The notes under the pieces: generated by a model
The model's database searches: none
Told to the model about the DNA's origin: nothing
What the model saw: only the letters and a program-made list of their open reading frames with translations
Assembly (NCBI RefSeq): GCF_003330725.1
Contig: NZ_CP030840.1
Coordinates: 3,286,001 to 3,350,000, forward strand
From: Acidisarcina polymorpha
GTDB lineage: Bacteria > Acidobacteriota > Terriglobia > Terriglobales > Acidobacteriaceae
Length of the DNA: 64,000 bases
Direction: 5' to 3'
Shown: one piece after another, positions 1 through 64,000 of the stretch
Layout of the letters: each line of letters opens with the position of its first letter
Numbering within the stretch: position 1 is the first letter of the stretch
Program-made: the position numbers and the translations under genes

Positions 1-81
1 AAGAAGTCCGCCAAATCGCTCACAAAACGCAAGCGTCCCATGATTGCCAAGAAGAGATCCGGGAGGGCGTCATCGAAATAG
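1..81 (+). CDS. C-terminal tail of a lysine-rich protein (partial)
   Basis: The frame starting at base 1 is open from the window edge to TAG at 79-81 and encodes 26 residues, about a third of them Lys or Arg, with no hydrophobic stretch. Basic tails like this occur on bacterial Ku proteins and on histone-like proteins. The repair genes that follow make a Ku-type protein possible, but 26 residues cannot identify it. The stop overlaps the proposed start of the exonuclease gene by ten bases, so the two are probably co-translated. Confidence 0.45.
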   Translation, partial: KKSAKSLTKRKRPMIAKKRSGRASSK

Positions 82-836
82 CTAGCTGGAACGTAAATTC
101 GATTCGCGCACGTGCGGAACACGTCAAAGCGTGGCTGGAGGCGAAGAAGCCCGACGTACTCCTGCTACAGGAACTGAAAGGCACGGAGTTTCCCTCTGCC
201 CTGTTCAAGGAGCAGGGATACTATTCGGCGTCCGTCACACAGAAGACTTACAACGGTGTCGCGATCCTCTCGCGCAGCCCTATCGAGACTTTGAGCACCA
301 CATTGCTTGGAGATGAATCGGACAGTCATGCTCGCTTCCTCGAAGTGCTCATCGAGGGCGTACGGATCGTAAACATCTATCTGCCGAACGGAAACCCGAT
401 CGGAACAGCAAAGTTCGACTACAAGCTGTCCTGCATGGATCGTCTTACGCAGCAGATGAAGCACTGGTTGAAAAGCGATGTTCCGACAGTCATTGGCGGC
501 GACTTCAACGTCATTCCAGAGGACATCGATTGCCATAAACCGTCATCCTGGATTCACGACGCCCTCTTTCAACCAGAACCGCGCGCCCGTTACCGAGCGA
601 TGCTTGAGCTTGGCTACATTGACACGTTCCGATCCTTGCATCCGGGCGAAGGAGGCCAGTTCACTTTTTGGGACTACTTCCGTCAAGCGTTCGAACATAA
701 TCGCGGTATTCGGATTGACCACTTCCTTGTCACCCCAGACCTGCTGAAGCGGCTCGAAGGTTGTGAAATCGATAAAGGACCTCGAGCTTTAGAGAAACCT
801 TCAGACCATACTCCGATCGTGCTGCACCTGGAGTAA
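72..836 (+). CDS. xthA: exodeoxyribonuclease III (AP endonuclease)
   Basis: This enzyme degrades one strand of duplex DNA from the 3' end and cleaves at abasic sites in base excision repair. The 254-residue frame has the endonuclease/exonuclease/phosphatase fold signatures: SWNVNSIRAR near the start, LLLQELKG with metal ligand Glu34, GGDFNV with Asp144 and Asn146, and SDHTPIV with catalytic His246. Length is close to the usual ~260. No ATG, GTG or TTG lies near the N-terminus. A GGAGG at 62-66 stands five bases before ATC at 72, and starting there puts Asn7 and Glu34 at the numbers known for E. coli ExoIII. The start is therefore either a rare ATC codon or an ATG changed by one base; the frame is also open to the window edge. 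It overlaps the upstream lysine-rich gene. Confidence 0.9.
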   Translation: MEIASWNVNSIRARAEHVKAWLEAKKPDVLLLQELKGTEFPSALFKEQGYYSASVTQKTYNGVAILSRSPIETLSTTLLGDESDSHARFLEVLIEGVRIVNIYLPNGNPIGTAKFDYKLSCMDRLTQQMKHWLKSDVPTVIGGDFNVIPEDIDCHKPSSWIHDALFQPEPRARYRAMLELGYIDTFRSLHPGEGGQFTFWDYFRQAFEHNRGIRIDHFLVTPDLLKRLEGCEIDKGPRALEKPSDHTPIVLHLE

Positions 837-849
837 CCGTCCTGTCCGC

Positions 850-1329
850 TCATTTAGTGAGGTTCGGGACAAGTGACTTCACTGTTTCCAATAATGGTAT
901 TTGTTCAGCGCGGATCGACTCCCGGGCACGATCTAAGCGGAACCATTCTCCACGATCAATCTCAGGAATCTCGATGCGTTTTCCTGAATGCGGCGGCCAT
1001 TCGATCTCACAGGTGTTGCTAACGAGTCCCGCAGGGTCGCAGTCGCCCTCGAAGGCCCACGCTACGATAACCTTGCCGCTCTTCTGCCTCACTGAGCCAA
1101 GCTCTAAGAACGGGCCGGCTACTTCGAATCCGGTTTCCTCGCGGAATTCACGGATGGCTGCCTCGAGCGGCTCCTCAGAGGAATCGTACTCGCCTTTCGG
1201 GATGGTCCAGGAACCTTCGCTCTTCTTTGACCAGTATGGTCCGCCGGGATGAACGAGGAAGACATTCAAGTGCCCATCACGAATTCGATACATGAGGAGG
1301 CCCGCGCTCCGCTTCGACATCGACCTCAT
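850..1329 (-). CDS. Nudix hydrolase
   Basis: Predicted pyrophosphohydrolase acting on a nucleoside diphosphate linked to another group; the substrate cannot be read from sequence. The 159-residue protein carries a complete Nudix box at residues 46-68: Gly46, Glu52, then REFREETGF at 60-68 with the metal-binding REXXEE core. The N-terminal KRSAGLLMYR and a WTIPKGEYD segment are typical of the subgroup that often sits beside DNA end-joining and repair genes. It lies 3 bp downstream of the SRAP gene on the same strand and converges on xthA. A Met at residue 4 is an alternative start with a GAGG just upstream. Confidence 0.85.
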   Translation of the reverse strand: MRSMSKRSAGLLMYRIRDGHLNVFLVHPGGPYWSKKSEGSWTIPKGEYDSSEEPLEAAIREFREETGFEVAGPFLELGSVRQKSGKVIVAWAFEGDCDPAGLVSNTCEIEWPPHSGKRIEIPEIDRGEWFRLDRARESIRAEQIPLLETVKSLVPNLTK

Positions 1330-1332
1330 CTC

Positions 1333-2292
1333 TTAGGCAGCGACCTGATGCACGTAAAAGGGAGTTTCCTTGTCCGATAGAATCTGGTCCAATCGCTCTC
1401 TACTAAGGTGCGTCGGGGAAAGCCATTCGGACAAAAAGCGTTCTTGAAGAGTGATCACAGTGCGCTGATGTCCGGTAGCCGCGACTTCCGGCGTCGGTTC
1501 ATCGGTGATTGCCGCGAAAGAGTACAAATCGGGAGAACCTGGTCTGCTCCATCTGTCCCACACACATGCAACAAGCATGTCTTGCGACGGATACGGATCG
1601 AATTCAAGCACAAGGTTCCTTTCCTTCTCGTCTGCCGAGAGTTCACGGTGCTCGTACAGGTGGAGCGGTACGTTCTCATAAAAGCCGCTACTGACCATGA
1701 CAGCGTGGTTCCGACCGTACACCTTGCTCCAGTAATCATCGAGGCTGTCACGGCGGGCGTTGTAGGTCCCCGGGTAACGTCTGTCATATTCCGCTGGCTT
1801 GCCGGCGAGGCGGCACGTGTAGCGCATCGGACGAATGATTGTCTTTCCGTTTTCTGAAATAAGAACCGGCGCGTACATCATCGGAAAGATGCGCGCATCT
1901 TCGTTATTCGGCTCCGTCCTTCGAAGGTCAGCGAGCCGGTCCAGAAACATTTGGCTCTTGTTCGTGGCAATGCGGACGTCTTCTTTGGCCTTCTTGGTTT
2001 CCCTCTTGATAAGCGATTCCTGGGCGGTCGCTAGACGGCGTCTCTGGACGAAGACCTCATTTTCCCATTCCGATTTCTTGGTCTTTAGATATTGAGCGAT
2101 ATAGCCCGCCGTTTTTTTCTGCACATCGGTGGAGGGATTCTGGTAATTGCGCTGCAGGTCGCGGGCGACTTTGAGGTCCTCGCCCTCGGCGCGACGCTTG
2201 AATACGTCCTCAAACGACTCCCAGTCCACCTCCGCTCCGTGGTGACGAGAGAGTTCATCGAATCTTTGCTTTACTCGCGCAGAAAAGCACAT
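1333..2292 (-). CDS. SOS response-associated peptidase (SRAP/HMCES/YedK family)
   Basis: SRAP proteins form a covalent thiazolidine link with abasic sites in single-stranded DNA through an N-terminal Cys2 and so shield the lesion. I chose the ATG at 2292 because it gives Met-Cys-Phe-Ser, leaving Cys2 exposed after Met removal; a GTG six bases upstream would add Met-Cys and bury it. Other family residues are visible: an Asn in TYNARRDSL, a Glu in SSGFYEN, and a His in the TGHQRTVI segment near the C-terminus. At 319 residues it is longer than E. coli YedK (222) because of a charged, probably helical insert at about residues 20-110. It probably forms an operon with the Nudix gene. Confidence 0.88.
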   Translation of the reverse strand: MCFSARVKQRFDELSRHHGAEVDWESFEDVFKRRAEGEDLKVARDLQRNYQNPSTDVQKKTAGYIAQYLKTKKSEWENEVFVQRRRLATAQESLIKRETKKAKEDVRIATNKSQMFLDRLADLRRTEPNNEDARIFPMMYAPVLISENGKTIIRPMRYTCRLAGKPAEYDRRYPGTYNARRDSLDDYWSKVYGRNHAVMVSSGFYENVPLHLYEHRELSADEKERNLVLEFDPYPSQDMLVACVWDRWSRPGSPDLYSFAAITDEPTPEVAATGHQRTVITLQERFLSEWLSPTHLSRERLDQILSDKETPFYVHQVAA

Positions 2293-2468
2293 ACACACAT
2301 TTTAGGACTTGAAGTCACTGGGCGGTGAATTTGACCCGAAAATGAGCTCATCATTGGTCATCGCCGCCGACAGCGAGCCCTTTACACCGGCACCAATCTT
2401 CCGACGGAGCCGTACCCGTTCGCGCGCGGAACTCGGGCCATTCAACCGGTTGATGAGAAGGTTGAACT

Positions 2469-3071
2469 ATGGCTTCGCGTACCACAGCTGCAACTCAAGA
2501 CGTCGAATCGAAGGGCAAGGAGGTGGCGACCCCGAAGGGGAAAGCAGTAATCGTCGGCTCCAGCTTGCTCTTCGGGATATTGCAAAGCATCTGCCCGGTC
2601 GTTGTCGCAATGAATGGATTGTGACTTGCCAGTGGAATAGGTTCACTGGCGATGTCTATTGGTCTTGGCGCCGCTCTGGAAAGCTTTCATCAGATTACCT
2701 GGCTCCGTGTCACGTTTCTTGTCGGTGCCCCGGCAGGATCAATCCTCATGCTCACTCTGGTGCTGCGTGACCGAAGACTTCGGGCACGCCCTGCTTCCCA
2801 CTGGCGCATTCGGCCTCTTACAGTCGGTCAACGCCGAACTGAAATGTGGCGACTCACCCTGTCTGGGCTAACGCTGATCATGGTCGCTGTCGAGGACGAT
2901 GTCGGTCGTATGCCCGGTTTGGCCAACGCTTGCGGCTCGTGTCTTTGTAGGCCATATGCAGAAACCATCGTGATGGCGCGTGGTCAGGCAGCCCCAGGTC
3001 ATGTTTCCGGATTTCGCCGCTGCAGCCCACTGATCCGTATCCAGAGCCGTGGGATTGAAAAGGCTGGGTGA
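2469..3071 (+). pseudogene. small integral membrane protein interrupted by in-frame TGA
   Basis: Starting at ATG 2469 the frame encodes a charged N-terminus and a hydrophobic segment (IVGSSLLFGILQSICPVVVA), then meets TGA at 2622-2624. The same frame resumes with good membrane-protein character: a glycine-rich stretch, another hydrophobic segment (WLRVTFLVGAPAGS) and an arginine-rich loop, reaching TGA at 3069-3071. The continuity of hydrophobic pattern across the stop suggests one gene disabled by a single substitution. The last ~50 residues look less protein-like, so the 3' end may also be degraded. I do not recognise a function. Confidence 0.5.
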
Positions 3072-3247
3072 AGAAGTGGCATCACCTCACTCCAGGTGCT
3101 GAAAAGTAGCCATACTAAAGCGAAGAAACGTACCGAAGCGGACATCGACGAAGCGCTGTTGTAACTCATCATCGGTGTTATACGGACGGTGTTCAATCCG
3201 TTTGCGCGAGACGTGCTGTCTTCGGCGGAGACGCAATGAAATTTACT

Positions 3248-3349
3248 TAGAGCATGTTTTCATAAACACCTCCGGAGTGTGATCCAGAGGCAGGCGAGAT
3301 AGAAGAAGGCTCTGGAGGTCAAGAGGAGGTGTTTATGAAACATGCTCTA
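3248..3349. mobile_element. 102-bp MITE-like element with 25-26 bp terminal inverted repeats
   Basis: The left end TAGAGCATGTTT...CACCTCC at 3248-3273 is the reverse complement of 3325-3349, apart from one extra T in the left arm. The core of about 50 bp contains no ORF. The repeats end in TAG/CTA, which fits a TA-type target site. A short non-coding unit with near-perfect terminal repeats is what a miniature inverted-repeat transposable element looks like. It could instead be a large hairpin terminator, but the low-GC tail expected of one is absent. No second copy was seen in the window. Confidence 0.6.
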
Positions 3350-3397
3350 GGACAAGTCGGTATCGCGACTGGTCTTCGTGCGTCAAGGGTTTCGATC

Positions 3398-4333
3398 CTA
3401 CTCGCGGGGATTCATGAATAGTCCTTTGGCGTCAGCTCCACGTAGCCGTGGATCGCGAGGAGTGCCGATATACTCTCCCAGGAAGTCGAGCAAAACATGA
3501 ACCTTTGGGGTAAGGCGTGATTGGCCTGAGAAGAGCGCACAAAGGGTGACCGGCTGGGCAGTCCAGCGTGGCAGAACAGGGACGAGTTTGTTGCCCATCT
3601 CCGGCCATCTAGCCATGTAAAGCGGCAACAGTGCGATACCGGAATGCTTCAATATGAGATCTAGCAGCACTGCTGGATCATTCAGAATTACGGAAGATTG
3701 AATGTTTGGAGTCACAGTCCTGTCGCCGCGACTCAGCTGCCATGGTCCCGAACCGATGCATGTGTGTGTCAGCAAGTCCTCAGGTCGAGAAGGCATCCCA
3801 AACGTTTTGATGTACTGGGCGCTCGCAAAAAGTCCACGCTTTGTGCCGGGATAAGTGCGCATCCGCCGTATCGAATCCCGCGGTGTTCTTACTTTAAAAA
3901 CGACGTCGATATCTTCACGGAATTCCTGATCGGCTGCCGGAGTGTAAGACTCAATTTGTAATCGCAATTGCGGGTATCGTTCCTGCAACTCTTTGAGTAA
4001 TGGCGCGAGGATCAGATGGGTCATCGTCACGGGACATGCTACCTTGATGAGTCCACTCGGCCGTTCTCGTTGAGCTGCCAGCATCTCGCCGCCTTCATCC
4101 AGGGTGCGTAGCGCGCGCCGGCAGACCTGCAAATAGTCCCTGCCGGAATCTGTCAGAACGTGGCCTCGCGAACTTCGCCGTATTAGTAGTGCGCCCAGGT
4201 TCTTCTCCAGGCGTGTTAAAGCGCGGCTGACCGTCGAAGTCGGCACCTTCAGTTTCACGGCTGCGGAGCTTAGGGTGCCTTCCTGACCCACCACCGTGAA
4301 AATACGGATGTCGTTAAGGTCGACTGCGTCCAT
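3398..4333 (-). CDS. LysR-family transcriptional regulator
   Basis: DNA-binding regulator of 311 residues, the normal LysR length. The winged helix-turn-helix occupies residues 1-60 (LNDIRIFTVVGQEGTLSSAA, then TSTVSRALTRLEKNLG and a basic wing RRSSRG). The rest is the periplasmic-binding-like effector domain, with the usual VACPVTMTHLILAP opening near residue 95. It is transcribed divergently from the NmrA/hydrolase/SDR operon starting at 4520, with 186 bp between, the standard arrangement for a LysR activator of its neighbour. The inducer is unknown; the target enzymes suggest a reactive carbonyl or quinone. Confidence 0.9.
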   Translation of the reverse strand: MDAVDLNDIRIFTVVGQEGTLSSAAVKLKVPTSTVSRALTRLEKNLGALLIRRSSRGHVLTDSGRDYLQVCRRALRTLDEGGEMLAAQRERPSGLIKVACPVTMTHLILAPLLKELQERYPQLRLQIESYTPAADQEFREDIDVVFKVRTPRDSIRRMRTYPGTKRGLFASAQYIKTFGMPSRPEDLLTHTCIGSGPWQLSRGDRTVTPNIQSSVILNDPAVLLDLILKHSGIALLPLYMARWPEMGNKLVPVLPRWTAQPVTLCALFSGQSRLTPKVHVLLDFLGEYIGTPRDPRLRGADAKGLFMNPRE

Positions 4334-4519
4334 CCTTTAATTCTACGATGCCCCCGTTTCACTTAAATCGCGCTTCCAAGGGCAACTAGCGCTGTTCCGC
4401 GTTTTGCAAGCGCGCAATTCCGTTTTGCGCGGCCGTGGCGTGCAACATCTCCCGGGCAAGCATCTTTAACAACATGGCGGAAACCGCAGAACCGCCCGAA
4501 GTATGGATTGGAGGCTGGT

Positions 4520-5380
4520 ATGAAGATTCTGGTAACAGGCGGAACCGGAAATGTGGGCGGCAAGGTTGTGTCGGAGTTATTGAAGCGAGGGGCGGACGTT
4601 CGCGTGCTCGCTCGCAAGCGGCCGGAAGAGAAGGTGCAGGCCGGCGTAGAGATTGTCACAGGTGACCTGCTTGACCCAGTGTCTGTCGAACAAGCGATGC
4701 AAGGGGTCGATAAGCTTTTCTTGTTGAATGCGGTTGTTGCGGATGAATTGACGCAGGCGTTGATCGCGTACGGCATCGCGAAGCGTCTCGGATTGAGGCA
4801 TGTGACCTATCTTTCTGTCTTCAAAGTTAAACAGTTCCGCGACGTACCCCACTTCGCATCCAAGCTCGCGGTTGAAGGTGCAGTGCGCGAGTTCGGATTA
4901 CCATTCACCATCCTTCGTCCCGGGTACTACATCCAGAACGATCTTGGGCTGAAGGACCCGCTAACTAAAGCGGGTGTATATCCCATGCCCCTCGGAACGG
5001 CCGGGATCGCGGCGGCCGACATGAGAGACATCGCGGAAGCAGCGGCAATCTCACTGACTGAAGATGGCCATGATGGGCAGACTTACGATATCGTGTCGCC
5101 CACGCTGATCAGCGGTCCTGGGAATGCGGCTTTATGGAGCAAGCTGCTCGGTGAGGAAATCAGATACACGGGTCATGATTTCGACCAGTGGGAGCAGGGT
5201 ATGCGTTCACGGATGCCCGCTTGGAGCGCCTTCGATCTCCGCATGATGCTCGAGGGATATTTCGAACGCGGCTTCGCCTCGACCGAAACGGAAGTCGCCC
5301 GTCTCACCAAGCTACTTGGTCACACGCCGCGGACCTACGAAGAGTTTGCGACCGAAACGGCAGAGTCGTGGAAAGCCTGA
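4520..5380 (+). CDS. NmrA-like NAD(P)-binding oxidoreductase
   Basis: Atypical short-chain dehydrogenase of the NmrA/HSCARG type, 286 residues. The nucleotide-binding loop TGGTGNVGGKV is at residues 6-16, followed by VRVLARKRPE where NADP would bind. There is no classical YxxxK, which is normal for this group; members act as NAD(P)H sensors or quinone reductases. The start at 4520 is supported by GGAGG at 4510-4514, five bases upstream; an in-frame TTG at 4508 lies upstream of that site. It is first in an apparent operon with a hydrolase (50 bp gap), an SDR, a second NmrA protein, an epoxide-hydrolase-like protein and a cupin. Confidence 0.85.
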   Translation: MKILVTGGTGNVGGKVVSELLKRGADVRVLARKRPEEKVQAGVEIVTGDLLDPVSVEQAMQGVDKLFLLNAVVADELTQALIAYGIAKRLGLRHVTYLSVFKVKQFRDVPHFASKLAVEGAVREFGLPFTILRPGYYIQNDLGLKDPLTKAGVYPMPLGTAGIAAADMRDIAEAAAISLTEDGHDGQTYDIVSPTLISGPGNAALWSKLLGEEIRYTGHDFDQWEQGMRSRMPAWSAFDLRMMLEGYFERGFASTETEVARLTKLLGHTPRTYEEFATETAESWKA

Positions 5381-5430
5381 CTTCGGGTCCGCAGGAGCAC
5401 TGGATAGACACGCTGATATTGGAGTAAGGA

Positions 5431-6360
5431 ATGACGACTTACCATAAGGAACACCTCCTCGATCGTGCCGCAATGGTTCTTATGCGCACGATGCTGGCGG
5501 TTCAGCCCAAACTACAATTCACTCCAAAAGCCCGTCCCGACTTTGATAGCCTGATGGAGAAGACACCCGAGGCGGCGGGTGTGACGTATGAAACGGCGGA
5601 AATTGGTGGGGTAGCGGGATGGTGGTGTAAACCGCAACGATCACTTCCCGGGTCGGCGATTGTTTACTTCCATGGAGGCGCATACGCCCTCGGTTCTGCG
5701 AAGGCGTATCGCAATTTTGTCTCGCAGATTGCAGCAGGCGCGGAAACGGCAATTTTCGTAGTTGACTACCGTCTCGCTCCTGAGCATCAGTTTCCCGCGG
5801 CGGTCGAAGACGCTAAGGCCGTCTATCTTGGCCTCGCGGCCCTGGGATTTCCCCGGCTGGTTATAGCAGGAGACTCCGCTGGCGGTGGACTGGCTCTCGC
5901 GCTTCTTCTGCTCACGACAGAGGGGGCGCAGGAGGAAGGCATACCGAAGGCCTTGGCCGCGGTGGTGATCTCGCCGTGGACCGATCTTGCGCTCACAGGC
6001 GACAGCATGGAGGGTCGCGCAGCAGCGGACCCCTTGCTTACGCGGGAAGCACTTGATGGGGCCGCTCAACACTATCTGGGAGATCAGGATCACCGCGATC
6101 CCAGAGCCTCTCCGCTGTACGCGAATATGAGCGGTCTACCGCCTGTTCTGTTCCACGTTGGTGAAGACGAGATCCTGCTGGACGATTCCCGACGCTTCGC
6201 GAGCCGGATTGATGTTGCGGGCGGAGTCGCGGAACTGCACATCTGAGAGGGAATGACGCACGTCTTTGCTTCCAACCTTGCGCTCCAGAGTGCCAAGGAT
6301 GCCCTGGCCAATATAGGCGAGTTTTTGCAACAGATTTTCCGTGAGACCAATACTCGTTAG
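5431..6360 (+). pseudogene. alpha/beta hydrolase (hormone-sensitive lipase/GDXG type) cut by TGA
   Basis: The frame encodes an esterase of the HSL family: oxyanion motif HGGAYALGS, nucleophile Ser149 in GDSAGGG, and an acid region FHVGEDEILLDDS. TGA at 6244-6246 (codon 272) stops it, but the same frame continues with EGMTHVFASNLALQS to TAG at 6358-6360, giving 309 residues in all. The stop stands where the family has Trp (consensus WEGMxHVF), so TGG to TGA is the likely change. Catalytic His277 lies five codons after the stop, so the 271-residue product lacks its triad His. Alternatives are read-through or a sequencing error. A GGAGTAAGGA Shine-Dalgarno region precedes the start. Confidence 0.85.
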
Positions 6361-6369
6361 GCTGCGCAT

Positions 6370-6388
6370 CATCCTCCGACGGAGGATG
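6370..6388 (+). terminator. hairpin between broken hydrolase and SDR
   Basis: CATCCTCC, loop GAC, GGAGGATG forms a perfect 8-bp stem ten bases after the TAG that ends the hydrolase frame. It is followed by an A/T-rich AATGATTATTTT rather than a clean T-tract. It could be a weak terminator, an attenuator within the operon, or an mRNA-processing structure upstream of the SDR at 6418. Confidence 0.45.
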
Positions 6389-6417
6389 CGAATGATTATT
6401 TTGGATGAGGCATAGCA

Positions 6418-7158
6418 ATGAAAGACGGAAGAGTTGTCGTAATCACAGGAGCGGGCGGAGGCATTGGCCGCAAGATTGTGGATCGCTTTCTCGCCAATGG
6501 GGATCGAGTGATCAGTCCGGACCGCGCAAGGTCCTCGCTGGAAGAGTTAGCCACGAGCCGGAACGCTGGCAATCAGCTTTCGACGTCTTGCGTCGATATA
6601 ACTGACGATTATGCTGTCGCCGAATTTGCGAAGCACATCGGCCAAACGCATGGTCATGTTGACGTGCTTGTGAACTGCGCGGGGTTCTACCCCGTTGTCT
6701 CATTCGAGCAGATGACGCAGGAGCAGTGGCTGGAGGTGATCGCGATCAACCTCACGGGAACCTTCCGGGTGACACACGCGCTGCTGCCGCTGATGAAAAG
6801 TCGGGGTTGGGGTCGAATCATAAACATAGGCTCCGCATCGGTGTTCGAAGGTGTCGTTGGGCAAACTCATTATGTTTCGGCTAAAGCTGGCATCGTAGGC
6901 TTCACGCGCTCCCTGGCAATGGAAGTTGGAGATTACGGGATCACCGTCAACATCGTTGCTCCCGGCCTGACGCTTACAGAACCTGTGCTCAGCGGCATGC
7001 CGCAAGAGTTGATCAAGACTCAAGTGGACCTCCGGGCCATCAAACGAGATGAGCAACCAAAAGATCTTGCTGGGCCCGTTTTTCTATTGTGTTCTCCGGA
7101 TGCCGATTTTGTTTCCGGTCAAATGCTTGTCGTAGACGGCGGAAAGATTAAGCACTAA
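6418..7158 (+). CDS. short-chain dehydrogenase/reductase (FabG-like)
   Basis: Classical SDR of 246 residues using NAD(P)H. It shows the cofactor loop TGAGGGIGRKI at residues 10-20, the NCAGFYP structural motif (N[NC]AG), catalytic Ser in NIGSASV, and the catalytic YxxxK in HYVSAKAGI. The C-terminus ends in the usual GQMLVVDGG. The substrate cannot be read from sequence; the closest general type is 3-oxoacyl-ACP reductase-like. It is third in the LysR-adjacent operon, between the broken hydrolase and an NmrA protein. GAGG eight bases upstream supports the start. Confidence 0.88.
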   Translation: MKDGRVVVITGAGGGIGRKIVDRFLANGDRVISPDRARSSLEELATSRNAGNQLSTSCVDITDDYAVAEFAKHIGQTHGHVDVLVNCAGFYPVVSFEQMTQEQWLEVIAINLTGTFRVTHALLPLMKSRGWGRIINIGSASVFEGVVGQTHYVSAKAGIVGFTRSLAMEVGDYGITVNIVAPGLTLTEPVLSGMPQELIKTQVDLRAIKRDEQPKDLAGPVFLLCSPDADFVSGQMLVVDGGKIKH

Positions 7159-7186
7159 CTGACCAGGAATTTGGAGGAAATGAACG

Positions 7187-8032
7187 ATGCAAGCCAACAA
7201 GACACTCAGAGTACTCGCAGTGGGAGCGGCAGGTCCGTCAGCAAGCATGGTGGTTCCAGAGTTGCTGACGCGAAACGTATCGGTGCGAGCGTTCGTCCAC
7301 AAATCGGAAGATAGACCAACCGTTCAAAAGCTCGGCGTCACTGACATCGTTGTGGGCGAGCTCTCCGACGCTGCTGCGGTCGCCAAGGCATTGGAGGGCA
7401 TAGACGCTGCTTTCTACATCGCCCCGGCAGCCCTTGAGAATGAAGCAGAAGTCGGCAAACAATTTGCTTCGGCAGCGAAGCAAGCAGGGGTACGGCGCGT
7501 CGTCTTTTCGTCCGTGATACACCCAGTCCTTAGCGAACTCGTCAATCACGCCGACAAAGCGCCAGTGGAAGAAGCACTCCTCGATTCCGGAATGGAGTAT
7601 GTATTCCTGCATCCTGCGATGTTCTTCCAGAACATCGGCGCTGCGTGGGCGAGGATGAAGGAAACTGGCGTATATGGCGAGCCTTGGTCCAATGAGACCC
7701 GCTTTTCCCGCGTCGATTACCGTGATGTTGCCGAGGTTGCGGCGATTGCGTTGACCGAAGATCGGCTCCTGTATGGAACATTCGAGCTCTGCGCCGAAGG
7801 CAACTTGAATCGGCATGGTCTTGCTGCCTTGATGAGCAAGGTCGTTGGCAAGCAGATAAAGCCGATCAAGGTGGAGATTCCCGCGCAGGCCAACATGTCT
7901 CCGAAGCTCACGCGGATGTTCGCCTGGTACGACAGACATGCTCTGCTCGGCAACAGCACAACACTTCGAGCGATCCTTGGGCGGGAGCCGCGGACGCTGC
8001 AGGCATTTTTCGAAGAACTCAACAGAAATTAG
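7187..8032 (+). CDS. NmrA-like NAD(P)-binding oxidoreductase
   Basis: A 281-residue Rossmann protein resembling the one at 4520 but with a degraded dinucleotide loop (VGAAGPSASMVVPELL instead of TGGTGNVGG). Later segments match the family: VRAFVHKSEDRPT, EGIDAAFYIAPA, KQAGVRRVVFSS, and YVFLHPAMFFQN where NmrA proteins have the LRP..FMEN motif. The changed glycine loop suggests altered or reduced cofactor binding. It may be a regulator or sensor rather than an enzyme. GGAGGAA upstream gives a strong ribosome site. It follows the SDR by 28 bp and precedes the hydrolase by 9 bp. Confidence 0.8.
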   Translation: MQANKTLRVLAVGAAGPSASMVVPELLTRNVSVRAFVHKSEDRPTVQKLGVTDIVVGELSDAAAVAKALEGIDAAFYIAPAALENEAEVGKQFASAAKQAGVRRVVFSSVIHPVLSELVNHADKAPVEEALLDSGMEYVFLHPAMFFQNIGAAWARMKETGVYGEPWSNETRFSRVDYRDVAEVAAIALTEDRLLYGTFELCAEGNLNRHGLAALMSKVVGKQIKPIKVEIPAQANMSPKLTRMFAWYDRHALLGNSTTLRAILGREPRTLQAFFEELNRN

Positions 8033-8041
8033 GAGAGCGGA

Positions 8042-8962
8042 ATGTCTCAGTCGAGCGCGCCTGACATAGCAACGTTTCGCAGTGAAACGGCAATCGTGAA
8101 TGGGGTACGCCTGCACTATTGGCTTGGCGGCAATTCTCATGGTCGGCCAGTCCTGCTATGGCACGGATTTCTTGGCACCGCTTATAGCTGGTACAAGGTC
8201 ATGCCGCTTCTCGTGGAAGCCGGCTACTGCGTTCTGGTGCCGGATATGCGCGGCTATGGAGACTCCGACAAACCCGCCGGAACAGACGGCTATGACGCAC
8301 GGGCACTTGCGGAAGACTTCCGAGCCCTGGTCAGGCAGATCGAATTCGGGAATGGTCAGAAGCTGATCCTCGCCGCCCACGATATGGGGGCACACCCAGC
8401 CCTGCTGTGGGCTGCAGATCACCCCGACGAAATCAGGTGCCTCGTGTATATGGAAGTTCCCACCATGCTCGAAGAGTTCCTGACAAAAGTAATTGTGTAC
8501 ACGCCGGAGGCGATGGCAAAGGGTTCCATGTGGTGGTGGATTCTCCCGCTCGCACCTGGCGTACCGGAACGCCTTATCGTAGGCAATGAGCGCGCCTTTC
8601 TGACATGGTTCTATGAGGGTGCCACCGCAGATGCATCGGCCATCAGCGAAACATCGATTAAGGAAATTCTCCGCAGTTTTAGTGGCACGGAAGGTGTGCT
8701 CGGAGCGCTTGGCCTGTACCGTGCCGCCTTTACGACCATTGAGCAGACCACGCCTTTGAAGAAGAACATGGTCGAAGTCCCGGTGCTTGCCATTGGCGGA
8801 GAAAAAGCGCTTGGCGCCAAGGTCGCACAGATGGTTGAGGCGGTCGCGAAGAATGTGACTGGAAAAGTAATCCCGGCATGTGGTCACTTCATCCCGGAAG
8901 AACAACCCGCTGAATTCATGCGCCTCTTTCAAGAATTCGTCGGAGAGGTCGCTCGAGTATGA
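8042..8962 (+). CDS. alpha/beta hydrolase, epoxide hydrolase/haloalkane dehalogenase-like
   Basis: Hydrolase of 306 residues. The oxyanion region HGFLGTAYSWYK, then VPDMRGYGDSDKP, and a nucleophile elbow AAHDMGAHPALL place Asp114 rather than Ser at the nucleophile position, the hallmark of epoxide hydrolases and haloalkane dehalogenases. The histidine of the triad is His282 in ACGHFIPEEQP. A helical cap with a Trp-rich stretch (MWWWILPLAPG) lies between. It is likely cytoplasmic and acts on epoxides or similar electrophiles. Its last codons overlap the following cupin gene through ATGA, indicating translational coupling. Confidence 0.85.
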   Translation: MSQSSAPDIATFRSETAIVNGVRLHYWLGGNSHGRPVLLWHGFLGTAYSWYKVMPLLVEAGYCVLVPDMRGYGDSDKPAGTDGYDARALAEDFRALVRQIEFGNGQKLILAAHDMGAHPALLWAADHPDEIRCLVYMEVPTMLEEFLTKVIVYTPEAMAKGSMWWWILPLAPGVPERLIVGNERAFLTWFYEGATADASAISETSIKEILRSFSGTEGVLGALGLYRAAFTTIEQTTPLKKNMVEVPVLAIGGEKALGAKVAQMVEAVAKNVTGKVIPACGHFIPEEQPAEFMRLFQEFVGEVARV

Positions 8963-9642
8963 CAGACCTTAGCCGACGCTCTGTTCTCGCGCTTGCCGCC
9001 ATGGCTGGCGCAGGACTCTCTTCTTCCAAACTTTGGGCCTCTGCAGTTTTGGGCAGCCCATCCCCCAAATCAGAGCCTCAAGATTCCACAAGGAGAACTG
9101 CTATGTCTGAGTCCACGACGCAACACCCACCCGTTCCGCCCGACGATTTGAAGCGTGCGCTCACGATCGCACGACCGGACAGCGATCAAACAGTGCCCCA
9201 CATCGGCCTCGTAGGCGATACTTATACCATCACCGTTTCGGGCGAGGATACTGCAGGTCGCTTCTGCGTCATTGACATGCACATCCCACCAGGGGGCGGT
9301 CCTGCGCCACATCGTCATGACTTTGAAGAAACCTTCATCCTGCTTGACGGCGAAATGGAGGCCACGTTCCGCGGGAAGAAGTCCCTAGTGCGCGCCGGCG
9401 ACACCATCAATATCCCCGCAAACGCACCGCATCAGTTTCATAACTCATCTTCCAAGCCGGTTCGTCTGCTGTGCATTTGCTCGCCTTCAGGGCAAGAGCA
9501 TTTCTTCAAGGAAGTGGGAGTGCCTGTAGCCACTCGCACGACCGCCCCACCCAAACTCGACAAAGAACAGCAGCAACGGTTCATGGAGAAAGCCAAGGCT
9601 CTTGCTCCGAAGTACCGTACCGAGCTGCTGAAGGAAGCATAG
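8959..9642 (+). CDS. Tat-exported cupin-domain protein
   Basis: The 227-residue protein begins with a twin-arginine type signal (LSRRSVLALAAMAGAGLSSS), so it is predicted to be exported folded, probably with a bound metal. The cupin_2 barrel spans residues ~85-165: motif 1 PPGGGPAPHRHDFEETFILLDGEME (metal ligands His, His, Glu) and motif 2 GDTINIPANAPHQFHN with the third His. The tail resembles that of the cupin at 11586, so the two are probably paralogues. Its ATG overlaps the stop of the hydrolase. It is the last gene of the operon. An internal Met at 9103 would give a cytosolic form. Confidence 0.85.
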   Translation: MTDLSRRSVLALAAMAGAGLSSSKLWASAVLGSPSPKSEPQDSTRRTAMSESTTQHPPVPPDDLKRALTIARPDSDQTVPHIGLVGDTYTITVSGEDTAGRFCVIDMHIPPGGGPAPHRHDFEETFILLDGEMEATFRGKKSLVRAGDTINIPANAPHQFHNSSSKPVRLLCICSPSGQEHFFKEVGVPVATRTTAPPKLDKEQQQRFMEKAKALAPKYRTELLKEA

Positions 9643-9689
9643 CCATCGGAAGCTGCGGGCAGATGCAATCTGTTCGCAGCACTTTCCAT

Positions 9690-9901
9690 GCCTGAATCGA
9701 TATAGAACCCTCCATCGCGACTTGCTGGACGCGGGCACCTATCTGCGCAGCATCCGGCTCTTGCTCGGCCACCGCGATCTGGAGACCACCTCGTGATACC
9801 TGCACGTCTCCGAAGCCAGACTGCATGGCACGCCCGGCCCGCTCGACGATCTGCCGGTCCGCATTCCACGCACGCCGCAGGGAGGGAACAGGACCGCATG
9901 A
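9690..9901 (+). pseudogene. tyrosine recombinase C-terminal fragment (IS91-associated type)
   Basis: The frame reads HRDLLDAGTYLRSIRLLLGHRDLETTS, a TGA at 9794-9796, then YLHVSEARL and PGPLDDLPV. This is the conserved end of a tyrosine recombinase: the LLGHxxLxTT region with the catalytic His, then the nucleophile Tyr. The start, the N-terminal domain and the catalytic Arg region are missing. Such recombinases often precede IS91-family transposases, and one follows here. The fragment is clearly inactive. Confidence 0.75.
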
Positions 9902-9917
9902 CAGGACATCGGCTTGA

Positions 9918-10140
9918 GTGGCCAATGTCTTTCATGCTCACCAGAACCAGTTCCTGCAGCGCTGGCGCCATGTGCTCTCGGACCAGCAGCGCACGGTACT
10001 CCGCGACATCGGCCGATGCCGAACGGCGGCGCTCGGCACTCATCTCGAACGATGCGATCGCTGCGACTATGAGACCCTCCCTTACGACTCAAGATCATGC
10101 CGACCTGCGTGCCGACCCGGTTTCTCTCACCCAACGGCGC
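9918..10140 (+). pseudogene. IS91-family transposase N-terminal fragment
   Basis: ATG 9918 opens a frame beginning ANVFHAHQNQFLQRWRHVLSDQ and continuing CRTAALGTHLERCDRCDYE, the N-terminal zinc-binding part of IS91-type Y2 transposases (usual form CRTAALGGHVExCxxCG). The second cysteine cluster is scrambled and the Y2 catalytic domain is absent; the frame runs into unrelated sequence after about residue 75. Together with the recombinase piece just upstream, this marks a decayed IS91-like insertion. Confidence 0.75.
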
Positions 10141-10446
10141 TCATCCAACCAACGCCACCCCATGGCTTGAACCGGCTCCAGGTGACCTCGATGCTTGCGT
10201 GAGCCCTCTCACCCGTACCGCAGACGCACCACGGGTCGGCCCCGCTAAGCTCAACGCCATCCCAGCTCGTGCCCAGTTAGCCGCATCGGCTCGCCGCCAA
10301 CAGCTTTCAATCCTCATACTTTTACCGCGCTAGCGGCTTAGCGCAAATCGCCGTATCCGCACCGCTCCGCAACAGCAGCGCCGACGCGCGAAAGTTCTCG
10401 CAGCGGAGCACTACCGATACGGCACTAGAGACTTGGCACTCATGGA

Positions 10447-10480
10447 GATTGCCGACGAGATAAGTTTCTCGTTGGCAATC
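10447..10480. repeat. 14-bp-stem hairpin near the end of the IS91 remnant
   Basis: GATTGCC-G-ACGAGA pairs with TCTCGT-T-GGCAATC across a six-base loop TAAGTT; the only mismatch is a G·T pair. It sits about 300 bp beyond the transposase remnant and 60 bp before the stop of the convergent NTF2-like gene. IS91 elements carry hairpins near their ends, so this may be an ori- or ter-end relic. A terminator for the NTF2-like gene is the alternative, though no T-tract follows. The 10.15-10.44 kb sequence before it holds nothing else I can identify. Confidence 0.45.
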
Positions 10481-10539
10481 CCCACAAAAGAACCACGTGA
10501 GCCTTACTACAGAGAGCCGAACCCGGACGAAGTGTAACC

Positions 10540-11043
10540 CTATCCCATCTTCGCAATCTGCAAAGGATCGCCGAAGTAAACCTCGAGGCGACGGGACTGG
10601 ATGCGCCAGCCTTCCGGAGTGCGTACGAACTCATCATGAAAGGCGCCGGAAGCGTTGTAGTGAACGTTGAAATCGTTCTCTTTCTTGCCGCGGTGTGTCG
10701 CGAAGAAGTCAGTGCGGGCCTGCGCAGAATCCCCGGTGAGCGTCACGATGGGCAGGCTCAGCATGTGCTGCCAATTGGAGAACCCGCTCATGCTGCCCGA
10801 AGTCGATCCATCTCCGCGCATCCATTTGGCGAGGTCACGGTACGAGCCCTTCGTTCCGCCAGCGGCGCTGTAGTCGACTGTGCCGTCCTTCGCAAAGGTT
10901 ATGTCCCACTGCTCCAATATGTTAGAGTCCTCGCCTTGGTGGCTATCTTGCCCCTGCGAGTAACGTGAGATTGTGTCCTGAATATCTTGACGATCCAGAA
11001 GTTGCTGAAGAAGAAGTTCTGTGTTCTTTGTGTTGCTTTCCAT
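10540..11043 (-). CDS. NTF2/SnoaL-like protein
   Basis: A 167-residue cone-shaped NTF2-fold protein. The opening LLDRQDIQDTISRYSQGQD is the usual first helix of SnoaL_4 proteins, and the C-terminal EFVRTPEGWRIQSRRLEV is the typical last strand pair. Such proteins are cyclases, isomerases or dehydratases, or simply ligand binders; no catalytic residue can be assigned. Good Shine-Dalgarno GGAAGGGA precedes the ATG. It is divergent from the HxlR regulator at 11215 with 171 bp between, so it is probably that regulator's target. Confidence 0.75.
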   Translation of the reverse strand: MESNTKNTELLLQQLLDRQDIQDTISRYSQGQDSHQGEDSNILEQWDITFAKDGTVDYSAAGGTKGSYRDLAKWMRGDGSTSGSMSGFSNWQHMLSLPIVTLTGDSAQARTDFFATHRGKKENDFNVHYNASGAFHDEFVRTPEGWRIQSRRLEVYFGDPLQIAKMG

Positions 11044-11214
11044 TACGGGAATCCCTTCCTGTATCGGGTTTGCGAAATGACCGAGTCAAAACAAACGGCA
11101 ATGTCGAATGACAGGTCTACTGCAGGGTGGCCACCCTTCAGTTATTAGGTTATGCGTTTGGTATACGAAGCACAAGAACTGACCAAAACGTGACATACTA
11201 ACTAAAAGGTAACC

Positions 11215-11559
11215 ATGAAACGAAAAGCAGCGCCCACCTCTCAGGCATGTTCAGCGCAAGAGCTCGAAGACGCTCTAAGCGTTCTCGATGGGCGATGGAA
11301 GACACTGATCATCTACCACCTCTTCACCGCGCCTGTACTTCGTTTTTCCGATCTGCGCCGAGCCGTAGAAGGAATTTCTCAAAAGATGCTCATTCAGCAA
11401 CGGAGAGACCTCGAGGCCGATGGAGTGATCTTTCGGAAGGTCTACCCTGTTGTCCCGCCCAAGGTGGAATACGGCCTGACGAAAGACGGCCTAGCCCTTC
11501 GGCCTGCACTTCAGGCACTTCAGGACTGGGCAAAATCCAGAACTCCCCCGAAAGCTTAG
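11215..11559 (+). CDS. HxlR-family winged-helix regulator
   Basis: Small DNA-binding protein of 114 residues, the normal length for HxlR regulators. It has an N-terminal Cys in QACSAQELEDALSVL, the LDGRWKTLIIYHLF helix, LRFSDLRRAVEGISQKMLIQQRRDLEADG as the recognition helix and wing, and the closing EYGLTKDGLALRPAL. HxlR proteins sense aldehydes, quinones or redox state, often through the conserved Cys. It divides the NTF2-like gene (divergent) from the large minus-strand cupin cluster (convergent). A ribosome site AAAGG lies seven bases from ATG. Confidence 0.88.
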   Translation: MKRKAAPTSQACSAQELEDALSVLDGRWKTLIIYHLFTAPVLRFSDLRRAVEGISQKMLIQQRRDLEADGVIFRKVYPVVPPKVEYGLTKDGLALRPALQALQDWAKSRTPPKA

Positions 11560-11585
11560 CTTTGTGTAGAGCTTGATGGCCGAAG

Positions 11586-12053
11586 CTACCAAGCCGGGAG
11601 AAGTGTTATGCCGAACTTCGGAGCCGCTGCCTTGAGGCGCTCGATATCTTCAGGTGTCGGCGGCCCAACAACCTCATTAGGCGACTTCACGTGGCCCCCC
11701 TCCGCCAGAAAGCCTTCAAAGCCGCTCGGCGTGCAGAGCAGCATGTAGTGGGATGGGGATCCACTTGTGTTCATAAGCTGGTGAGGTATGCCACGAGGTA
11801 GGAAGATTGACTCACCAGCTTGGATCGTTTGTTCCTTGCCGGAGATGACTGCTTGCATCTCTCCTTCGATGATGAAGAGAGTTTCGTCATCGTTCGCGTG
11901 TACATGGATAGGCGTCTTCGACTGCCCGCCGCTGCGATTCTCAAAAAGAGAAAAGGTGCCATTCGTTTCTTCGCCCGAAAGCTGCTGCTTCATCACGACG
12001 CCAGCGAGCACGAATTCTTTTTGTTCTGCCATAGGGAAACTCCTTTGGTGCAT
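11586..12053 (-). CDS. cupin-domain protein
   Basis: Cytosolic single-domain cupin of 155 residues. Motif 1 is HVHANDDETLFIIEGEMQ with His, His and Glu metal ligands; motif 2 is GESIFLPRGIPHQLMN with the last His. Its C-terminus (PEDIERLKAAAPKFGITLL) resembles that of the Tat-exported cupin at 8959, so the two look paralogous. No signal peptide. It sits 3 bp after the stop of the cupin at 12057 and is the promoter-distal end of the minus-strand cluster. Activity (dioxygenase, isomerase or binding protein) cannot be decided from sequence. Confidence 0.82.
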   Translation of the reverse strand: MHQRSFPMAEQKEFVLAGVVMKQQLSGEETNGTFSLFENRSGGQSKTPIHVHANDDETLFIIEGEMQAVISGKEQTIQAGESIFLPRGIPHQLMNTSGSPSHYMLLCTPSGFEGFLAEGGHVKSPNEVVGPPTPEDIERLKAAAPKFGITLLPAW

Positions 12054-12056
12054 GGC

Positions 12057-12623
12057 TTAGGAAAGACGGACGCCGAACCCGGGATACTCGGGCAGCGCCT
12101 TCTTTGTCTCTTCTGGGGAGAGGAAGCGGATACCCCACGAGGCTCCGGCCTTGATGGTCTCGGTAGGATCTTCGATCGGCGCTATCGTCGATGGATCAGG
12201 GACATTCATGTCCCTGGCGGGTTCCCCCATTTGCATCAGATAGCTGTCCATGCCGACCGTCTCTGCACCAGTGGCCCCAACAAGAATAAGAGCCCGCAGT
12301 TCTTCAGTCAGACAGGCGAACGTATGGGCCTTGCCCTGGGGCAAGAAGCCAACGCCACCGGCATGTACATCGAAAGTCTTCTCAGGCGTGTAGAAGCGAA
12401 CTGATCCCTCGATTACGAAAAACAGTTCGTGTTCACGCTCATGGATGTGCACTGGCGGCTCTAGGCCAGGTCGCACTTTCACTTCCATGAGGGAGAAGCG
12501 ACCGTTCGTCTCGGTAGCCTTCGCCAGAGTGGTAATCACTTGCCCCATGTATTTGATGGTGGAATCTACTCCGACTTCGCGGGAATACGCGGTCGGGATC
12601 TGCTGCGTTTCAGTTCTTGACAT
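12057..12623 (-). CDS. cupin-domain protein (paralogue of the gene at 14320)
   Basis: Cupin of 188 residues from the ATG at 12623, which has AGAGG seven bases upstream; an open stretch further upstream is not needed. Motif 1 is PPVHIHEREHELFFVIEGSVRFY and motif 2 GGVGFLPQGKAHTFAC, giving the three His and one Glu metal site. It aligns along its whole length with the protein at 14320 (YMG, LAKATETNGRF, PPVHIHEREHE, PQGKAHTF, LPEYPGFGV), so a duplication within the cluster is clear. Such quercetin-dioxygenase-like cupins act on flavonoid-type or quinone-like compounds in some cases, but the substrate is unknown here. Confidence 0.83.
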   Translation of the reverse strand: MSRTETQQIPTAYSREVGVDSTIKYMGQVITTLAKATETNGRFSLMEVKVRPGLEPPVHIHEREHELFFVIEGSVRFYTPEKTFDVHAGGVGFLPQGKAHTFACLTEELRALILVGATGAETVGMDSYLMQMGEPARDMNVPDPSTIAPIEDPTETIKAGASWGIRFLSPEETKKALPEYPGFGVRLS

Positions 12624-12834
12624 GATGATGCCTCTTTCTTGATACCGACGGTCTTTCAAGGTCAGCATGGTTCGCTGGCCTTGACCCGCCCAAAGCGGCT
12701 TCCAGCTAGCGAGCTCTCGTCCTGAGCCCAACGATTTGGAAGCACCCTTATGGTTCTACCGACACCGGCTGGGAGGGGTGTGTCTAGAAAATTGGGTTTG
12801 GTTCGATAATCCCGTCGAAGTGGGGATTACTTCG

Positions 12835-13884
12835 CTAGAGAGCTGGATGATCCACATACCCTTCGGGACCATGCGCGTAGAACGTGGCTGGGTCTGCTGA
12901 ACTCAGAGGCTCGCCATCAGCAAATCGTTTCGGCAAGTCTGGGTTGGCGATGAACAACCTCGCGAAGGATACGGCGTCTGCTTCGCCGCGTGCAAGACTC
13001 TCGTTCGCTGATTCAAAGGTGAAGTTTTCGTTAGCGATGAAGACTCCACCGAACTCACGCTTCAGATCGGGACCGAGCGAATCAGCGGCGCGGAACTCGC
13101 GCGCATGAAGATACGCTAGCTTGAGTCGCCCGCACTCTCGGGCCACATACTTGAAAGTTTCGGCAGGGTTCGCATCGGACACGTCGTGACGATCGCCTCT
13201 AGGAGAAACCCGCACTCCAACACGGCCAGAACCCCACACTGAGGTACATGCGTCGACGATGAGAAGGAGCAGACGCGCTCGATTTTCGACTGACCCTCCA
13301 AAGTCATCAGAGCGGTGGTTCGTTCCGGACTCCAGGAATTGGTCGACAAGGTACCCGGTGGCTGCGTGAACCTCTACCCCGTCGAAGCCAGCCCGTTGAG
13401 CGTTCTGGGCGGCAACTCGGAATTCTTCCACCACGCCATAGACTTCTCGAGTCTCCAAAGCGCGTGGCGTAACGAAGTTCTTCTCCGGGCGCACGAGAGA
13501 GACATGACCGGCTGCGGCGATTGCAGAGGGCGCTACTGGAAGCTCACCATTGAGAAATAGCGGGTCAGAGATACGCCCTACATGCCACAGCTGCAGATAG
13601 ATGCGACCGCCGTGTTGATGAACTGAAGAGGTAACTTCCTTCCAGGCTTTGACCTGCTCTTCTGACCAAATGCCGGCCACCTGCGCGTACCCGAGGGCGC
13701 TCGGCGAAACGGGTGTGGCCTCTGCAATGATCAGACCTGCGGAGGCGCGTTGCGTGTAGTAGTTCGTCATAAGCTGCGTAGGAATGTTGTCGACGGTCGC
13801 GCGAAGTCGAGTCATCGGAGCCATAAGGACCCGGTTTGGTAGCTCAATGTCGCCGATTCGTATGGGATCAAGCAGAGTTGGCAT
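12835..13884 (-). CDS. old yellow enzyme family ene-reductase
   Basis: FMN-dependent NAD(P)H:2-enoate reductase of 349 residues reducing activated C=C bonds, nitro compounds or quinones. Visible features are LLDPIRIGDIELPNRVLMAPMTR at the start, QLWHVGRISDP (FMN and substrate region), FDGVEVHAATGYLVDQFLESGTNHRSD with the substrate-binding His pair region, and GGSVENRARLLL, a family signature. Start at 13884 rather than 13908 because an AAGGAA ribosome site precedes it. Cytoplasmic. It lies in the cupin cluster between an NTF2-like gene and a cupin, consistent with a pathway handling enones or quinones. Confidence 0.92.
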   Translation of the reverse strand: MPTLLDPIRIGDIELPNRVLMAPMTRLRATVDNIPTQLMTNYYTQRASAGLIIAEATPVSPSALGYAQVAGIWSEEQVKAWKEVTSSVHQHGGRIYLQLWHVGRISDPLFLNGELPVAPSAIAAAGHVSLVRPEKNFVTPRALETREVYGVVEEFRVAAQNAQRAGFDGVEVHAATGYLVDQFLESGTNHRSDDFGGSVENRARLLLLIVDACTSVWGSGRVGVRVSPRGDRHDVSDANPAETFKYVARECGRLKLAYLHAREFRAADSLGPDLKREFGGVFIANENFTFESANESLARGEADAVSFARLFIANPDLPKRFADGEPLSSADPATFYAHGPEGYVDHPAL

Positions 13885-13922
13885 CGGTAGAGTTCCTTTT
13901 CTGTTCATTGTTCCGTTGCAGG

Positions 13923-14309
13923 TCAGTTAGTCGACGGCTCGAGGCCCGAATGCATTGCAATCAATTGCCAAACGCCTTGCTCGTGGATCCACACAGACAG
14001 CGCTTGATTTCGCAATTCAATCGCCTTGCCTTTCAACTCCAATCGGAGGAAGAGGTGATTGAAGACGAGCGCGGTCGAACCTTGCACAATGATGTTCTGT
14101 TGGGAGCGGTCAATCTGGTGATACTCCCAGGCTCGCTCCCTCAACCCGACGAGATAGGCCGCTTTCGTATGTTGATTCCCCGTGGAATGCACGTGTAGCA
14201 ACCGCTCATGCAACAACTCCTCAAGGGTTTCCACATCCCGGCTCAACATCGCGGCATAACGCCGATCTTCGAGGCGCTCGATCTCAGACATGTTGTTTTC
14301 ATCCGCCAT
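13923..14309 (-). CDS. NTF2-like protein (DUF4440 type)
   Basis: Small protein of about 128 residues with the DUF4440/SnoaL pattern: IERLEDRRYAAMLSRDVETLEELLHERLLHVHSTG, then LVGLRERAWEYHQIDRSQQ and a final strand QGVWQLIAMHSG. Starts at 14309 or 14291 are possible; neither has a strong ribosome site. Ten bases separate 14309 from the stop of the preceding cupin gene, so translation is probably coupled. Function is unknown; it may bind or isomerise the product of its neighbours. Confidence 0.7.
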   Translation of the reverse strand: MADENNMSEIERLEDRRYAAMLSRDVETLEELLHERLLHVHSTGNQHTKAAYLVGLRERAWEYHQIDRSQQNIIVQGSTALVFNHLFLRLELKGKAIELRNQALSVWIHEQGVWQLIAMHSGLEPSTN

Positions 14310-14319
14310 CTTTATCACG

Positions 14320-14880
14320 TCATCGCACCGGAACACCGAAGCCTGGGTACTGTGGCAATGCCTGCCTGGTCTCCTCTTCCGACATCACGTAAATACCGTT
14401 GTCGTTGCACGCCTTGATCGCACGCTCGGGTGTGCCCTCTACATACGTAACGGCATGATCCGGAAGAGACATGCTCTTCGTGCCTTCACCCATCGTTAGA
14501 AAGTAGCTATCTAGCCCGACTGAAGCTTCTCCAGCCGCAGCCACAAGAATTAGTGTGCGTACCTGGGCGGAAAGGCAGTTGAAGGCATGGGCTTTCCCTT
14601 TGGGTAGAAAGACAACGTCACCCGCATTGATGTCCAGCGTTTTGTCTTCGCAATAGAAGCGCATGGAGCCCTCGAGCACGAAATACATCTCGTGCTCCCG
14701 GTCATGAATATGCGGAGGCGGCTCGTTCCCTGGCTTGGTGTAGTACTCCATCAGGGCAAAGCGCCCATCGGTCTCCGAAGCTTTGGCGAGGAACGTCATC
14801 AGACTTCCCATGTAGGCGACCGTGGCATCGATCGTCGCGGCGCGTTCGAACGCAATTCGTGATTGTTCGAGTTCAGTCAT
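14320..14880 (-). CDS. cupin-domain protein (paralogue of the gene at 12057)
   Basis: Cupin of 186 residues. Motif 1 PPPHIHDREHEMYFVLEGSMRFY and motif 2 GDVVFLPKGKAHAFNC supply three His and one Glu for a metal. About half its residues match the 12057 protein over the full length, including the C-terminal QALPQYPGFGV. Its ATG directly follows the TAG of the cupin at 14881, so the two are almost certainly translated together, perhaps as a heteromer. No signal peptide. Confidence 0.83.
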   Translation of the reverse strand: MTELEQSRIAFERAATIDATVAYMGSLMTFLAKASETDGRFALMEYYTKPGNEPPPHIHDREHEMYFVLEGSMRFYCEDKTLDINAGDVVFLPKGKAHAFNCLSAQVRTLILVAAAGEASVGLDSYFLTMGEGTKSMSLPDHAVTYVEGTPERAIKACNDNGIYVMSEEETRQALPQYPGFGVPVR

Positions 14881-15411
14881 CTACTCGGTCTCCTTCTCTG
14901 TGTTTACGTCATACGGAGCGAGGTACATCTCGTTCTTGCGAGCAATCTCGGACACGCGGACTACCGCGGCTTTGGGCTCGAGAGAGGCGAAACTCTCCCT
15001 TTGGTCGGCTACCTGCACTTCGTCGAAGAAATCCTGATGCGAACCCGTGGAAACATCGAGTAGCCGGCATTCTCCGTCGCTCTTGTTGAAGAGCGCATGG
15101 AGTGCATTGGGTGGGATCACGATCGTCGATCCAGGGCCACAGATGAAGTGCTCTTGCGCACCGTCGTGAACGCGGAAGAAGGTCATTTCACCTTCGAGGA
15201 TGTAAAAGGTTTCTGGAGATGTGTGGCTGTGCAGATCGACGCCACCACCCGGAGCTAGATGTAGCTCGAACATTGTGTAGGCGTGGGCGCTGTCTTCACT
15301 GCGGACTTTCCACAGGAAGTGGACCGGCCCCAGATCAAAGGGTCTTCCTTCGTCTGGCTTGATGACGCGAACGCCTTCTTGGGCAGGTAGATATTTGAGA
15401 ATGTCTTGCAT
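14881..15411 (-). CDS. cupin-domain protein
   Basis: Cupin of 176 residues. Motif 1 is APGGGVDLHSHTSPETFYILEGEMTF; motif 2 is GSTIVIPPNALHALFN. It differs from the other cupins in the cluster, so it is not a recent copy. The N-terminal part (VRVIKPDEGRPFDLGPVHFLWKV) resembles stand-alone cupins found beside NTF2-like and monooxygenase genes. The stop abuts the start codon of the next cupin. The 147-bp gap on its 5' side separates it from the isomerase and could hold a promoter. Confidence 0.82.
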   Translation of the reverse strand: MQDILKYLPAQEGVRVIKPDEGRPFDLGPVHFLWKVRSEDSAHAYTMFELHLAPGGGVDLHSHTSPETFYILEGEMTFFRVHDGAQEHFICGPGSTIVIPPNALHALFNKSDGECRLLDVSTGSHQDFFDEVQVADQRESFASLEPKAAVVRVSEIARKNEMYLAPYDVNTEKETE

Positions 15412-15558
15412 CGTATCCCCGAGTCGCGAGTTGCGACCCTTCTTGTTTTAGCGGGGAGGGACGTGCTTAGCGTGTCCAGAACCTCGGTCTTGGTTCGAAG
15501 GACTCAGTCAATCATGGCTCTCAGCCTATTGGATGTTCGACGCGCTAATGACCAGCCT

Positions 15559-16422
15559 TCATGCGTCCCGCGCAGGTGGCGGTAGATAGCGTTCAAAGAC
15601 CCCTTGCGTAATCTCGCCGATCTGCTGGGCGCTGAGTTTGTCGTATTGCGGCGAGAACACTTCAACACCCACGTTGTTAAGTGCGCCAATCTCACTCAGA
15701 GTCTCAATCAGTCTAGAAATAGGGAAATCGCCATCACCTGGCGTCAACCGATTATTGAGACCGTCATAGGCGAGGGACATTCCTTCAGGAACTCGGGCTG
15801 TTGCATCGCAGAGTTGGACTGCGGTGATCTTGTCTCCCGGGATGCTCCGCAGCAGCTTTTCGTCGGGTCCACTTCGCATGTAATGCCAGAAGTCGAAGAC
15901 GATGCCCGCATTGTCCGCCTTCACCTGCTGGAGTACCTGCCAAGCCATGCTCAGAGAGTTCACCCCGAACACTGGAATGAACTCGAGGTCACACCTCAAC
16001 CCTTCCTTGGCTGCGCGAGCGCATAAGCCTCCCAAGGCATCCTCTATCTCTGATACGGTGTAGCGGTTCGCAGCGAAGCCACTCCATGCGGTGAACGAAT
16101 CTACCTCCAAAGCCGCCGCCATGCGGAAGAAATCATCCTCATCGAACCCGACGATGTCCGTTGGGAAATCCATGCCCTCGACGCGTGGCTTCCAGTCTGA
16201 GGTCCAGCGAACAAACGGGTCTAGGTGTGTGATTCTCACACCTACGTCCGCAGCGATCTCCCGCAGGTCGCTCGTGCTTAGGCTGGACCCAAGCCACTTG
16301 TTGTAATCCGAAGGCGTAATCGCTATCGCAGAACACCCGGCTATCCCAGCCGCCTTGACCTGCTCCCGAAACGGAAGAGCTCGGACCGTTCCATTCCACA
16401 TGACGCGAGTCTTATTGCTCAT
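15559..16422 (-). CDS. sugar phosphate isomerase/epimerase-like TIM barrel
   Basis: AP-endonuclease-2-like TIM-barrel protein of 287 residues, the fold of xylose isomerase-like and myo-inosose enzymes. Visible parts are VKAAGIAGCSAIAI at the first strands, RITHLDPFVRW, DLEFIPVFGVNSL and GIVFDFWHYMRSG with metal-ligand type acidic and His residues, and VGVEVFSPQYDKL near the end. The ATG at 16422 has a GGGG purine run upstream; a GTG at 16434 is an alternative. It is 17 bp after the monooxygenase-like gene, so these two form the promoter-proximal end of the cluster. The real substrate may be an aromatic or cyclic polyol rather than a sugar phosphate. Confidence 0.8.
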   Translation of the reverse strand: MSNKTRVMWNGTVRALPFREQVKAAGIAGCSAIAITPSDYNKWLGSSLSTSDLREIAADVGVRITHLDPFVRWTSDWKPRVEGMDFPTDIVGFDEDDFFRMAAALEVDSFTAWSGFAANRYTVSEIEDALGGLCARAAKEGLRCDLEFIPVFGVNSLSMAWQVLQQVKADNAGIVFDFWHYMRSGPDEKLLRSIPGDKITAVQLCDATARVPEGMSLAYDGLNNRLTPGDGDFPISRLIETLSEIGALNNVGVEVFSPQYDKLSAQQIGEITQGVFERYLPPPARDA

Positions 16423-16439
16423 GCTGCCCCACACTTCAC

Positions 16440-16889
16440 CTACGCCCGCTTCCAGTCATCGATCGTCGAGTACCAGGCGGGAGTCCGCTCAATCTTGAGA
16501 TCGACAATCATCTTCTCGAATGCTGCGCGGTACGGCTTCGTCATCTGAGCCTTCATGAACGATTCTGGCGATTCGTCCCATACCTCATAGTTCAAGATGC
16601 TTTCGGGATCTCGCATGTCTTGAACCAGGGATGCTTCGATGAAAGTGCTTTCTTTCACAATGTGCGTGAACACTTCGCGGAGCTTCCCAAGGAACTCTGA
16701 CTTTTGAGATTCGGGGATACGAAAACGTACAACAAGTGTGAGTCTGTTTGACACTGGGGTTTCGCCTTTCGCATAACGTAGTCCGACCATCGCAGCGAGC
16801 GTTCCGACCATCATCTCGCGCCGACTCGATAGCCGATATTGGAGGGCGTTAACCAGAGCGTTGGATTCTGATGATTCGGTCTTTCGCAT
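16440..16889 (-). CDS. antibiotic-biosynthesis-monooxygenase (ABM) domain protein with Tat-like leader
   Basis: A 149-residue protein whose C-terminal ~100 residues form an ABM ferredoxin-like domain (LTLVVRFRIPESQKSEFLGKLREVF, then ESILNYEVWDESPESFMKAQ). Dimeric ABM proteins include quinol monooxygenases and heme-degrading enzymes. Before the domain comes SSRREMMVGTLAAMVGLRYA, a twin-arginine-like hydrophobic leader, so export is possible, though the n-region is long. It is the first gene of the minus-strand cupin/OYE cluster. Confidence 0.72.
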   Translation of the reverse strand: MRKTESSESNALVNALQYRLSSRREMMVGTLAAMVGLRYAKGETPVSNRLTLVVRFRIPESQKSEFLGKLREVFTHIVKESTFIEASLVQDMRDPESILNYEVWDESPESFMKAQMTKPYRAAFEKMIVDLKIERTPAWYSTIDDWKRA

Positions 16890-17204
16890 GAGTATCCAAC
16901 GTGTGATTTCTGCTGCTATCCATCTCAGCTTGTCGCAACTCTAGCACGCAATTGGACGTGCATCCTGCTCCTACAGCGTCTCCCACGATCTTCGGCGGAG
17001 CTTCAGACACAATGGCGATGGTTCGTGCACATCTTGAGGAGATCTTCCGTTCGAACGAACTGGATCCTAGTAAAAGATCGATCCCAACCTGTTATCGATG
17101 GACACGTCTTCGTTCACAATGAGCCAATGAAACCAGAGGATTATGCACACACCACGCCACGCGGCGATGTCTGATTAGCTTGATGGCGATAGGAGATCTC
17201 CGAA
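16890..17204. other. 315-bp divergent intergenic region
   Basis: Separates the minus-strand cupin cluster from the SDR at 17205, so promoters for both directions must lie here. I see no convincing gene, repeat or strong palindrome. GGAGATCTCCG at the right end is a short palindrome that includes the ribosome site of the SDR. Confidence 0.5.
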
Positions 17205-18113
17205 ATGAAGACACGTTTTGATTCGAAATCGACGGCAGACATGGTTCTTGCTGACCTCGACTTGTCTGATCGGACCATCCTCGTAACAGGGTGTAGTGGC
17301 GGAATTGGGTTCGAGACAATGCGCGCGCTTAGCGCACATGGTGCGCGCATCATCGGTGTTGCCCGCTCCCTCGACGGCGCCCAGAGAGCTTGCTCAAGGT
17401 TGAGAAGCCCGGCGGCGGCAATCGCTTGCGACCACTCCGATCTTCGGGCCGTCGACCGTGCTGCGTTGCTCATCAGCGAACGCTACGAGAAGGTGGATGC
17501 CATCGTAGCGAACGCGGGCATCACAGGATCGCGAACCGTCCAAACCCGCCATGGCATCGAGATGCAGTTTCTCGTTAATTACCTTTCTCATTTCCTCTTG
17601 GTAAACCGACTTCTTCCCAAGCTACCGAACCAATCAGGACGAGTTGTCGTCGTCAGTAGCAGCGCTAGTAAGAATCAAGCGCCGAGCGAGGGCATACTCT
17701 TTGAAGATCTCGACGGGCACGCGAAATACAACGCCTCAAAGTTTTATGGGCAATCGAAGCTAGCACTCGCTCTTTTCGCGGGCGAATTGGCTAGGCGCGT
17801 AGCAGGTCGGGGCATCTCCGTGAATTCGCTGCATCCTGGCGCCGTCAAGGGGACGGACCTCAACCGGAACCTGAAGTTTCCTCTTTCGGCTGTCCTCTCG
17901 GTGGCCCAGCTCTTCTTCAAGACGCCCGAGCAGGGTGCGGCGACGCAATGCATGCTGGCGGCAAGCCCCGCTGTGGATGGAATCTCCGGCGAGTATTGGG
18001 CGGATTGCCAGATCGCTAAAGGCAGCAAATTCCTGTCAGACAAATCGATGGCCGCACATCTCTGGCAGGTCTCCGAGGAGCTTGTGACGCGCAACTTGAA
18101 CGTCAAGGTTTGA
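17205..18113 (+). CDS. short-chain dehydrogenase (WWOX/retinol dehydrogenase-like)
   Basis: SDR of 302 residues with a ~20-residue N-terminal extension before the cofactor loop TGCSGGIGFETMRAL. NAG motif VANAGITGSRT, catalytic Ser in VSSSASKNQAPS and catalytic YNASK are present. The following KFYGQSKLALALF and NSLHPGAVKGTDL resemble the retinol-dehydrogenase/WWOX branch, which reduces lipophilic aldehydes and ketones. It lies upstream of the RR/kinase pair on the same strand with 62 bp between, and may belong to their regulon. Confidence 0.87.
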   Translation: MKTRFDSKSTADMVLADLDLSDRTILVTGCSGGIGFETMRALSAHGARIIGVARSLDGAQRACSRLRSPAAAIACDHSDLRAVDRAALLISERYEKVDAIVANAGITGSRTVQTRHGIEMQFLVNYLSHFLLVNRLLPKLPNQSGRVVVVSSSASKNQAPSEGILFEDLDGHAKYNASKFYGQSKLALALFAGELARRVAGRGISVNSLHPGAVKGTDLNRNLKFPLSAVLSVAQLFFKTPEQGAATQCMLAASPAVDGISGEYWADCQIAKGSKFLSDKSMAAHLWQVSEELVTRNLNVKV

Positions 18114-18175
18114 AGCCAGCGCTGCGTTCACGCGACAATAGAGTGTCGCTGCATTAACGCTTGGCGGGATACCTT

Positions 18176-18806
18176 ATGGACGAAACGCCCCTAATTCGAA
18201 TCCTCAGTGTCGAAGATCATCCGGTTTTCCGCGAGGGTCTTCGTGCGGTGCTTAGCCTACAGCCGGATATGGTGTTGGCCGCGGGTCGCTTCGAACGCAG
18301 TCGAGGCTTTGGAGCAGTATCGCCGTCAGGCCCCAGATATAACGCTCTTGGACTTGCGACTTCCCGGAACAGACGGGTTTGCGACGCTGGCGGAGATACG
18401 AAATTTGAACCCCGACGCTCGCGTGATCTTCTTGACGACCTCTGAGGCCGATGCAGACGTGCGTCGAGCAATGCGCGGAGGCGCTTCCGCCTATGTTCTG
18501 AAGAGTCTACCGATGCAGGAGCTGGTGATCATGATTCGTTCAGTTCACAGTGGCGAGAAGCATGTGCCGCACAAGTTTGCTGCACGTGTAGCTGAACGCT
18601 TCGGCGAAGACAGGCTAACCGATCGCGAACTGGACGTCTTGAAGCTCATTCGCGATGGCCGTCGCAACAAACAGATCGCCTCTGACCTAAAAATCGCCGA
18701 AGCAACGGTGAACTTCCACATCAAGAATCTTTCTCAGAAGTTGCAAGCGAACGATCGCACGCACGCCGTGATGATTGCGCTCCGGCGCGGGCTTTTGGAG
18801 ATCTGA
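18176..18806 (+). pseudogene. NarL/LuxR-type response regulator, frameshifted
   Basis: From ATG 18176 the frame gives IRILSVEDHPVFREGLRAVLSLQPDMVLAA, the start of a receiver domain with the acidic pair. It then leaves frame at a GGG run at 18283-18285. Removing one G joins it perfectly to VASNAVEALEQYRRQAPDITLLDLRLPGTDGF (phospho-acceptor Asp in LLDLRLPG), ARVIFLTTSEAD, and AYVLKSLP with the conserved Lys. The output domain follows: LTDRELDVLKLIRDGRRNKQIASDLKIAEATVNFHIKNL, a LuxR HTH. The repaired protein has 209 residues, normal for the family. The kinase starts 6 bp after its stop. An extra G in a homopolymer could also be a sequencing error. Confidence 0.85.
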
Positions 18807-18811
18807 TTCCG

Positions 18812-21800
18812 ATGAACAAGTGTGTCCAAGACATCTCGGTCGCGCTACTGCTTGCTGGCTGCGTCACGAGCAAGGCCCTCGAGCCAGATGCACAACTTTC
18901 GCAGTTGGGGCACACGGCTTGGCGCATTCGCGACGGTGCCTTTAGCGGTGCAGTGAATGATGTCACGCAAACTGCAGATGGATTCCTTTGGATAGCGACG
19001 GACAACGGACTTCTGAAGTATGACGGCGTCCGCTTCTCTCCTGTTGGAAGCGGAACCATCCTGGCGCTCGAAGCGGCGCGAGATGGAAGTCTCTGGTTTG
19101 GAACCGGTCAATCCTTGTTCCAAATGAACCATGGCCAAGTTGAAAAAATCGGTGGTCCTGAAGTTCATGTGAACAGCATTCGGCAGGACGCAAATGGAAC
19201 GATCTGGTTCACTCGCTCTCGAACAAATCCGAGGAACCCCGGACCACTCTGCAAGGTCGCCGCGAAGGCGATTCATTGTCTGACCGCCGCTGACGGTCTT
19301 GCTCTCCCCTATGCAGAGGCTCTTGCGGTAGATACAAGGGGAGATCTATGGGTGGCAAGTAGCAGTCAACTGCTACGGGGGGAAGCAGGAGTCTTCAAGG
19401 AATTCCCCCATCCTGAACTCAACGCTGCGGCAACCTCAAACGGTATCGAGTCTCTCACTCCGCGCGCAGGCGGTGGCATCCTCGTAGGGATTACGAGATC
19501 GGGGCCGGGTCTTGGACTGCAAAGCCTCCAGGACGGGCTTTGGCACGACGCCTACGCCAGCCCTACACGGAGTAGCAATTGGAGCGTCACCGCTACGCTT
19601 GTTGATCGTGATGGTGTGGTCTGGGTCGGAACCTCCGATCAAGGCCTCTTCCGGGTGCGGCACGATGGTGTTGACCACTTCGCGGAAACAGATGGGTTAA
19701 GTGGCAACGCAATCTCAAGTCTTCACGAGGACCGCGAAGGCAACATCTGGGTCGGAACAAAGAAAGGGCTAGATCGTTTCCGCAATCTAGCCGTCAAGAC
19801 ATTCTCGACAACTGAAGGACTGGGGAGCGACTCGGTTCATTCTGTGACAGCGGCAGCACAGGGCGGTGTATGGATCGGGAACAAGGGCAGCCTCACTGCG
19901 CTCCGTGACGGCAAGATGGTCAACTACCTTCCTAAGAGCGGCCTTCCCGGTCAACGAGTAACGGCGCTTCTTGAAGACCACGCAAACCGGCTCTGGGTTG
20001 GCGTGGACGCGGACGTCTATATTCTTGAGCACGGCCATTTCACGCGTGTGACAGATAGCGAGGGACACTCGACCGGCGCTGCCGTGTCGATTGTGGAAGA
20101 CACAGAGCACAACATCTGGGTGCTGGCGAGCAGACGGCCATACGTGCTTTTTCGACTCACGCCGAAGTCACATCTCCTCGAAGAGCAACCACTAATCGTC
20201 TCTCCGGAAGCGATTGCGGCCGACCCGGCAGGCGGCCTTTTCCTTGACGGCGGAATGCATGGAGCGCCGCTGGTCCATTACGAACAAGGACGATTGGAGA
20301 CATGGGCGGCTAAGACCATACTCAAGAGAACCACCTTCGCATTTTCCAAAGATGGATCGAGATGGGCAAGTACATCCAGTGGCGTCGAGCTTTTGGAGCA
20401 GCAGGGATCGCGTTTTCTCGACACGACAAACGGTCTTCCTTGTAACCACGTGTTTTCGGTTCTCTTCGATCAGGCCGAGAACCTCTGGGCATATTCCGAG
20501 TGCGGCCTGATCTCGATTTCGAATTCAGAACTTTCACGATTCAAGGCCGATTCCCGATACTCCATCAAATCGCATCTGTTCGATATCTTCGACGGTGCTC
20601 TCCCTAATGGTGCAGATTTTGCACCACGCGCAACGCGCTCAGCAGACGGACGACTTTGGTTTGCGAACGGCACAGATCTTCAAGAGATTGATCCAGGCCG
20701 CGTGCAGCTTACCGCTGCGGCGTTCAATGTCCAGATTGAAGCCATCGTGGCGCGTCACGTTGAACAGCCTGCTGTGACCGGAATGAAATTGCCAGCTCTG
20801 ACGCAAGATGTAGACCTGAAGTACACGGCTCCTGCACTGGCCGTACCGGAGCGTCTTAGGTTCCGGTATCGGCTCGACGGTCACGATCAGGAGTGGCAGG
20901 ACGCTACCAGGCTGCGAGATGCGTTTTATACCGACCTGAAGCCCGGTGACTACACGTTTCGCGTAGTCAGTGGCGATGCAGATGGCAATTGGAGCCATGA
21001 GGAAGGCCGCTTTTCCTTCACGATCCTTCCCGCCTGGTATCAAACCAAGACATTCCTCATCGCATGTCTCGTGTCTGGCTCTCTTTTGAGCCTCTTCATC
21101 TATCGCCTCAGAATCCGACAAGTAAGAGGAGAAGCGCAAGCTCGCTATGAAGAACGTTTAGATGAACGAACGAGAATCGCGAGGGAGATTCACGACACGC
21201 TTCTGCAAACGATTCAGGGGAGCAAGATGCTTGCAGACACTGCACTGGTGCAAATGTCTACTCTAGACCCCGCGCAAGCACGAATGCAGATGCTGTCTAC
21301 CTGGCTAGGAAATGCGATGGAGGAGGGACGGACAGCTCTACGCTCACTTCGAACTCCTGTCATTGAACAGCAATCGCTCGAAACTCTTATTCAAGACGCA
21401 CTTGACGACTGCGCCATGTCGGGCAAGATCACTACCGATATGAAGACAGTGGGAGAGCCAACGTCGATGTCCATCTGCGTGCGCGAGGAGGTCTACCGCA
21501 TCGGTTACGAGGCGATCAACAACGCTTGCTTACACTCCGAGGGTTCTCATCTTGAAGTCGTGTTGAGCTATGGAGACCCATTCGAACTCCGAGTAAAAGA
21601 TGATGGCACCGGCATCGATTCGGAGTTTGTGAACAAAGGGCGTCTCGGGCATTACGGCTTGGCTGGCATGCGGGAGCGGGCGCGTTTTTTGAAGGCGAAC
21701 CTCACACTCAACTCTTCGCCGGGTAACGGCACAGAGGTATTACTTCGCGTGCCACGTTCCAGTCTGATGGAAAACGCCCGGCTCTCCCTCTGGGCACGCT

Positions 21801-21826
21801 TCGCTCGCCTAATTCGCGGCGAGTAA
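18812..21826 (+). CDS. hybrid-type membrane sensor histidine kinase with beta-propeller sensor
   Basis: A 1004-residue two-component sensor. A short N-terminal hydrophobic leader ending in LLLAGC may be a signal peptide. Residues ~40-640 hold many Reg_prop repeats (for example DGFLWIATDNGLLKYDGVRF, GNIWVGTKKGLDRF), forming a periplasmic propeller. A Y_Y_Y domain follows (RFRYRLDGHDQEW to LKPGDYTFRV), then one membrane span at ~746-768. The cytoplasmic part has a HisKA_3 dimer helix with His794 in REIHDTLLQTIQG and an HATPase (DDGTGIDSEF, GLAGMRERARFL). The propeller kinases of Acidobacteria and Bacteroidetes often sense polymer breakdown products. It should phosphorylate the adjacent NarL-type regulator, which is frameshifted here. 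Confidence 0.93.
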   Translation: MNKCVQDISVALLLAGCVTSKALEPDAQLSQLGHTAWRIRDGAFSGAVNDVTQTADGFLWIATDNGLLKYDGVRFSPVGSGTILALEAARDGSLWFGTGQSLFQMNHGQVEKIGGPEVHVNSIRQDANGTIWFTRSRTNPRNPGPLCKVAAKAIHCLTAADGLALPYAEALAVDTRGDLWVASSSQLLRGEAGVFKEFPHPELNAAATSNGIESLTPRAGGGILVGITRSGPGLGLQSLQDGLWHDAYASPTRSSNWSVTATLVDRDGVVWVGTSDQGLFRVRHDGVDHFAETDGLSGNAISSLHEDREGNIWVGTKKGLDRFRNLAVKTFSTTEGLGSDSVHSVTAAAQGGVWIGNKGSLTALRDGKMVNYLPKSGLPGQRVTALLEDHANRLWVGVDADVYILEHGHFTRVTDSEGHSTGAAVSIVEDTEHNIWVLASRRPYVLFRLTPKSHLLEEQPLIVSPEAIAADPAGGLFLDGGMHGAPLVHYEQGRLETWAAKTILKRTTFAFSKDGSRWASTSSGVELLEQQGSRFLDTTNGLPCNHVFSVLFDQAENLWAYSECGLISISNSELSRFKADSRYSIKSHLFDIFDGALPNGADFAPRATRSADGRLWFANGTDLQEIDPGRVQLTAAAFNVQIEAIVARHVEQPAVTGMKLPALTQDVDLKYTAPALAVPERLRFRYRLDGHDQEWQDATRLRDAFYTDLKPGDYTFRVVSGDADGNWSHEEGRFSFTILPAWYQTKTFLIACLVSGSLLSLFIYRLRIRQVRGEAQARYEERLDERTRIAREIHDTLLQTIQGSKMLADTALVQMSTLDPAQARMQMLSTWLGNAMEEGRTALRSLRTPVIEQQSLETLIQDALDDCAMSGKITTDMKTVGEPTSMSICVREEVYRIGYEAINNACLHSEGSHLEVVLSYGDPFELRVKDDGTGIDSEFVNKGRLGHYGLAGMRERARFLKANLTLNSSPGNGTEVLLRVPRSSLMENARLSLWARFARLIRGE

Positions 21827-21960
21827 AGAGGTCGGGCTACACCTATAGAAATCTGTAGGCAATACCTGAAGTTTGTGAGGTTTTAGGCAAACGCGGCTAA
21901 GTCTACTTTCATAAAAGCCATTGTTCCCCCGGGGACGGTGAGCTCGGAAGTGAGGTAGGC

Positions 21961-22620
21961 ATGGCCGAATGCAGACATCACCGGGTCGCCAATTTTTTTG
22001 AACCGACCCAGACGAAAAAACTCTTCCTTATTCACGATGCATCGCGAAAGCCCTCGCGACTCGCCATGGTGCATCCCGCCGGCGCGAATACCTTGCTTCC
22101 CGGCCCAGCGTGGGTCGAGCAGGACGGGAAGCGTGTGCGCATCCAACTTCTCGATCAGGACGCGGATGAGATGAGCGGTCTGGCGAGCGAAGAGGCAGAG
22201 GCTGGGGCTCCGGCCTGCGTTCCACCCGCTCAACTTGCGGAAGACGGCCTCTCACCCTCCCAGTTCCGCCGAGTACTCGCGTTCATAGCCGAGCGTCTCA
22301 GCCGGAATCCCACCCTTTCAGAACTGGCTCGGGAAGCCGGGTTAAGCGCCGCTTACTTTTCTCAGCGATTCAAGTCCTCCACAGGGACGTCACCGCACCA
22401 ATATCTCTTACGCCTGCGAATCTGCAAGGCGAAGACTCTGCTCGAAGAATCAGAATATCCCATCATCGATATCGCCGCCGAGTGTGGTTTTCAGACGCAG
22501 CAACACTTTGCGAGGATTTTCAGGAGACTGACCTCCAGCACTCCTACGGAATACCGGCGCCAACGTCAGCAGTCGGAGTTTGTCTCCCTGGCCCCAACGC
22601 TCTTTCTCGACCGGAACTGA
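21961..22620 (+). CDS. AraC-family transcriptional regulator
   Basis: The 219-residue protein ends in a double HTH: SRNPTLSELAREAGLSAAYFSQRFKSSTGTSPHQYLLRLRICKA and SEYPIIDIAAECGFQTQQHFARIFRRLTSSTPTEYR. The N-terminal ~110 residues are short and not a recognisable cupin, so effector binding is uncertain. Start ATG 21961 has GAGG five bases upstream; the in-frame stop at 21898 rules out a much longer form. It lies just before an SDR/VOC/oxidoreductase group on the same strand, which it may control. Confidence 0.85.
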   Translation: MAECRHHRVANFFEPTQTKKLFLIHDASRKPSRLAMVHPAGANTLLPGPAWVEQDGKRVRIQLLDQDADEMSGLASEEAEAGAPACVPPAQLAEDGLSPSQFRRVLAFIAERLSRNPTLSELAREAGLSAAYFSQRFKSSTGTSPHQYLLRLRICKAKTLLEESEYPIIDIAAECGFQTQQHFARIFRRLTSSTPTEYRRQRQQSEFVSLAPTLFLDRN

Positions 22621-22753
22621 CTGTCCTCCGGGGATTACGGAAAGGAACTGTGAATCGGCGCTGAAAGCCGGAGTTTTGGACACCCTGTCTCCAAGCGGCA
22701 TTCATCCATTACTAGGCACGACTTACGGTTGGCGACAAATGAAAGGATTGAAT

Positions 22754-23503
22754 ATGGGAAAGCTCAGCGGCAAAACGGCGTTGATCACGGGCGGCAATAG
22801 TGGGATCGGGCTTGCAACGGCAAAGCTAATGGCAAGCGAGGGAGCGAAGGTATTCATCACCGGGCGTCGGCAAGAAGCTCTCAAAAGCGCACTGGATGAG
22901 ATTGGGTCTCTCGGCGCTGGTATCCAAGGGGATGTCTCCAAGATTGCCGATCTCGATCGACTCGCCGAAGAACTGACGACTCAAAACGTGAAGCTGGACA
23001 TTCTGTTTGCGAACGCCGGCGCTGGAACGGTTCTCCCCATCGCCGACGTGACAGAAGAGCACTACTACCAAATCTTTGATACGAACGTGAAAGGCGTAGT
23101 CTTCACAGTTCAGAAGGTTCTTCCACTGATGAACGATGGCGGATCGATTATCCTGAACTCTTCCATTACTGAGAGCAAGGGTATGGAAGCCTTCAGCATG
23201 TATTCCGCGTCGAAGGCCGCCGTCCGCAACTTCGCGCGCGGGTGGGCGAATGACCTGAAATCCAGAAAGATTCGCGTCAACGCGATCAGCCCTGGCGTTG
23301 TGATCACTCCCGGTTACAACGGACTCGGGATGAATGATGAACAGATCAAAGAGTATGCTGCCCAGTCCTCCGCAAAGACCCCAGCAGGACGCACAGGTGA
23401 GCCAGAAGAGATCGCGAAGGCGGTGCTCTTCTTGGCGTCCGACGACAGTAGCTTTGTGAACGCCGAGAACCTAGTCGTTGATGGCGGATTCTCGCTCGTA
23501 TAG
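22754..23503 (+). CDS. short-chain dehydrogenase/reductase
   Basis: SDR of 249 residues. Cofactor loop TGGNSGIGLATAK, then TGRRQEAL typical for NADP, NAG motif FANAGAGTV, catalytic Ser in LNSSITESKG, YSASK, and the C-terminal AENLVVDGG. AAGGA seven bases upstream supports ATG 22754; in-frame upstream codons are not needed. It closely resembles the SDR at 58412 (same LITGG..GIGLATAKL and similar length), suggesting paralogues. Substrate unknown. Confidence 0.88.
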   Translation: MGKLSGKTALITGGNSGIGLATAKLMASEGAKVFITGRRQEALKSALDEIGSLGAGIQGDVSKIADLDRLAEELTTQNVKLDILFANAGAGTVLPIADVTEEHYYQIFDTNVKGVVFTVQKVLPLMNDGGSIILNSSITESKGMEAFSMYSASKAAVRNFARGWANDLKSRKIRVNAISPGVVITPGYNGLGMNDEQIKEYAAQSSAKTPAGRTGEPEEIAKAVLFLASDDSSFVNAENLVVDGGFSLV

Positions 23504-23607
23504 CGCCATTCCCCGACGCTACGTCCGCGTCTTCGCCATCAGGAGTAATTCAAACAGTCTTAGTGAGACACCAAATCACTGAGACGAACATTTTTATGGA
23601 GCATGTT

Positions 23608-23985
23608 ATGCGGGTTCTGCAACAAGCGATTCGCGTTTACACCGAGCGAGATCGCTGGGAAACGGTCATTAAGTTTTACGAAGTGCTTCAAGGCGTGCAG
23701 TGTGAACGGCAGGTACATATTCCCGAGACGAATGTAGATGCCGCAAAGGTAGGGGGCGTTCTCATTCTCGGCGCAGACGGAGATGTCCTCGACGAACTTC
23801 GCCTCGTGAACGCGGTTTACTACGTCGATTCCCTCGATGAGTCCTTCGCTTGGCTCGAGATGAACGGGTCAGAGGTAATCCACGCTCCACAGGCAGTGAC
23901 AGGCGGGAGGAATCTTACCGCACGTCACCCCGACGGGTTGGTTGTCGAATATTTCGAACCAGCGAAGAAGAAGGAGACCGTCTAA
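23608..23985 (+). CDS. VOC (glyoxalase/bleomycin resistance) fold protein
   Basis: A 125-residue single VOC module: RVLQQAIRVYTERDRWETVIKFYEVLQG as first beta-alpha unit, NAVYYVDSLDESFAWLEMNG as second, and ARHPDGLVVEYFEPA at the end with the Glu that usually binds metal. GGAG six bases before ATG 23608 favours this start over in-frame Met codons upstream. Its TAA shares an A with the ATG of the following oxidoreductase, so the two are coupled. May be a dioxygenase-like, isomerase or binding protein. Confidence 0.78.
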   Translation: MRVLQQAIRVYTERDRWETVIKFYEVLQGVQCERQVHIPETNVDAAKVGGVLILGADGDVLDELRLVNAVYYVDSLDESFAWLEMNGSEVIHAPQAVTGGRNLTARHPDGLVVEYFEPAKKKETV

Positions 23986-25073
23986 TGAAGTCTTGGAAGA
24001 TTGACCGCTTGGGCGGCAAACTGAGTTTCGTGGACGTTCCTCTTCCAGAGGTTCGCCCTGGCAGTGTGCTGGTTCGCGTCGAGTCGCAAGCCCTGATGTC
24101 ATATCTCAAGCCTTATGTGGAGGGCAAGCTCCCGGCCTATCGCGCGCCCGAGGACTTTACTCCAGGCGGTAACGCAATCGGAACGGTCGAAGCCTTGGGA
24201 GATGACGTCTGGCATCTCAAAAAGGGGCAACGGGTCGTAACATCGAGTCACCTTGTTGCACGGGAAAACGTGCAGGAGCCCGGGCAGATCTTGGTCGGCG
24301 TTACTTCCCCCGGTGGCATCGGAGATGCGCTCCAGAGTTCGTGGAAAGATGGCACTCTCGCGGAGTACGTACTGCTTCCGGCCCAAGTTGTAACCCCGAT
24401 TGAAGGCCTCGATCACTACGAAATCCCGCAATTGGCTGCAATCACACGTTGTATCGTTCCCTTTGGCGGCTTGACGCGAGGAAGACTCCAAGCGGGAGAG
24501 ACCGTAGTGGTGAACGGCGCCAGCGGTGCTTACGGTAGCGCCGCAACCCTCGTGGCACTTGCAATGGGCGCGAGCCGCGTTGTTGCTGCCGGCCGCAGCA
24601 AGGAAACTTTGGACAGGCTAGCCAAGGCAGGCGGTGACCGAGTCTTTCCCGTTGTGCTCACGGGCGACGTAGCTAAGGACACAGAGGCGCTTCGTGACGC
24701 AGCCAACGGTGGCGCCCATCTGGCTTTCGATCAAGTCGGTAACGCCAAAGACCCGAACTCGACGCTGGCTGCGCTGGGCTCGCTGTACCGTTGGGGCCGC
24801 ATCGTTTTGATGGGCAGCAGCGCTGTACCCATTCCAATCAACTATCTCCAGATGATGTTCAACAACTGGGAGATCATCGGAAATTTCATGCACCCTCAGG
24901 GAGCGTATCTGCCACTGCTCTCGCTGGTCCGATCCGGTCAGCTGGACTTGAGCCCGATCAAAGCCAAAGTGTTCTCGTTGCCAGAACTCGAACCCGCCAT
25001 GGAATACGCAAGCAAAGCAGGAAGTCTGGAAATAACCGTCGTCACTAGCAACCTCGCAACTCTGAGCGGGTGA
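23985..25073 (+). CDS. zinc-binding-dehydrogenase family oxidoreductase (quinone reductase-like)
   Basis: MDR-superfamily protein of 362 residues. A GroES-like N-terminal half (VDVPLPEVRPGSVLVRVES, TPGGNAIGTVEALGDDVW) precedes a Rossmann half with VVNGASGAYGSAATLVALAMGASRVVAAGRS, the NADP-binding stretch. The Cys/His catalytic zinc ligands of alcohol dehydrogenases are not evident, so it is probably zinc-free. Translationally coupled to the VOC protein and 15 bp upstream of an SDR, forming a redox operon. Confidence 0.83.
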   Translation: MKSWKIDRLGGKLSFVDVPLPEVRPGSVLVRVESQALMSYLKPYVEGKLPAYRAPEDFTPGGNAIGTVEALGDDVWHLKKGQRVVTSSHLVARENVQEPGQILVGVTSPGGIGDALQSSWKDGTLAEYVLLPAQVVTPIEGLDHYEIPQLAAITRCIVPFGGLTRGRLQAGETVVVNGASGAYGSAATLVALAMGASRVVAAGRSKETLDRLAKAGGDRVFPVVLTGDVAKDTEALRDAANGGAHLAFDQVGNAKDPNSTLAALGSLYRWGRIVLMGSSAVPIPINYLQMMFNNWEIIGNFMHPQGAYLPLLSLVRSGQLDLSPIKAKVFSLPELEPAMEYASKAGSLEITVVTSNLATLSG

Positions 25074-25088
25074 AGGAGTAAGAACGAT

Positions 25089-25919
25089 ATGTCTCAGGTA
25101 TGGCTCATCACAGGAAGTTCACGTGGTCTCGGCCGGGAATTTGCAATCGCAGCGCTCGAGGCCGGTCACAAGTTAGCGGCTACGGCACGGAAGGTAACTG
25201 ACCTCGCGAACCTCCATAAGACCTATGGGGATAGGGTGTTGCCGATCGCGTTGGACGTCACTAACGAGGCCCAGGCAAGCGAGGCAGTTGAGACCACGAT
25301 CAGCAAGTTCGGTCGCCTCGATGTACTCGTCAACAATGCTGGCTACGGCAATGTGGCCCCCGTTGAAGACACAAGCCTAGCTGAGTTTCGGGAGCAGATT
25401 GAGACCAATCTCTTCGGGACCATCATCTTGACGAAGGCGGCTCTTCCACATTTTCGTGAACAGAAAGCCGGGCATTTCATCCAAGTCACTTCGATTGCTG
25501 GTCGTATCGGCCCGATCGGTCGAGCCCCTTACGCTGCGGCAAAATGGGGAGTGGAGGGCTTCTCGGAGACGCTGGCGAAGGAAGTCGCGCCATTCGGAGT
25601 AAAGGTCACCATCGTGGAGCCAGGTGGATTTCGGACGGACTTTGCTGGAGCCTCCACCAGACTTCAGGAGGGCAGGCCTGAGTACGACGAGACCGTGGGC
25701 AAGACCGCGCGCTTTCAGCGCGAGTTTAATGGCAAGCAGCCTGGCGATCCCAAGCGGGCGGCTGCGGCTGTTTTGCGGATCGCCTCGGAAAAGAATCCGC
25801 CTTTCCGGCTCATTATTGGGAGTGACGCGTACAACGCCATCGAAAAGAATGACTTAGCAAAGATCGAGTCGGGGAAAGAGTGGAAGGAACTCAGCATTTC
25901 AACAGATTACTCGAAGTGA
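25089..25919 (+). CDS. short-chain dehydrogenase/reductase
   Basis: SDR of 276 residues: TGSSRGLGREFAIAAL cofactor loop, DVTNEAQ, VNNAGYGNV, catalytic Ser in VTSIAGR and catalytic YAAAK in APYAAAKWGVEGF, then EPGGFRTDFAG. This subtype is common in Acidobacteria as a stand-alone oxidoreductase. It follows the quinone-reductase-like gene by 15 bp. The next 280 bp (25920-26199) carry no recognisable gene. Confidence 0.88.
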   Translation: MSQVWLITGSSRGLGREFAIAALEAGHKLAATARKVTDLANLHKTYGDRVLPIALDVTNEAQASEAVETTISKFGRLDVLVNNAGYGNVAPVEDTSLAEFREQIETNLFGTIILTKAALPHFREQKAGHFIQVTSIAGRIGPIGRAPYAAAKWGVEGFSETLAKEVAPFGVKVTIVEPGGFRTDFAGASTRLQEGRPEYDETVGKTARFQREFNGKQPGDPKRAAAAVLRIASEKNPPFRLIIGSDAYNAIEKNDLAKIESGKEWKELSISTDYSK

Positions 25920-26199
25920 AGTGCCTAGAACGCCCCCGAAGGAAGTTTCCGACTGCTGAGTCAATGCGCAGGCGCTGGCGAAGGCGGATTGGCGCGTTCA
26001 GGCCGAGGCACTCATTCAGGAGCGGACTGCCCTATAAGGCCGCAAGGGATTGTCACGCACTTTGGGTTCATAAACCAAAGATCGGGGACAGCGCACGAAC
26101 GACACCCCACCGGGTCTATCCTATCGAATAGAGGTATTCGCAGGACTGCGGCTAAATGTTGTATTTCTGACGCTTAATGGAGCCCCTTAAGGAGGACAG

Positions 26200-27582
26200 G
26201 TGAAGCCACTGCTTCTGACGCTGGCCTTTTCGCTTTGTGTAATCTTTGCTCAGGAACCCTCCTCGCCAGTGACCCTGATCCAACATGTCACCGTCATAAA
26301 CGTAGGGACGGGCGAAGAGGCCAAGGAGCAGACGGTCAAGCTTCAAGAAGGCCGGATTGTCTCTGTCGCGTCGACAGCGCCTGGAGATGGGGGATCAGCG
26401 GGCGCGGTCGATGGTCACGGAGGCTTTCTCATTCCTGGCTTATGGGACATGCATGTCCACGTCCATGATACGGGCGAGCTGCCTCTTTACATTGCGAATG
26501 GCGTAACGGGAGTTCGCATGATGGCCAGGGAGCGGGATACGGCAGCTCCACGAGTTGAGCTCTCCGAAAAGAAACCCTCGCCCTTTATTTATTTGGCGAG
26601 CGCAATTGTCGACGGCAGCTCTCCAATGTGGCCCGGCTCAATCGTCGTCAAGAAACCTGCCGACGCCCGCCGTACAGTCGATGAGATCAAAGCTGGCGGG
26701 GCTGATTTCATCAAGGTATATGACGGAGTTCCACGCGACGCTTACTTTGCTTTGGCAGATGAGGCGAAGCTGCAGCATATCGACTTTGAAGGCCATGTCC
26801 CGGAGGCCGTAACAGCACAGGAGGCGTCAGCGGCCGGTCAGCGCTCGATCGAACACCTTACAGGAATTGCCCTGGCCTGTTCGAGCAAACAGGAGAGCTT
26901 GAACACCGCAATCGAACATGCACGATTCTTCCTCGATCGGCTCAGGGTTGAGGCTGAGGGCTACCGTAGCTTCGACCAGGCAAAGTGCCAGACTCTCTTT
27001 GCCGAGTTTCGTCAGAACGATACTTGGCAGGTTCCGACCTTGACGGTAAATCGCATGTGGGGCAGGCTGGACGATTCCAAGATGACCTCCGATCCTCGAT
27101 TGACCTATGTCGATCACAAATCCAGGGAGAGATGGGAGGAAAGAACACAGCCCCAGATCAGGCGCTGGAACAATTCGGACTACCAAATGGCACGAGGCAT
27201 CGTCGGGGTGGACGAGAAGATTGTGGGCGGCATGTATCGGGCTGGCGTACCGCTCATGGCTGGGACGGATGCAATGAATCCCTATTGCTTACCGGGTTTC
27301 AGCCTTCATGATGAGCTAACGTTCATGGTCGATTCAGGCCTTTCGCCGCTCGCCGCCCTGCAAACCGCAACGATCAACCCTGCTCGCTTTCTGCATCGGA
27401 CGTCCGATTTGGGAAGCGTCGAAGCCGGCAAAAGCGCCGATCTGGTCCTGCTCCGTGCCGATCCGCTTGCCGACATTCACAACACGACTCAGATTGAGGC
27501 AGTGTGGCTGCATGGCCAATACTTCGATCATGCTGCGATCTTAGGTCTGTTGGAAGCTGCAAAGTTGGAGGCTAGACATTGA
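26200..27582 (+). CDS. secreted amidohydrolase (imidazolonepropionase-like)
   Basis: Metal-dependent hydrolase of 460 residues. The GTG start at 26200 has AGGAGG six bases upstream. Residues 1-18 (KPLLLTLAFSLCVIFAQ) form a signal peptide, so it acts outside the cytoplasm. The TIM-barrel metal site is visible: GLWDMHVHVHDT with the HxH pair, a Lys in ADFIKVYDG, His in FEGHVPEAV and SIEHLTG, and the final Asp in MAGTDAMNPY. Close to the class that hydrolyses dipeptides, prolidine-type substrates or cyclic amides. It overlaps the next gene by four bases. Confidence 0.87.
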   Translation: MKPLLLTLAFSLCVIFAQEPSSPVTLIQHVTVINVGTGEEAKEQTVKLQEGRIVSVASTAPGDGGSAGAVDGHGGFLIPGLWDMHVHVHDTGELPLYIANGVTGVRMMARERDTAAPRVELSEKKPSPFIYLASAIVDGSSPMWPGSIVVKKPADARRTVDEIKAGGADFIKVYDGVPRDAYFALADEAKLQHIDFEGHVPEAVTAQEASAAGQRSIEHLTGIALACSSKQESLNTAIEHARFFLDRLRVEAEGYRSFDQAKCQTLFAEFRQNDTWQVPTLTVNRMWGRLDDSKMTSDPRLTYVDHKSRERWEERTQPQIRRWNNSDYQMARGIVGVDEKIVGGMYRAGVPLMAGTDAMNPYCLPGFSLHDELTFMVDSGLSPLAALQTATINPARFLHRTSDLGSVEAGKSADLVLLRADPLADIHNTTQIEAVWLHGQYFDHAAILGLLEAAKLEARH

Positions 27583-28055
27583 CTTTGAAAATGACTCTGC
27601 GGGTGCATAGTTACCTTTTTGTCCTGTCAGTCTTCGCGATTGCTGCGATAAACCCGCCATTTTTGCTCGGTCAGGTCGTCCAAAATGGCACCTCAGACCC
27701 CAGTTTTTGCGAGAAGGCTGAACACGTTAAGTCCAATCTTCAACTGAGCACCCCCGTACGCATCTCTGGCCGGGTGGTTGATCAGGCTGGAGCGCCCTTG
27801 AAGACCTCAAAAGTCGAGCTTCGCAGCTATCTTTCGGCAAAGCAGCAAATGCCAGTCAAAATCGTCACCACAAACGGCGACGGTCGATTCGATCTCGGAA
27901 AAATTGGCTCCGGCAAATATCGCTTGCTTCCTTCGTCTACAAGGGCATTTGAACAGCCCCAGCACTTCAACTGTCCGAACGAAGAGTGCAAGCTTGCAAT
28001 AGAACTCAGAGCTAACCCTACCGATCTTCCTCTATCAGTTTGTCCAATCCGCTGA
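27579..28055 (+). CDS. exported protein with carboxypeptidase-regulatory-like/Cna-B-like domain
   Basis: 158 residues with an N-terminal signal (SYLFVLSVFAIAAINPPFLLG). The mature part has one beta-sandwich repeat: VRISGRVVDQAGAPLKTSKVELRS, then TTNGDGRFDLGKIGSGKYRL, the standard pattern of CarboxypepD_reg folds. Two Cys near each end may form disulfides. The TTG at 27579 has GGAGG nine bases upstream and overlaps the amidohydrolase stop; ATG 27591 is the alternative. Probably a small accessory of the amidohydrolase at the cell envelope; exact role unknown. Confidence 0.68.
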   Translation: MTLKMTLRVHSYLFVLSVFAIAAINPPFLLGQVVQNGTSDPSFCEKAEHVKSNLQLSTPVRISGRVVDQAGAPLKTSKVELRSYLSAKQQMPVKIVTTNGDGRFDLGKIGSGKYRLLPSSTRAFEQPQHFNCPNEECKLAIELRANPTDLPLSVCPIR

Positions 28056-28244
28056 TTCTTCTTTGGTTTCTATCTTTCAGGCCGTGAGGAAGCTGCGACG
28101 CGAGTCGCTGAGATGGGCGTTTCCTAGATTAAGAGCGTAGTCATTCAGGCTTGAACGGGCGTTTCAGTGAGCACAAAACGCACAGCGCTCTTTCGCTTAT
28201 CTCTGGCCTAGGTTTACGATGATTCCCAGTGGAGGTCAACTTTG

Positions 28245-28511
28245 ATGAACAGCACCGACCGAAATAAGCTGCGACATGCTGGTCGAATTCCTCAAGAGAC
28301 GCTGAATTATTTAGCTTCGAAAAGTCGATGGGATAACAGGCTGCGGTGGTGGGAACTTCCTATCTACCTCACGTTGTCTGTCTCAGTGATTTTGCTGGTC
28401 ATGCTGCTCTTTCGTAGCCACAAGCCCATCGATTCATTCTTCATCTGCGTGTTGATCTTTATGCTGTCGACCACATTGCTACGCAGAATTCGACTACGTT
28501 GCTTGAGATAG
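28245..28511 (+). CDS. small two-span membrane protein
   Basis: An 88-residue protein with a charged N-terminus of ~40 residues and two hydrophobic segments: LPIYLTLSVSVILLVMLLF and SFFICVLIFMLSTTLL, then a basic tail RRIRLRCLR. GGAGG nine bases before ATG 28245. No family recognised. It stands alone after a 190-bp gap. Confidence 0.55.
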   Translation: MNSTDRNKLRHAGRIPQETLNYLASKSRWDNRLRWWELPIYLTLSVSVILLVMLLFRSHKPIDSFFICVLIFMLSTTLLRRIRLRCLR

Positions 28512-28784
28512 GAAGCCAGCGTCCCAAGCCACGCCGGGATCTTGCTTAAACTTGCTGTTGCCAATTCGTCCCTTAGCAAGCCATCCCCGGCCACACACCG
28601 CTGCTAGGTAGCGAACCTCTTCTCTCTGCGCTACCCATGATAACTCCGGTTGTCAGGGGTAGTTTCCGCAATCCCGTCTCCGAAGAACTTCTTTTGCGAA
28701 GAGCAGGATTTGTCTAGCGCTGGATTGGTTCTCGATGACCAGCACAGCCATGTTCGTGTTCACCCGCGTGCTGAACAAGCGGAG

Positions 28785-29354
28785 CTATTGAGGTTGGGTG
28801 CTTGCCCGGATCGCGTCCATCTCTCTGGGAAACCACTTTTCGGAAATGACGATATGCGAGCGCACTTTCTGCGTCCCCACGGTAGGAAATTGATTTGGGC
28901 TCTGTACATCGGCAAGGGGGAAACACACCACGCTTCCTGCGCTCGTTCCATCTCTATAAGCGAGCTGGTATTCACCTTGGGGGCCAACTCTCGTAGCGAC
29001 AATCGTCGCACCCTTTCTGATGAACTGTGCAGCCACGTCCTCGCTCATTGCATTCATGAAGGAGAGGCTATGGTCAGTCTTGACGGCAAACGTCGAATCG
29101 ATGGTCCGTTCGTTGGTCACGAACTTTGAACCTGCAGCTGAGGAAACCCCCTCCCCCATCTCAATTGAGTAGGGGACAGCAAAGGATTCGATCACGGGTC
29201 GCGCAGAGTATTCCCGCAGGACAACGCTCTCGTGTTCGGAGCTTGGGCTATACAGATGAAAGAAGGTGCTCCCTATCCATTCGCCAGCGACCAGGAGTAC
29301 GACAAAAAGCAAGACGCATTCGAAAACCACTACCGCAGGTTTATGAGCCTTCAT
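28785..29354 (-). CDS. hypothetical membrane-anchored protein
   Basis: 189 residues from ATG 29354, which has GGAGA five bases upstream. One hydrophobic segment near the start (AVVVFECVLLFVVLLVAGEW) anchors or exports it; the rest is soluble, with no motif I recognise. Coding character is steady through to the stop at 28785. The 270-bp region on its 3' side (28512-28784) holds no clear gene. Function unknown. Confidence 0.6.
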   Translation of the reverse strand: MKAHKPAVVVFECVLLFVVLLVAGEWIGSTFFHLYSPSSEHESVVLREYSARPVIESFAVPYSIEMGEGVSSAAGSKFVTNERTIDSTFAVKTDHSLSFMNAMSEDVAAQFIRKGATIVATRVGPQGEYQLAYRDGTSAGSVVCFPLADVQSPNQFPTVGTQKVRSHIVISEKWFPREMDAIRASTQPQ

Positions 29355-29380
29355 GGGATCTCCGACGCACAAAATCTGAC

Positions 29381-29887
29381 CTAAAGATAATCCCCCCCCG
29401 GCATTGCCGAAAAGTCGGGTTTGCGGCAAACTTCAATTCTCCCCGCCGCCGAGGCTGTGGGTTTGTGGGACGCGGGGCTCTTTCCGCGTTCCAAGCGCTT
29501 GCGCGTAAAATCCATAGCCTCCCTTGGGTGAGGCCCATGCTTTCCGGTGCCTACTTCGCTTTCCCCTTTGTGCGCTGGTGCAGGCGGCTCGGGCGCTGCA
29601 GGAACCGGCTGTGCGGGCGTAGAGAAGAACTGCTCGATGCGGTCTAGCCGGTCATCCATGGCGTTCTGTGTGCGCATGACGGTGAGATATCCGACCATCA
29701 GACCGAAAACCGCACCAAGTAGGGGCAGAACCAACAACGCTGTCACTGGGGGCAATCTGGCGGGATAGATTGGCCGCCGCTGGATCCTAAAACCCCAACA
29801 CCGGACAGTATCCTCTGATCGGTCGCAAAACATATAGCAATAGAGTCCATTTTCGAGACCAACTTCCACGACACGCGTTTGATCCAT
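29381..29887 (-). CDS. hypothetical membrane protein with coiled tail
   Basis: 168 residues if it starts at ATG 29887, just after the AraC-type regulator stop; no ribosome site is evident. A soluble N-terminus is followed by one membrane span (ALLVLPLLGAVFGLMVGYLTV), then a charged MRTQNAMDDRLDRIEQFF coiled-coil-like segment, a proline-rich stretch and a basic C-terminus. The N-terminal residues VGLENGLYCYMFCDRSEDTVRCWGFRIQRR are Cys/Arg-rich but unfamiliar. Probably co-transcribed with the regulator. Confidence 0.5.
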   Translation of the reverse strand: MDQTRVVEVGLENGLYCYMFCDRSEDTVRCWGFRIQRRPIYPARLPPVTALLVLPLLGAVFGLMVGYLTVMRTQNAMDDRLDRIEQFFSTPAQPVPAAPEPPAPAHKGESEVGTGKHGPHPREAMDFTRKRLERGKSPASHKPTASAAGRIEVCRKPDFSAMPGGDYL

Positions 29888-29918
29888 GGCTGGAGGAGCA
29901 AGAATCGTCGCGAACTTT

Positions 29919-30830
29919 TCAAGGCGTTGGCTCCTGATGATATTGTCTGGGGGATCGGCCCCAGTGCCGCTTGAACGCTGCGCTGAACGCGCTCTCTGAC
30001 TGATAGCCCAGCGATGGTGCAACGGATGCGATCGACTCACGTTTGTCTTGAATACGGTTTGCAGCCAAGGTCATTCGCCACCGCCTGATGTACGCCATGG
30101 GCGATTCTCCTACACTCCCCCTGAAGTTCTGGGCGAACGCGGTTCGTGACATTCCTACAGAACGAGCGAGTTCTTCGAGCGTCCAGCCATGAGCGGGGCT
30201 CTGATGAATGAGTGTGAGCACTGTTCTCATGCGCGGGTCTGCGAGAGCGAAAAGCCAACCGGAGCCGCGTCGAGCATCATCCGCGCTGTGCAAACGAAGA
30301 GCCTCCACGAGCAGCGTATAGGCGACCTGTTGAGCAACCAAGGTACCTCCGGGCTGAAAGTCTCGCATTTCGCGGAGCATCCTTTCTACCGCCCACCGTA
30401 CGGACTCTTGTTGCGCCTCATCCTTCAACATGACGATGGTAGGCAACACTTCCAGCAAAAAGCGAGCATCTCCCTCAAGTGCGAAGTGGCTTCCAAGCAG
30501 AAAGAAATCGTCTCCCGGAGTGACCGTGAGGACGCCTTGGTACCTTTCAATCGACGCGATAATCGTCCGCGCGTCCACCGGCGGCAGGGCGAGGTCGCTC
30601 GCGATCAAAAAAGGGCGGCCATGCGGCAGGAGTAGGCAATTTCCGGCGCGCAATCGGACTGGTTGCTCGACACCTGAAACTGAAAGCCAGCATTCGCCGG
30701 TAACCACCGCGTAGCACTTGATGCCTTCGTATGCAGGCAGTTGAAGCGACCACGGATTGCCTGCGGACAAACAGCCAGTAACGTATGCGCGAGGCTTCAG
30801 AAGAGACAGCACGTCCGACAGAGGATCCAT
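29919..30830 (-). CDS. AraC-family regulator with cupin sensor domain
   Basis: 303-residue one-component regulator. Residues ~1-180 are the cupin_6 type (YVTGCLSAGNPWSLQLPAYEGIKCYAVVTGECWL, LRAGNCLLLPHGRPFLIAS). The C-terminus has two HTHs: WTLEELARSVGMSRTAFAQNFRGSVGESPMAYIRRWRM and SIASVAPSLGYQSESAFSAAFKRHWGRSPRQYH. Start ATG 30830 chosen because homologues begin near this point. It is divergent from the oxidoreductase at 30954, the usual arrangement where this regulator type controls a flanking NADP-dependent oxidoreductase. Confidence 0.9.
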   Translation of the reverse strand: MDPLSDVLSLLKPRAYVTGCLSAGNPWSLQLPAYEGIKCYAVVTGECWLSVSGVEQPVRLRAGNCLLLPHGRPFLIASDLALPPVDARTIIASIERYQGVLTVTPGDDFFLLGSHFALEGDARFLLEVLPTIVMLKDEAQQESVRWAVERMLREMRDFQPGGTLVAQQVAYTLLVEALRLHSADDARRGSGWLFALADPRMRTVLTLIHQSPAHGWTLEELARSVGMSRTAFAQNFRGSVGESPMAYIRRWRMTLAANRIQDKRESIASVAPSLGYQSESAFSAAFKRHWGRSPRQYHQEPTP

Positions 30831-30913
30831 AAGGGCGATTGTACGATCACGACGATATTGTGAACGTGGCAGCATTGAGCGTACGTCTTCTGAGAGCTAT
30901 GCTCGACTCTGTG

Positions 30914-30934
30914 GCCGAAGTAATCCATTTCGGC
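30914..30934. promoter_or_regulatory. candidate operator palindrome upstream of oxidoreductase
   Basis: GCCGAA, nine bases, TTCGGC: a perfect inverted repeat 20 bp before the GTG start of the oxidoreductase and about 85 bp from the divergent AraC start. Position and symmetry suit a regulator binding site. It could also be an mRNA hairpin. Confidence 0.35.
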
Positions 30935-30953
30935 AGCATTCCAGAGGTGAACA

Positions 30954-31931
30954 GTGAACGTTTCTGAGACCGGCCCAATCAAGACAAGAACAGTGCGTTT
31001 TCATAGTTACGGTGAACCCGCAGACGTCCTGCACATGGAGGAGACCATGCTTCCAGCTCCGACTTCGAATCGCATTCGCGTGCGTGTGATCGCCTGCGGA
31101 CTGAATCCGGCCGATTGGGCCCTTTGTCGAGGACTCTTTGCGAAAGATCTTCCGCGTGGCATCGGGCTGGAGGTTTCTGGAACCGTGGATGCTGTCGGAG
31201 AAGGTGTCCAGGGGGTCACCGTTGGCGACGCGGTCTTTGGACCTGTAGACTTCGTCACGACTGCCAGCGCAGGAGCAGCGGATTTTGGGATTTTGGAGCA
31301 CTGGGCGCATACCCCAGACACTCTCGATCCGATTCAAGCAGCGGCGCTACCTATGGCCGTCATGACAGCTTTCAGCACAATCGAACTGGTTGGAGTGAAG
31401 GCTGAGCATACCGTCTTGATCCATGGCGCGGGCTCTACAGTTGGGTTCGCTGCAGCTCAGATGGCGCTGATGCGTGGTGCTCGTGTAATTACTACTGCCG
31501 GCGAGACGTTTGCGGACCGATTGCGCGAACTCGGCGCCGTTGTAACCCCGTACGGCGAAGGCATGGTCGAGCGAGTTCTTCAGCTGGCTGGCAAGTCTCC
31601 GGATTTGGTCGTCGACACGGCACCCGTCAGCGGATCCCTGCCTGCGCTCGTCAAGATCGCGGGAGATCCCAAGCGGGTCATGACCATCAGCGATTTCGCT
31701 GCAGCCAAGGAATTAGGCGTTCGCAACAACATCGAAGAATCGGCGGGCAAGAAAGTTTCCTACGGTATGCTCGCCGAATTTGCACAGCTGGCAGCGGAAG
31801 GCAAGTTTACGGTTCCGCTCGCTCGTACCTTTCCTCTGAGTGAATGGCGCGCAGCACTCGAGGTCAGCCAAAGCAAACACGCTCACGGAAAGCTCGTGCT
31901 CCTGACTGAAAGCGCAGAGCGAGACGTATAG
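30954..31931 (+). CDS. NADP-dependent quinone oxidoreductase-like protein
   Basis: MDR-superfamily enzyme of 325 residues starting at GTG 30954 with GAGG six bases upstream. GroES-like half: RVRVIACGLNPADWAL, GIGLEVSGTVDAVGEGVQG. Rossmann half: VLIHGAGSTVGFAAAQMALMRGARVITTAG. The Cys ligands for zinc are lacking, which fits zeta-crystallin/quinone reductase types. Divergent from the AraC-cupin regulator, its probable controller. Confidence 0.87.
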   Translation: MNVSETGPIKTRTVRFHSYGEPADVLHMEETMLPAPTSNRIRVRVIACGLNPADWALCRGLFAKDLPRGIGLEVSGTVDAVGEGVQGVTVGDAVFGPVDFVTTASAGAADFGILEHWAHTPDTLDPIQAAALPMAVMTAFSTIELVGVKAEHTVLIHGAGSTVGFAAAQMALMRGARVITTAGETFADRLRELGAVVTPYGEGMVERVLQLAGKSPDLVVDTAPVSGSLPALVKIAGDPKRVMTISDFAAAKELGVRNNIEESAGKKVSYGMLAEFAQLAAEGKFTVPLARTFPLSEWRAALEVSQSKHAHGKLVLLTESAERDV

Positions 31932-32165
31932 CCCGGTTCAGGAGCGCGTGAATGCGCGCTTCTACGAAGCGTAAATGCTTGTCGTCGTACTCCTGAGCTA
32001 TAGGTCCCGCTATGGCGGCTACGGTCCATCGAACTTTCATCGCAGTTGCTCAACTGTTGCTTTCAGGCCAATGCGCGTTTCGACGTCGAGATTGGACTCG
32101 ATGGGTGCATCGGCGATTTGCGTAAATCGAAAAACTCCTTGAACCCGCAAGTCCCAGCACTTCGG

Positions 32166-33191
32166 TCAAACTGCAACCCGATCTGGACGACGCCGTAGGC
32201 TCGCCTGAGTCACTGCCGGCGGAGTGTAGAGTGCGCCCATCGGCCCCGCATCGGTCCCCGGCGCAACGACCTCGTCGATCCTATCCAGGATTTCGTCGCT
32301 AAGCGCAACTTCGGCGCCGGCGAGCAGATCGTCCAACTGTTGCATCGTGCGTGGACCGAGAATCGCCGATGTTACACCGGGGTGAGCCATCACAAACGCC
32401 ATCGCCAGGTGTGTCAACGAAATCCCGGCTTCCTCGGCGATGGGGATGAGGCGTTCGACCGCCTCCAGATTGCGCTCGTCGGACATCTGTTTGGGAAAGA
32501 CCTTGACGCGCAGGCTCTCCGGCAGAGAGTGACCCTTGCGGTAGCGCCCAGTGAGCATACCCTTTGCCAGCGGGCTCCAGACCAGCGCGCCCATCCCATA
32601 CTTCTCGCAGATGGGCAGAACCTCCTGTTCGATACTGCGGTTGAGGATCGAATAAGGTGGCTGCTCGGTTCGGAAGCGAGCCAGGCCACGGTGCTCCGCC
32701 ACCCATTGCGCCTCCACGATCTCGGAAGCAGGAAACGTCGATGACCCGATGGCGCGCACCTTGCCAGCGCGCATCAGGTCCGTGAGCACCGACAACGTCT
32801 CCTCGATGTCGGTGTCGGGAGAGGGCCGGTGGATCTGGTAAAGATCGATGTGGTCGGTCTGAAGACGGCGCAACGACGCCTCGACGGCCTGTGTGATCCA
32901 ACGGCGCGAATTGCCCTGCTGATTCGGATCCTCGCCCATTGCGCCGTTCACCTTGGTGGCCAGCACGATATTTTGGCGACGACCCTTGAGCGCCTTGCCG
33001 ACGATCTCCTCCGACTCTCCGTTGCTGTATCGATCGGCGGTGTCGACGAAGTTGATGCCGAAGTCCAAGGCCTTGTGGATGATACGAATGCAGTCGTCGT
33101 GATCGGAGTTGGCGATGCCGCCGAACATCATCGCTCCTAAGCAATATGGGCTGACCTTGATGCCTGTCCGGCCTAGCGTGCGGTATTTCAC
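32166..33191 (-). CDS. aldo/keto reductase
   Basis: NADPH-dependent carbonyl reductase of 341 residues with a TIM barrel. The tetrad is visible: Asp in NFVDTADRYSNG, Tyr in the same segment, Lys in VLATKVNG and His in LYQIHRPSPD. C-terminal segments LGPRTMQQLDDLL form the cofactor pocket. Sequence resembles YghZ/Tas-like reductases. A 234-bp gap upstream of its stop (31932-32165) holds nothing I recognise. It is followed upstream on the same strand by an SDR at 33262 (70 bp away), possibly co-transcribed from the TetR-controlled promoter. Confidence 0.9.
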   Translation of the reverse strand: MKYRTLGRTGIKVSPYCLGAMMFGGIANSDHDDCIRIIHKALDFGINFVDTADRYSNGESEEIVGKALKGRRQNIVLATKVNGAMGEDPNQQGNSRRWITQAVEASLRRLQTDHIDLYQIHRPSPDTDIEETLSVLTDLMRAGKVRAIGSSTFPASEIVEAQWVAEHRGLARFRTEQPPYSILNRSIEQEVLPICEKYGMGALVWSPLAKGMLTGRYRKGHSLPESLRVKVFPKQMSDERNLEAVERLIPIAEEAGISLTHLAMAFVMAHPGVTSAILGPRTMQQLDDLLAGAEVALSDEILDRIDEVVAPGTDAGPMGALYTPPAVTQASLRRRPDRVAV

Positions 33192-33261
33192 GGCAGTTTC
33201 CTTTCTTCTCTCGGTGTGCGGCCGAAGCAGCCTTTGATGGTCCTATGGACGGAATTCCTAC

Positions 33262-34017
33262 TTACCAGGGGATCGTTTTACCTTCCCAGCGCGTGAAGGT
33301 TCCGGTGGGACCATCTGGTCCGAGCAGGGCGACTCGCACAACCTCGCGAGAACCTTCCTCAAGCGACTCCGGCCCGGCATAGCCGTTGAGATTCGTTTTG
33401 GTGAAGCCTGGCGATACGAGGTTGACTTTGATCCCGCTGCCTTCCAGTTCGATCATCATGGCTAACGTGATGGCGTTCAGAGCTGTCTTCGAGGCCGCAT
33501 AGCCCGGGCTGTACATCTTGCGATATTGCAAATCAGGATTTGCATTCGTAGTCAGCGAACCTACGCCGCTGGAGACATTGACGATATGTGCGTGCGCGGA
33601 TTCCCGCAGGAGCGGCAACATGGCTTGATACACAGCAAGCGCACCGAAGACGTTCGTCTCCCAGATGGCGCGGACCTCGTCCAGAGAAATCTTGCTTGCA
33701 CGGGTGAGTTTGGAAAACTCCTCGAGCGAGCGGTCGGCCCTGCTTGTGTTCGAGATAGCTGCGTTGTTGACAAGCAGATCAAGGCGGCCAAACTCCGTGC
33801 GGACCCGCTCAGCCGCAGCGCCGATCGAAGCCTGATCGGTGACATCGATCTGTAGCGCGATCGCACCGTTGCCGATCTCTTTCGCAGCAGCTTCGCCGCG
33901 CTCCAGATTGCGAGACCCGACGTAAACCATCACACCATTGGCGGCGAGTTCCTTCGCAACCTGGAATCCGACTCCCTGATTCGCTCCAGTCACGAGAGCT
34001 ATACGTTGATTCGACAT
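33262..34017 (-). CDS. short-chain dehydrogenase/reductase
   Basis: SDR of 251 residues, start ATG 34017 with GGAGGATA upstream. Cofactor loop TGANQGVGFQVAKEL, then YVGSRNLERGE, DVTDQASIG, VNNAAISN, catalytic YAASK in SPGYAASKTALN and SPGFTKTNLNG. Carbonyl-reductase-like subtype. Divergent from a TetR gene with a twin palindromic operator between, so it is very probably repressed by that TetR protein. Confidence 0.9.
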   Translation of the reverse strand: MSNQRIALVTGANQGVGFQVAKELAANGVMVYVGSRNLERGEAAAKEIGNGAIALQIDVTDQASIGAAAERVRTEFGRLDLLVNNAAISNTSRADRSLEEFSKLTRASKISLDEVRAIWETNVFGALAVYQAMLPLLRESAHAHIVNVSSGVGSLTTNANPDLQYRKMYSPGYAASKTALNAITLAMMIELEGSGIKVNLVSPGFTKTNLNGYAGPESLEEGSREVVRVALLGPDGPTGTFTRWEGKTIPW

Positions 34018-34060
34018 TTTGTATCCTCCTTGGGACTGTCCTGCTATTCTCAAAGAACAG

Positions 34061-34097
34061 CGGAACAATGTTCCGATATTACCGGAACATTGTTCCG
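34061..34097. promoter_or_regulatory. twin palindromic operator between SDR and TetR genes
   Basis: Two 15-bp palindromes, CGGAACAATGTTCCG at 34061-34075 and CGGAACATTGTTCCG at 34083-34097, are centred 22 bp apart, about two helical turns. They lie on the same face of the DNA between divergent SDR (start 34017) and TetR (start 34115) genes. This is a textbook TetR-family operator; two dimers could bind side by side and shut both promoters. Confidence 0.85.
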
Positions 34098-34114
34098 CAA
34101 GCAAGGGAAGCATC

Positions 34115-34723
34115 GTGAAAACACCGTCTACCGGCGCGCCGAAGAAGAGCACAACAGCGAAGCTGCCGCCGGTGCGTGCGCATGCCAAGCAGAACCTCAC
34201 AGCTCTTCTAAGTGCTGCCGCCGAGGTGTTCGCGACGTCCGGCGTGGATGCTCCTGTGCGCGAGATTGCGCAACGAGCCGGCGTTGGTCTGGGAACCGTG
34301 TATCGCCATTTTCCGCATCGCTCCGACCTCATCGTGGCGGCCATGCAGTCGCATGTGGAAGCATGCGCGGACGAAGCCGCTATCTTCGCAAGCGAATATG
34401 AGCCGGAGGAAGCGCTGGCCCGCTGGCTCCACCGCTTGATGGATTTTGTTGGGGCGAAGCGTGGCCTGGCGGCTGCCCTGCACTCGGGCGATCCCGCCTA
34501 CGCAGCCCTGCCTGGGTACGTGATGGAACGTCTGGGCGGTGCACTTCGTGAGCTGCTCGACGGTGCCATCGCCGTTAAGGCTGTCCGCAGCGATATTGAC
34601 GCAGAGGAACTCTTATGGACGGTGGCTACGATGTGCCGCGGACCCTATGGAGAAAAACCCGCTTATGCGGGCAAGATGGTGGATGTTCTGATCGACGGAC
34701 TGCGTTACCGTGCGAATCCCTAG
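34115..34723 (+). CDS. TetR-family transcriptional repressor
   Basis: 202 residues. I chose GTG 34115 because longer starts would translate through the operator. The TetR_N HTH is at residues ~25-70: LTALLSAAAEVFATSGVDAPVREIAQRAGVGLGTVYRHFPHRSDLIVA. The C-terminal ligand domain is helical and resembles the SCO4008-like type (LHRLMDFVGAKRGLAAALHSGD). Autoregulated and controls the divergent SDR, and perhaps the aldo/keto reductase beyond it. Ligand unknown, likely a reactive carbonyl or hydrophobic toxin. Confidence 0.9.
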   Translation: MKTPSTGAPKKSTTAKLPPVRAHAKQNLTALLSAAAEVFATSGVDAPVREIAQRAGVGLGTVYRHFPHRSDLIVAAMQSHVEACADEAAIFASEYEPEEALARWLHRLMDFVGAKRGLAAALHSGDPAYAALPGYVMERLGGALRELLDGAIAVKAVRSDIDAEELLWTVATMCRGPYGEKPAYAGKMVDVLIDGLRYRANP

Positions 34724-34916
34724 GAACAGCTCACTTCCACCGCGGCAGAGTTTTCGTTCCTTAATCGCCGCCTTGGTGGAGTACCGTGCTCCATATTCAT
34801 TCAAATGATGAGAACAGGTCAATGCACTCACCGACGTGCCGGTGGTTCCCTGGATCATTTCCGCAAAGAGCGTTGCCCTTACTTATGCGCGCAATAGTTG
34901 CGTCCTGTCCTGTTTC

Positions 34917-35603
34917 TTACTTCACAGACTCGCAAAGATGTTTTGACTTCCAGGTATCTACCAAGGTGGTCGGCGGCTTCGATGCATCATGGAGAATGAG
35001 GATCAGCCCGCGTCGAGCCTCTGTTCCAACAGCCGTCAGTTCCATCGGCACGCCCTCGGGAACGACAATGTTCGATCCTTTCCCTCCGATCTGGATTCCG
35101 CTCGGAGTCTCCAAACAGGTCTCGCCGCTCTCGGTATAAAAAGCCTCAACTCCTGAATGGAGGTGGGTCTTGCTTACCATCCCGGGCTGTAGACTTGCCT
35201 CCATATATTGCGCGGTATAGCTTCGTTCCTTCACGACGGCGAGAGGCCCTATTTGTGTTACGCGCGTTCCCGAGGGAGGAAGTTCCGGCTTCTCCCCGAT
35301 TGTGAGGAGCCAGACCTTGCCCAACGATTCGACGACTGTTCCATGCGCTCCTTTCGCCTGCTCTGCAAGCTCCTTTGTTGGGAACACATCAATCGTCCAG
35401 TAGACGGGGCTTTCAGGAACACCGAGAGGCTGACTCGCAATAATCCAGCACCCGTTCTCGACCGTCTTCTGGCTCATAGGCTTACAACTCACGAGCTCGC
35501 GTGGCTGTTGAGCGAAGGCTGCACTCCCGATGCAAAGAAGAGGAAGGCAAACGGCAGCCTTATGGATCATTGGCATGACAGAGATTTCGCGGATCAAAGG
35601 CAT
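34917..35603 (-). CDS. exported cupin-domain protein
   Basis: About 220 residues with a signal peptide (KAAVCLPLLCIGSAAFA, cleavage near AFA-QQ). Two Cys in SCKPMSQ and NGCWII may pair after export. The cupin core lies C-terminal: SLQPGMVSKTHLHSGVEAFYTESGETCL (His, His, Glu) and SNIVVPEGVPMELTA, where the usual second-motif His is replaced by Met, so metal binding may be reduced. The start could be 35603, 35576 or 35570; none has a perfect ribosome site. Confidence 0.72.
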   Translation of the reverse strand: MPLIREISVMPMIHKAAVCLPLLCIGSAAFAQQPRELVSCKPMSQKTVENGCWIIASQPLGVPESPVYWTIDVFPTKELAEQAKGAHGTVVESLGKVWLLTIGEKPELPPSGTRVTQIGPLAVVKERSYTAQYMEASLQPGMVSKTHLHSGVEAFYTESGETCLETPSGIQIGGKGSNIVVPEGVPMELTAVGTEARRGLILILHDASKPPTTLVDTWKSKHLCESVK

Positions 35604-35935
35604 TCACCTCGGAGGGTTCGAACTACATTCGAAGAATGCCATAGCCGCAGCCCCGGACCAAACATAAATCTCACTCGACTAGATTGCACCGCGACTGGTA
35701 TACGCATCGACGGTCCGCAGTAGTCTTCTCATATTAGACTCGTCTCAGCACATGGACGGGATACCTTGAGATTTCGCGCCTCGCATTAAATTTCATAGGT
35801 ACCGAGTGACGCATTTCTCGCCAGTAGAGGCCTGCGAGCGGTACGGAAACCGTTCGGGCCGGATGACTTCCCGAAGTGCGATGTCCCAGTACCAACCCAG
35901 CAGGTGATTAATCGTTGCGAAAGCTAGGCCCTCTG
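35604..35935. other. 332-bp region without a recognised gene
   Basis: Between the exported cupin and the membrane protein at 35936. A minus-strand frame at 35793-35950 reads protein-like (INHLLGWYWDIALREVIRP) but has no good start and overlaps the membrane protein end; it may be a gene remnant. No strong repeat or terminator seen. Confidence 0.4.
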
Positions 35936-36355
35936 TCACCTGCGCGCGTAGGCAAAGATGCAGCCGCAGAGAAGAAGCGTACAAACGATAAGGGCTACGA
36001 GCTTTTGTGCGGACATGCCCAAGAACATTGGATCAAGGTCTACGAACTCCGGGTCGTGCCAGGCAGTTCCCGGAAATAGGGGAGCAAAAAGCATGCTGAC
36101 GAAGTATGTTCCAGAGACTGCCGCAGCTAAACATATCCGTGAGAAGGTAAGCGGCATGGCAAACAGGATCCATAAGGTGATCAAGCCAAGGAGGATGCCT
36201 ATTACCATTGTTTGGCAGTTGTGAAACTTAGCGTGCGGCGGCCAGCGCGGGTTGTGAAGATGCTGCTTGGCAGTGATCGGAATCAGAGCATCCACGACGA
36301 AGCCGCCGCAGTTCCAAACGGCAACAAGAACAATCAACCACTTTGCGATTACCAT
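35936..36355 (-). CDS. small integral membrane protein (four spans)
   Basis: 139 residues from ATG 36355, with GAGG five bases upstream. Four hydrophobic segments: WLIVLVAVWNCGGFVVDAL, TMVIGILLGLITLWILFA, ICLAAAVSGTYFVSMLFA and LVALIVCTLLLCGCIFAY. Between the first two is a His-rich cytoplasmic or periplasmic loop HLHNPRWPPHAKFHNCQ; the pattern NPxWPPHAKFH is shared with several small bacterial membrane proteins of unknown role. Function unknown; the His/Cys loop hints at metal or heme contact. Confidence 0.65.
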   Translation of the reverse strand: MVIAKWLIVLVAVWNCGGFVVDALIPITAKQHLHNPRWPPHAKFHNCQTMVIGILLGLITLWILFAMPLTFSRICLAAAVSGTYFVSMLFAPLFPGTAWHDPEFVDLDPMFLGMSAQKLVALIVCTLLLCGCIFAYARR

Positions 36356-36556
36356 AAACACCTCATTTGGAACCCTACAGCCATGAAGGAAACAGGCCGA
36401 TTGGAGACTAGTTATGCAGATAATTGAGAAGAACCGAGCCACTTCTGGCTTGTCTCACGTGGTTCGGAGACGACTGCGGCGTTACTGTATTGAACCGCAA
36501 GGGTGTATCTGACTGGCAGAGTGAGTGACGCCCGCAGTCAGAACACCACTGATCGT

Positions 36557-37780
36557 TTATGGAAGCGGGTTTTGTCCCATTCGCTGCTGGCCCATCGCAA
36601 CCGACTCGCGCACAACGTCGAAGCCATACCGCAAGAGTTCCTGTTCGTAGGATCCGAGTGCCTCCGCCAACGGCTTCTCTCCTCTCGCAACCGTCTTAAG
36701 CTGCCGTCCGAGCAGCGCCGCGTCGCGCATCGCGAGGTTCGCTCCCCGGCCCAGCGTCGGGGTCATGGCGTGCACTGCGTCGCCTAGCAAGGTCACGTTC
36801 GTGGGTGAGTCCAGCACTCCAGGCACGCTCGTGGACATGCTAACGATGAAGAACGATTCGCTGTCTCCACCGCCGACCAAGTCTCGTGCCTTTTCCGGCC
36901 AGCCCTCAAGCATCTTGACAGCGACCGCCTGCAGATACTTGGGCGTAGCGCTGCGGAGTTCGGCGTGGCTCTGCGGAAACAGTTCATGCCGCCCACCAAC
37001 GATGCACACCACGTAGTTGTCACGCGGCTCAAGCGTTGCCGAGCGAAGAATCTCCTTTGCGGCAACATCTGGTTTTGTGGGAAATCTGACCGCACCCGTG
37101 CCGAGGAATAGCTTACGCTCGTCAGTTGCAATGCCGAAGATGTCCTCCAACGCCTCGGGAGGCAACAGCTTTTCCGCGAGCTCATAAGGCACGCGACCGT
37201 AGATGGCCTGCACTCCTGCATCCATGGTATTGAGTTGGGGCGCGCGCTGCGGACGAACGGCGGAATGAATACCGTCTGCACCGATCAATACGTGTCCGTT
37301 CGCACTGGTGCCGTCGGCGAAGGTCGCTACCACACCATCTGCCTTGGACTCGTATCTGGTGAGCTGCTTGTTGAAGTGACAGCAGCTCTCAAGCCCGATC
37401 AGCGCAATTTCGCGTAGGGTTCCGCGATCCACGTTGCAGTGAATCTTTTCGTCCGAAATGAACTCCGGCCAGAACTGCGCATCCTGTCCGTCGTCGGTTG
37501 GAATGCGCTTGGCAACGCTCAGGTCAGTCTTGAGAATGGTGGTGAACGGCTCGGTGCGCATAGCCGTTGCTTCGAAGAGCTGGTGGAGACTCGAGGGGAG
37601 CACTTCGCGGAGCGCATTCAGCGCGTCTGCTTCCAAGTGCAAACGGTATCCTTGCGGACGATCCCACGGGCTCGCGTCCCGTTCGAAGATTTCTACGTCA
37701 ATGTGGGCTTTGCGGAGCGTCTGGGCAAGGCATATACCGCCGAGTCCAGCTCCAACGATGAGTACTTTAATTTGAGCCAT
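36557..37780 (-). CDS. FAD-dependent monooxygenase (group A flavoprotein, TetX/PHBH-like)
   Basis: 407 residues. FAD-binding motif VGAGLGGICLAQTLRKAHIDVEIFERD at the N-terminus, DG motif LIGADGIHSAVRPQ in the middle, and GD motif LLGDAVHAMTPTLGRGANLAMRDAALLGR towards the end, the full set of group A aromatic hydroxylases. It inserts oxygen into aromatic or polyketide compounds using NAD(P)H. The start at 37780 is preceded by a 10-bp hairpin that contains its ribosome site and by a long palindrome, so expression is probably controlled. Confidence 0.9.
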   Translation of the reverse strand: MAQIKVLIVGAGLGGICLAQTLRKAHIDVEIFERDASPWDRPQGYRLHLEADALNALREVLPSSLHQLFEATAMRTEPFTTILKTDLSVAKRIPTDDGQDAQFWPEFISDEKIHCNVDRGTLREIALIGLESCCHFNKQLTRYESKADGVVATFADGTSANGHVLIGADGIHSAVRPQRAPQLNTMDAGVQAIYGRVPYELAEKLLPPEALEDIFGIATDERKLFLGTGAVRFPTKPDVAAKEILRSATLEPRDNYVVCIVGGRHELFPQSHAELRSATPKYLQAVAVKMLEGWPEKARDLVGGGDSESFFIVSMSTSVPGVLDSPTNVTLLGDAVHAMTPTLGRGANLAMRDAALLGRQLKTVARGEKPLAEALGSYEQELLRYGFDVVRESVAMGQQRMGQNPLP

Positions 37781-37782
37781 AA

Positions 37783-37813
37783 ACGTCCCTTCTCCTCTCA
37801 GAGGAAGGGACGT
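37783..37813 (-). promoter_or_regulatory. hairpin sequestering the ribosome site of the FAD monooxygenase
   Basis: ACGTCCCTTC at 37783-37792 pairs perfectly with GAAGGGACGT at 37804-37813 across an 11-base loop that itself contains CTC/GAG. On the mRNA the purine-rich GGAGAAGGGA before the ATG (37780) falls in the loop and 3' arm, so the folded leader would hide it. This may be a translational switch; it could also be a DNA operator. Confidence 0.5.
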
Positions 37814-37820
37814 ACCGGTT

Positions 37821-37843
37821 ACCGCACCCTTTTAGGGAACGGT
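37821..37843. promoter_or_regulatory. interrupted palindrome, candidate operator
   Basis: ACCG-N2-CCCT-N3-AGGG-N2-CGGT is fully symmetric over 23 bp, eight bases beyond the leader hairpin and about 40 bp upstream of the FAD monooxygenase start. A further GTACTTGTAC follows at 37842-37851. This is a plausible binding site for a dimeric repressor encoded elsewhere. The rest of 37852-38127 contains no gene I can recognise. Confidence 0.45.
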
Positions 37844-38127
37844 ACTTGTACGAACGCTCTCGCGTCGCCCGGACTACCTACCGGGCCGTGGCTTTCGCAC
37901 GTCCAGCTTTATATTACGCCTACCTGCTGAAGCTCGCTTCTAAAGCGCGAGGTGCTCGTCGATAAATGCGATGGACATGCTGCCTGCCACACTCCGCTGG
38001 CCGCAATTCTCACCCGTCCGGCAGAAAGAGCGTGCGAGGACGCTTGTCCAGCTCTTGGCCTGCCGTGAGCGATCAGGGGAGCTAGATACCGTCTGCAGAG
38101 GGGTCATACGTTCCAGGAAGTGGTATC

Positions 38128-38349
38128 TCAGCGCTCGAATGTAGGTCCCGAGTCGTGCGCGATGATGAACAATCTGGTTGGTCCCTTGATTGCGAAAGTA
38201 AGTAGAGCGATCTCCGGAGAAAAGGACAATTGAACCTCGTTTGATTGTCCAGGACTGAAGGAAGCCCAAATCCGAGTCTGCTTAGAGGCTGCGAGAGCGT
38301 CAGTGACGTCATCTTCAAAGCGTATGAGCAACTCCTTCTTGCTGACCAT
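38128..38349 (-). CDS. small hypothetical protein, third ORF after dnaE2
   Basis: 73 residues, acidic N-terminus (SKKELLIRFEDDVTDALAASKQ) and a beta-rich C-terminus (QLSFSPEIALLTFAIKG). It lies 11 bp after the zinc-ribbon-like ORF, in line with the mutasome genes. No ribosome site stands out and no family is recognised. May be the last cistron of the imu operon or a chance ORF. Confidence 0.35.
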   Translation of the reverse strand: MVSKKELLIRFEDDVTDALAASKQTRIWASFSPGQSNEVQLSFSPEIALLTFAIKGPTRLFIIAHDSGPTFER

Positions 38350-38360
38350 GCCGTAGGCCG

Positions 38361-38528
38361 CTAAGCAAGAGCCATGTCGATCTTCGAGATCGTGAGCGTG
38401 AGCACCATCAAGCGAAACAGATCTGTGGTGCGACTTGCGAGTCTGGTAAGTGCCATGGACCCTTCCGCTCGACAATGGGGGCACGTCCAATTCGCCTTCT
38501 GCCTGTTGCTAAGCCTGGATTTGATCAT
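38361..38528 (-). CDS. small hypothetical protein with CPHC motif
   Basis: 55 residues, basic start (IKSRLSNRQKANWTCPHCRAEG) with one CxxC pair, then a helical hydrophobic tail (DLFRLMVLTLTISKI). Its ATG overlaps the stop of the preceding small ORF through ATGA, implying coupled translation, which makes it more credible than its length suggests. One Cys pair is too few for a full zinc ribbon unless it dimerises. Function unknown. Confidence 0.4.
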   Translation of the reverse strand: MIKSRLSNRQKANWTCPHCRAEGSMALTRLASRTTDLFRLMVLTLTISKIDMALA

Positions 38529-38736
38529 GGATCTTCCTCGCGTAAGGATTGCTCGATCGCTTCCCAAACCAGTCTGACGAATTCGACGCTGTCCCTCACC
38601 TGTTCGCGTATTGGATCGTGTTGGCGCTTAGATATTGTGAGTTCCGCAATCGATGAGCCGCGATCCGGCACGCGTTCTCCAACCACCATTCTTTTGGCGG
38701 TTCGCGTTCGGGCGGCGAAGTCATGTGTTCGCTCAT
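38525..38736 (-). pseudogene. small ORF coupled to dnaE2, apparently frameshifted
   Basis: Its ATG (38736) shares a base with the dnaE2 stop (TGATG). The frame encodes 46 residues (PPEREPPKEWWLENACRIAAHRL) and stops at 38596. A second frame running to 38525 continues with similar helical, acidic character (IREQVRDSVEFVRLVWEAIEQSLREEDP). Joined by a one-base shift near 38620-38640 they would make a single ~70-residue protein, so I read this as one gene with a frameshift. Unknown function; position ties it to the mutasome operon. Confidence 0.4.
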
Positions 38737-40187
38737 CAGTGCCAGTCGTGTGACTGCATGGGGGCGGCTGTCACGGTCAGTTCTTCGATATGTTTTGCGC
38801 GGATGTGAATGACCTTGTCGACGTTTTGAAGAATCCCTTCGATCAGCAGGAATTTGGCATAGGTTACGAGGGATCGATGGTTCTCATAGAGATCGGGATC
38901 GATGATCGCATTCGACATTCCCGTTTCGTCTTCAATCGAGAGAAAGATGAATCCGTGCGCGGTTCCTGGGCGTTGCCTGGCGATGACGCAGCCAGCGATG
39001 CGTGCTTTCACTCCGTGGCGAAGCAGCGAAAGGTCTCTCGCCGGCACGATGTCCATCTTTCGGAGTTGAGGGCGGCAGTGTGCCATGGGATGACGCCCTA
39101 CAGTCACTCCGGTTGAAGCGTAGTCCGCGACCATTCTCTCGTGCGGTTCCATCGGACGAAGTGGTGAGCTATCCTCTTCATCTCTGTCAAGGGACTCGAG
39201 AAGGGGACCGGCTGCTCGCCCGGCTCGCTCGACTTGCCAGAGCGCATCGCGCCGATGGACCCCTTCACCGATCGTGTTGAGCGCACCCACCTCGGCGAGC
39301 GTCGCCAGATCTGCTCGCGTTAAAGATGGAACCCGTCGCGCCAACTCCTCGATAGATCCAAATGGACGCATGGCGCGAGCGGCCTCAAGCTCAACCGCAC
39401 TCGCCTCTCTCATTCCGCGGACGTAACGAAATCCGAGCCGTAAGGAGAGCTTGCCGTCCTCTTCTTTCTCAAGCGTGCATGACCAGCACGAACGAAGGAT
39501 ATCGACTGGCTTGACGCGAAGCCCGTGCCGTTGCGCGTCCTTGACTAGCACGGCCGCGGAGTAGAAACCCATAGGTTGGTTGTTCAGGATCGCGGCGGTG
39601 AATGCGCCGAGGTAATGGAACTTCAGCCAAGCGCTTGCATACGCGATGAGCGCGAAGCTGGCGGCATGAGACTCCGGAAAGCCATACAAGGCGAAAGAAC
39701 TGATTGATTGAACGATCTCTTCTTGAGCCGCCGGACTCACACTATTCGCATCCATGCCAGCTCGCAGCTTAAGCTCGAGCGCCTTCATCTTGTCTGCCGA
39801 TCGACGACTACCCAGAGCGCGGCGCAGTTCCTCTGCTTCGCCACCAGTAAAGTTGGCAATGGTCATTGCGATGCGCAGCAATTGTTCCTGAAAGAGCGGT
39901 ACTCCGAGAGTTCTTCGTAGGACCGGCTCAAGCAGATGGTGCGGGTAACTAATCTCTTGCCTGCCCTGCCGGCGCTCCATGTAGGGGTTCATCATCTTGC
40001 CCACGATGGGTCCTGGGCGGATGATCGCTACTTGAACGACGAGGTCATAGAACTTATCTGGATTGTTGCGTGGGAGAGACGCCATCTGAGCGCGAGATTC
40101 GACCTGAAACAGGCCCACCGTGTCGGCTCGGCGAAGCGACTCGTACACCTTCGGATCATCATGGGGGATCCTCACGTCCCACCGCAA
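38736..40187 (-). pseudogene. dnaE2: error-prone DNA polymerase III alpha subunit DnaE2, C-terminal half only
   Basis: The 483-residue frame begins inside the polymerase at RIPHDDPKVYESLRRADTVGLFQVESRAQM and continues through IRPGPIVGKMMNPYMERRQG, FGEV-type fingers YGFPESHAASFALIAYASAWLKFHYLGAF and the C-terminal OB-fold region ARIAGCVIARQRPG. DnaE2 proteins are about 1,050 residues. Missing are the PHP domain and the palm with the three catalytic Asp residues (E. coli alpha 401, 403 and 555). The 5' side is fused to imuB, so the product, if made, cannot polymerise. A deletion of roughly 2-3 kb is inferred. Mutasome role in SOS mutagenesis is family knowledge. Confidence 0.9.
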
Positions 40188-40878
40188 GCCTCTGCAGGCG
40201 TTTACCCTGCTGGCCGATCCGACTAATGAGGGCGGTCTCGGGTAGCGCCGCCAGTTCTCCGAGATTGCGGATGCCCCAACGCTTCAGTGTAGCAAGGGTC
40301 GACATCTCAGTGCGTAAGGCTGAGACCGGCAGCGGGGCTAATTTCCGTTCCACATCACGCTCGCTGACATGTGTGACCCCGCTATAGCTTCTCGCCAGCA
40401 ACAGACTTGCTTCCGCGTTTGGTGCCACTGCCACGTTAGAGTGAAACTCGATTTCCTGGAGCGCTTCGCGAATCTTGGTCGCATAGCTTCGACCGTCCCC
40501 AAACAATGTCTCCGTTCCACTTTGGTCGACCAGTAGCGCTGCTGCTGGACAGCCTGTCTTTGCGTACTCATTCAAGGGAGAGGCGATGATCTGAACCCGT
40601 GGAGAAAACCCCTCCGCAGCCTGAAAGACGAGATCGAGGGCTTCCTTCTCCTCGTGAAGCGAACGCGGATGGAAGATGACCCGGCCCGAGGTGTCCGCCT
40701 GAACTTTGCTCATGCCATGACTCAGGCCCATTTCCTTCGCAGCTCGATTGAACGAGACCACCTTCTCAAGTGGCGGCTTCCCATCGATCACCGCAACGGC
40801 GCGCGTTCGAGCGCCTTTGTCGAGCCGTAGCCAAGCAAGCGTGGGGAACTCCGGAATATATATCGCCGCGTATCCCAT
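40159..40878 (-). pseudogene. imuB: ImuB (inactive Y-family polymerase-like protein), truncated
   Basis: Starts at ATG 40878, two bases after the imuA stop. The 239 residues cover the catalytically dead palm/fingers (YAAIYIPEFPTLAWLRLDK, RAVAVIDGKPPLEKVVSFNRAAKEMGLSHGM, FGDGRSYATKIREAL) and the thumb HhH part (LKRWGIRNLGELAALPETALISRIGQQGKRLQRLA). It then ends in REDPP at TGA 40159. Complete ImuB has about 450-550 residues; the little-finger domain, beta-clamp motif and C-terminal interaction tail are lost. The junction lies within ~40165-40185. Confidence 0.88.
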
Positions 40879-40880
40879 GG

Positions 40881-42008
40881 CTATCGCCCCGTAGCCCGCA
40901 TCCAGGCAGGTGTTGCTTCCCAACGCATTGCGCGCCCGGGCGCCTTCTTTGCATAAGGGTTGCTGACTCGTTGTCGCGCTACTTCCGCAGTGTGGATGAA
41001 TCCGCTCAGTAGATCTCCGGAGGCATTCGCAATGCCCGCGGAACAATCGAGGACACAAAGGGCGCTCGATCTTGCACAGGCGATCTGGGTCAACAACAGG
41101 AAGACTGCGTCGCTCTCCTGCGCAGCACGCCGAAACCGGAACCACGTTGCCGAGGGGATGCGAAACGCCTGTTCCGAAGGGACTGAAGCAAGGTCAAGAA
41201 CCCCAACACGAAAGCCGCCTGACTGGAGGATTTGGTTTGCTGCGCGGATGGCGCGATCCAGCCGGGTCCAGGGCTTCTCCGGCTTCTTCGTCATCGCGCT
41301 GAAGACTGTGGGAGCCTGCGCGCGTTCGCGAGCCTCATTTGCGGAACGTCGGTCTGCCTGTCGAATCGGATCCGAAGCGTCTGCGTGCCGCGCATTGAAG
41401 TTTTCATACTCGATCTGCTCTTTCGGAGCCGCCGCGAGGCTTAGTTTGCGGTTTGGATAACCCGGTGTCCCTTCCATCTTTTCGAGCCGCGCATCTGCTT
41501 TCTGGCTAAGCAGGGTGCTGAGAGCACCACCGATGCCCTTCGTTTCCGTTCGAGGATGATGACTGCCGCAATGTCCCCCAACCATCTTCAAGGGATTGGC
41601 CAGAGCAACAAGGGGGGCGACAGATGGTAAAGACGTGGGATATTTCTGATCTGCGCTCGCTTCCGCGTTTCGAACCCAAAGCAGATTCCTGAGGTTGACG
41701 CCGGCTGCGGCTGCGCTCTTTGGATCTAGCGTGTTGTCCACGTCAATATAGGCGCAGGCCGAGTCAGCGGACATTCCTGCAAGCAGCGAGAACGCCATCG
41801 AAGTCCGACCGGAACTTGCAAGGCCGGTAAACTCGGTCACTCCCCCGATCGGTAGACCGCCATCAAGCAAGGCGTCAATCGCTGCGATGCCGGAGGCCAT
41901 AAGCCGGGGGGCCTGATGAGCCTGAGGTGACAAAGCGGCCGGAATGCGAGACGCGAGCTTTGCCTCGATCTCACGTTTCAGTATCGCGCTTTGTGAGGAG
42001 TAGCCCAT
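40881..42008 (-). CDS. imuA: ImuA (RecA-like mutasome protein)
   Basis: 375 residues of the RecA/SulA-like ImuA type that recruits ImuB and DnaE2 to damaged DNA. The N-terminal MASGIAAIDALLDGGLPIGGVTEFTGLASSGRTSMAFSLLAG matches the RecA Walker A region, but with ASSGRTS in place of GPESSGKTT, so ATP binding is doubtful, as in other ImuA proteins. ACAYIDVDNTLDPKSAAAAGVNLRNLLWVRN corresponds to Walker B surroundings. A low-complexity middle (~145-225) is atypical. It appears complete while its two partners are broken. An SOS-like box stands just upstream. Confidence 0.85.
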   Translation of the reverse strand: MGYSSQSAILKREIEAKLASRIPAALSPQAHQAPRLMASGIAAIDALLDGGLPIGGVTEFTGLASSGRTSMAFSLLAGMSADSACAYIDVDNTLDPKSAAAAGVNLRNLLWVRNAEASADQKYPTSLPSVAPLVALANPLKMVGGHCGSHHPRTETKGIGGALSTLLSQKADARLEKMEGTPGYPNRKLSLAAAPKEQIEYENFNARHADASDPIRQADRRSANEARERAQAPTVFSAMTKKPEKPWTRLDRAIRAANQILQSGGFRVGVLDLASVPSEQAFRIPSATWFRFRRAAQESDAVFLLLTQIACARSSALCVLDCSAGIANASGDLLSGFIHTAEVARQRVSNPYAKKAPGRAMRWEATPAWMRATGR

Positions 42009-42016
42009 GATTTGTT

Positions 42017-42031
42017 ATTCGCTTTTTGTTC
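42017..42031. promoter_or_regulatory. candidate LexA (SOS) box upstream of imuA
   Basis: ATTC-N7-GTTC (reverse GAAC-N7-GAAT) lies nine bases before the imuA start. The direct repeat GTTC-N7-GTTC is the known LexA site of alphaproteobacteria; the match here has one mismatch. imuA operons are SOS-controlled in many phyla. Whether this phylum's LexA reads this motif is not something I can tell from sequence. Confidence 0.5.
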
Positions 42032-42573
42032 GCTTTGTAGAGTCAAGAATAGCTCCCCATGCCTGTGTAAAGTCAACGTGCACTGTTTTCGGTGCAGCTG
42101 CTCAAGACAGGTAAGTTCAACAGTGGAAGTGGTTTACATGGGTTCGTCGTGCGAAGACAAGGAATTCCAGACCATTGGATGGGCGACCGATCCTAGAGGA
42201 CGGCGAACTGGGATCTTGCCTGCATATCGCCCATTGTCCTTCCCTAAACAAAAGACCACATTAGGCTCCACAGGCGATTTACAGGCTCAGGAACGTCGAG
42301 GGGAGGAATGGTCTTTGACATAGCGTCCGCAATGCTGAGATCGTGTTTCCCCCAAAAACTCCTGGTAACCGCTCTCATAAACCAAAGACGCCGCTCGGTA
42401 TGTTGCGCTATACGGGTTGAGCTGCGGAAGTGGGCCAAAGCAACATCTTTCCTATAACTTATTTGTTTCGAGGAGCTTGAGCTTTATGGACATGAAGCTA
42501 TGAGAGCGGATGTAAGCACCGAGGATAGTGCAATTTGCGTTGACCAAGCCATCTAAATCCACGATGATGAATT
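42032..42573. other. 540-bp region between imuA and the DUF4007 gene
   Basis: Divergent intergenic region. Short open frames on both strands have no recognisable product. It should contain the imuA promoter at the left and the DUF4007 promoter at the right (A/T-rich TTTCCTATAACTTATTTG around 42450 is a possible -10 area). Confidence 0.4.
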
Positions 42574-43529
42574 ATGAAGAAAGTGATCCCCAGCGCCTCC
42601 TCAAACGGCGCATCTGAGCGTGAGGATCGAACGCGACCCGCCTATAGGTTCTCCGGTCATGAGACCTTCCCCTTTCGTTATTCCTGGTTGCCTAAGGCAG
42701 TCGCTGAACTAACGACCGATGCGGAATTGTTCAGTGACGACGAGCGAGCAATGGTTCGTCTCGGTGTCGGCAAGAATATGGTCAAAGCAATTCGGTTCTG
42801 GGTCCAGACTGCGGGGATTGCAGCTCCAGATCAAAAGGGATTGATCATCACTGATTTCGGCCGAGAGCTCTTGTCCGAGACAGGAGGACACGATCCTTAC
42901 CTAGAGGACATCCAGACTCTATGGTTGATCCACTGGAAGATCGCTTCTAATGCAGCGGAGCCTTTATTCGCCTGGGAATTTTTACTAAACCGTTGGCAAC
43001 GAGCCGATATCGTTCGGAGCGAAGTTCTGTCTACCTTCATCCAGGAAACAGTTCGGATGGAGAAGCAGTTGTCGGAGGTGACTTTAGCGCAGCACTTCGA
43101 TACGTTCCTCCACACATATATTCCGACTAGAAGCGCCAAAGGAGAGGTCCGAGAGGAGAATCTGGACAGCCCACTCGTCGAGTTGGATCTAATCCGGAAG
43201 ATCGGTGAGAAACGCTCCGGCGACGGAGGGCGCCTCGAAGCGGTCTATGCCTTCAATAGAGAAGCGAAAAGCTCGATCAGTCCGGAACTCTTCATCTATT
43301 GCATCAACGATTACTGGCGGACACGGATTGACTCCGAGGAAACCCTATCGATCCGCGATATCACCGTCAAGACGGGGAGTGTTGGACAGCTATTCAAGCT
43401 CCCCGAGGCGGATATGTCTCTCGTGAAATCGCGAAGTATCACGGTGGGGAGCTTTATTTGTCAGATGAGACGACAATGCACCCAGAAAAGCTGAATACGT
43501 TTGTTTTTGATCTGCCTTCGGAGGATTGA
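42574..43529 (+). pseudogene. DUF4007 protein (SspB-like, phosphorothioation-defence type), frameshifted
   Basis: ATG 42574. RFSGHETFPFRYSWLPKAVAEL and RLGVGKNMVKAIRFWVQTAGI followed by DPYLEDIQTLWLIHWKIAS are diagnostic of DUF4007. As I recall, that family includes SspB of the Ssp DNA-phosphorothioation defence system and related Dnd-like clusters. The frame runs to TGA at 43492-43494 with a nonsense-like tail, but shifting frame near 43419 gives REIAKYHGGELYLSDETTMHPEKLNTF and a stop at 43529, overlapping the next ATG (TGATG). One base lost in CTCTCGTG explains it. Repaired length 318. Partner genes (cysteine desulfurase, ATPase, sulfurtransferase) are absent or reduced to fragments. Confidence 0.8.
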
Positions 43530-43990
43530 TGCTCGTACTCGATACCGCAGCTGAGCTTAAGGAAATGTTCGAGAAGCAGAATCTTCGTAAGGTGGCCATC
43601 ATCGATGACGCTTACATCAAGGTTCCGACTAGGGCAGCATTTGAACGAGACAACAGGATGGCTGTACTTCTTGAAGACATTCAAAAGTGGCAAAATCCCC
43701 TCGAAGGTTTTGTTGATCTCCCGCGAGCGCTCGAGACAGAAGAATCGATCACTGACGCATTGCTGAAGGATTTGTATTCACACAAAGCCGAATCGGCTGC
43801 CCTCGCCGGTGGTGGGCAGGAACTTCGGTGGCACCCATTCGGTCTGATTCGACGCAATGCGCGGCAGGCCTCGGAGGTCAACCGGATCGAGTTGCACGGC
43901 CCGGACATCGAGGAAGTCATAATCGAGGTCGGCAGCGACTTGGCCGACGATCTGCGATTTTCCGACGCCGCATGGCCCCCAGATATGTAG
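43529..43990 (+). CDS. receiver-like protein fragment fused to reversed MoxR sequence
   Basis: The first ~90 residues from ATG 43529 look native: LDTAAELKEMFEKQNLRKVAIIDDAYIKVPTRAAF resembles the start of a receiver or pseudo-receiver domain with an IDD acidic pair. It is translationally coupled to the DUF4007 gene. After about 43795 the frame merely reads the opposite strand of a MoxR-type ATPase gene to a stop at 43990, so the true C-terminus has been lost by rearrangement. The residual product would be chimeric and is probably non-functional. Confidence 0.55.
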   Translation: MLVLDTAAELKEMFEKQNLRKVAIIDDAYIKVPTRAAFERDNRMAVLLEDIQKWQNPLEGFVDLPRALETEESITDALLKDLYSHKAESAALAGGGQELRWHPFGLIRRNARQASEVNRIELHGPDIEEVIIEVGSDLADDLRFSDAAWPPDM

Positions 43991-44047
43991 GGGCACACGC
44001 TCGCCAATGAGCGCATGAAGCGCTTCATAGAGCTTGGAGGGTTTCAT
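43778..44047 (-). pseudogene. MoxR-family AAA+ ATPase, N-terminal fragment
   Basis: ATG 44047 with AAGGA seven bases upstream. PSKLYEALHALIGERVPLHIWGPCGVGKSQIVGQVA contains a Walker A motif (GPCGVGKS), followed by DYDFLDVRAVQLDPVDLRGLP, the MoxR/VWA-associated pattern. After ~84 residues it runs through the junction at about 43795 and stops at 43778. Walker B, sensor and arginine-finger regions are missing. Converges on the receiver fragment. Confidence 0.75.
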
Positions 44048-44136
44048 GGTTCGTCCTTGATGGAGACTGAAATGGGCTACTGCTGGCGCAGAGAGTCTTG
44101 CCTACGGGTATGTGATTGGAAGTGACTAGGAATGTA

Positions 44137-44430
44137 TTACCGGATGGTTCCGTAATCTCGGATCGTTCTTACATTGCCTCTGTTCGACTTCAGAAGACGA
44201 ACCCGGAACTCGACCCTTGGGACAGGTTCGATAAAAAAGAATGTGCCGTCTGTGAACTGGATTTCGAAGGCCGATAGACCCTGCGAAGGGCCGACGCAGC
44301 GGATGAAATCTACTGTCTTTCCTCTCGCGTCCTCGTAGAGGATCCCTTGAGTAGCGTTCTCCGGTTCGGAGGGTGATTCGGCAGAGTGCTCCGTGGAACT
44401 TTGTTTTGCCTGTGTCGTTTTCCGCTTCAT
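44137..44430 (-). CDS. small hypothetical protein
   Basis: 97 residues from ATG 44430, which has a strong GGAGGGGA site. A Ser/Thr/Lys-rich disordered start is followed by a compact beta-rich C-terminus (GKTVDFIRCVGPSQGLSAFEIQFTDGTFFFIEPVPRVEFRVRLL). Not recognised. The same frame is open upstream to a PP-loop-like fragment, so the gene may now be read as part of a longer chimera. It precedes the MoxR fragment on the same strand. Confidence 0.55.
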   Translation of the reverse strand: MKRKTTQAKQSSTEHSAESPSEPENATQGILYEDARGKTVDFIRCVGPSQGLSAFEIQFTDGTFFFIEPVPRVEFRVRLLKSNRGNVRTIRDYGTIR

Positions 44431-44622
44431 GTCCCCTCCCCGATCAAGACCCATGGTGTGCAATTCGTGCAAGGAGCCACGCGGCCGAGAAGCCTGGCAG
44501 TCGTTCTCTTGCGAGGATACCCAGTTCATCAAGCCGGCAAGCCGGACGGAGGCGCCGTCCAGCCAGCGCACCAAGATAGCCATGGATTCCACCCCATCCC
44601 CATAGGAGAAGATGGTTTTCAT
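44431..44622 (-). pseudogene. PP-loop (PAPS-reductase-like) enzyme N-terminal fragment
   Basis: From ATG 44622 the protein starts KTIFSYGDGVESMAILVRWLDGAS, matching the PP-loop motif region of PAPS-reductase/adenine nucleotide alpha hydrolase proteins (SYGGGVxSxAxL). After about 25 residues homology stops and the frame runs on into the next small protein. Such PP-loop enzymes occur in sulfur-based DNA modification clusters and on phages or plasmids; either source is possible. Confidence 0.5.
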
Positions 44623-44667
44623 AGTTTTCCTTGTTTTGGGTGATAACACTGAGACTGGCGAACAGGC

Positions 44668-45315
44668 CTACTCGATCAATACTTTGAGATCTGAGGCGAG
44701 CGCCATTGCGCCCGCATGGACAACGCCATTTTCCATCAGTGGGGTGGAGGCGCCAGCAGGACGAAGTTCTGAGGCTTTGACCCTGGTCCCGAACAGAACG
44801 ACCGCACGAGCGCGGTCATCCTGCCTGCTCGGCCAGATCAGTCCATGCGCCTGTGGGTACGCAGAGTATAAAGTTTCGGCCCACCTCCTGGTTTCCGGGT
44901 AGTGGGCCTTTGTTGTATCGATGAGTTCGTGAGGATGAACGCCGAGTCGGCGCAAACCGACCTTTCCGAGGTCGATGAGCTGGAAGTCTGAAAGAAAGAC
45001 GAGTGTCGATGTGAGCTTGTCTTTGAATCTGTCGATCGAGACTCGTTTGAATCCCGGCTTGTACGGGACATCATGAAAGACGGTCTCCATCAGCGCTCCC
45101 TGTGAAGTGGTAGCCGCATAGAGGGTCGGGATCACCTCTCCAGCCGAATCATGTATCGGGCTGAAACGCGCATTGCCCTGCTTCCTCGGGTTGAACAAGT
45201 CGACCGCATACGCGGTGTCATGAACCCGGTACATGATCTCGCTGGCACCCCATGAGATCAACTTGGCGTCGAGCGGTCCAGCAGGCGGCGCCGTGCCCGG
45301 CACCGGATTAGCCAT
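44668..45315 (-). CDS. RES-domain toxin (NAD+ phosphorylase type)
   Basis: 215 residues from ATG 45315. RES toxins deplete NAD+. The named residues are visible: Arg in IMYRVHD, Tyr in TLYAATT region, Glu in ALMETVFHDVP and Ser in LIWPSRQDD. Its start overlaps the stop of the antitoxin-like gene by eight bases, the standard toxin-after-antitoxin coupling of RES-Xre modules. The gene seems intact. Start chosen over 45336 to place it near the normal family N-terminus. Confidence 0.85.
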   Translation of the reverse strand: MANPVPGTAPPAGPLDAKLISWGASEIMYRVHDTAYAVDLFNPRKQGNARFSPIHDSAGEVIPTLYAATTSQGALMETVFHDVPYKPGFKRVSIDRFKDKLTSTLVFLSDFQLIDLGKVGLRRLGVHPHELIDTTKAHYPETRRWAETLYSAYPQAHGLIWPSRQDDRARAVVLFGTRVKASELRPAGASTPLMENGVVHAGAMALASDLKVLIE

Positions 45316-45976
45316 GTTGCACTCCAGCGACCTCATCCTTCGCGGCTGCGATCACCCGATCCGGATCGACCGCCAACACGTCCTGGGGTCGCTCGTCATT
45401 GAGAAAGCTATTCAGCGCGGCGAACCAGAAAGCCAAGCTCCAGCCATCCTTGGCATCACCGAAGATTCGGAGGATCTCCGCCATCTGCTTGCGGGGACGA
45501 TGGTCATCCGGATTCAGGGCATACAACGGGAAATAATCATCTCTCCCGTGCTGGATCGCAAAGATGTCTCGATTGCGCTTCCACTTGTTCGGCTGAACGC
45601 TCGGATTGACGGCGCTAAAACCGGCGAGCTTTGCCAACGCGCTTGCTGGGAGGAAGTCCCCGCTATTGAGGATGTCCGTCTTCGCGTCGATCATCATGCG
45701 AGCTTGCTCACGCGCCGCCTTCGAAGGCGCAACATCCGTGAGGAAGATGCTGACGAACTTCTGAAGCGTCTCCGCCTGACGTTGCTCGATGAGTTGGGGG
45801 AGGAACTCGGCAACGCGCTGAAAAACACTTTCTGCGGCTGCCACCTGCTCGTCGTCTGCAAAGCTCACAGCGACCGTCCGCCTATTCGGCGATTTATGGA
45901 GCAAAGCGATGACGTCTTGCCCACTGCCGCTCATCACGAACGGCGTAACCTGCTCAAATCGCTTGCCATTCGACAT
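45308..45976 (-). CDS. antitoxin-like protein with MbcA/ParS (DUF2384-type) C-terminal domain
   Basis: 222 residues. The C-terminal ~60 (MAEILRIFGDAKDGWSLAFWFAALNSFLNDERPQDVLAVDPDRVIAAA) match the toxin-binding MbcA/ParS domain of RES antitoxins. The N-terminal half is longer than the usual ~130-160 residue antitoxin; it includes ILNSGDFLPASALAKLAGFS, a possible HTH. It probably binds RES to block the NAD+ site and represses its own promoter. A perfect 10-bp inverted repeat lies 36 bp upstream. Confidence 0.78.
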   Translation of the reverse strand: MSNGKRFEQVTPFVMSGSGQDVIALLHKSPNRRTVAVSFADDEQVAAAESVFQRVAEFLPQLIEQRQAETLQKFVSIFLTDVAPSKAAREQARMMIDAKTDILNSGDFLPASALAKLAGFSAVNPSVQPNKWKRNRDIFAIQHGRDDYFPLYALNPDDHRPRKQMAEILRIFGDAKDGWSLAFWFAALNSFLNDERPQDVLAVDPDRVIAAAKDEVAGVQHG

Positions 45977-46011
45977 TCAAAGCACCTCGCTATATACGCA
46001 TTTTGCATATC

Positions 46012-46040
46012 TAGATTATCACGTATTTTTTGATAATCTA
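46012..46040. promoter_or_regulatory. perfect palindrome upstream of RES antitoxin
   Basis: TAGATTATCA, nine-base spacer, TGATAATCTA. A second, weaker repeat ATATACGCATTTTGCATAT lies at 45992-46010. Both are in the A/T-rich promoter region between the antitoxin (start 45976) and the divergent oxidoreductase (start 46146). Such repeats are typical for autorepression by the antitoxin complex. A T-run in the spacer also allows a terminator reading. Confidence 0.6.
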
Positions 46041-46145
46041 TCTCATCTTAGCAATCGAGCAGTTCGAGCGGAACCGCCTGGGGTGAATGTGCGTCGTCTT
46101 GATAGCACAATCATCCAAAGGGCTGTTCGTCATCCAGGGGTACGC

Positions 46146-47144
46146 ATGTCAAAAACCGTAAAGATTGTTCGCTTTCACAAGACCGGGCCAGCCGAAGTAC
46201 TGCAATTTGATGAACTTCCGCTTCCGCAGCCAGGCCCCGGTGAAGTCCGCCTGCAGGTGAAAGCTCTCGGGTTGAACCGCGCTGAGATCATGTTTCGGAA
46301 CGGACAGTATCTGGAGACTCCCGTCACTCCAGCCAAGAATGGTTACGAGGCGGCCGGAATCATCGATTCCGTCGGATCGAGTGTGGACTCAAGCTGGATC
46401 GGCAAGACGGTCAGCACCGTTCCGGGAACTTTCAAGCTCAATGACCACGGAGTCTACGGTGAGGTCGCCATCGTCCCGGTTCAAGGAATCGCCGAATATC
46501 CCTCGGCTCTTTCCTATGAGCAGGGAGCGTCGATCTGGATGCAGTACCTCACGGCATATGGCGCGCTCATTTGGCTTGGACAGATTGCCAAGGGAGATTT
46601 CGTCGTCATCACTGCGGCTAGCAGCAGCGTTGGCATTGCAGCAATAGAGATGGCAAAGGTGGAAGGCGCTATCAGCATCGCGGTTACCCGCACTGCCTCG
46701 AAGAAACCGGCGCTGCTCGAAGCTGGTGCGGATCATGTCATCGTCACCGACGACGAAGATCTGATTGAACGCGTCCACGAAATTACTTCAGGCAAAGGCG
46801 CGCGCATCGTCTTTGACCCCATCGGCGGTAAGATCCTCGAATCGCTCGCCACCCTAGCTGCGCCCAAGGGCATCATCTTCGAATACGGGGCGTTGGCACC
46901 CGAACCCACACCTTATCCGCTTTTCACGGCGCTGGCCAAGAGTCTTACCATCCGGGCGTACACACTCTTTGAGGTCACCCCAGATCCGGTTTTCCCGAAG
47001 GCCAAGCAATACATCTTTGATCATCTGGCGTCAGGCGCTTTCAAGCCGCTCATTGACAGGACCTTTCGATTCGCCGAACTCATCGAAGCGCATCGCTACA
47101 TGGAGTCGAACGCGCAGATCGGCAAGATCGTCGTCATCTTATGA
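46146..47144 (+). CDS. zinc-dependent-type alcohol dehydrogenase/quinone oxidoreductase
   Basis: MDR protein of 332 residues. GroES-like half: FDELPLPQPGPGEVRLQVKALGLNRAEIMFRNG, YEAAGIIDSVG. Rossmann half: VITAASSSVGIAAIEMAKVEGAISIAVTR. No zinc Cys ligands evident, so probably an NADPH:quinone reductase. It begins a redox gene group (AhpD-like, thioredoxin-like, deformylase) on the plus strand, opposite to the toxin pair. Confidence 0.87.
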   Translation: MSKTVKIVRFHKTGPAEVLQFDELPLPQPGPGEVRLQVKALGLNRAEIMFRNGQYLETPVTPAKNGYEAAGIIDSVGSSVDSSWIGKTVSTVPGTFKLNDHGVYGEVAIVPVQGIAEYPSALSYEQGASIWMQYLTAYGALIWLGQIAKGDFVVITAASSSVGIAAIEMAKVEGAISIAVTRTASKKPALLEAGADHVIVTDDEDLIERVHEITSGKGARIVFDPIGGKILESLATLAAPKGIIFEYGALAPEPTPYPLFTALAKSLTIRAYTLFEVTPDPVFPKAKQYIFDHLASGAFKPLIDRTFRFAELIEAHRYMESNAQIGKIVVIL

Positions 47145-47166
47145 CTTGCCACGGGAGGTTTATCGA

Positions 47167-47574
47167 ATGGCCACAGTAAAGCTCTGGACCGACGTAGAGG
47201 TGGAAGCCGTTCCTGCCGTCAAAACGGTGTTTGACGACATACGTGCCACGCGGAAGTCGGATTTCGTGAACAACTTCTGGCGCGCTCTCGCAAATCAACC
47301 CAGCCTCCTAGAGCGAACGTGGAGCAGCGTCAAGCAGGTGATGATCGAGCCCGGCACGCTCGATCCACTGACAAAGGAGTTGGTTTATATCGCGGTATCC
47401 ACGGCGAACAGTTGCAGCTACTGCGTCCACTCGCACACCGCCGCGGCACGCACCAAAGGGCTCTCGGACGAGCAGTACGCTGAGTTCCTGGCGGTCATCG
47501 GCATGGCCGCAGAAACGAATACCCTCGCGAATTCCATGCAAATCCCTGTCGATCAGGAGTTCTTGATCGGCTAG
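47167..47574 (+). CDS. carboxymuconolactone decarboxylase/AhpD-like protein
   Basis: 135 residues. The AhpD-like active-site motif NSCSYCVHSHTAAA (CxxC then His) follows LDPLTKELVYIAVSTA. AhpD proteins are alkylhydroperoxidases that use the CxxC pair to reduce peroxides via a partner. It follows the oxidoreductase by 22 bp and precedes a thioredoxin-like protein that could recharge it. Confidence 0.87.
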   Translation: MATVKLWTDVEVEAVPAVKTVFDDIRATRKSDFVNNFWRALANQPSLLERTWSSVKQVMIEPGTLDPLTKELVYIAVSTANSCSYCVHSHTAAARTKGLSDEQYAEFLAVIGMAAETNTLANSMQIPVDQEFLIG

Positions 47575-47650
47575 AGAACGCAGGCCGCCCGAAAGGCCTC
47601 GCGACAGAAGATCAACAATTACCCGTCTTATTTCTAAGGACATAGTCACG

Positions 47651-48214
47651 ATGCCTTCGTTTTCGGATCAATTCTCGTCTGCGCTCCCGTACGAGCAGTA
47701 CCTTGCGAACGGCAACGAAGAGCAGCAGCGCCGCTGGACGCAGGTCTACGACATCGCACAGGTCGATTCAGCTCAACGGCAACTCATCTCCGGCTTCGAA
47801 CGGAAGATGAAAGTTCTTGTCCATTCCGGAATTTGGTGCGGAGACTGCGTCGAGCAATGTCCTCTAATCCAAAGAATTGCCGAAGCTAATCCTGCGAAGA
47901 TCCAGCTGCGATTTCTGGAACGAGAGATGAGCACGGAACTCAGTGAGGAGTTGCGCATCAACGGAGGGAGCCGGGTTCCTGTCGTTCGCTTCTATTCCGA
48001 AGATGACCTATGGTGCGCGACGTCTGGAGACCGGACGCTCAATCGGTATCGCGCACTCGCGCTGAAGCGCCTTGGCCCAAGCTGCCCGACCGGCATCCTC
48101 CTTCCTGAGAAGGGTGAAGTAGAAGCGACAATCGCGGACTGGATCAACGAGGTGGAGCGGGTACAACTCATGCTTCGACTCACTCCCCGGCTGCGCGAAA
48201 AGTATCAGGACTAG
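47651..48214 (+). CDS. thioredoxin-family protein
   Basis: 187 residues. A thioredoxin fold with active site GIWCGDCVEQCP (CxxC) in KVLVHSGIWCGDC, then IQLRFLERE and the cis-Pro region GSRVPVVRF. The N-terminal ~50 residues are helical and extra to the fold. No signal peptide, so cytoplasmic. Gene position suggests it serves the AhpD-like protein or repairs thiols. AGGA precedes the start. Confidence 0.83.
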   Translation: MPSFSDQFSSALPYEQYLANGNEEQQRRWTQVYDIAQVDSAQRQLISGFERKMKVLVHSGIWCGDCVEQCPLIQRIAEANPAKIQLRFLEREMSTELSEELRINGGSRVPVVRFYSEDDLWCATSGDRTLNRYRALALKRLGPSCPTGILLPEKGEVEATIADWINEVERVQLMLRLTPRLREKYQD

Positions 48215-48221
48215 GCGGGCG

Positions 48222-48818
48222 ATGAGGATCAAGATAGCCAGCGTCGGCGACGCTGTACTGCGCGATCCCGCGAGGCCGCTTCGTCCGGAGGAAATCGGCA
48301 GCGAGACCATCCGTGAGTTGATCGAACATATGCGCGAGACACTGGCCGATGCTCCCGGCGTCGGTCTGGCGGCCCCTCAGATTGGGGAGCCCTTGCAACT
48401 CGTGATCATTGAAGACAAAGCGGAATATCAAGCGACTCTGACCCCGGCGGAACTGGCAGAACGCGAACGGCGCCCTGTCGCCTTCCATGTGCTCATCAAT
48501 CCTGAGATTGAGTTGCTATCGCCTCTGGAGGTGAACTTCTTCGAAGGCTGTCTGAGCCTGCCCGGTTTCATGGCGATTGTGCCACGTGCCCGAAGGGTGA
48601 GAGTGCGGGCTCTCAACGAAGCCGGCGAGATCGTCACCATCGAAGCCGAAGGCTGGTATGCGCGGATCCTCCAACATGAGATCGACCATTTGAGAGGGAC
48701 TTTGTACATAGACCGCATGTTGAGCCGGAGCTTCTCCTCGATCGACCACTACAACCGGCACTGGAAGTCCAAATCGAAAGAAGAGTTGCTGCAGGGCTTT
48801 CGTCCCAAGATCAGCTGA
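48222..48818 (+). CDS. def: peptide deformylase (probably an accessory copy)
   Basis: 198 residues; removes the formyl group from nascent N-termini. All three motifs are present: GVGLAAPQIG, EGCLSL with the Cys ligand, and QHEIDH with two His ligands and the catalytic Glu. It is 7 bp after the thioredoxin gene and not beside fmt, as housekeeping def usually is, and it lies within the accessory segment. It is therefore probably an extra copy, which can raise tolerance to deformylase inhibitors or act on specific substrates. Confidence 0.93.
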   Translation: MRIKIASVGDAVLRDPARPLRPEEIGSETIRELIEHMRETLADAPGVGLAAPQIGEPLQLVIIEDKAEYQATLTPAELAERERRPVAFHVLINPEIELLSPLEVNFFEGCLSLPGFMAIVPRARRVRVRALNEAGEIVTIEAEGWYARILQHEIDHLRGTLYIDRMLSRSFSSIDHYNRHWKSKSKEELLQGFRPKIS

Positions 48819-48821
48819 TAA

Positions 48822-48853
48822 CGGTCGCAGAACATAACTTTGTTCTGCGACCG
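48822..48853. terminator. 13-bp-stem hairpin between convergent def and PRTRC-E genes
   Basis: CGGTCGCAGAACA, loop TAACTT, TGTTCTGCGACCG: a perfect stem starting four bases after the def stop and 12 bp from the convergent PRTRC-E stop. No T-tract follows on either strand, but position and strength favour a shared bidirectional terminator. Confidence 0.75.
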
Positions 48854-48865
48854 AGTGAGTCTGAG

Positions 48866-49396
48866 CTAAGCTGCTTGATCGAGGTCTTCGTCCTCTTCCT
48901 CTTCTTCTCGGTTTGCATTTGCCTCAGCAAGAATCTCTTCTTCCTCATCCACATCCTGAGCAACCTGAGCTTCGGTGACAGGGGCATCGAAGAGACCAAA
49001 GGTCTTCGCGGGTTCCGGCTTGGGGACTACTGCTGGCTTCGTAGCAGCGTCGGTTTTCGCAGACTCTCCGTTCGAAGTTTCCTTCTTCGCCGGCTGCTTC
49101 TTCGCACGCGCTTCAGCCTGAGCGGCTTTCCCGGCGGCGTCCATCTCCGCCTTCGCCCGCTCGAGTGTGTTCTTCAGTTGTAGATGAGCTGCGACGAAGC
49201 CAACGATGGATGATGGCAAATCTTCGTCAAGCTCTTCTGCGGTGCCGGTGAGCTTGATGGGTGTGGTCAGTGCGGTGTTCTCTCCATCCTTCAGCTTCTT
49301 CGGGATGATACTGACACTGATCTGATCGTCTTCGAGGTGAGTTATGGTCAGCAGGACCGCGCGCTGCCGCAGGTAGGGTGCAAGCTCTTTGAACAT
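48866..49396 (-). CDS. PRTRC system protein E
   Basis: 176 residues from ATG 49396. The PRTRC (ParB-related, ThiF-related cassette) E signature is clear: KELAPYLRQRAVLLTITHLEDDQI, then IIPKKLKDGENTALTTPIKLTGTAEELDEDLP and GFVAAHLQLKNTLE. The C-terminal third is a low-complexity Lys/Ala-rich then strongly acidic tail (EEEEILAEANANREEEEEDED). PRTRC cassettes are found on plasmids and islands and their role is unknown. It appears complete, while B and F are truncated and C, ParB, ThiF and A are absent from the window. Confidence 0.88.
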   Translation of the reverse strand: MFKELAPYLRQRAVLLTITHLEDDQISVSIIPKKLKDGENTALTTPIKLTGTAEELDEDLPSSIVGFVAAHLQLKNTLERAKAEMDAAGKAAQAEARAKKQPAKKETSNGESAKTDAATKPAVVPKPEPAKTFGLFDAPVTEAQVAQDVDEEEEILAEANANREEEEEDEDLDQAA

Positions 49397-49412
49397 GGCT
49401 TCTCCGGGTAGG

Positions 49413-49733
49413 TCACTTCGGGCGCGACCCTTCCCTCGGCGTCTTGAGTTCAGGATCATCCCAATGAATGGTGTTACGGCGTCCAAACGCCAGCGCTTCG
49501 TTGTAGGCGATGGGATCGTAGTCTCGCTGCCCCAGGAGGCGGTACATTGCGTTGACCGCGGACTTCAACAGGAGCTTCATCTCGTCGTCGGAGATATGGG
49601 AGACGTCAGCCATTCCGCTGCAGACGGGACACGATTTCCCTGCGTGCAAGTCTTCGATAGGGCCGTTGCGAAAGGCCAAAACGACCAGGGCTTTTGCTTC
49701 CATCGCGAGATCGGCATCGAGCTTCATCTTCAT
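49413..49733 (-). CDS. hypothetical protein with CPVC motif in the PRTRC cluster
   Basis: 106 residues from ATG 49733 (49727 also possible). ALVVLAFRNGPIEDLHAGKSCPVCSG with one CxxC, then ISDDEMKLLLKSAVNAMYRLLG and YNEALAFGRRNTIHWDDP. Similar small proteins accompany plasmid and island gene sets, but I know no function. It lies 16 bp upstream of PRTRC-E and follows the truncated PRTRC-B; the frame is open further upstream across the deletion junction. Confidence 0.6.
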   Translation of the reverse strand: MKMKLDADLAMEAKALVVLAFRNGPIEDLHAGKSCPVCSGMADVSHISDDEMKLLLKSAVNAMYRLLGQRDYDPIAYNEALAFGRRNTIHWDDPELKTPREGSRPK

Positions 49734-49801
49734 GGGCGGCGTTCTCCGGTACGTCATTACCATACCGCCGCAGCGCCTCTGAAGTCTCAGGTCGTCCGAT
49801 A

Positions 49802-50173
49802 CTACGCAGCCACCCGCCACACCAGTGGCGGCTGCGGCAAAACTCGGCCATTCAACTCTGAGGCTTTGCCCTCTGAGTTCTGATAGAACATCTGTCGCCG
49901 CCGTACTGGTGTCCACCACACGATCATGCGATCGCCCTTCGCGAGAATATTCTCCGGTAGGACCTCCGCGACTAAGCCCCCGCTGAGAGAGCGCACCAGG
50001 GATTCTACAAAGGCCACAGTCAGCGGCTGAGCGGGACCCAGAGTGAGTGGGGCGTCCTTCTGAAGCGCTACGTCGTGGCGGGTGACGAAGCTCTTCTGGC
50101 GGTCTCCATACACCAGAAGCGCCTCACGCAGCTCGAAGCGATGGTTCTCCCCGATCGACACGTTGATCTGCAT
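49802..50173 (-). pseudogene. PRTRC system protein B, truncated
   Basis: From ATG 50173: TLGPAQPLTVAFVESLVRSLSGGLVAEVLPENILAKGDRMIVWWTPVRRRQMFYQNSEG and GRVLPQPPLVWRVA match the N-terminal half of PRTRC-B. It stops at 49802 after 123 residues; family members have about 240. The sequence beyond is unrelated, so a deletion removed the C-terminal half and, presumably, the following PRTRC genes. GGAGAGCC precedes the ATG. Confidence 0.8.
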
Positions 50174-50530
50174 GGCTCTCCTCCGATTTTTCCCACTCCT
50201 GCAACTCTTCCAGCCATTGGAAAAGCTCATGATTGAAGAGAACGAAGCGCTCCACAGTGCGGACCACCTGTCGCACTTCGTCTGGGTTTTGCGGATCGAA
50301 AGCGACGCCTATAGCGGGCTCCAAACTTCCCTCAAGCATGTACTGGCCCTCTTCATCGAAGCAGGCGGTAATGGCATCTCGCTCCTTGAACGCTACCAAC
50401 AGGGACGGCAGCGGCGGGCTGTCGTAGTTGCCCTCTTCGATGAAGCTTTGAGTAAGTCGCACTCGCACCCTTGCGAGTTGCTGCAGCTTGCGTAGGCGTT
50501 TGATCCACGAAGCATACCGACCATTGGCAT
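50124..50530 (-). pseudogene. PRTRC system protein F-like, C-terminal fragment
   Basis: RKLQQLARVRVRLTQSFIEEGNYDSPPLPSLLVAFKERDAI, CFDEEGQYMLEGSLEPAIGVAFDPQNPDEVRQVVRTVERFVLFNHELFQWLEEL resembles the end of PRTRC-F. Upstream of ~50530 the frame enters an integrase fragment on the other strand, so the 5' part is gone. It overlaps the start of PRTRC-B by 50 bp. Family assignment rests on its C-terminal pattern and position before B. Confidence 0.6.
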
Positions 50531-50532
50531 GT

Positions 50533-50970
50533 CTGTAGAGAAGTCTGGCTGAGGAGCTTGAACTGCCGAAGCTGACATTCCAAGTCATCCGCAGAACCAT
50601 CGCGACGCTCGGCAAGACCAAAGGGCACGTGAAGGACATTCAAGGGATGATGCGGCATTCGAAGGCTTCGACCACCACCGACGTCTATATGCAGTCGTTG
50701 GAACCGGAGGTGCGAACGGCTATCAACGCGATTCATGACGAGCTGATGGGCAACGGAACGACCGGCTCGTTACCGCAAACGCCACCAGAGACGCCCGCAA
50801 CACCTCGCGCAGAGAATCAACGAAATACTCCGCAGCGAGCGCAGGCGCCGAAAAAGGCTGATTCCGGACACGGCGATACGCCGGAGAAAAAGCCGGTTCG
50901 TGGCGTGGTTTTGGAATTTGCGACAAGGATGCGACAAAGTCGCGGAAGGGAGGTGCTTCTAAATGATTGA
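50533..50970 (+). pseudogene. tyrosine recombinase (phage-type integrase) C-terminal fragment
   Basis: The frame following a TAG at ~50530 reads LPKLTFQVIRRTIATLGK (catalytic RR region), DIQGMMRHSKASTTTDVYMQSLEPEV (catalytic His and nucleophile Tyr), then a long low-complexity Pro/Thr/Lys tail to TGA or TAA by 50970. The N-terminal domain and first catalytic Arg are missing. It ends seven bases from a tRNA-Ala-like 3' end, the classic position of an integrase at its attachment site. Confidence 0.8.
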
Positions 50971-50976
50971 AATAAT

Positions 50977-51041
50977 TGGTGGACCTGATCGGGATCGAAC
51001 CGATGACCTCTTCCATGCCATGGAAGCGCGCTCCCAAGTCC
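50977..51041 (-). pseudogene. tRNA-Ala(GGC) remnant lacking the D-arm (attachment-site relic)
   Basis: On the minus strand: anticodon stem CTTCC/GGAAG with loop ATGGCAT (anticodon GGC, Ala), T-arm ATCGG-TTCGATC-CCGAT, acceptor CAGGTCC-A and CCA. The 5' part is GGAC followed directly by TTGGGAGCGCG; about 11 bases (rest of acceptor and D-arm start) are missing and the D-loop is shortened. It cannot fold as a tRNA. The 3' half being intact next to an integrase tail suggests an att site left by integration and excision. Confidence 0.75.
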
Positions 51042-51111
51042 ACCCTACCGCGAAAATCGAAACTGCAGAAAGCTGATCGCCTTCAGACTCGGTTTTCTTC
51101 CTTAGGAGCTC

Positions 51112-51813
51112 TCAAACAGCCTCTCCACTTACGATCTTCGCAGCAATCGACTGAGGATCACCTAGCAACACCTGATAGCGCACATTCGGTAATTTTTCAA
51201 CCTCGCAGAAATCGTGCAGGCTTAAGCCGCTGGACTTTGCCTTTAGTTGAAGGAAAATCTCTTGCGTAGGCCACATCGCCCAATCAAAGACATCACGAAA
51301 ATTCCTTCCTTTAGCTTCTGCTGCGCGCCTCCGAGCCATACTCCATTCCTGAAATGCATCATCTTTATCAACTTTTGGTTGAAGCTGAACTGCGACATCA
51401 ACGTCTCCCAGGCGATCGCTCTCACTCAACATGCTGCCAAATAAGACAACGTGCTCGACTCGATAGACGTATTCTTCAGTGCCATTGACGCGTTGCACAC
51501 GTTCCAAAAACTGTGCCAAGAGCCTCTCGGCAGTTTTTCGGAAAAGCGGTTTTGCAGCAGATGCACTGGCCAAAGCCTGCCCTTTAGCAGTGAGACGAAA
51601 AACTCGGCGTCCATCCCATCTGTCCCCGGTCAGTTCCTCAATAAATTCCAGGCCTTTGAGCTTATTCATAAAGATGGTTGCGGTCCTGGGGCTCAGTACG
51701 AGAGCATCCTCGGCTGCCTGAATATAAAAATTCGTAAGCCTATATCGTCTTAGAAAATCGCGTACCTCGAGTGCCGAAAATCCCGCGATGATCTCATCAG
51801 AAACAATTCGCAT
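51112..51813 (-). CDS. winged-helix plus nucleotidyltransferase-fold protein
   Basis: 233 residues with a strong GGAGGAGAAG before ATG 51813. N-terminal ~90 residues: winged-helix (RTATIFMNKLKGLEFIEELTGDRWDGRRVFRLTAKGQAL). C-terminal: MNT-type nucleotidyltransferase with VLFGSMLSESDRLGDVDVAVQLQP, the GS-x8-DxD motif. Such fused proteins occur as antitoxin-like or regulatory components on islands. No HEPN toxin partner adjacent. Located between the tRNA-Ala relic and the excisionase/integrase pair, inside the tRNA-Pro element. Confidence 0.75.
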   Translation of the reverse strand: MRIVSDEIIAGFSALEVRDFLRRYRLTNFYIQAAEDALVLSPRTATIFMNKLKGLEFIEELTGDRWDGRRVFRLTAKGQALASASAAKPLFRKTAERLLAQFLERVQRVNGTEEYVYRVEHVVLFGSMLSESDRLGDVDVAVQLQPKVDKDDAFQEWSMARRRAAEAKGRNFRDVFDWAMWPTQEIFLQLKAKSSGLSLHDFCEVEKLPNVRYQVLLGDPQSIAAKIVSGEAV

Positions 51814-51900
51814 CTTCTCCTCCTCTGGCTGGTTATCACGGCGCCCATTTGCTGGGCCCGTGTCAAAATTTGGGAAAGCATGAAACAGAATTGAATTCGG

Positions 51901-52182
51901 TCAAACGCGCTTCGTAGAGTTGCGATATCGATTGTCGCTTGTCACTGAATTGGTGCGACTTGGTAGCGAAATCGCCAGCATGGAATTCGTAGTGGATTGG
52001 TTTCTCAGCCATGTGGCAATATCGTGAGGGTCAAATCGAATCGAACTGGAGATCTTGAGGGAAGGGATCTCGCCCTTTGCTGCCATCCTGTAGATCTTCT
52101 TGATCGACACGTCCAGGATTCGAGCGACGTCCGCCACCCGGAGAGCTTCTTTCTTGCCTTCTACTATTTCGGCTAAGAGCAT
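51901..52182 (-). CDS. excisionase-like helix-turn-helix protein
   Basis: 93 residues from ATG 52182 with GGAGGAA upstream. LRVADVARILDVSIKKIYRMAAKGEIPSLKISSSIRFDPHDIATWLR is the MerR/Xis-type winged helix used by excisionases of the DNA-binding-domain 17 family. The tail is Ser/Asn-rich. It lies downstream of the integrase on the same strand, the usual place for the directionality factor. Confidence 0.83.
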   Translation of the reverse strand: MLLAEIVEGKKEALRVADVARILDVSIKKIYRMAAKGEIPSLKISSSIRFDPHDIATWLRNQSTTNSMLAISLPSRTNSVTSDNRYRNSTKRV

Positions 52183-52365
52183 CGGTTCCTCCGTGGTCCC
52201 ATGAGAAATGGGATTTTGTGAAAGTCACACCGAATGGAATTTCGGTCAAATTGGGGTACACAGGGTGACAGTTGAGACAAGAAAACGCCGGAGAATGTCT
52301 TTAGGCGTTTTGATTGGCAGTCAGTACTCTTAAGGGCTAGCGGCGGTTCAGCTATAGACCAGAGC

Positions 52366-53562
52366 TCATGCAACGACGGAGACGGACTGGAGCTTGAACC
52401 GGTTGTAGCTGGCAAAGCTTGAATTAACCTTTTCGATCATGGTCGAGTTTCTCGCCGGCTTGAGGTAGCGAATGATGCTCTCCAGGTTCGCTTGCCCCAT
52501 CCAAGTCATCACCGTTCTAAGGTCGACACCTGCTTGCAGGTGAGTTGTCGCAAAGGTCGCGCGAAACTTGTGAAGCCAGAACTCATCGGGATTCAACTTG
52601 GCCTTCCCAGCGTTGCGCTTGAGGGCGCGCAGCATGTGTTTGTCACGTGTGTTGTTCGCTGTGCTGAAGACCAATGCCTGAGCCGATGAGCGCGATGTTG
52701 GCAGCGACCGGCGATGAGCTTCCAGTATCTCGAGCAACTCGTCGGGAACAGGAACCTCCCGTTCTTTATAGGCCTTCGGTGTCCAGTTAAACTGGGGCTT
52801 CCAGCGCATCTCGATGATGTTGGCGTTGAAGCGGACGTTGTTCCAAGTGACGTGCATAGCCTCCTGCTCTCGAAAGCCGCTCATTAGGAGGAAGTCGTAG
52901 AGCGTGCTGTAGTATCGCGAGCAGACGGCATGGAGCTTCGACAAGTCCTCTTCTTCGTAGATCGAAACTTCCTGCTCGATAAAGCGAGGATGATCGTTCT
53001 TGCCGGTCAATTTCGGCACGCCCTGGGCCTGCAGGAAGGTAAGCACATCGGCGAATTTGTTATGGACCGTGCGCGGAGAGAGCTTCTTAGTATCGCGCAG
53101 GAAGGCTGCAAGGCGCAGGAGATCTTTCCGCTCCACCTCATCCAGAAATCTCTTGCCACAGGATTCCTGGAAGTATCGTAGGGAGACGATATATCCCATC
53201 CAGGTTTTTCTTTGCCGGCTGAGTTGCATCTCTTCAAGGAAGTCTTCTACTGCGGCGCTAATTCTTAGGCGAGAGTCGTCTTCGATGGGATTGGAAACGA
53301 TGAGACCGGAGGCGAGCGCATCCAACTCTCTTTGCTTTCGAACTCGGCAATTGTAAGCGGCAGTCGCGTCAGTGCCAACTGAAACACGTCTGCGCTTTCC
53401 GTCTTCCGTCCAGTCGAGGTAATAGGCGCCTTCGGGATGCTTTTCCTGGCGTCCATCGACCATCACCGAATCGGGCTTGATGCGGCCGTTAGGAGTGATG
53501 ACGATAGGGCAGTAGCGCTTGCCCTCCGGGGTGTCGATACGTTTGGTGATATTCACCTGCAT
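52366..53562 (-). CDS. tyrosine-type site-specific integrase
   Basis: 398 residues from ATG 53562. N-terminal arm-binding region, SAM-like core-binding domain ([39 protein letters not shown]), then the catalytic domain: Arg in [16 protein letters not shown], His and Arg in [17 protein letters not shown], third position in [11 protein letters not shown] (Gly/Trp rather than GHxS) and nucleophile Tyr in IIRYLKP. Integrases with these variants remain active in several families. It starts 86 bp from the 3' end of tRNA-Pro, so that tRNA is the attachment site. Confidence 0.9.
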
Positions 53563-53648
53563 GGGACCTTCCCACGGCAAAGTTCGTATCACTGTTCGTA
53601 TCACTCCTCCCACACGTGGTCAAAAGTATTGATAGGGAAAGGGTTAGA

Positions 53649-53725
53649 TGGTCGGGGCGGAGGGATTCGAACCCCCGGCCCTCTGCTCCCAAAGCAGATG
53701 CGCTACCAGGCTGCGCTACGCCCCG
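53649..53725 (-). tRNA. tRNA-Pro(TGG)
   Basis: 77 nt including encoded CCA. Acceptor CGGGGCG/CGCCCCG, D-arm GCGCAGCCTGGTAGCGC, anticodon stem TCTGC/GCAGA with loop TTTGGGA (anticodon TGG), T-arm with TTCGAAT, discriminator A. All stems pair. Its 3' end faces the integrase at 53562, so it is intact and serves as the island attachment site. Confidence 0.96.
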
Positions 53726-53800
53726 ACTTCCTCATTGTATCGTAGCGTTCGCGCTGCCAAAGTCACCTGAGATGCAAAAGCATACCCCCTCAATTCTTGG

Positions 53801-54361
53801 TCAGAGGTGATGAAAGAACCAATCCAGCATCCACGCGAGCACGAGCAGGGGCACCAGGAATATGGCAATTATGGCAAGAACCAGGATCCCGAGAAAAAAC
53901 CAGTCTTTCCAGGCATGGCGTGTCGGCTGTTCGATGTGACGAACCAAGAGCGCGTAATTGCGGCGGTTTGCCTTCCAGGCGATGTCGAAAGCATCCCCAA
54001 GGAACGGGATGGCGCCTATCACCACGTCGAGTGCAAGATTGACGAGCATTCTCACCAGGGTGATGTATGGCACCCCGCGCACCCAGGCGGCGAAGATGAG
54101 AATGCAGGAGGCGAGCCCAGCGAGCACATCTCCGATGGCTGGGACAAGGCCGACAATGCCGTCCAAACCAAACCGGATCGGCGTGCCCGGAATTCGGAAA
54201 CAATCGTCCAAGATGTGGGCTAGCCGGTCAAGATTTTGATTGGTGAAGATCCCGGCAGCCGAGCCTAACCGTGACGGCTGTTCCGGTGTGCCGGGAAGGA
54301 GGATCTCGGGCTGTTTCGAAGAGGGCATCCGTCCCCGACCTTTCGACGAGCGTACCGCCAT
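53801..54361 (-). CDS. DUF4112-domain membrane protein
   Basis: 186 residues. After a disordered start comes the DUF4112 core: [71 protein letters not shown]. Three to four hydrophobic segments, the last being [22 protein letters not shown] conserved bacterial membrane family of unknown function. It lies between the two tRNA genes. Confidence 0.88.
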
Positions 54362-54459
54362 GATTGTATTCCGGATAGAGGTACGAACTAAGCAGGGAGC
54401 CTTAGCGTCAGAGGCGGGTGCAGTGACGGCCCACCAAATGCTACAATCAGGAGTCGTAC

Positions 54460-54535
54460 GGCGGCTATAGTTCAGTGGCAGAACGCCGGTCTGTGGATCC
54501 GGATGTCGTGGGTTCGACCCCCACTAGCCGCCCCA
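54460..54535 (+). tRNA. tRNA-His(GTG)
   Basis: 76 nt including CCA. Extra G(-1) at 54460 pairs with C73, as required for tRNA-His. Acceptor GCGGCTA/TAGCCGC, anticodon loop with GTG in TCTGTGGAT, T-arm GTGGG-TTCGACC-CCCAC. Followed by a run of six A. Confidence 0.96.
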
Positions 54536-55004
54536 AAAAACTTCCTATCCAAAGTGAACTAGTTAGAGTTTCAGTGCAATTTCTTGGACCAGCTTGGGCC
54601 AATGCTTACTGATAAGAGTATTTTCGGTAAGCCACTGTCTCTCTACCAACGCATCGTCAAATCTTAAAGGCGCGCTCGCACAACTCCCACTACATCTGAA
54701 TACGATGAGCGCAAGAAGCGGTGGCGACGGTAAGCCCAAACTTACTGCGAGGCGATCGTGGGGGAAATGTTCCGACTTGGAAAAATGTGACCTTCAGGTC
54801 AGACCGGCATCCGGCATCGCTTCACAACATCTCGAGCCGGATCTTTCGCGGGGGCTATGGAAACACCCGATCAAGCTCTTCGAAATCCCTTTGCGCACGA
54901 CAATCGCGGCACGGTTCTCGCAGACATGACCTGGCTCGCGTGCGCGAGAGGGTTCGGGTGAATTTGTAGCTGTCATGCCGTAACTTCTGGCGAAACTTCC
55001 TCCT
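54536..55004. other. 469-bp region after tRNA-His
   Basis: Open frames here (up to 111 codons) lack a recognisable domain or convincing start; none is called. A T-free A-run follows the tRNA directly. No repeat or att duplicate of either tRNA is seen. Confidence 0.45.
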
Positions 55005-56312
55005 TCATTGTGGATTCACTGCAGTAAGCAGATTCCACCACTGATGGTTGTAAACAACATCCGTATACTCCCACCAGAAGACCTGCGCCGGAGCATTCGT
55101 AGCCTTCGTCGCACCCTTCAACATGTCCTCAAGTTGAGCGATCGTTGGGAAGGCGCAGCTCGAAGACGGACAACCACCTTCCCAGGAATCGCTCCAGTTA
55201 TACGCCTGCAAATCCTCGAAAGTCCCCGTCGCCCCATTTCTCGCGGCTACTGTGTCTAGCCAATCACCATTTGCCTGCTGATCAGCCATCAATCGTCCAT
55301 TTGTCGGGGTGCTGTTCAACGCACCGACCGGATAATAATCGGTGCCGTAATAATTTAAAGTCCCATCGGGGATATAGCTGTAATACGCCGCCAGTTCAGC
55401 CTCACTCGCGCTCGGCAGATTGTAGTAGTCCTCCGTGCCATAGATCGGGTGCGTCGAATCCTCCGCGCGAATTACCTCAGCCAGCGAAGCAAGGTCAGTA
55501 CCATCTGCCGCGGCTGCTTTTTTCCCCGAGGAACTAATAGGAAAGCCATTCGCCGCATCCTGAATTTCCTCGTCATCAATCATGTATCCCGCCGTCGCCG
55601 GAAACCTCTTCAAATAAGCAATGAGCGCCGTTACGAAACACGAATTCGTACAACTGCTGCAAAAGCTGGACGGCAATTCTGTGTCATTTGCAATCAGTGA
55701 ATAGGATTTCGACCGTAAATACACCGAAAAATCAGATCCGAGATACCAAATGATCTTCACCCCCGAGGTATTTGCCTGATTCGCATACGCAGCAATCTCC
55801 GCGTCGGTCCCCCACAAATTGCTTGCATTCAGGATGTAGCGGAAATGCCCTGCAGCTATTTCCGCGATCGCCTTCTCAGTGTTGATGGTCGCGCCCGTAC
55901 TGCAAGTATTCGGACCGTTATCCGGATTGCAATTCAACCAGATTCCCTGAGGAACCGACGTAATCGCCGTTTCGGTCTTCGAAACTTCTCCCGTCGCCTC
56001 ATCACGTGTCTCTGCCGCCACGTAAACTAGCTTCCGATCCTGGAAGAGGCTTTTACGCGAGCCGGATGCCAACTCAACGGCGTAATGTCCTTCAGCATTC
56101 GCAAGCACGGTATGCGTCTCACTCCACAAAGGTGTGCCGCGAAAAGAGGAATCCTCATAAATCGCGAAACTGATCTGGTGCATTCCATGCACTGGTTGAC
56201 CGTCGGAGCTGTGAAGCTCTCCATGGAAATGGATGGGTTCTGCCGCGTATGCTCGAATCGCAATCAGAAGGACGGCGGTGAGTGGCAAAATCAAATACTG
56301 ACGTATTCTCAT
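55005..56312 (-). CDS. secreted protein with putative glycoside-hydrolase-like barrel
   Basis: 435 residues; ATG 56312 has AGGAG eight bases upstream (56318 is too close). Signal peptide RIRQYLILPLTAVLLIAIRAYA. Residues ~25-105 form a small beta domain (HGELHSSDGQPVHGMHQISFAIYED). The rest resembles a TIM barrel acting on sugars: HFRYILNASNLWGTD, IIWYLGSDFSVYL, GYMIDDEEIQDAA with a DDEE acidic cluster, and NYYGTDYYPVGA. Several Cys pairs suggest disulfides. Substrate unknown; it may be an extracellular carbohydrate enzyme. Confidence 0.65.
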   Translation of the reverse strand: MRIRQYLILPLTAVLLIAIRAYAAEPIHFHGELHSSDGQPVHGMHQISFAIYEDSSFRGTPLWSETHTVLANAEGHYAVELASGSRKSLFQDRKLVYVAAETRDEATGEVSKTETAITSVPQGIWLNCNPDNGPNTCSTGATINTEKAIAEIAAGHFRYILNASNLWGTDAEIAAYANQANTSGVKIIWYLGSDFSVYLRSKSYSLIANDTELPSSFCSSCTNSCFVTALIAYLKRFPATAGYMIDDEEIQDAANGFPISSSGKKAAAADGTDLASLAEVIRAEDSTHPIYGTEDYYNLPSASEAELAAYYSYIPDGTLNYYGTDYYPVGALNSTPTNGRLMADQQANGDWLDTVAARNGATGTFEDLQAYNWSDSWEGGCPSSSCAFPTIAQLEDMLKGATKATNAPAQVFWWEYTDVVYNHQWWNLLTAVNPQ

Positions 56313-56531
56313 TGTCATAGCTCCTCGAGAGAAATGCAGATGTTTGGTCGTCTGCGACGGACACGCAACCTAGGCTCTTTGAGCGCGTAGTGTTAAGGCT
56401 TCGCACCCCGTCGAACCTGTCCACCGGAGAACGCAACTGCGTTTTTGCGCCATGTCGTCGCCCAAAGCGTAGTGAGCTGAGATCACAGTTGATACAACAT
56501 AAAGGAAGTTACCATATAGTGGCGAACTGAC

Positions 56532-57212
56532 ATGACGACTAATATGGGCACCATGGATCGACGGCCATGGGCGATGACTCGGAGGCTCACCCGAACTTCA
56601 GCATTCGGTATCTTGGCTCTGCTTTATGGATTTGGGGTCTTCGTTTCGACCAGGGCGTCAATTCTGCTTCTTAAGGGTAAGGAGTCTGGCCCGAACGGCC
56701 ATCCTTACCCACCATGGACCATCATTCACTTTGCATCAGCGTTGCTGTTCGCCGTGCTCGCCATGATGCAGCTGGTCTCTGTGGTGAGACGTCGTTATCC
56801 CTTGCTTCACCGATATTCCGGCCGGATCGCGGTCGTCTCCGGTCTGATCGCCGCGATCACAGGGGTCTGCATTCCCTTCGCCGTCGTCCCGCCGCGGCCT
56901 TTGTTGGAACGCCTCTATATCGTTGTCTATTTCGGCGGTGTCGCTTCCTGCCTGCTGCTAGGACTTCGCGCGGCCAGGCGTCATGACTTCGCCATGCACC
57001 GTATCTGGATGATTCGTGCGGTTGCGGCTGCAGGGGCTGTAATGACTCAACGGATCACTTTCCCGATTTTTGTGCTCACCTTCGGCATTCATAGCGAGAG
57101 GGCTTTCTGGTCCGAATTTGTGGGTGCCTTCGCGCTTGGCTGGGCCATTAACCTCACGCTGGCGGAATGCTGGCTACGCTGGACGCCTTCGGCGGGACCG
57201 TATGTCGTCTGA
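56532..57212 (+). CDS. DUF2306 membrane protein
   Basis: 226 residues with about five hydrophobic segments. Typical pattern: PPWTIIHFASALLFAVLAMMQLV, LLHRYSGRIAVVSGLIAAITGV with an HRxxGR motif, and RRHDFAMHRIWMIRAVAAAGA with His/Arg. DUF2306 members resemble cytochrome-b561-like or ferric-reductase-like membrane proteins; the paired His in spans could ligate heme, but that is inference. Stands alone. Confidence 0.82.
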   Translation: MTTNMGTMDRRPWAMTRRLTRTSAFGILALLYGFGVFVSTRASILLLKGKESGPNGHPYPPWTIIHFASALLFAVLAMMQLVSVVRRRYPLLHRYSGRIAVVSGLIAAITGVCIPFAVVPPRPLLERLYIVVYFGGVASCLLLGLRAARRHDFAMHRIWMIRAVAAAGAVMTQRITFPIFVLTFGIHSERAFWSEFVGAFALGWAINLTLAECWLRWTPSAGPYVV

Positions 57213-57376
57213 ACGCAATCTCCTCCTTCCTGCCGTCTCTGCTGCAGAGCGGCTGCCGTCGCTCTTCCAACCATGCCCGATGGCGGCCGGCGTATTTGGA
57301 AGTTTTTGAGGGGTTGGCGCAAAGCCGGGGAGAAGTGACTTTGCGGCGCACGCTGCGATGGCGCTATCGCTGGCTG

Positions 57377-57691
57377 TTAGGGGTTGGGACGGCGGCGGAC
57401 GATGGGGTGACGGCGAAATGCGGTCAGTCTTCGATGAGCCATGTTAGAGGAACGGGCCGCGTCAACCACCTCGGTGTCATCGCGTAACTCGATGGTAGGG
57501 CGCTTGATTCCTAAGTCAATGCTCGTCGCGCGGGCACACTTTCCTTTGCCAATGCCGGTCTCCTTCGACCGCACGTGCCACGTGGCTCCCTTGCCAGAGA
57601 ATGTCTCTTCGAATCGGGCGCTTATCTTGGTATACCGGGATCTCACCTCTACATTGAGTGCGTTAGCGGATTGGCACTCGTCCAGACGCAT
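57377..57691 (-). CDS. hypothetical protein of uncertain reality
   Basis: 104 residues; the N-terminal ~85 (SRYTKISARFEETFSGKGATWHVRSKETGIGKGK, RPTIELRDDTEVVDAARSS) have natural composition, the last ~15 are Arg/Pro-rich and look random. No family or ribosome site. It might be a remnant whose 3' end is lost. The rest of 57213-57713 has no identifiable gene. It lies convergent with DUF2306 and downstream of TetR. Confidence 0.3.
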   Translation of the reverse strand: MRLDECQSANALNVEVRSRYTKISARFEETFSGKGATWHVRSKETGIGKGKCARATSIDLGIKRPTIELRDDTEVVDAARSSNMAHRRLTAFRRHPIVRRRPNP

Positions 57692-57713
57692 CCATCCGAG
57701 AGGTGCGTTAGAT

Positions 57714-58325
57714 TCACCCGCCGAGAATCAGGGGCACATAGCTTCGGACGTCTTGCAGCAGTTGCTCGCGTGCAATACCAACCTTGGCGCGAAGCTGCAA
57801 ACCCTGCAATAAGTCCACGAGCGCACGGCTTCGTACCTTGGCAGAGGGTGTGCGAGTCAGGCGGCCAGCCTTCATCTCCTTTTCGAAACGCTTCGCGAAA
57901 ATATCAGCGGTCGCGGTCAGGCCCTTCGCGACATACGAACGGATCTCGGTTACTCGCTCCGACTGTCCCAGCGCAGCGGCGGCCATCATGCAACCGCCGC
58001 GAGCCTCATCCGAAGCGGCGTTGACGGTAGCCTCGCAAAAGCCGGTCACGGCCTTGTGGATGTCCGGCTCCGCTTCAAATGCCGCCATCCTGGGAGCTAC
58101 ATAGGTGATTGCATAGCGCTCGACCGCCTTGAGCAGCAGGGTGGATTTGTCTCCAAAGGTCCGGTATATCGCGGGTTTGGTGACGTTCACGGCCCGTGCG
58201 ATCCGATCTACGTCAACTCCTTCATACCCATGCTCCCAAAACATCTCAACGGCACGGTCGAGTGCTTCGTCGGGGATAAATCCTTTTGGACGTCCAGGGG
58301 CGCGCTTCGCGATATTAGTTACCAT
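57714..58325 (-). CDS. TetR-family transcriptional regulator
   Basis: 203 residues, start ATG 58325 with GGAG upstream. GRPKGFIPDEALDRAVEMFWEHGYEGVDVDRIARAVNVTKPAIYRTFGDKSTLLLKAVERY is the HTH of the TetR type; the C-terminus matches TetR_C_16-like (GGCMMAAAALG). Divergent from the SDR at 58412 with 86 bp between, so it most likely represses that SDR and itself. No strong palindrome like the one at 34061 was seen. Confidence 0.9.
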   Translation of the reverse strand: MVTNIAKRAPGRPKGFIPDEALDRAVEMFWEHGYEGVDVDRIARAVNVTKPAIYRTFGDKSTLLLKAVERYAITYVAPRMAAFEAEPDIHKAVTGFCEATVNAASDEARGGCMMAAAALGQSERVTEIRSYVAKGLTATADIFAKRFEKEMKAGRLTRTPSAKVRSRALVDLLQGLQLRAKVGIAREQLLQDVRSYVPLILGG

Positions 58326-58411
58326 TGCGTACGAAACTCCTTGCATTCCAGCAGCTCTTATCGTACTCTCGCGTATGTAATGATTCAAGGCAGATAAATA
58401 CGGGAGACAGC

Positions 58412-59158
58412 ATGGATAGGTTCAAAGGAAAAACAGCACTCATCACAGGCGGAACCACCGGCATAGGCTTGGCGACCGCCAAATTATTCATTAACGAAGG
58501 TGCCCGCGTGATCGTGACTGGCCGCGCCGCTGCAACGATCAAGGCAGCCCAGGCTGAGCTTGGCGATAACGCTATCGTAGCCCGCAGCGACGCGACCTCT
58601 CTTCCGGATATGGATGCCTTGGCGGCAAAGGTCAAGGAGACGTTCGGCAAGCTCGATGTGCTCTTCGCCAACGCGGGATATGGTCGATTTATCCCATTTG
58701 AGGCGGTGACTGAGGAGGTTTACGACGAGATGCTCAACCTGAACGCCAAGGGCCCGTATTTCATCGTCCAGAAACTGGCGCCGCTCATGCCGGAAGGAAG
58801 TTCGGTGGTCTTTACCACCTCGATTGCCAACGTGAAAGGAATGCCAACCTTGAGCGCCTATGGCGCCGCCAAAGCAGCGCTTCGCTCACTGACTCGGAGC
58901 CTTGCCGCTGAGTTGTTGCCCCGTGGAATACGTGTCAATGCGGTGAGTCCGGGTCCAGTCGTGACGCCCATACTCCAGAAGGTAGGAATGTCGAAGGAGG
59001 CGGAAGATCAGGTCTACCTTCAGATGACCCAAAGCGTTCCGATGAAGCGTATGGGCCAGCCAGAGGAAGTTGCCAAAGCCGTAGCATTCCTGGCGATAGA
59101 CGCAACCTACACGACGGGAACAGAGCTTCCGGTAGACGGAGGATGGTCTCAACTCTAA
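58412..59158 (+). CDS. short-chain dehydrogenase/reductase
   Basis: SDR of 248 residues. TGGTTGIGLATAKLF cofactor loop, TGRAAATIK, FANAGYGRF, catalytic Ser in TTSIANVKG, YGAAK in SAYGAAKAAL and TGTELPVDGGWSQL. GGGAGA precedes the ATG. It resembles the SDR at 22754. Under the control of the divergent TetR by position. SDR/TetR pairs like this are widespread in soil bacteria; the substrate is unknown. Confidence 0.9.
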   Translation: MDRFKGKTALITGGTTGIGLATAKLFINEGARVIVTGRAAATIKAAQAELGDNAIVARSDATSLPDMDALAAKVKETFGKLDVLFANAGYGRFIPFEAVTEEVYDEMLNLNAKGPYFIVQKLAPLMPEGSSVVFTTSIANVKGMPTLSAYGAAKAALRSLTRSLAAELLPRGIRVNAVSPGPVVTPILQKVGMSKEAEDQVYLQMTQSVPMKRMGQPEEVAKAVAFLAIDATYTTGTELPVDGGWSQL

Positions 59159-59649
59159 GGCGTTCACCGTCCAGACGGGTAAGCTGACATGTAGAACGTT
59201 CTTCAATGACTCGCATACCAGTTGCGCACTGGATGCAATAGCGAACGCAGTGGCGGCAGCTCGATCGTCGTCACTTTGCGCTTCGCACAAGGGAAACATC
59301 CTTTTCGGCATTTTGACGTCATCGTCGCTTTCATATTGCGGAGCTCTCATCCTGATGGAATGCAAGCCATGGACATCTGCCGACTGATGAATGAGCCGCC
59401 TGAGATCTCCCCTATCTGGTGAGCACACCACCGATTTTGCGTTTAGCGAAAATCGCTTCCGGCGACGATAGATGGTCCGAATTGAACCGGTGGCAACTCT
59501 GCGCAAAGATCGATCACACGTCACCGCACGTCTCGACAAAACACAGTTTTCGCGCAAAGAAAGAGTATGTAGCGCTTGGTTCACATTCACAATATGAGAC
59601 TATGACTATTCAGTCCGCCCTTAGATCTCTTAATTGTGCGCGGCGCCGC
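59159..59649. other. 491-bp region between SDR and ADOP permease stop
   Basis: Convergent intergenic region. Small open frames exist on both strands but none has a recognisable domain, and no strong hairpin or repeat was seen. Confidence 0.45.
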
Positions 59650-62289
59650 CTACTCTTCCCGCATCAGCCTAGCAGCGTCCACAGTCACGGCACGGCGGGC
59701 AGGAATTAGCGTCGCCGTCAATCCAAGTAAAGCCATCGTCGCAATTACACCGCTCACGACCAAAGGATCGCTTGGATCTGCCTGATATACGATTCGTCCA
59801 AGCAATCGGCTGGAAAAGAGTCCCGCGACGAGGCCGACTATCGAACCGGATATCAGCAGGGCCAAGGGCCGACCGATGGCCGAGGCGAGAATCTGCGATC
59901 GCTGGGCGCCCAGCGCTATGCGGATGCCCAATTCCTTCATCCGCTTGCTGACACTGTAGGCCGCCATGCCGAAGATGCCTGTGACCGCCAGCATCGCCGC
60001 CAGCATTCCCATGATGCCGAGAGCTGCCGCGGCTGTCCGCGCCGGGAACAGTACGTTGCTCAATGCATCATCCCAACTGCGGATTGTGATCGGCGCCGTG
60101 GGCGCAATGCCGCTCAACATCCGCTGCAACGAAGCCGCCATGTCGCGAGAAGTCAGGCTAGAGCGCACCACCAGGTTAGTGCTGCTCTGCTCCATCTGTG
60201 CTGTCGACACGTAGACTGCGCATATCGGGTCTTCGTTCAGATCTACATACTTTCCACTCTCTGCAACGCCAATGACCTCATAGGAGTCTTTCCATAACAA
60301 AAAATGGTTTCCCACGGCTGGACGATTCCCAAACATCTTGTGAGCAAAGGTCGCGTTTACAATGGCCACGCGAGGCGAATGGGCCTCGTCGCGCCACGTA
60401 AAATTGCGCCCGGTTAGCAGGCGAGTTCCTGCTGCTTTAAGGTAGTCCGGCGATATCGGATAAACGCGTGTATCAAGGACTTGATTCGATAGTGTCTGAT
60501 CTACAGTTCCGGGCCAATAAACGGGAATGCCGCTCATCCCCGATCCGCTCAGCGGCAAAAAGTTCACAATGCCCGCGGCCTGCACACCAGGTATGCTTTC
60601 CGCTGCATCGATGATCTGCTTCTGTTTTTCAAGAGCATTATCTCCATCAATGCCGACCATGCCGAAATTTACTTTTGCCACCGTTGCTCCTGCGGGCTTG
60701 ATACCGAGTGGGGCGTGGAGTGCCCGCACCATTCCGCGAATAGCGACCAGCGAAGCAGTAACCAGCAGGGTGCAAATTGCAATTTGAGCACCGAGTAACA
60801 CGTCTCTTATTGCAAATGTGCGGAGACGCGCCGATTCTGCCGGAGCGCTCTTGATCGCCTGTAGGGGACGGCTTTGCCATGCATGCCAGGCCGGGATCAT
60901 GCCAAAAAGCAGGCCGCTCATCACGGATAATGCGAGGCCTGCAAGATACACCCCGGCATCGACTGCCACCACGAGGTGTTCAGAGCCCGCACCGAATGGT
61001 TGCCACCGGCTCAGGGCACCTAACAATGTAGCTGCGCAAAACATCCCAACCGCGCCACCCAGCAGCGAAACGACCAAGGCCTCGGTCAGGAGTTGCCACA
61101 ATAATCGCTGTCGGCTCGATCCCAGTGCTACGCGCAACGCCAACTCTCGGCCGCGATCAGCCGCGCGGGCGGCAAACAGACTTGCCAGGTTCGCGCAGGC
61201 TGCTGTAAGCAAGAGCAGCGCCAGCAGCATCACGCCGAACAGAAACTGATGGATGAGAACTCCGTCATCACCTTCAAGCCCTGGCCGAATGAGGCGTGCT
61301 GATTGCTCTAGGTCAGTCGCCGGGTACTCTTTTTGTAGATCGCGAGCAATGGCGTTGAGATTCTCAGTTGCCCGCTCGGCCGTAACGCCCGGCTTCAACC
61401 GTCCGATCACAGCCACCGGTTCGTACAGGCGGCTGTGCAGAAAATCCCAACCTTCCACCTGTTCTTCATTCACCATGGGGACAAAATAATCCGGCCAGAA
61501 GAACCGCTCCAGACCATGAAAATCGCGCGGGGCGACGCCCACGACGGTGAACGGATGAGTGCTCAGGCTCACCGTTTTGCCAATCACCTCCGGATCCGCA
61601 CGGAATTCGTGCCTCCATAGTGCGTCACTCAACACCACGTAGGGAGCTGAACCCGGCCCGTGCTCATCGTTCGCATGAAAAAATCGCCCTATTTCGGGCT
61701 GCACACCCAGAAGATCGAAATAGTTTCCAGTAACGTCGTAGCCGGAAACTTCCCGCACCTTGTTGTTCCATTCGAGACCGACACTCGATAGTCCATACAC
61801 TGCCGCCATTCCGGCGAAAGTCGTGTTCCTCCGGCGAAAATCCTCGAACGCAGGATAAGAGGGACCGCCACTCATCCACTCTTTGTGATAAATCTGATGA
61901 ACGCTTTGCGGGTCGGCAATCTTCAGAGGATGTAGGATCACGGCGTTCAGCACGCCAAAGACAACGATGTTTGCTCCAATTCCCAAAGCCAGCGTCACCA
62001 TGGCCGTCACTGCGAACCCTGGTGATCTTTTTAGTTGCCGAAGCGCGAATTTTACGTCGAGCCAAAAGCCCTCCAGGCTTAGCGCGGCATCCGCGCCCAT
62101 CGTCTTCTCCCGCATGGCTACGGGGTTTCCAAACCTCAATCGCGCGGCGCGCCAGGCTTCCGTTTCGCTTAAACCCGCGCAAATACCTTCTTCTACCGCC
62201 ATATCAATATGCGATCGCAACTCTTCAGCGATATCAGCATCGACAGCGTCCCGTCGGTTCAGATTTCTCAATCGTGACCACAATCCCAT
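59650..62289 (-). CDS. ADOP-type (acidobacterial duplicated orphan) ABC permease
   Basis: 879 residues. N-terminal soluble ~70 residues (RLRNLNRRDAVDADIAEELRSHIDMAVEEG) are typical of ADOP proteins. Then two FtsX/MacB-type modules: a TM helix (FAVTAMVTLALGIGANIVVFGV), a periplasmic MacB_PCD domain, three TM helices with FtsX signature (ACANLASLFAARAADRGRELALRVALGSSRQRLL), a second periplasmic domain and a final TM set (MKELGIRIALGAQRSQILA). No ATPase is adjacent, hence orphan. The family is characteristic of Acidobacteria, supporting the taxonomic call. It follows a wrecked PadR gene. Confidence 0.92.
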   Translation of the reverse strand: MGLWSRLRNLNRRDAVDADIAEELRSHIDMAVEEGICAGLSETEAWRAARLRFGNPVAMREKTMGADAALSLEGFWLDVKFALRQLKRSPGFAVTAMVTLALGIGANIVVFGVLNAVILHPLKIADPQSVHQIYHKEWMSGGPSYPAFEDFRRRNTTFAGMAAVYGLSSVGLEWNNKVREVSGYDVTGNYFDLLGVQPEIGRFFHANDEHGPGSAPYVVLSDALWRHEFRADPEVIGKTVSLSTHPFTVVGVAPRDFHGLERFFWPDYFVPMVNEEQVEGWDFLHSRLYEPVAVIGRLKPGVTAERATENLNAIARDLQKEYPATDLEQSARLIRPGLEGDDGVLIHQFLFGVMLLALLLLTAACANLASLFAARAADRGRELALRVALGSSRQRLLWQLLTEALVVSLLGGAVGMFCAATLLGALSRWQPFGAGSEHLVVAVDAGVYLAGLALSVMSGLLFGMIPAWHAWQSRPLQAIKSAPAESARLRTFAIRDVLLGAQIAICTLLVTASLVAIRGMVRALHAPLGIKPAGATVAKVNFGMVGIDGDNALEKQKQIIDAAESIPGVQAAGIVNFLPLSGSGMSGIPVYWPGTVDQTLSNQVLDTRVYPISPDYLKAAGTRLLTGRNFTWRDEAHSPRVAIVNATFAHKMFGNRPAVGNHFLLWKDSYEVIGVAESGKYVDLNEDPICAVYVSTAQMEQSSTNLVVRSSLTSRDMAASLQRMLSGIAPTAPITIRSWDDALSNVLFPARTAAAALGIMGMLAAMLAVTGIFGMAAYSVSKRMKELGIRIALGAQRSQILASAIGRPLALLISGSIVGLVAGLFSSRLLGRIVYQADPSDPLVVSGVIATMALLGLTATLIPARRAVTVDAARLMREE

Positions 62290-62496
62290 TGCACACCTCA
62301 CAGGCTTCGCCAAGGACGTACTCTGCTCTTAAGTTTCCAAGCCGCCATGCCCCCATCGCGCTGCTTGTTACGCGTATCGCATAATCGCTCGAACGCGCGA
62401 TATGCTGCACGATTCCATATCCGTGCATGCGACCCAGCTGCGAGAGAGTTTTGAAACCAGCAAGTCAAGAGATCCTTGTAAATCTTTGTTCGCCAT
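62290..62496 (-). pseudogene. PadR-family regulator, degraded
   Basis: From ATG 62496 (AGGGG seven bases upstream) the frame gives ANKDLQGSLDLLVSK, the standard PadR start. It then shifts frame after an A-run at 62449-62452; the next frame gives GRMHGYGIVQHIARSSDYAIRV, the second PadR block. The third block (EGSLYPALHRME) is deleted and LGNLRAEYVLGEAC resembles what follows. The gene then merges into the permease start. PadR genes usually precede ADOP permeases and repress them, so here repression is probably lost. Confidence 0.75.
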
Positions 62497-62588
62497 TTTC
62501 GACCCCTTGATATCTAGGCTTCCCGAAACGATAGCCCTAGATTCCTAGGTATGTCAATCATCCATTATTCTCGGTTGACTTCCTAAAC

Positions 62589-62726
62589 GTGCCCAACCCA
62601 CCGGCACATTTGCTCCTTGGGCCCGATGCCTTTGAATACGTGACGAAGGAGATGGAAGCACTTCGCTCGGAATTCGCCGAGTGGGAGGGTGCAACAAGGT
62701 CGACCAACTTTGAAGGGCTTGGATAG
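62589..62726 (+). pseudogene. SDR C-terminal fragment
   Basis: Reads PNPPAHLLLGPDAFEYVTKEMEALRSEFAEWEG then TRSTNFEGLG and TAG at 62724-62726. This is the C-terminal tail typical of SDR oxidoreductases related to the one at 25089 (NPPxxLLLGxDA). No cofactor or active-site region remains. It is a deletion relic between the PadR pseudogene and the esterase gene. Confidence 0.65.
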
Positions 62727-62823
62727 CTCTTTAGCCGATCAAGTCGGGGAAAATATGGCTACTCAGCTCTAGCGATCTGACGTTTCGAATGGCGCGTTCA
62801 AGCTGATGCACTGTTGGGGTAGA

Positions 62824-64000
62824 TCATGGTTGGAATAGATCCAAGGGGACGGCGTCGGCCATAGCTCGATAACCCGCCGGCGACGGATGCAGGTGGTCGC
62901 CGCTATCATAGTCCGATCGCAAACGGTCGGAATGGCCGGGATCTGCCATGATCTTGTCGAAGTCGATCACCGCGTCGAAATGTCCAGCTGCGCGAATCCA
63001 GGCATTGACCATCTGCCGGTCTCGTTCGTTGGCGGGGCCGGGATGATAGTAGGCGGAGCCCGAAAACGGCATGATGGTTCCTCCGAGTACCTTGATGCCG
63101 TGGGCGTGCGCGCGCAGGATCATTTGCTCATAGGCTCCAATCATCTCGCGCACCAGATTCTCGTGCTGGCCTTCCGTGGCGTCGCCGGTCCGCGTCAAAG
63201 TGCCAAGATCGTTGATCCCTTCGAGAATGATGAGGTAGTGAGCGCCAGTCTGGGCGAGGACATCACGATCAAAACGCGCGAGGGCGTTCGGACCGAGTCC
63301 GTCGGCGAGCAGACGATTGCCGCCAATGCCTTGGTTGAGTACGGCAATCCTATTGGTGGCCGGGTTGGTGGCAGCAGGCTGCTGCAAGCGTGCAGAGAGA
63401 TCGTCGGTCCAGCGGTCGTTCCCGTTGGTGGTCGCGCCGTGTCCGTCTGTTATCGAGTCTCCCAAAACAACAATGGACGCAGACTCGTGGGTAGCAGACA
63501 CATCGACCCCTGAGAGAAAAAACCAATGATCAGCGGTGTGAGCGGTGGGTAGTTCCACGGCGGATGCCGGCAATCCTGCCGCCAGGTACGAAGTGGCGCG
63601 GGAACCGGGATGGCCAGTCTCCTGGCCTGGCGCGGATTCGATCTGCATTGTGATGGCCAGGTCAATCAACGGTAGCACCGGATAGGCGATCGAATCGGAG
63701 AGGTACTCTGCACCCATGGGGATTAGAACGTCCGTCCGCTGGTTGAATGTAACCACCCGATCCGAGGCAGGGTCGATCCTGCTCGTACTCGGCGACAAGG
63801 GGTGGGCGATGTGTACGGCAGTCAGGTGGAGAGGCGCAGTGCCGAATGCGTTCGAAATGCGCAAGCGGATCAGCGGTCCCCCAATCGAGAGATGCACGAT
63901 CTGTCGAAGCGTTGCGTCATGCAGGTCTCCAGGAGGCGCTTGATTGCCGGATTCAGGAACTTGCTGCGAAGAAGCCCACGAACCGACCCATGATCCATTG
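62824..64000 (-). CDS. SGNH/GDSL esterase (partial at right edge)
   Basis: At least 392 residues; the frame is open to the window end, where WVGSWASSQQVPESG is still typical sequence, so only the start and signal peptide are missing. The family blocks are VVLGDSITDGHG (catalytic Ser), GIGGNRLL (Gly), ILEGINDLG (Asn in GxND) and SGDHLHPSPAGY (Asp and His). The N-terminal half is the beta domain seen in secreted carbohydrate or lipid esterases (HLSIGGPLIRLRISNAFGTAPL). Likely exported and acts on acyl or acetyl esters, perhaps of plant polymers. Confidence 0.9.
   Translation of the reverse strand, partial: NGSWVGSWASSQQVPESGNQAPPGDLHDATLRQIVHLSIGGPLIRLRISNAFGTAPLHLTAVHIAHPLSPSTSRIDPASDRVVTFNQRTDVLIPMGAEYLSDSIAYPVLPLIDLAITMQIESAPGQETGHPGSRATSYLAAGLPASAVELPTAHTADHWFFLSGVDVSATHESASIVVLGDSITDGHGATTNGNDRWTDDLSARLQQPAATNPATNRIAVLNQGIGGNRLLADGLGPNALARFDRDVLAQTGAHYLIILEGINDLGTLTRTGDATEGQHENLVREMIGAYEQMILRAHAHGIKVLGGTIMPFSGSAYYHPGPANERDRQMVNAWIRAAGHFDAVIDFDKIMADPGHSDRLRSDYDSGDHLHPSPAGYRAMADAVPLDLFQP

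What the first reader, a model, noticed from the sequence alone, without database searches (positions are those of the whole stretch)
42574..44622. Wreck of a sulfur-type DNA modification/defence island
A DUF4007 gene (a family that I recall includes SspB of the phosphorothioation defence systems) is frameshifted and coupled to a receiver-like gene. That gene is fused head-on, at about 43795, to a truncated MoxR ATPase, followed by a PP-loop (PAPS-reductase-like) start. The DUF4007-receiver coupling is not a familiar Ssp arrangement and may show a variant layout in an intact relative.
Basis: partly seen in the sequence, partly recalled or inferred. Interest (0 to 1): 0.6.

Follow-up and report, generated by a model that had tools for sequence, protein, structure and literature searches.

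The report
Wrecked phosphorothioation island with kinase-receiver pair
A broken bacterial anti-phage locus whose surviving scraps come from a DNA-sulfur-marking system that, in intact relatives, travels with its own histidine-kinase and receiver pair, a partnership I did not see described in the papers I could search.

Summary
The locus is a wreck of an Ssp (DNA phosphorothioation) island, but not quite as first described. 42574-43416 is SspB/DUF4007 (PADLOC SspB 1.1e-109). Its "frameshift" is a deletion junction: from 43413 the other frame encodes the last 38 codons of a GHKL histidine kinase (26.0 bits against best of 5000 shuffles 3.9; 22 of 38 identical to the kinase of G251, a genome of the same phylum). 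The receiver-like gene follows that tail and is cut at 43798, where a fragment of an unrelated MoxR gene begins on the other strand. The PP-loop start found no support. So the DUF4007-receiver coupling is a product of decay, but intact relatives do carry SspBCD (often SspA, SspFGH) with a kinase-receiver pair. That receiver family was found in 11 of 72,556 plasmid records, and all 11 carry DUF4007 1.9-16.7 kb away; in 5 of 395 Bacteroidota genomes, all 5 with SspB (one truncated) nearby; and in one further genome of the window's phylum, in one same-strand run with SspBCDFGH. PADLOC has no family for the receiver, Pfam no credible one. Its role as a phosphorelay is inference.

The parts
42574..43416 (+). 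sspB/DUF4007 remnant (about 281 codons, C-terminus lost)
   Evidence: Pfam DUF4007 2.4e-63, profile 1-246/288; PADLOC SspB 1.1e-109; 53-58% identical to SspB of L004-L007
43410..43416 (.). deletion junction between sspB and the 3' end of the histidine-kinase gene (frame changes here)
   Evidence: SspB homology ends at FKLPEADM (43416); kinase homology begins at YVSREIA (43413)
43413..43529 (+). last 38 codons and stop of a GHKL histidine kinase (HK)
   Evidence: 26.0 bits vs 13-member HK HMM (residues from 43419), best of 5000 shuffles 3.9; E 1.3e-8 in six-frame scan of window plus the G251 stretch; 22/38 identical to G251 HK C-terminus
43529..43798 (+). 5' fragment of the receiver-like gene (IIDDAY acidic pair kept, phosphoacceptor region lost); ATG overlaps HK stop (TGATG)
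   Evidence: 24.4 bits vs 13-member REC HMM, best of 5000 shuffles 8.1; only hit of alignment A3 in whole genome G000, E 5.2e-5
43798..43800 (.). head-on junction receiver fragment / MoxR fragment
   Evidence: blastn homology to intact MoxR loci stops at 43798 (L043/L059) and 43800 (L044/L058)
43798..44047 (-). 5' fragment of a MoxR-type AAA+ ATPase gene from another cassette (not part of the Ssp system)
   Evidence: 78-92% protein identity to full-length genes in G447, G469 and elsewhere in this genome; family hits weak (best Pfam AAA 0.0038, below cut-off)
44137..44430 (-). 97-codon ORF of unknown function, apparently intact, Shine-Dalgarno-like sequence upstream
   Evidence: weak homologues in 2 of 119 other relatives; none in plasmids

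Best explanation
The stretch 42574-43798 is what is left of an Ssp DNA-phosphorothioation defence island of the variant that carries a dedicated histidine kinase-receiver pair. An internal deletion joined codon ~281 of sspB to the last 38 codons of the kinase gene. About 15.5 kb would have been lost if the ancestor was laid out like G251 (B-C-D-F-G-H-HK-REC), about 6 kb if like L006 (B-C-HK-REC-D). A second rearrangement cut the receiver gene and abutted it to a fragment of an unrelated MoxR gene. Shown: the identity of the pieces, the junctions, and the recurring co-location of the pair with Ssp genes in relatives. Inferred for the intact system: SspABCD marks self DNA with sulfur. The kinase has two GHKL ATPase domains and an invariant His-Glu, and autophosphorylates when it senses infection or loss of the mark. 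The receiver has the canonical Asp-Asp, Asp, Ser and Lys residues, takes the phosphate, and through its large unknown C-terminal part gates the restriction arm (SspFGH where present) or acts as the effector. The wreck itself is most likely non-functional. Confidence is for the anatomy; I put the gating mechanism at about 0.4.
For: SspB. Kinase tail: only significant hit among 534 locus ORFs is a kinase C-terminus (E 1.7e-6); 26.0 bits vs 3.9 best of 5000 shuffles; 22/38 identity to G251. Receiver fragment. Window SspB falls in a supported 13-row group (98/96; make-up in the full report). Co-location by receiver-first searches: 11 of 11 plasmid records also carry DUF4007, which is in 97 of 72,556; 5 of 5 Bacteroidota genomes, against DUF4007 in 25 of 390; G251. 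The 11 best kinase hits in plasmids are the same 11 records. Catalytic residues: kinase H569/E570 in 13 of 13; receiver D, D, D, S, K invariant in the 12 rows of A3. Deletion spans: G251; L006 from the match end and the kinase end.
Against: The receiver fragment is short and its match covers about 40 residues; it scored no better than shuffles against a 3-member profile. Genomes of the closest SspB relatives L004 and L005 gave no receiver hit (a single-sequence query to a family with ~20% identity, so weak evidence). One close SspB relative, L007, has SspBCDFGH without the pair, and L008 has SspB alone. The kinase family is not specific: 1,070 plasmid records match it at E 1e-5, 21 over 80% of its length. 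The receivers match no credible Pfam family, their profile match to true response regulators is modest (probability 19.8%, E 0.0011), and the structure prediction failed (pLDDT 37). An assembly error at a junction cannot be excluded without reads.
Confidence: 0.87

Rival explanations
1. One reading: a DUF4007 gene with a point frameshift, natively coupled to a receiver gene, i.e. a genuine variant two-gene layout.
For: The open frames abut and the receiver ATG overlaps the preceding stop; receiver and DUF4007 do share islands elsewhere.
Against: The out-of-frame tail matches kinase C-termini and does not resemble the C-termini of the six DUF4007 proteins printed beside it; no kinase-receiver locus laid out here has the receiver directly after DUF4007.
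Confidence: 0.04
2. The junctions are assembly artefacts joining unrelated contigs, and an intact Ssp island lies elsewhere in the genome.
For: The genome is held in 5 contigs of unknown read support.
Against: DUF4007 and the receiver family each gave one match in the genome, here; four gene fragments within about 1.5 kb look like ordinary decay; a similar wreck (truncated SspB, open kinase, broken receiver) exists in another phylum, G901/L084. SspA, SspC and SspD were not searched in the rest of the genome.
Confidence: 0.06
3. For the intact relatives: the kinase-receiver pair is a passenger of defence islands, not a functional partner of Ssp.
For: Order and orientation vary; L007 and most SspB-first loci lack the pair (3 of 37 show it); the kinase family is widespread on plasmids.
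Against: Receiver-first searches each time landed on a record or genome with SspB nearby (11 of 11 plasmid records, 5 of 5 Bacteroidota, 1 further genome of the window's phylum); the pair lies between sspC and sspD in L006, L068 and L081.
Confidence: 0.15

Closest known systems
SspABCD-SspFGH phosphorothioate defence system (PMC8092258; passages seen)
   Same: SspB in the window; in relatives the same SspBCD core, usually with SspA, and in L068, L072-L075, L081 and G251 also SspF, SspG and an FtsK/SpoIIIE-type gene that I take as SspH. PADLOC names were obtained for L068 only (SspH not submitted); the other loci are by my own HMMs.
   Different: The main text holds no 'histidine kinase', 'two-component' or 'HATPase'; here a kinase-receiver pair is in or beside the locus. 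The window copy is broken.
SspABCD-SspE (known from recall and abstracts)
   Same: Same modification core
   Different: SspE was not searched for by name; no claim.
Type-4 BREX (PMC12839542; passages seen)
   Same: Shares homologues of SspB (DUF4007), SspC (BrxC) and SspD (PAPS reductase), as that paper states
   Different: ATPase and reductase of L068 score far better as SspC and SspD (1334 and 388 bits) than as BrxC and BrxP (503 and 35); PglZ and BrxL were not searched for.
HATPase/REC predicted defence system of DefensePredictor (PMC13092281; passages and figure legends seen)
   Same: A histidine-kinase-like ATPase and a receiver among predicted defence systems (Fig. 6F legend)
   Different: No 'Ssp' in that text; whether it is the same family cannot be told from the legend.
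HEF_HK kinases (Pfam PF19191); the Pfam receiver family Response_reg_2 is named from recall
   Same: HEF_HK matches 6 of 13 kinases here (best 7.1e-5; in L006 22.4 bits, below the cut-off of 24.1)
   Different: The receivers match no Pfam receiver family at E 0.1.

Membership tests
Ssp phosphorothioation system (window locus) | SspB/DUF4007 protein | tested here: met
   PADLOC SspB 1.1e-109, but C-terminus lost
Ssp phosphorothioation system (window locus) | SspC ATPase, SspD PAPS-reductase-like, SspA desulfurase present in the window | tested here: not met
   Six-frame scan of the 64 kb window (ORFs of 30 codons or more, E 0.01) with nine HMMs finds SspB, kinase tail and receiver only
Ssp phosphorothioation system (intact relatives) | SspB-SspC-SspD operon, with SspA | tested here: met
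   PADLOC names SspB, C, D, F, G and SspA (tied with DndA) in L068; layouts by my HMMs; SspA not seen in the 39 kb G251 stretch
Ssp phosphorothioation system | Phosphorothioate in DNA | not testable with these tools
   needs chemistry or sequencing of modified DNA
Two-component histidine kinase (kinase of relatives) | HATPase_c domain and a conserved phosphoacceptor-like His | tested here: met
   HATPase_c and HATPase_c_3 in 13 of 13; H569/E570 in 13 of 13; that this His is phosphorylated is inference
Receiver domain (receiver of relatives) | Acidic pair, phosphoacceptor Asp, Ser/Thr, Lys in order | tested here: met
   D23, D24, D157, S210, K237 invariant in the 12 rows of A3; in a 13-row alignment the first Asp fails in L069 (start annotated late, left out of A3) and the Ser column in L065
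Receiver domain (receiver of relatives) | Recognised similarity to response regulators / receiver fold | tested here: inconclusive
   hhalign E 0.0011, probability 19.8%, phospho-Asp in register; no credible Pfam hit, no solved relative, model pLDDT 37
Receiver domain (window fragment) | Phosphoacceptor Asp present | tested here: not met
   Gene cut at 43798, before that region
BREX type 4 | PglZ and BrxL | not tested
   not searched for

The most novel reading that the evidence does not exclude
A dedicated phosphorelay is a core part of one branch of Ssp phosphorothioation defences: a double-GHKL kinase senses loss of sulfur marks or infection and phosphorylates a receiver-effector found essentially only in Ssp islands. 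This would be two-component signalling wired directly into a DNA-modification defence, either gating SspFGH or replacing it as the killing arm.
Probability: 0.4. Interest if true: 0.78.

Novelty: new variant of a known kind. Interest (0 to 1): 0.55.

Why it matters
Ssp systems are described as a modification core plus a nuclease arm (SspE or SspFGH). A conserved kinase-receiver pair, sometimes between the ssp genes themselves, would mean that some phosphorothioation defences are switched by a phosphorelay. It gives a concrete, testable system: one annotated plasmid copy is in Methylorubrum extorquens (A-B-C-D-HK-REC in a row). The receiver has no PADLOC family and no credible Pfam family, so annotation that relies on these may miss it. 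The wreck also shows how a decayed island can look like a new gene pairing.

Tried and rejected
Rejected: simple frameshift of DUF4007 (the tail is kinase); MoxR as part of the sulfur island; PP-loop/PAPS-reductase start. Led nowhere: receiver fragment alone against 396 genomes (one hit, itself), plasmids and viral contigs; kinase and receiver alignments against viral contigs (24 and 212 pattern matches, none confirmed); L006 receiver in 12 genomes of DUF4007 relatives (only its own); receiver alignment against solved structures (best E 0.88); AlphaFold model of the L034 receiver from 3 sequences (pLDDT 37), so no fold search was run. A first receiver profile of 3 members gave no significance for the window fragment; the 13-member profile did; both are reported. 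One search also printed an L006 deletion span that is invalid (the motif was not found there); the ~6 kb figure uses instead. The early ORF list missed the L006 receiver because of an overlap filter; it was found by tblastn and a six-frame reading.

Full report
What is there. The window lies in a 7.6 Mb genome held in 5 contigs. ORF 42574-43494 begins as a DUF4007 protein: Pfam 2.4e-63, profile positions 1-246 of 288, PADLOC SspB 1.1e-109. It is the only DUF4007 match in the genome. DUF4007 was found in 3 of 61 genomes including this one. G+C is 0.53 in the sspB part and 0.47 in the kinase-tail and receiver part, against 0.56 for the window.

The 'frameshift' is a deletion scar. SspB homology stops at FKLPEADM (43416). 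In the other frame, from 43413 to the stop at 43527-43529, the DNA reads YVSREIAKYHGGELYLSDETTMHPEKLNTFVFDLPSED. It does not resemble the C-termini of the six DUF4007 proteins printed beside it. Among 534 ORFs of the 40 loci then held, its only significant match is the C-terminus of a histidine-kinase-like protein two genes downstream of DUF4007 in L006, Hymenobacter elongatus (E 1.7e-6). With a 13-member kinase profile it scores 26.0 bits, best of 5000 shuffles 3.9. The best single match among 18 kinases is that of G251, a genome of the window's own phylum: 22 of 38 identical.

The receiver fragment. The next gene starts at 43529, its ATG overlapping the kinase stop by one base, like the tight kinase-receiver spacing of intact loci such as L034 and L068. 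No library gave a credible name (weak hits are listed under the observation check). Against a 3-member receiver profile it was indistinguishable from shuffles (6.5 vs 7.0 bits). With 13 members it scores 24.4 against a best of 8.1 in 5000 shuffles. Searching 376 genomes of the phylum with the 12-row receiver alignment A3 (window not included) gave two hits: this spot in G000 (E 5.2e-5) and G251 (1.4e-108). The similarity covers about 40 residues around IIDDAY, and the cut at 43798 lies before the phosphoacceptor region.

The other side. At 43798-43800 homology to intact MoxR genes begins on the minus strand. Full-length relatives are followed by a gene of 314-317 codons in L057, L058 and L059, and in L057, this genome's own second copy at 78% identity, by a third of 388 codons (read from ORF starts, not by family search). 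A 97-codon ORF lies upstream of the MoxR fragment, with weak homologues in 2 of 119 other relatives. The proposed PP-loop start has no support.

Intact relatives. Layouts from my HMM scans and annotation. L034, L035, L064, L065: A-B-C-D-HK-REC. L006: divergent A, then B-C-HK-REC-D-F, where the locus ends; L081 the same, continuing G-H. L068: A-B-C-HK-REC-D-F-G-H. L072 and L074: HK-REC facing H-G-F-D-C-B-A. L067: HK-REC facing D-C-B-A. L070: HK-REC then A-B-C-D. L073 and L075: HK-REC in one island with A-B-C-D and F-G-H. L069: HK-REC, then A, B, C after several genes. G251: B-C-D-F-G-H-HK-REC on one strand. L082 and L083: HK-REC in one island with B-C-D, no F-G-H in the fetched stretches. L084 (G901): a second wreck, SspB cut to about 150 codons, the kinase open, the receiver broken. 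PADLOC was run on L068 only among these: SspA (tied with DndA), SspB, SspC, SspD, SspF, SspG; its receiver has no match and its kinase only REase_II matches. My SspH profile was built from two FtsK/SpoIIIE-domain genes in the expected place and was not checked against PADLOC, so 'H' is my label.

How tight is the link? Receiver-first searches were not steered by SspB. Plasmids: receiver of L067 in 11 of 72,556 records at E 1e-3 (the L034 receiver found 5 of these 11). All 11 appear among the 60 rows shown of the 97 DUF4007 records, 1.9 to 16.7 kb apart; hypergeometric P 1.4e-32, or 9e-27 if only 9 are counted as independent (two Agrobacterium records have identical coordinates). I fetched the surroundings of 10 of the 11 (not CP123850). 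Bacteroidota: 5 of 395, one of which (G502) is the L006 genome and was reached through SspB; all 5 have SspB nearby, against DUF4007 in 25 of 390 genomes of that phylum. G901 is not among those 25, its SspB being truncated, and I cannot tell whether it was in that draw; its SspB was found by my own profile at 47 bits. Window phylum: G251, SspB in the same gene run. The converse does not hold: of 37 SspB-first loci 3 show the pair (several contigs end too early), L007 has SspBCDFGH without it, and a search of 12 genomes of such relatives with the L006 receiver found only itself.

The kinase alone is not specific: 1,070 plasmid records match the L034 kinase at E 1e-5, 21 of them over 80% of its length. 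The 11 best of these are exactly the 11 receiver records; the next, Polaromonas (28% identity), has DUF4007 about 6 kb away but no receiver match.

Tree. In an SspB tree of 48 rows the window falls in a supported 13-row group (98/96): 8 kinase-linked, 1 not linked (L007) and 4 that I had labelled unknown, namely the window, L004, L005 and L008. L008 should rather count as not linked, since its 20 kb stretch shows SspB alone; that makes 8 linked, 2 not, 3 undetermined. The plasmid rows were chosen because they carry the pair, so clustering of the label is partly by selection. Three rows were dropped before the tree: L002 (same place as L055) and the partial L011 and L027.

Domains. Kinase: HATPase_c_3 and HATPase_c in 13 of 13, HEF_HK in 6 of 13; invariant His569-Glu570 and GHKL residues in 13 of 13. 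Receiver: D23, D24, D157, S210, K237 (L067 numbering) invariant in the 12 rows of A3, from which L069 was left out because its annotated start is late. In a separate 13-row alignment the first Asp fails in L069 and the Ser column in L065. Pfam at E 0.1 gave only two isolated, one-member hits (ERAP1_C, DUF4190). Profile comparison with three response regulators aligns the phospho-Asp in register but weakly (E 0.0011, probability 19.8%). That this is a receiver rests mainly on the five residues and their order.

Mechanism. Inferred, not shown: the kinase senses infection or absence of sulfur marks, passes phosphate to the receiver, and the receiver's C-terminal part switches SspFGH or is itself the effector. 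In PMC8092258 (a legend passage) growth impairment by SspFGH is relieved by sspBCD, so a switch on such an arm would be useful. The pair also occurs in loci where I saw no SspFGH (L034, L035, L064, L065, L067, L069, L070, L082, L083; stretches limited), which leaves the effector reading open.

Literature. In the listings (each showing 1 to 20 papers, titles and abstract starts) I saw none that links Ssp genes to a kinase-receiver pair. Four papers were opened, by passages or legends: PMC12839542, PMC10853773 ('receiver' and 'histidine kinase' absent from its main text), PMC8092258 and PMC13092281, the last listing a predicted HATPase/REC system in a figure legend without mention of Ssp. Subscription papers and supplements were not seen, so prior description elsewhere is possible.

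Noticed in passing
44668-45976: A RES-domain gene (Pfam RES 9.4e-19) with a 222-aa partner gene; the same pair (43% and 44% identity) lies at L070:4082-5528, a plasmid that also carries an Ssp island. The partner has no Pfam match.
   Followed up: partly
38736-42008: A RecA/ImuA-like gene (NCBIfam ImuA 30.8 bits, below its cut-off of 150) and, by eye from the ORF list, a Y-family polymerase-like (ImuB) and a DnaE2-like gene: an ImuA-ImuB-DnaE2-type mutagenesis cassette next to the wreck.
   Followed up: no
L084:8849-12055 (G901): A second wreck of the same kind: SspB cut to about 150 codons directly before an open kinase gene and a broken receiver.
   Followed up: partly
L082:12013-14622 and L055:9185-11806: An SMC/DndD-like ATPase plus a 153-154-aa gene recur beside SspBCD where no SspFGH was seen; possibly another Ssp partner module (judged by eye).
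   Followed up: no
44137-44430: An apparently intact 97-codon ORF with a strong Shine-Dalgarno-like sequence, left between gene fragments.
   Followed up: partly
L057:8584-11746: Apparently intact MoxR gene with two following genes elsewhere in the window's own genome (about 6.64 Mb), relative of the fragment at 43798-44047.
   Followed up: partly
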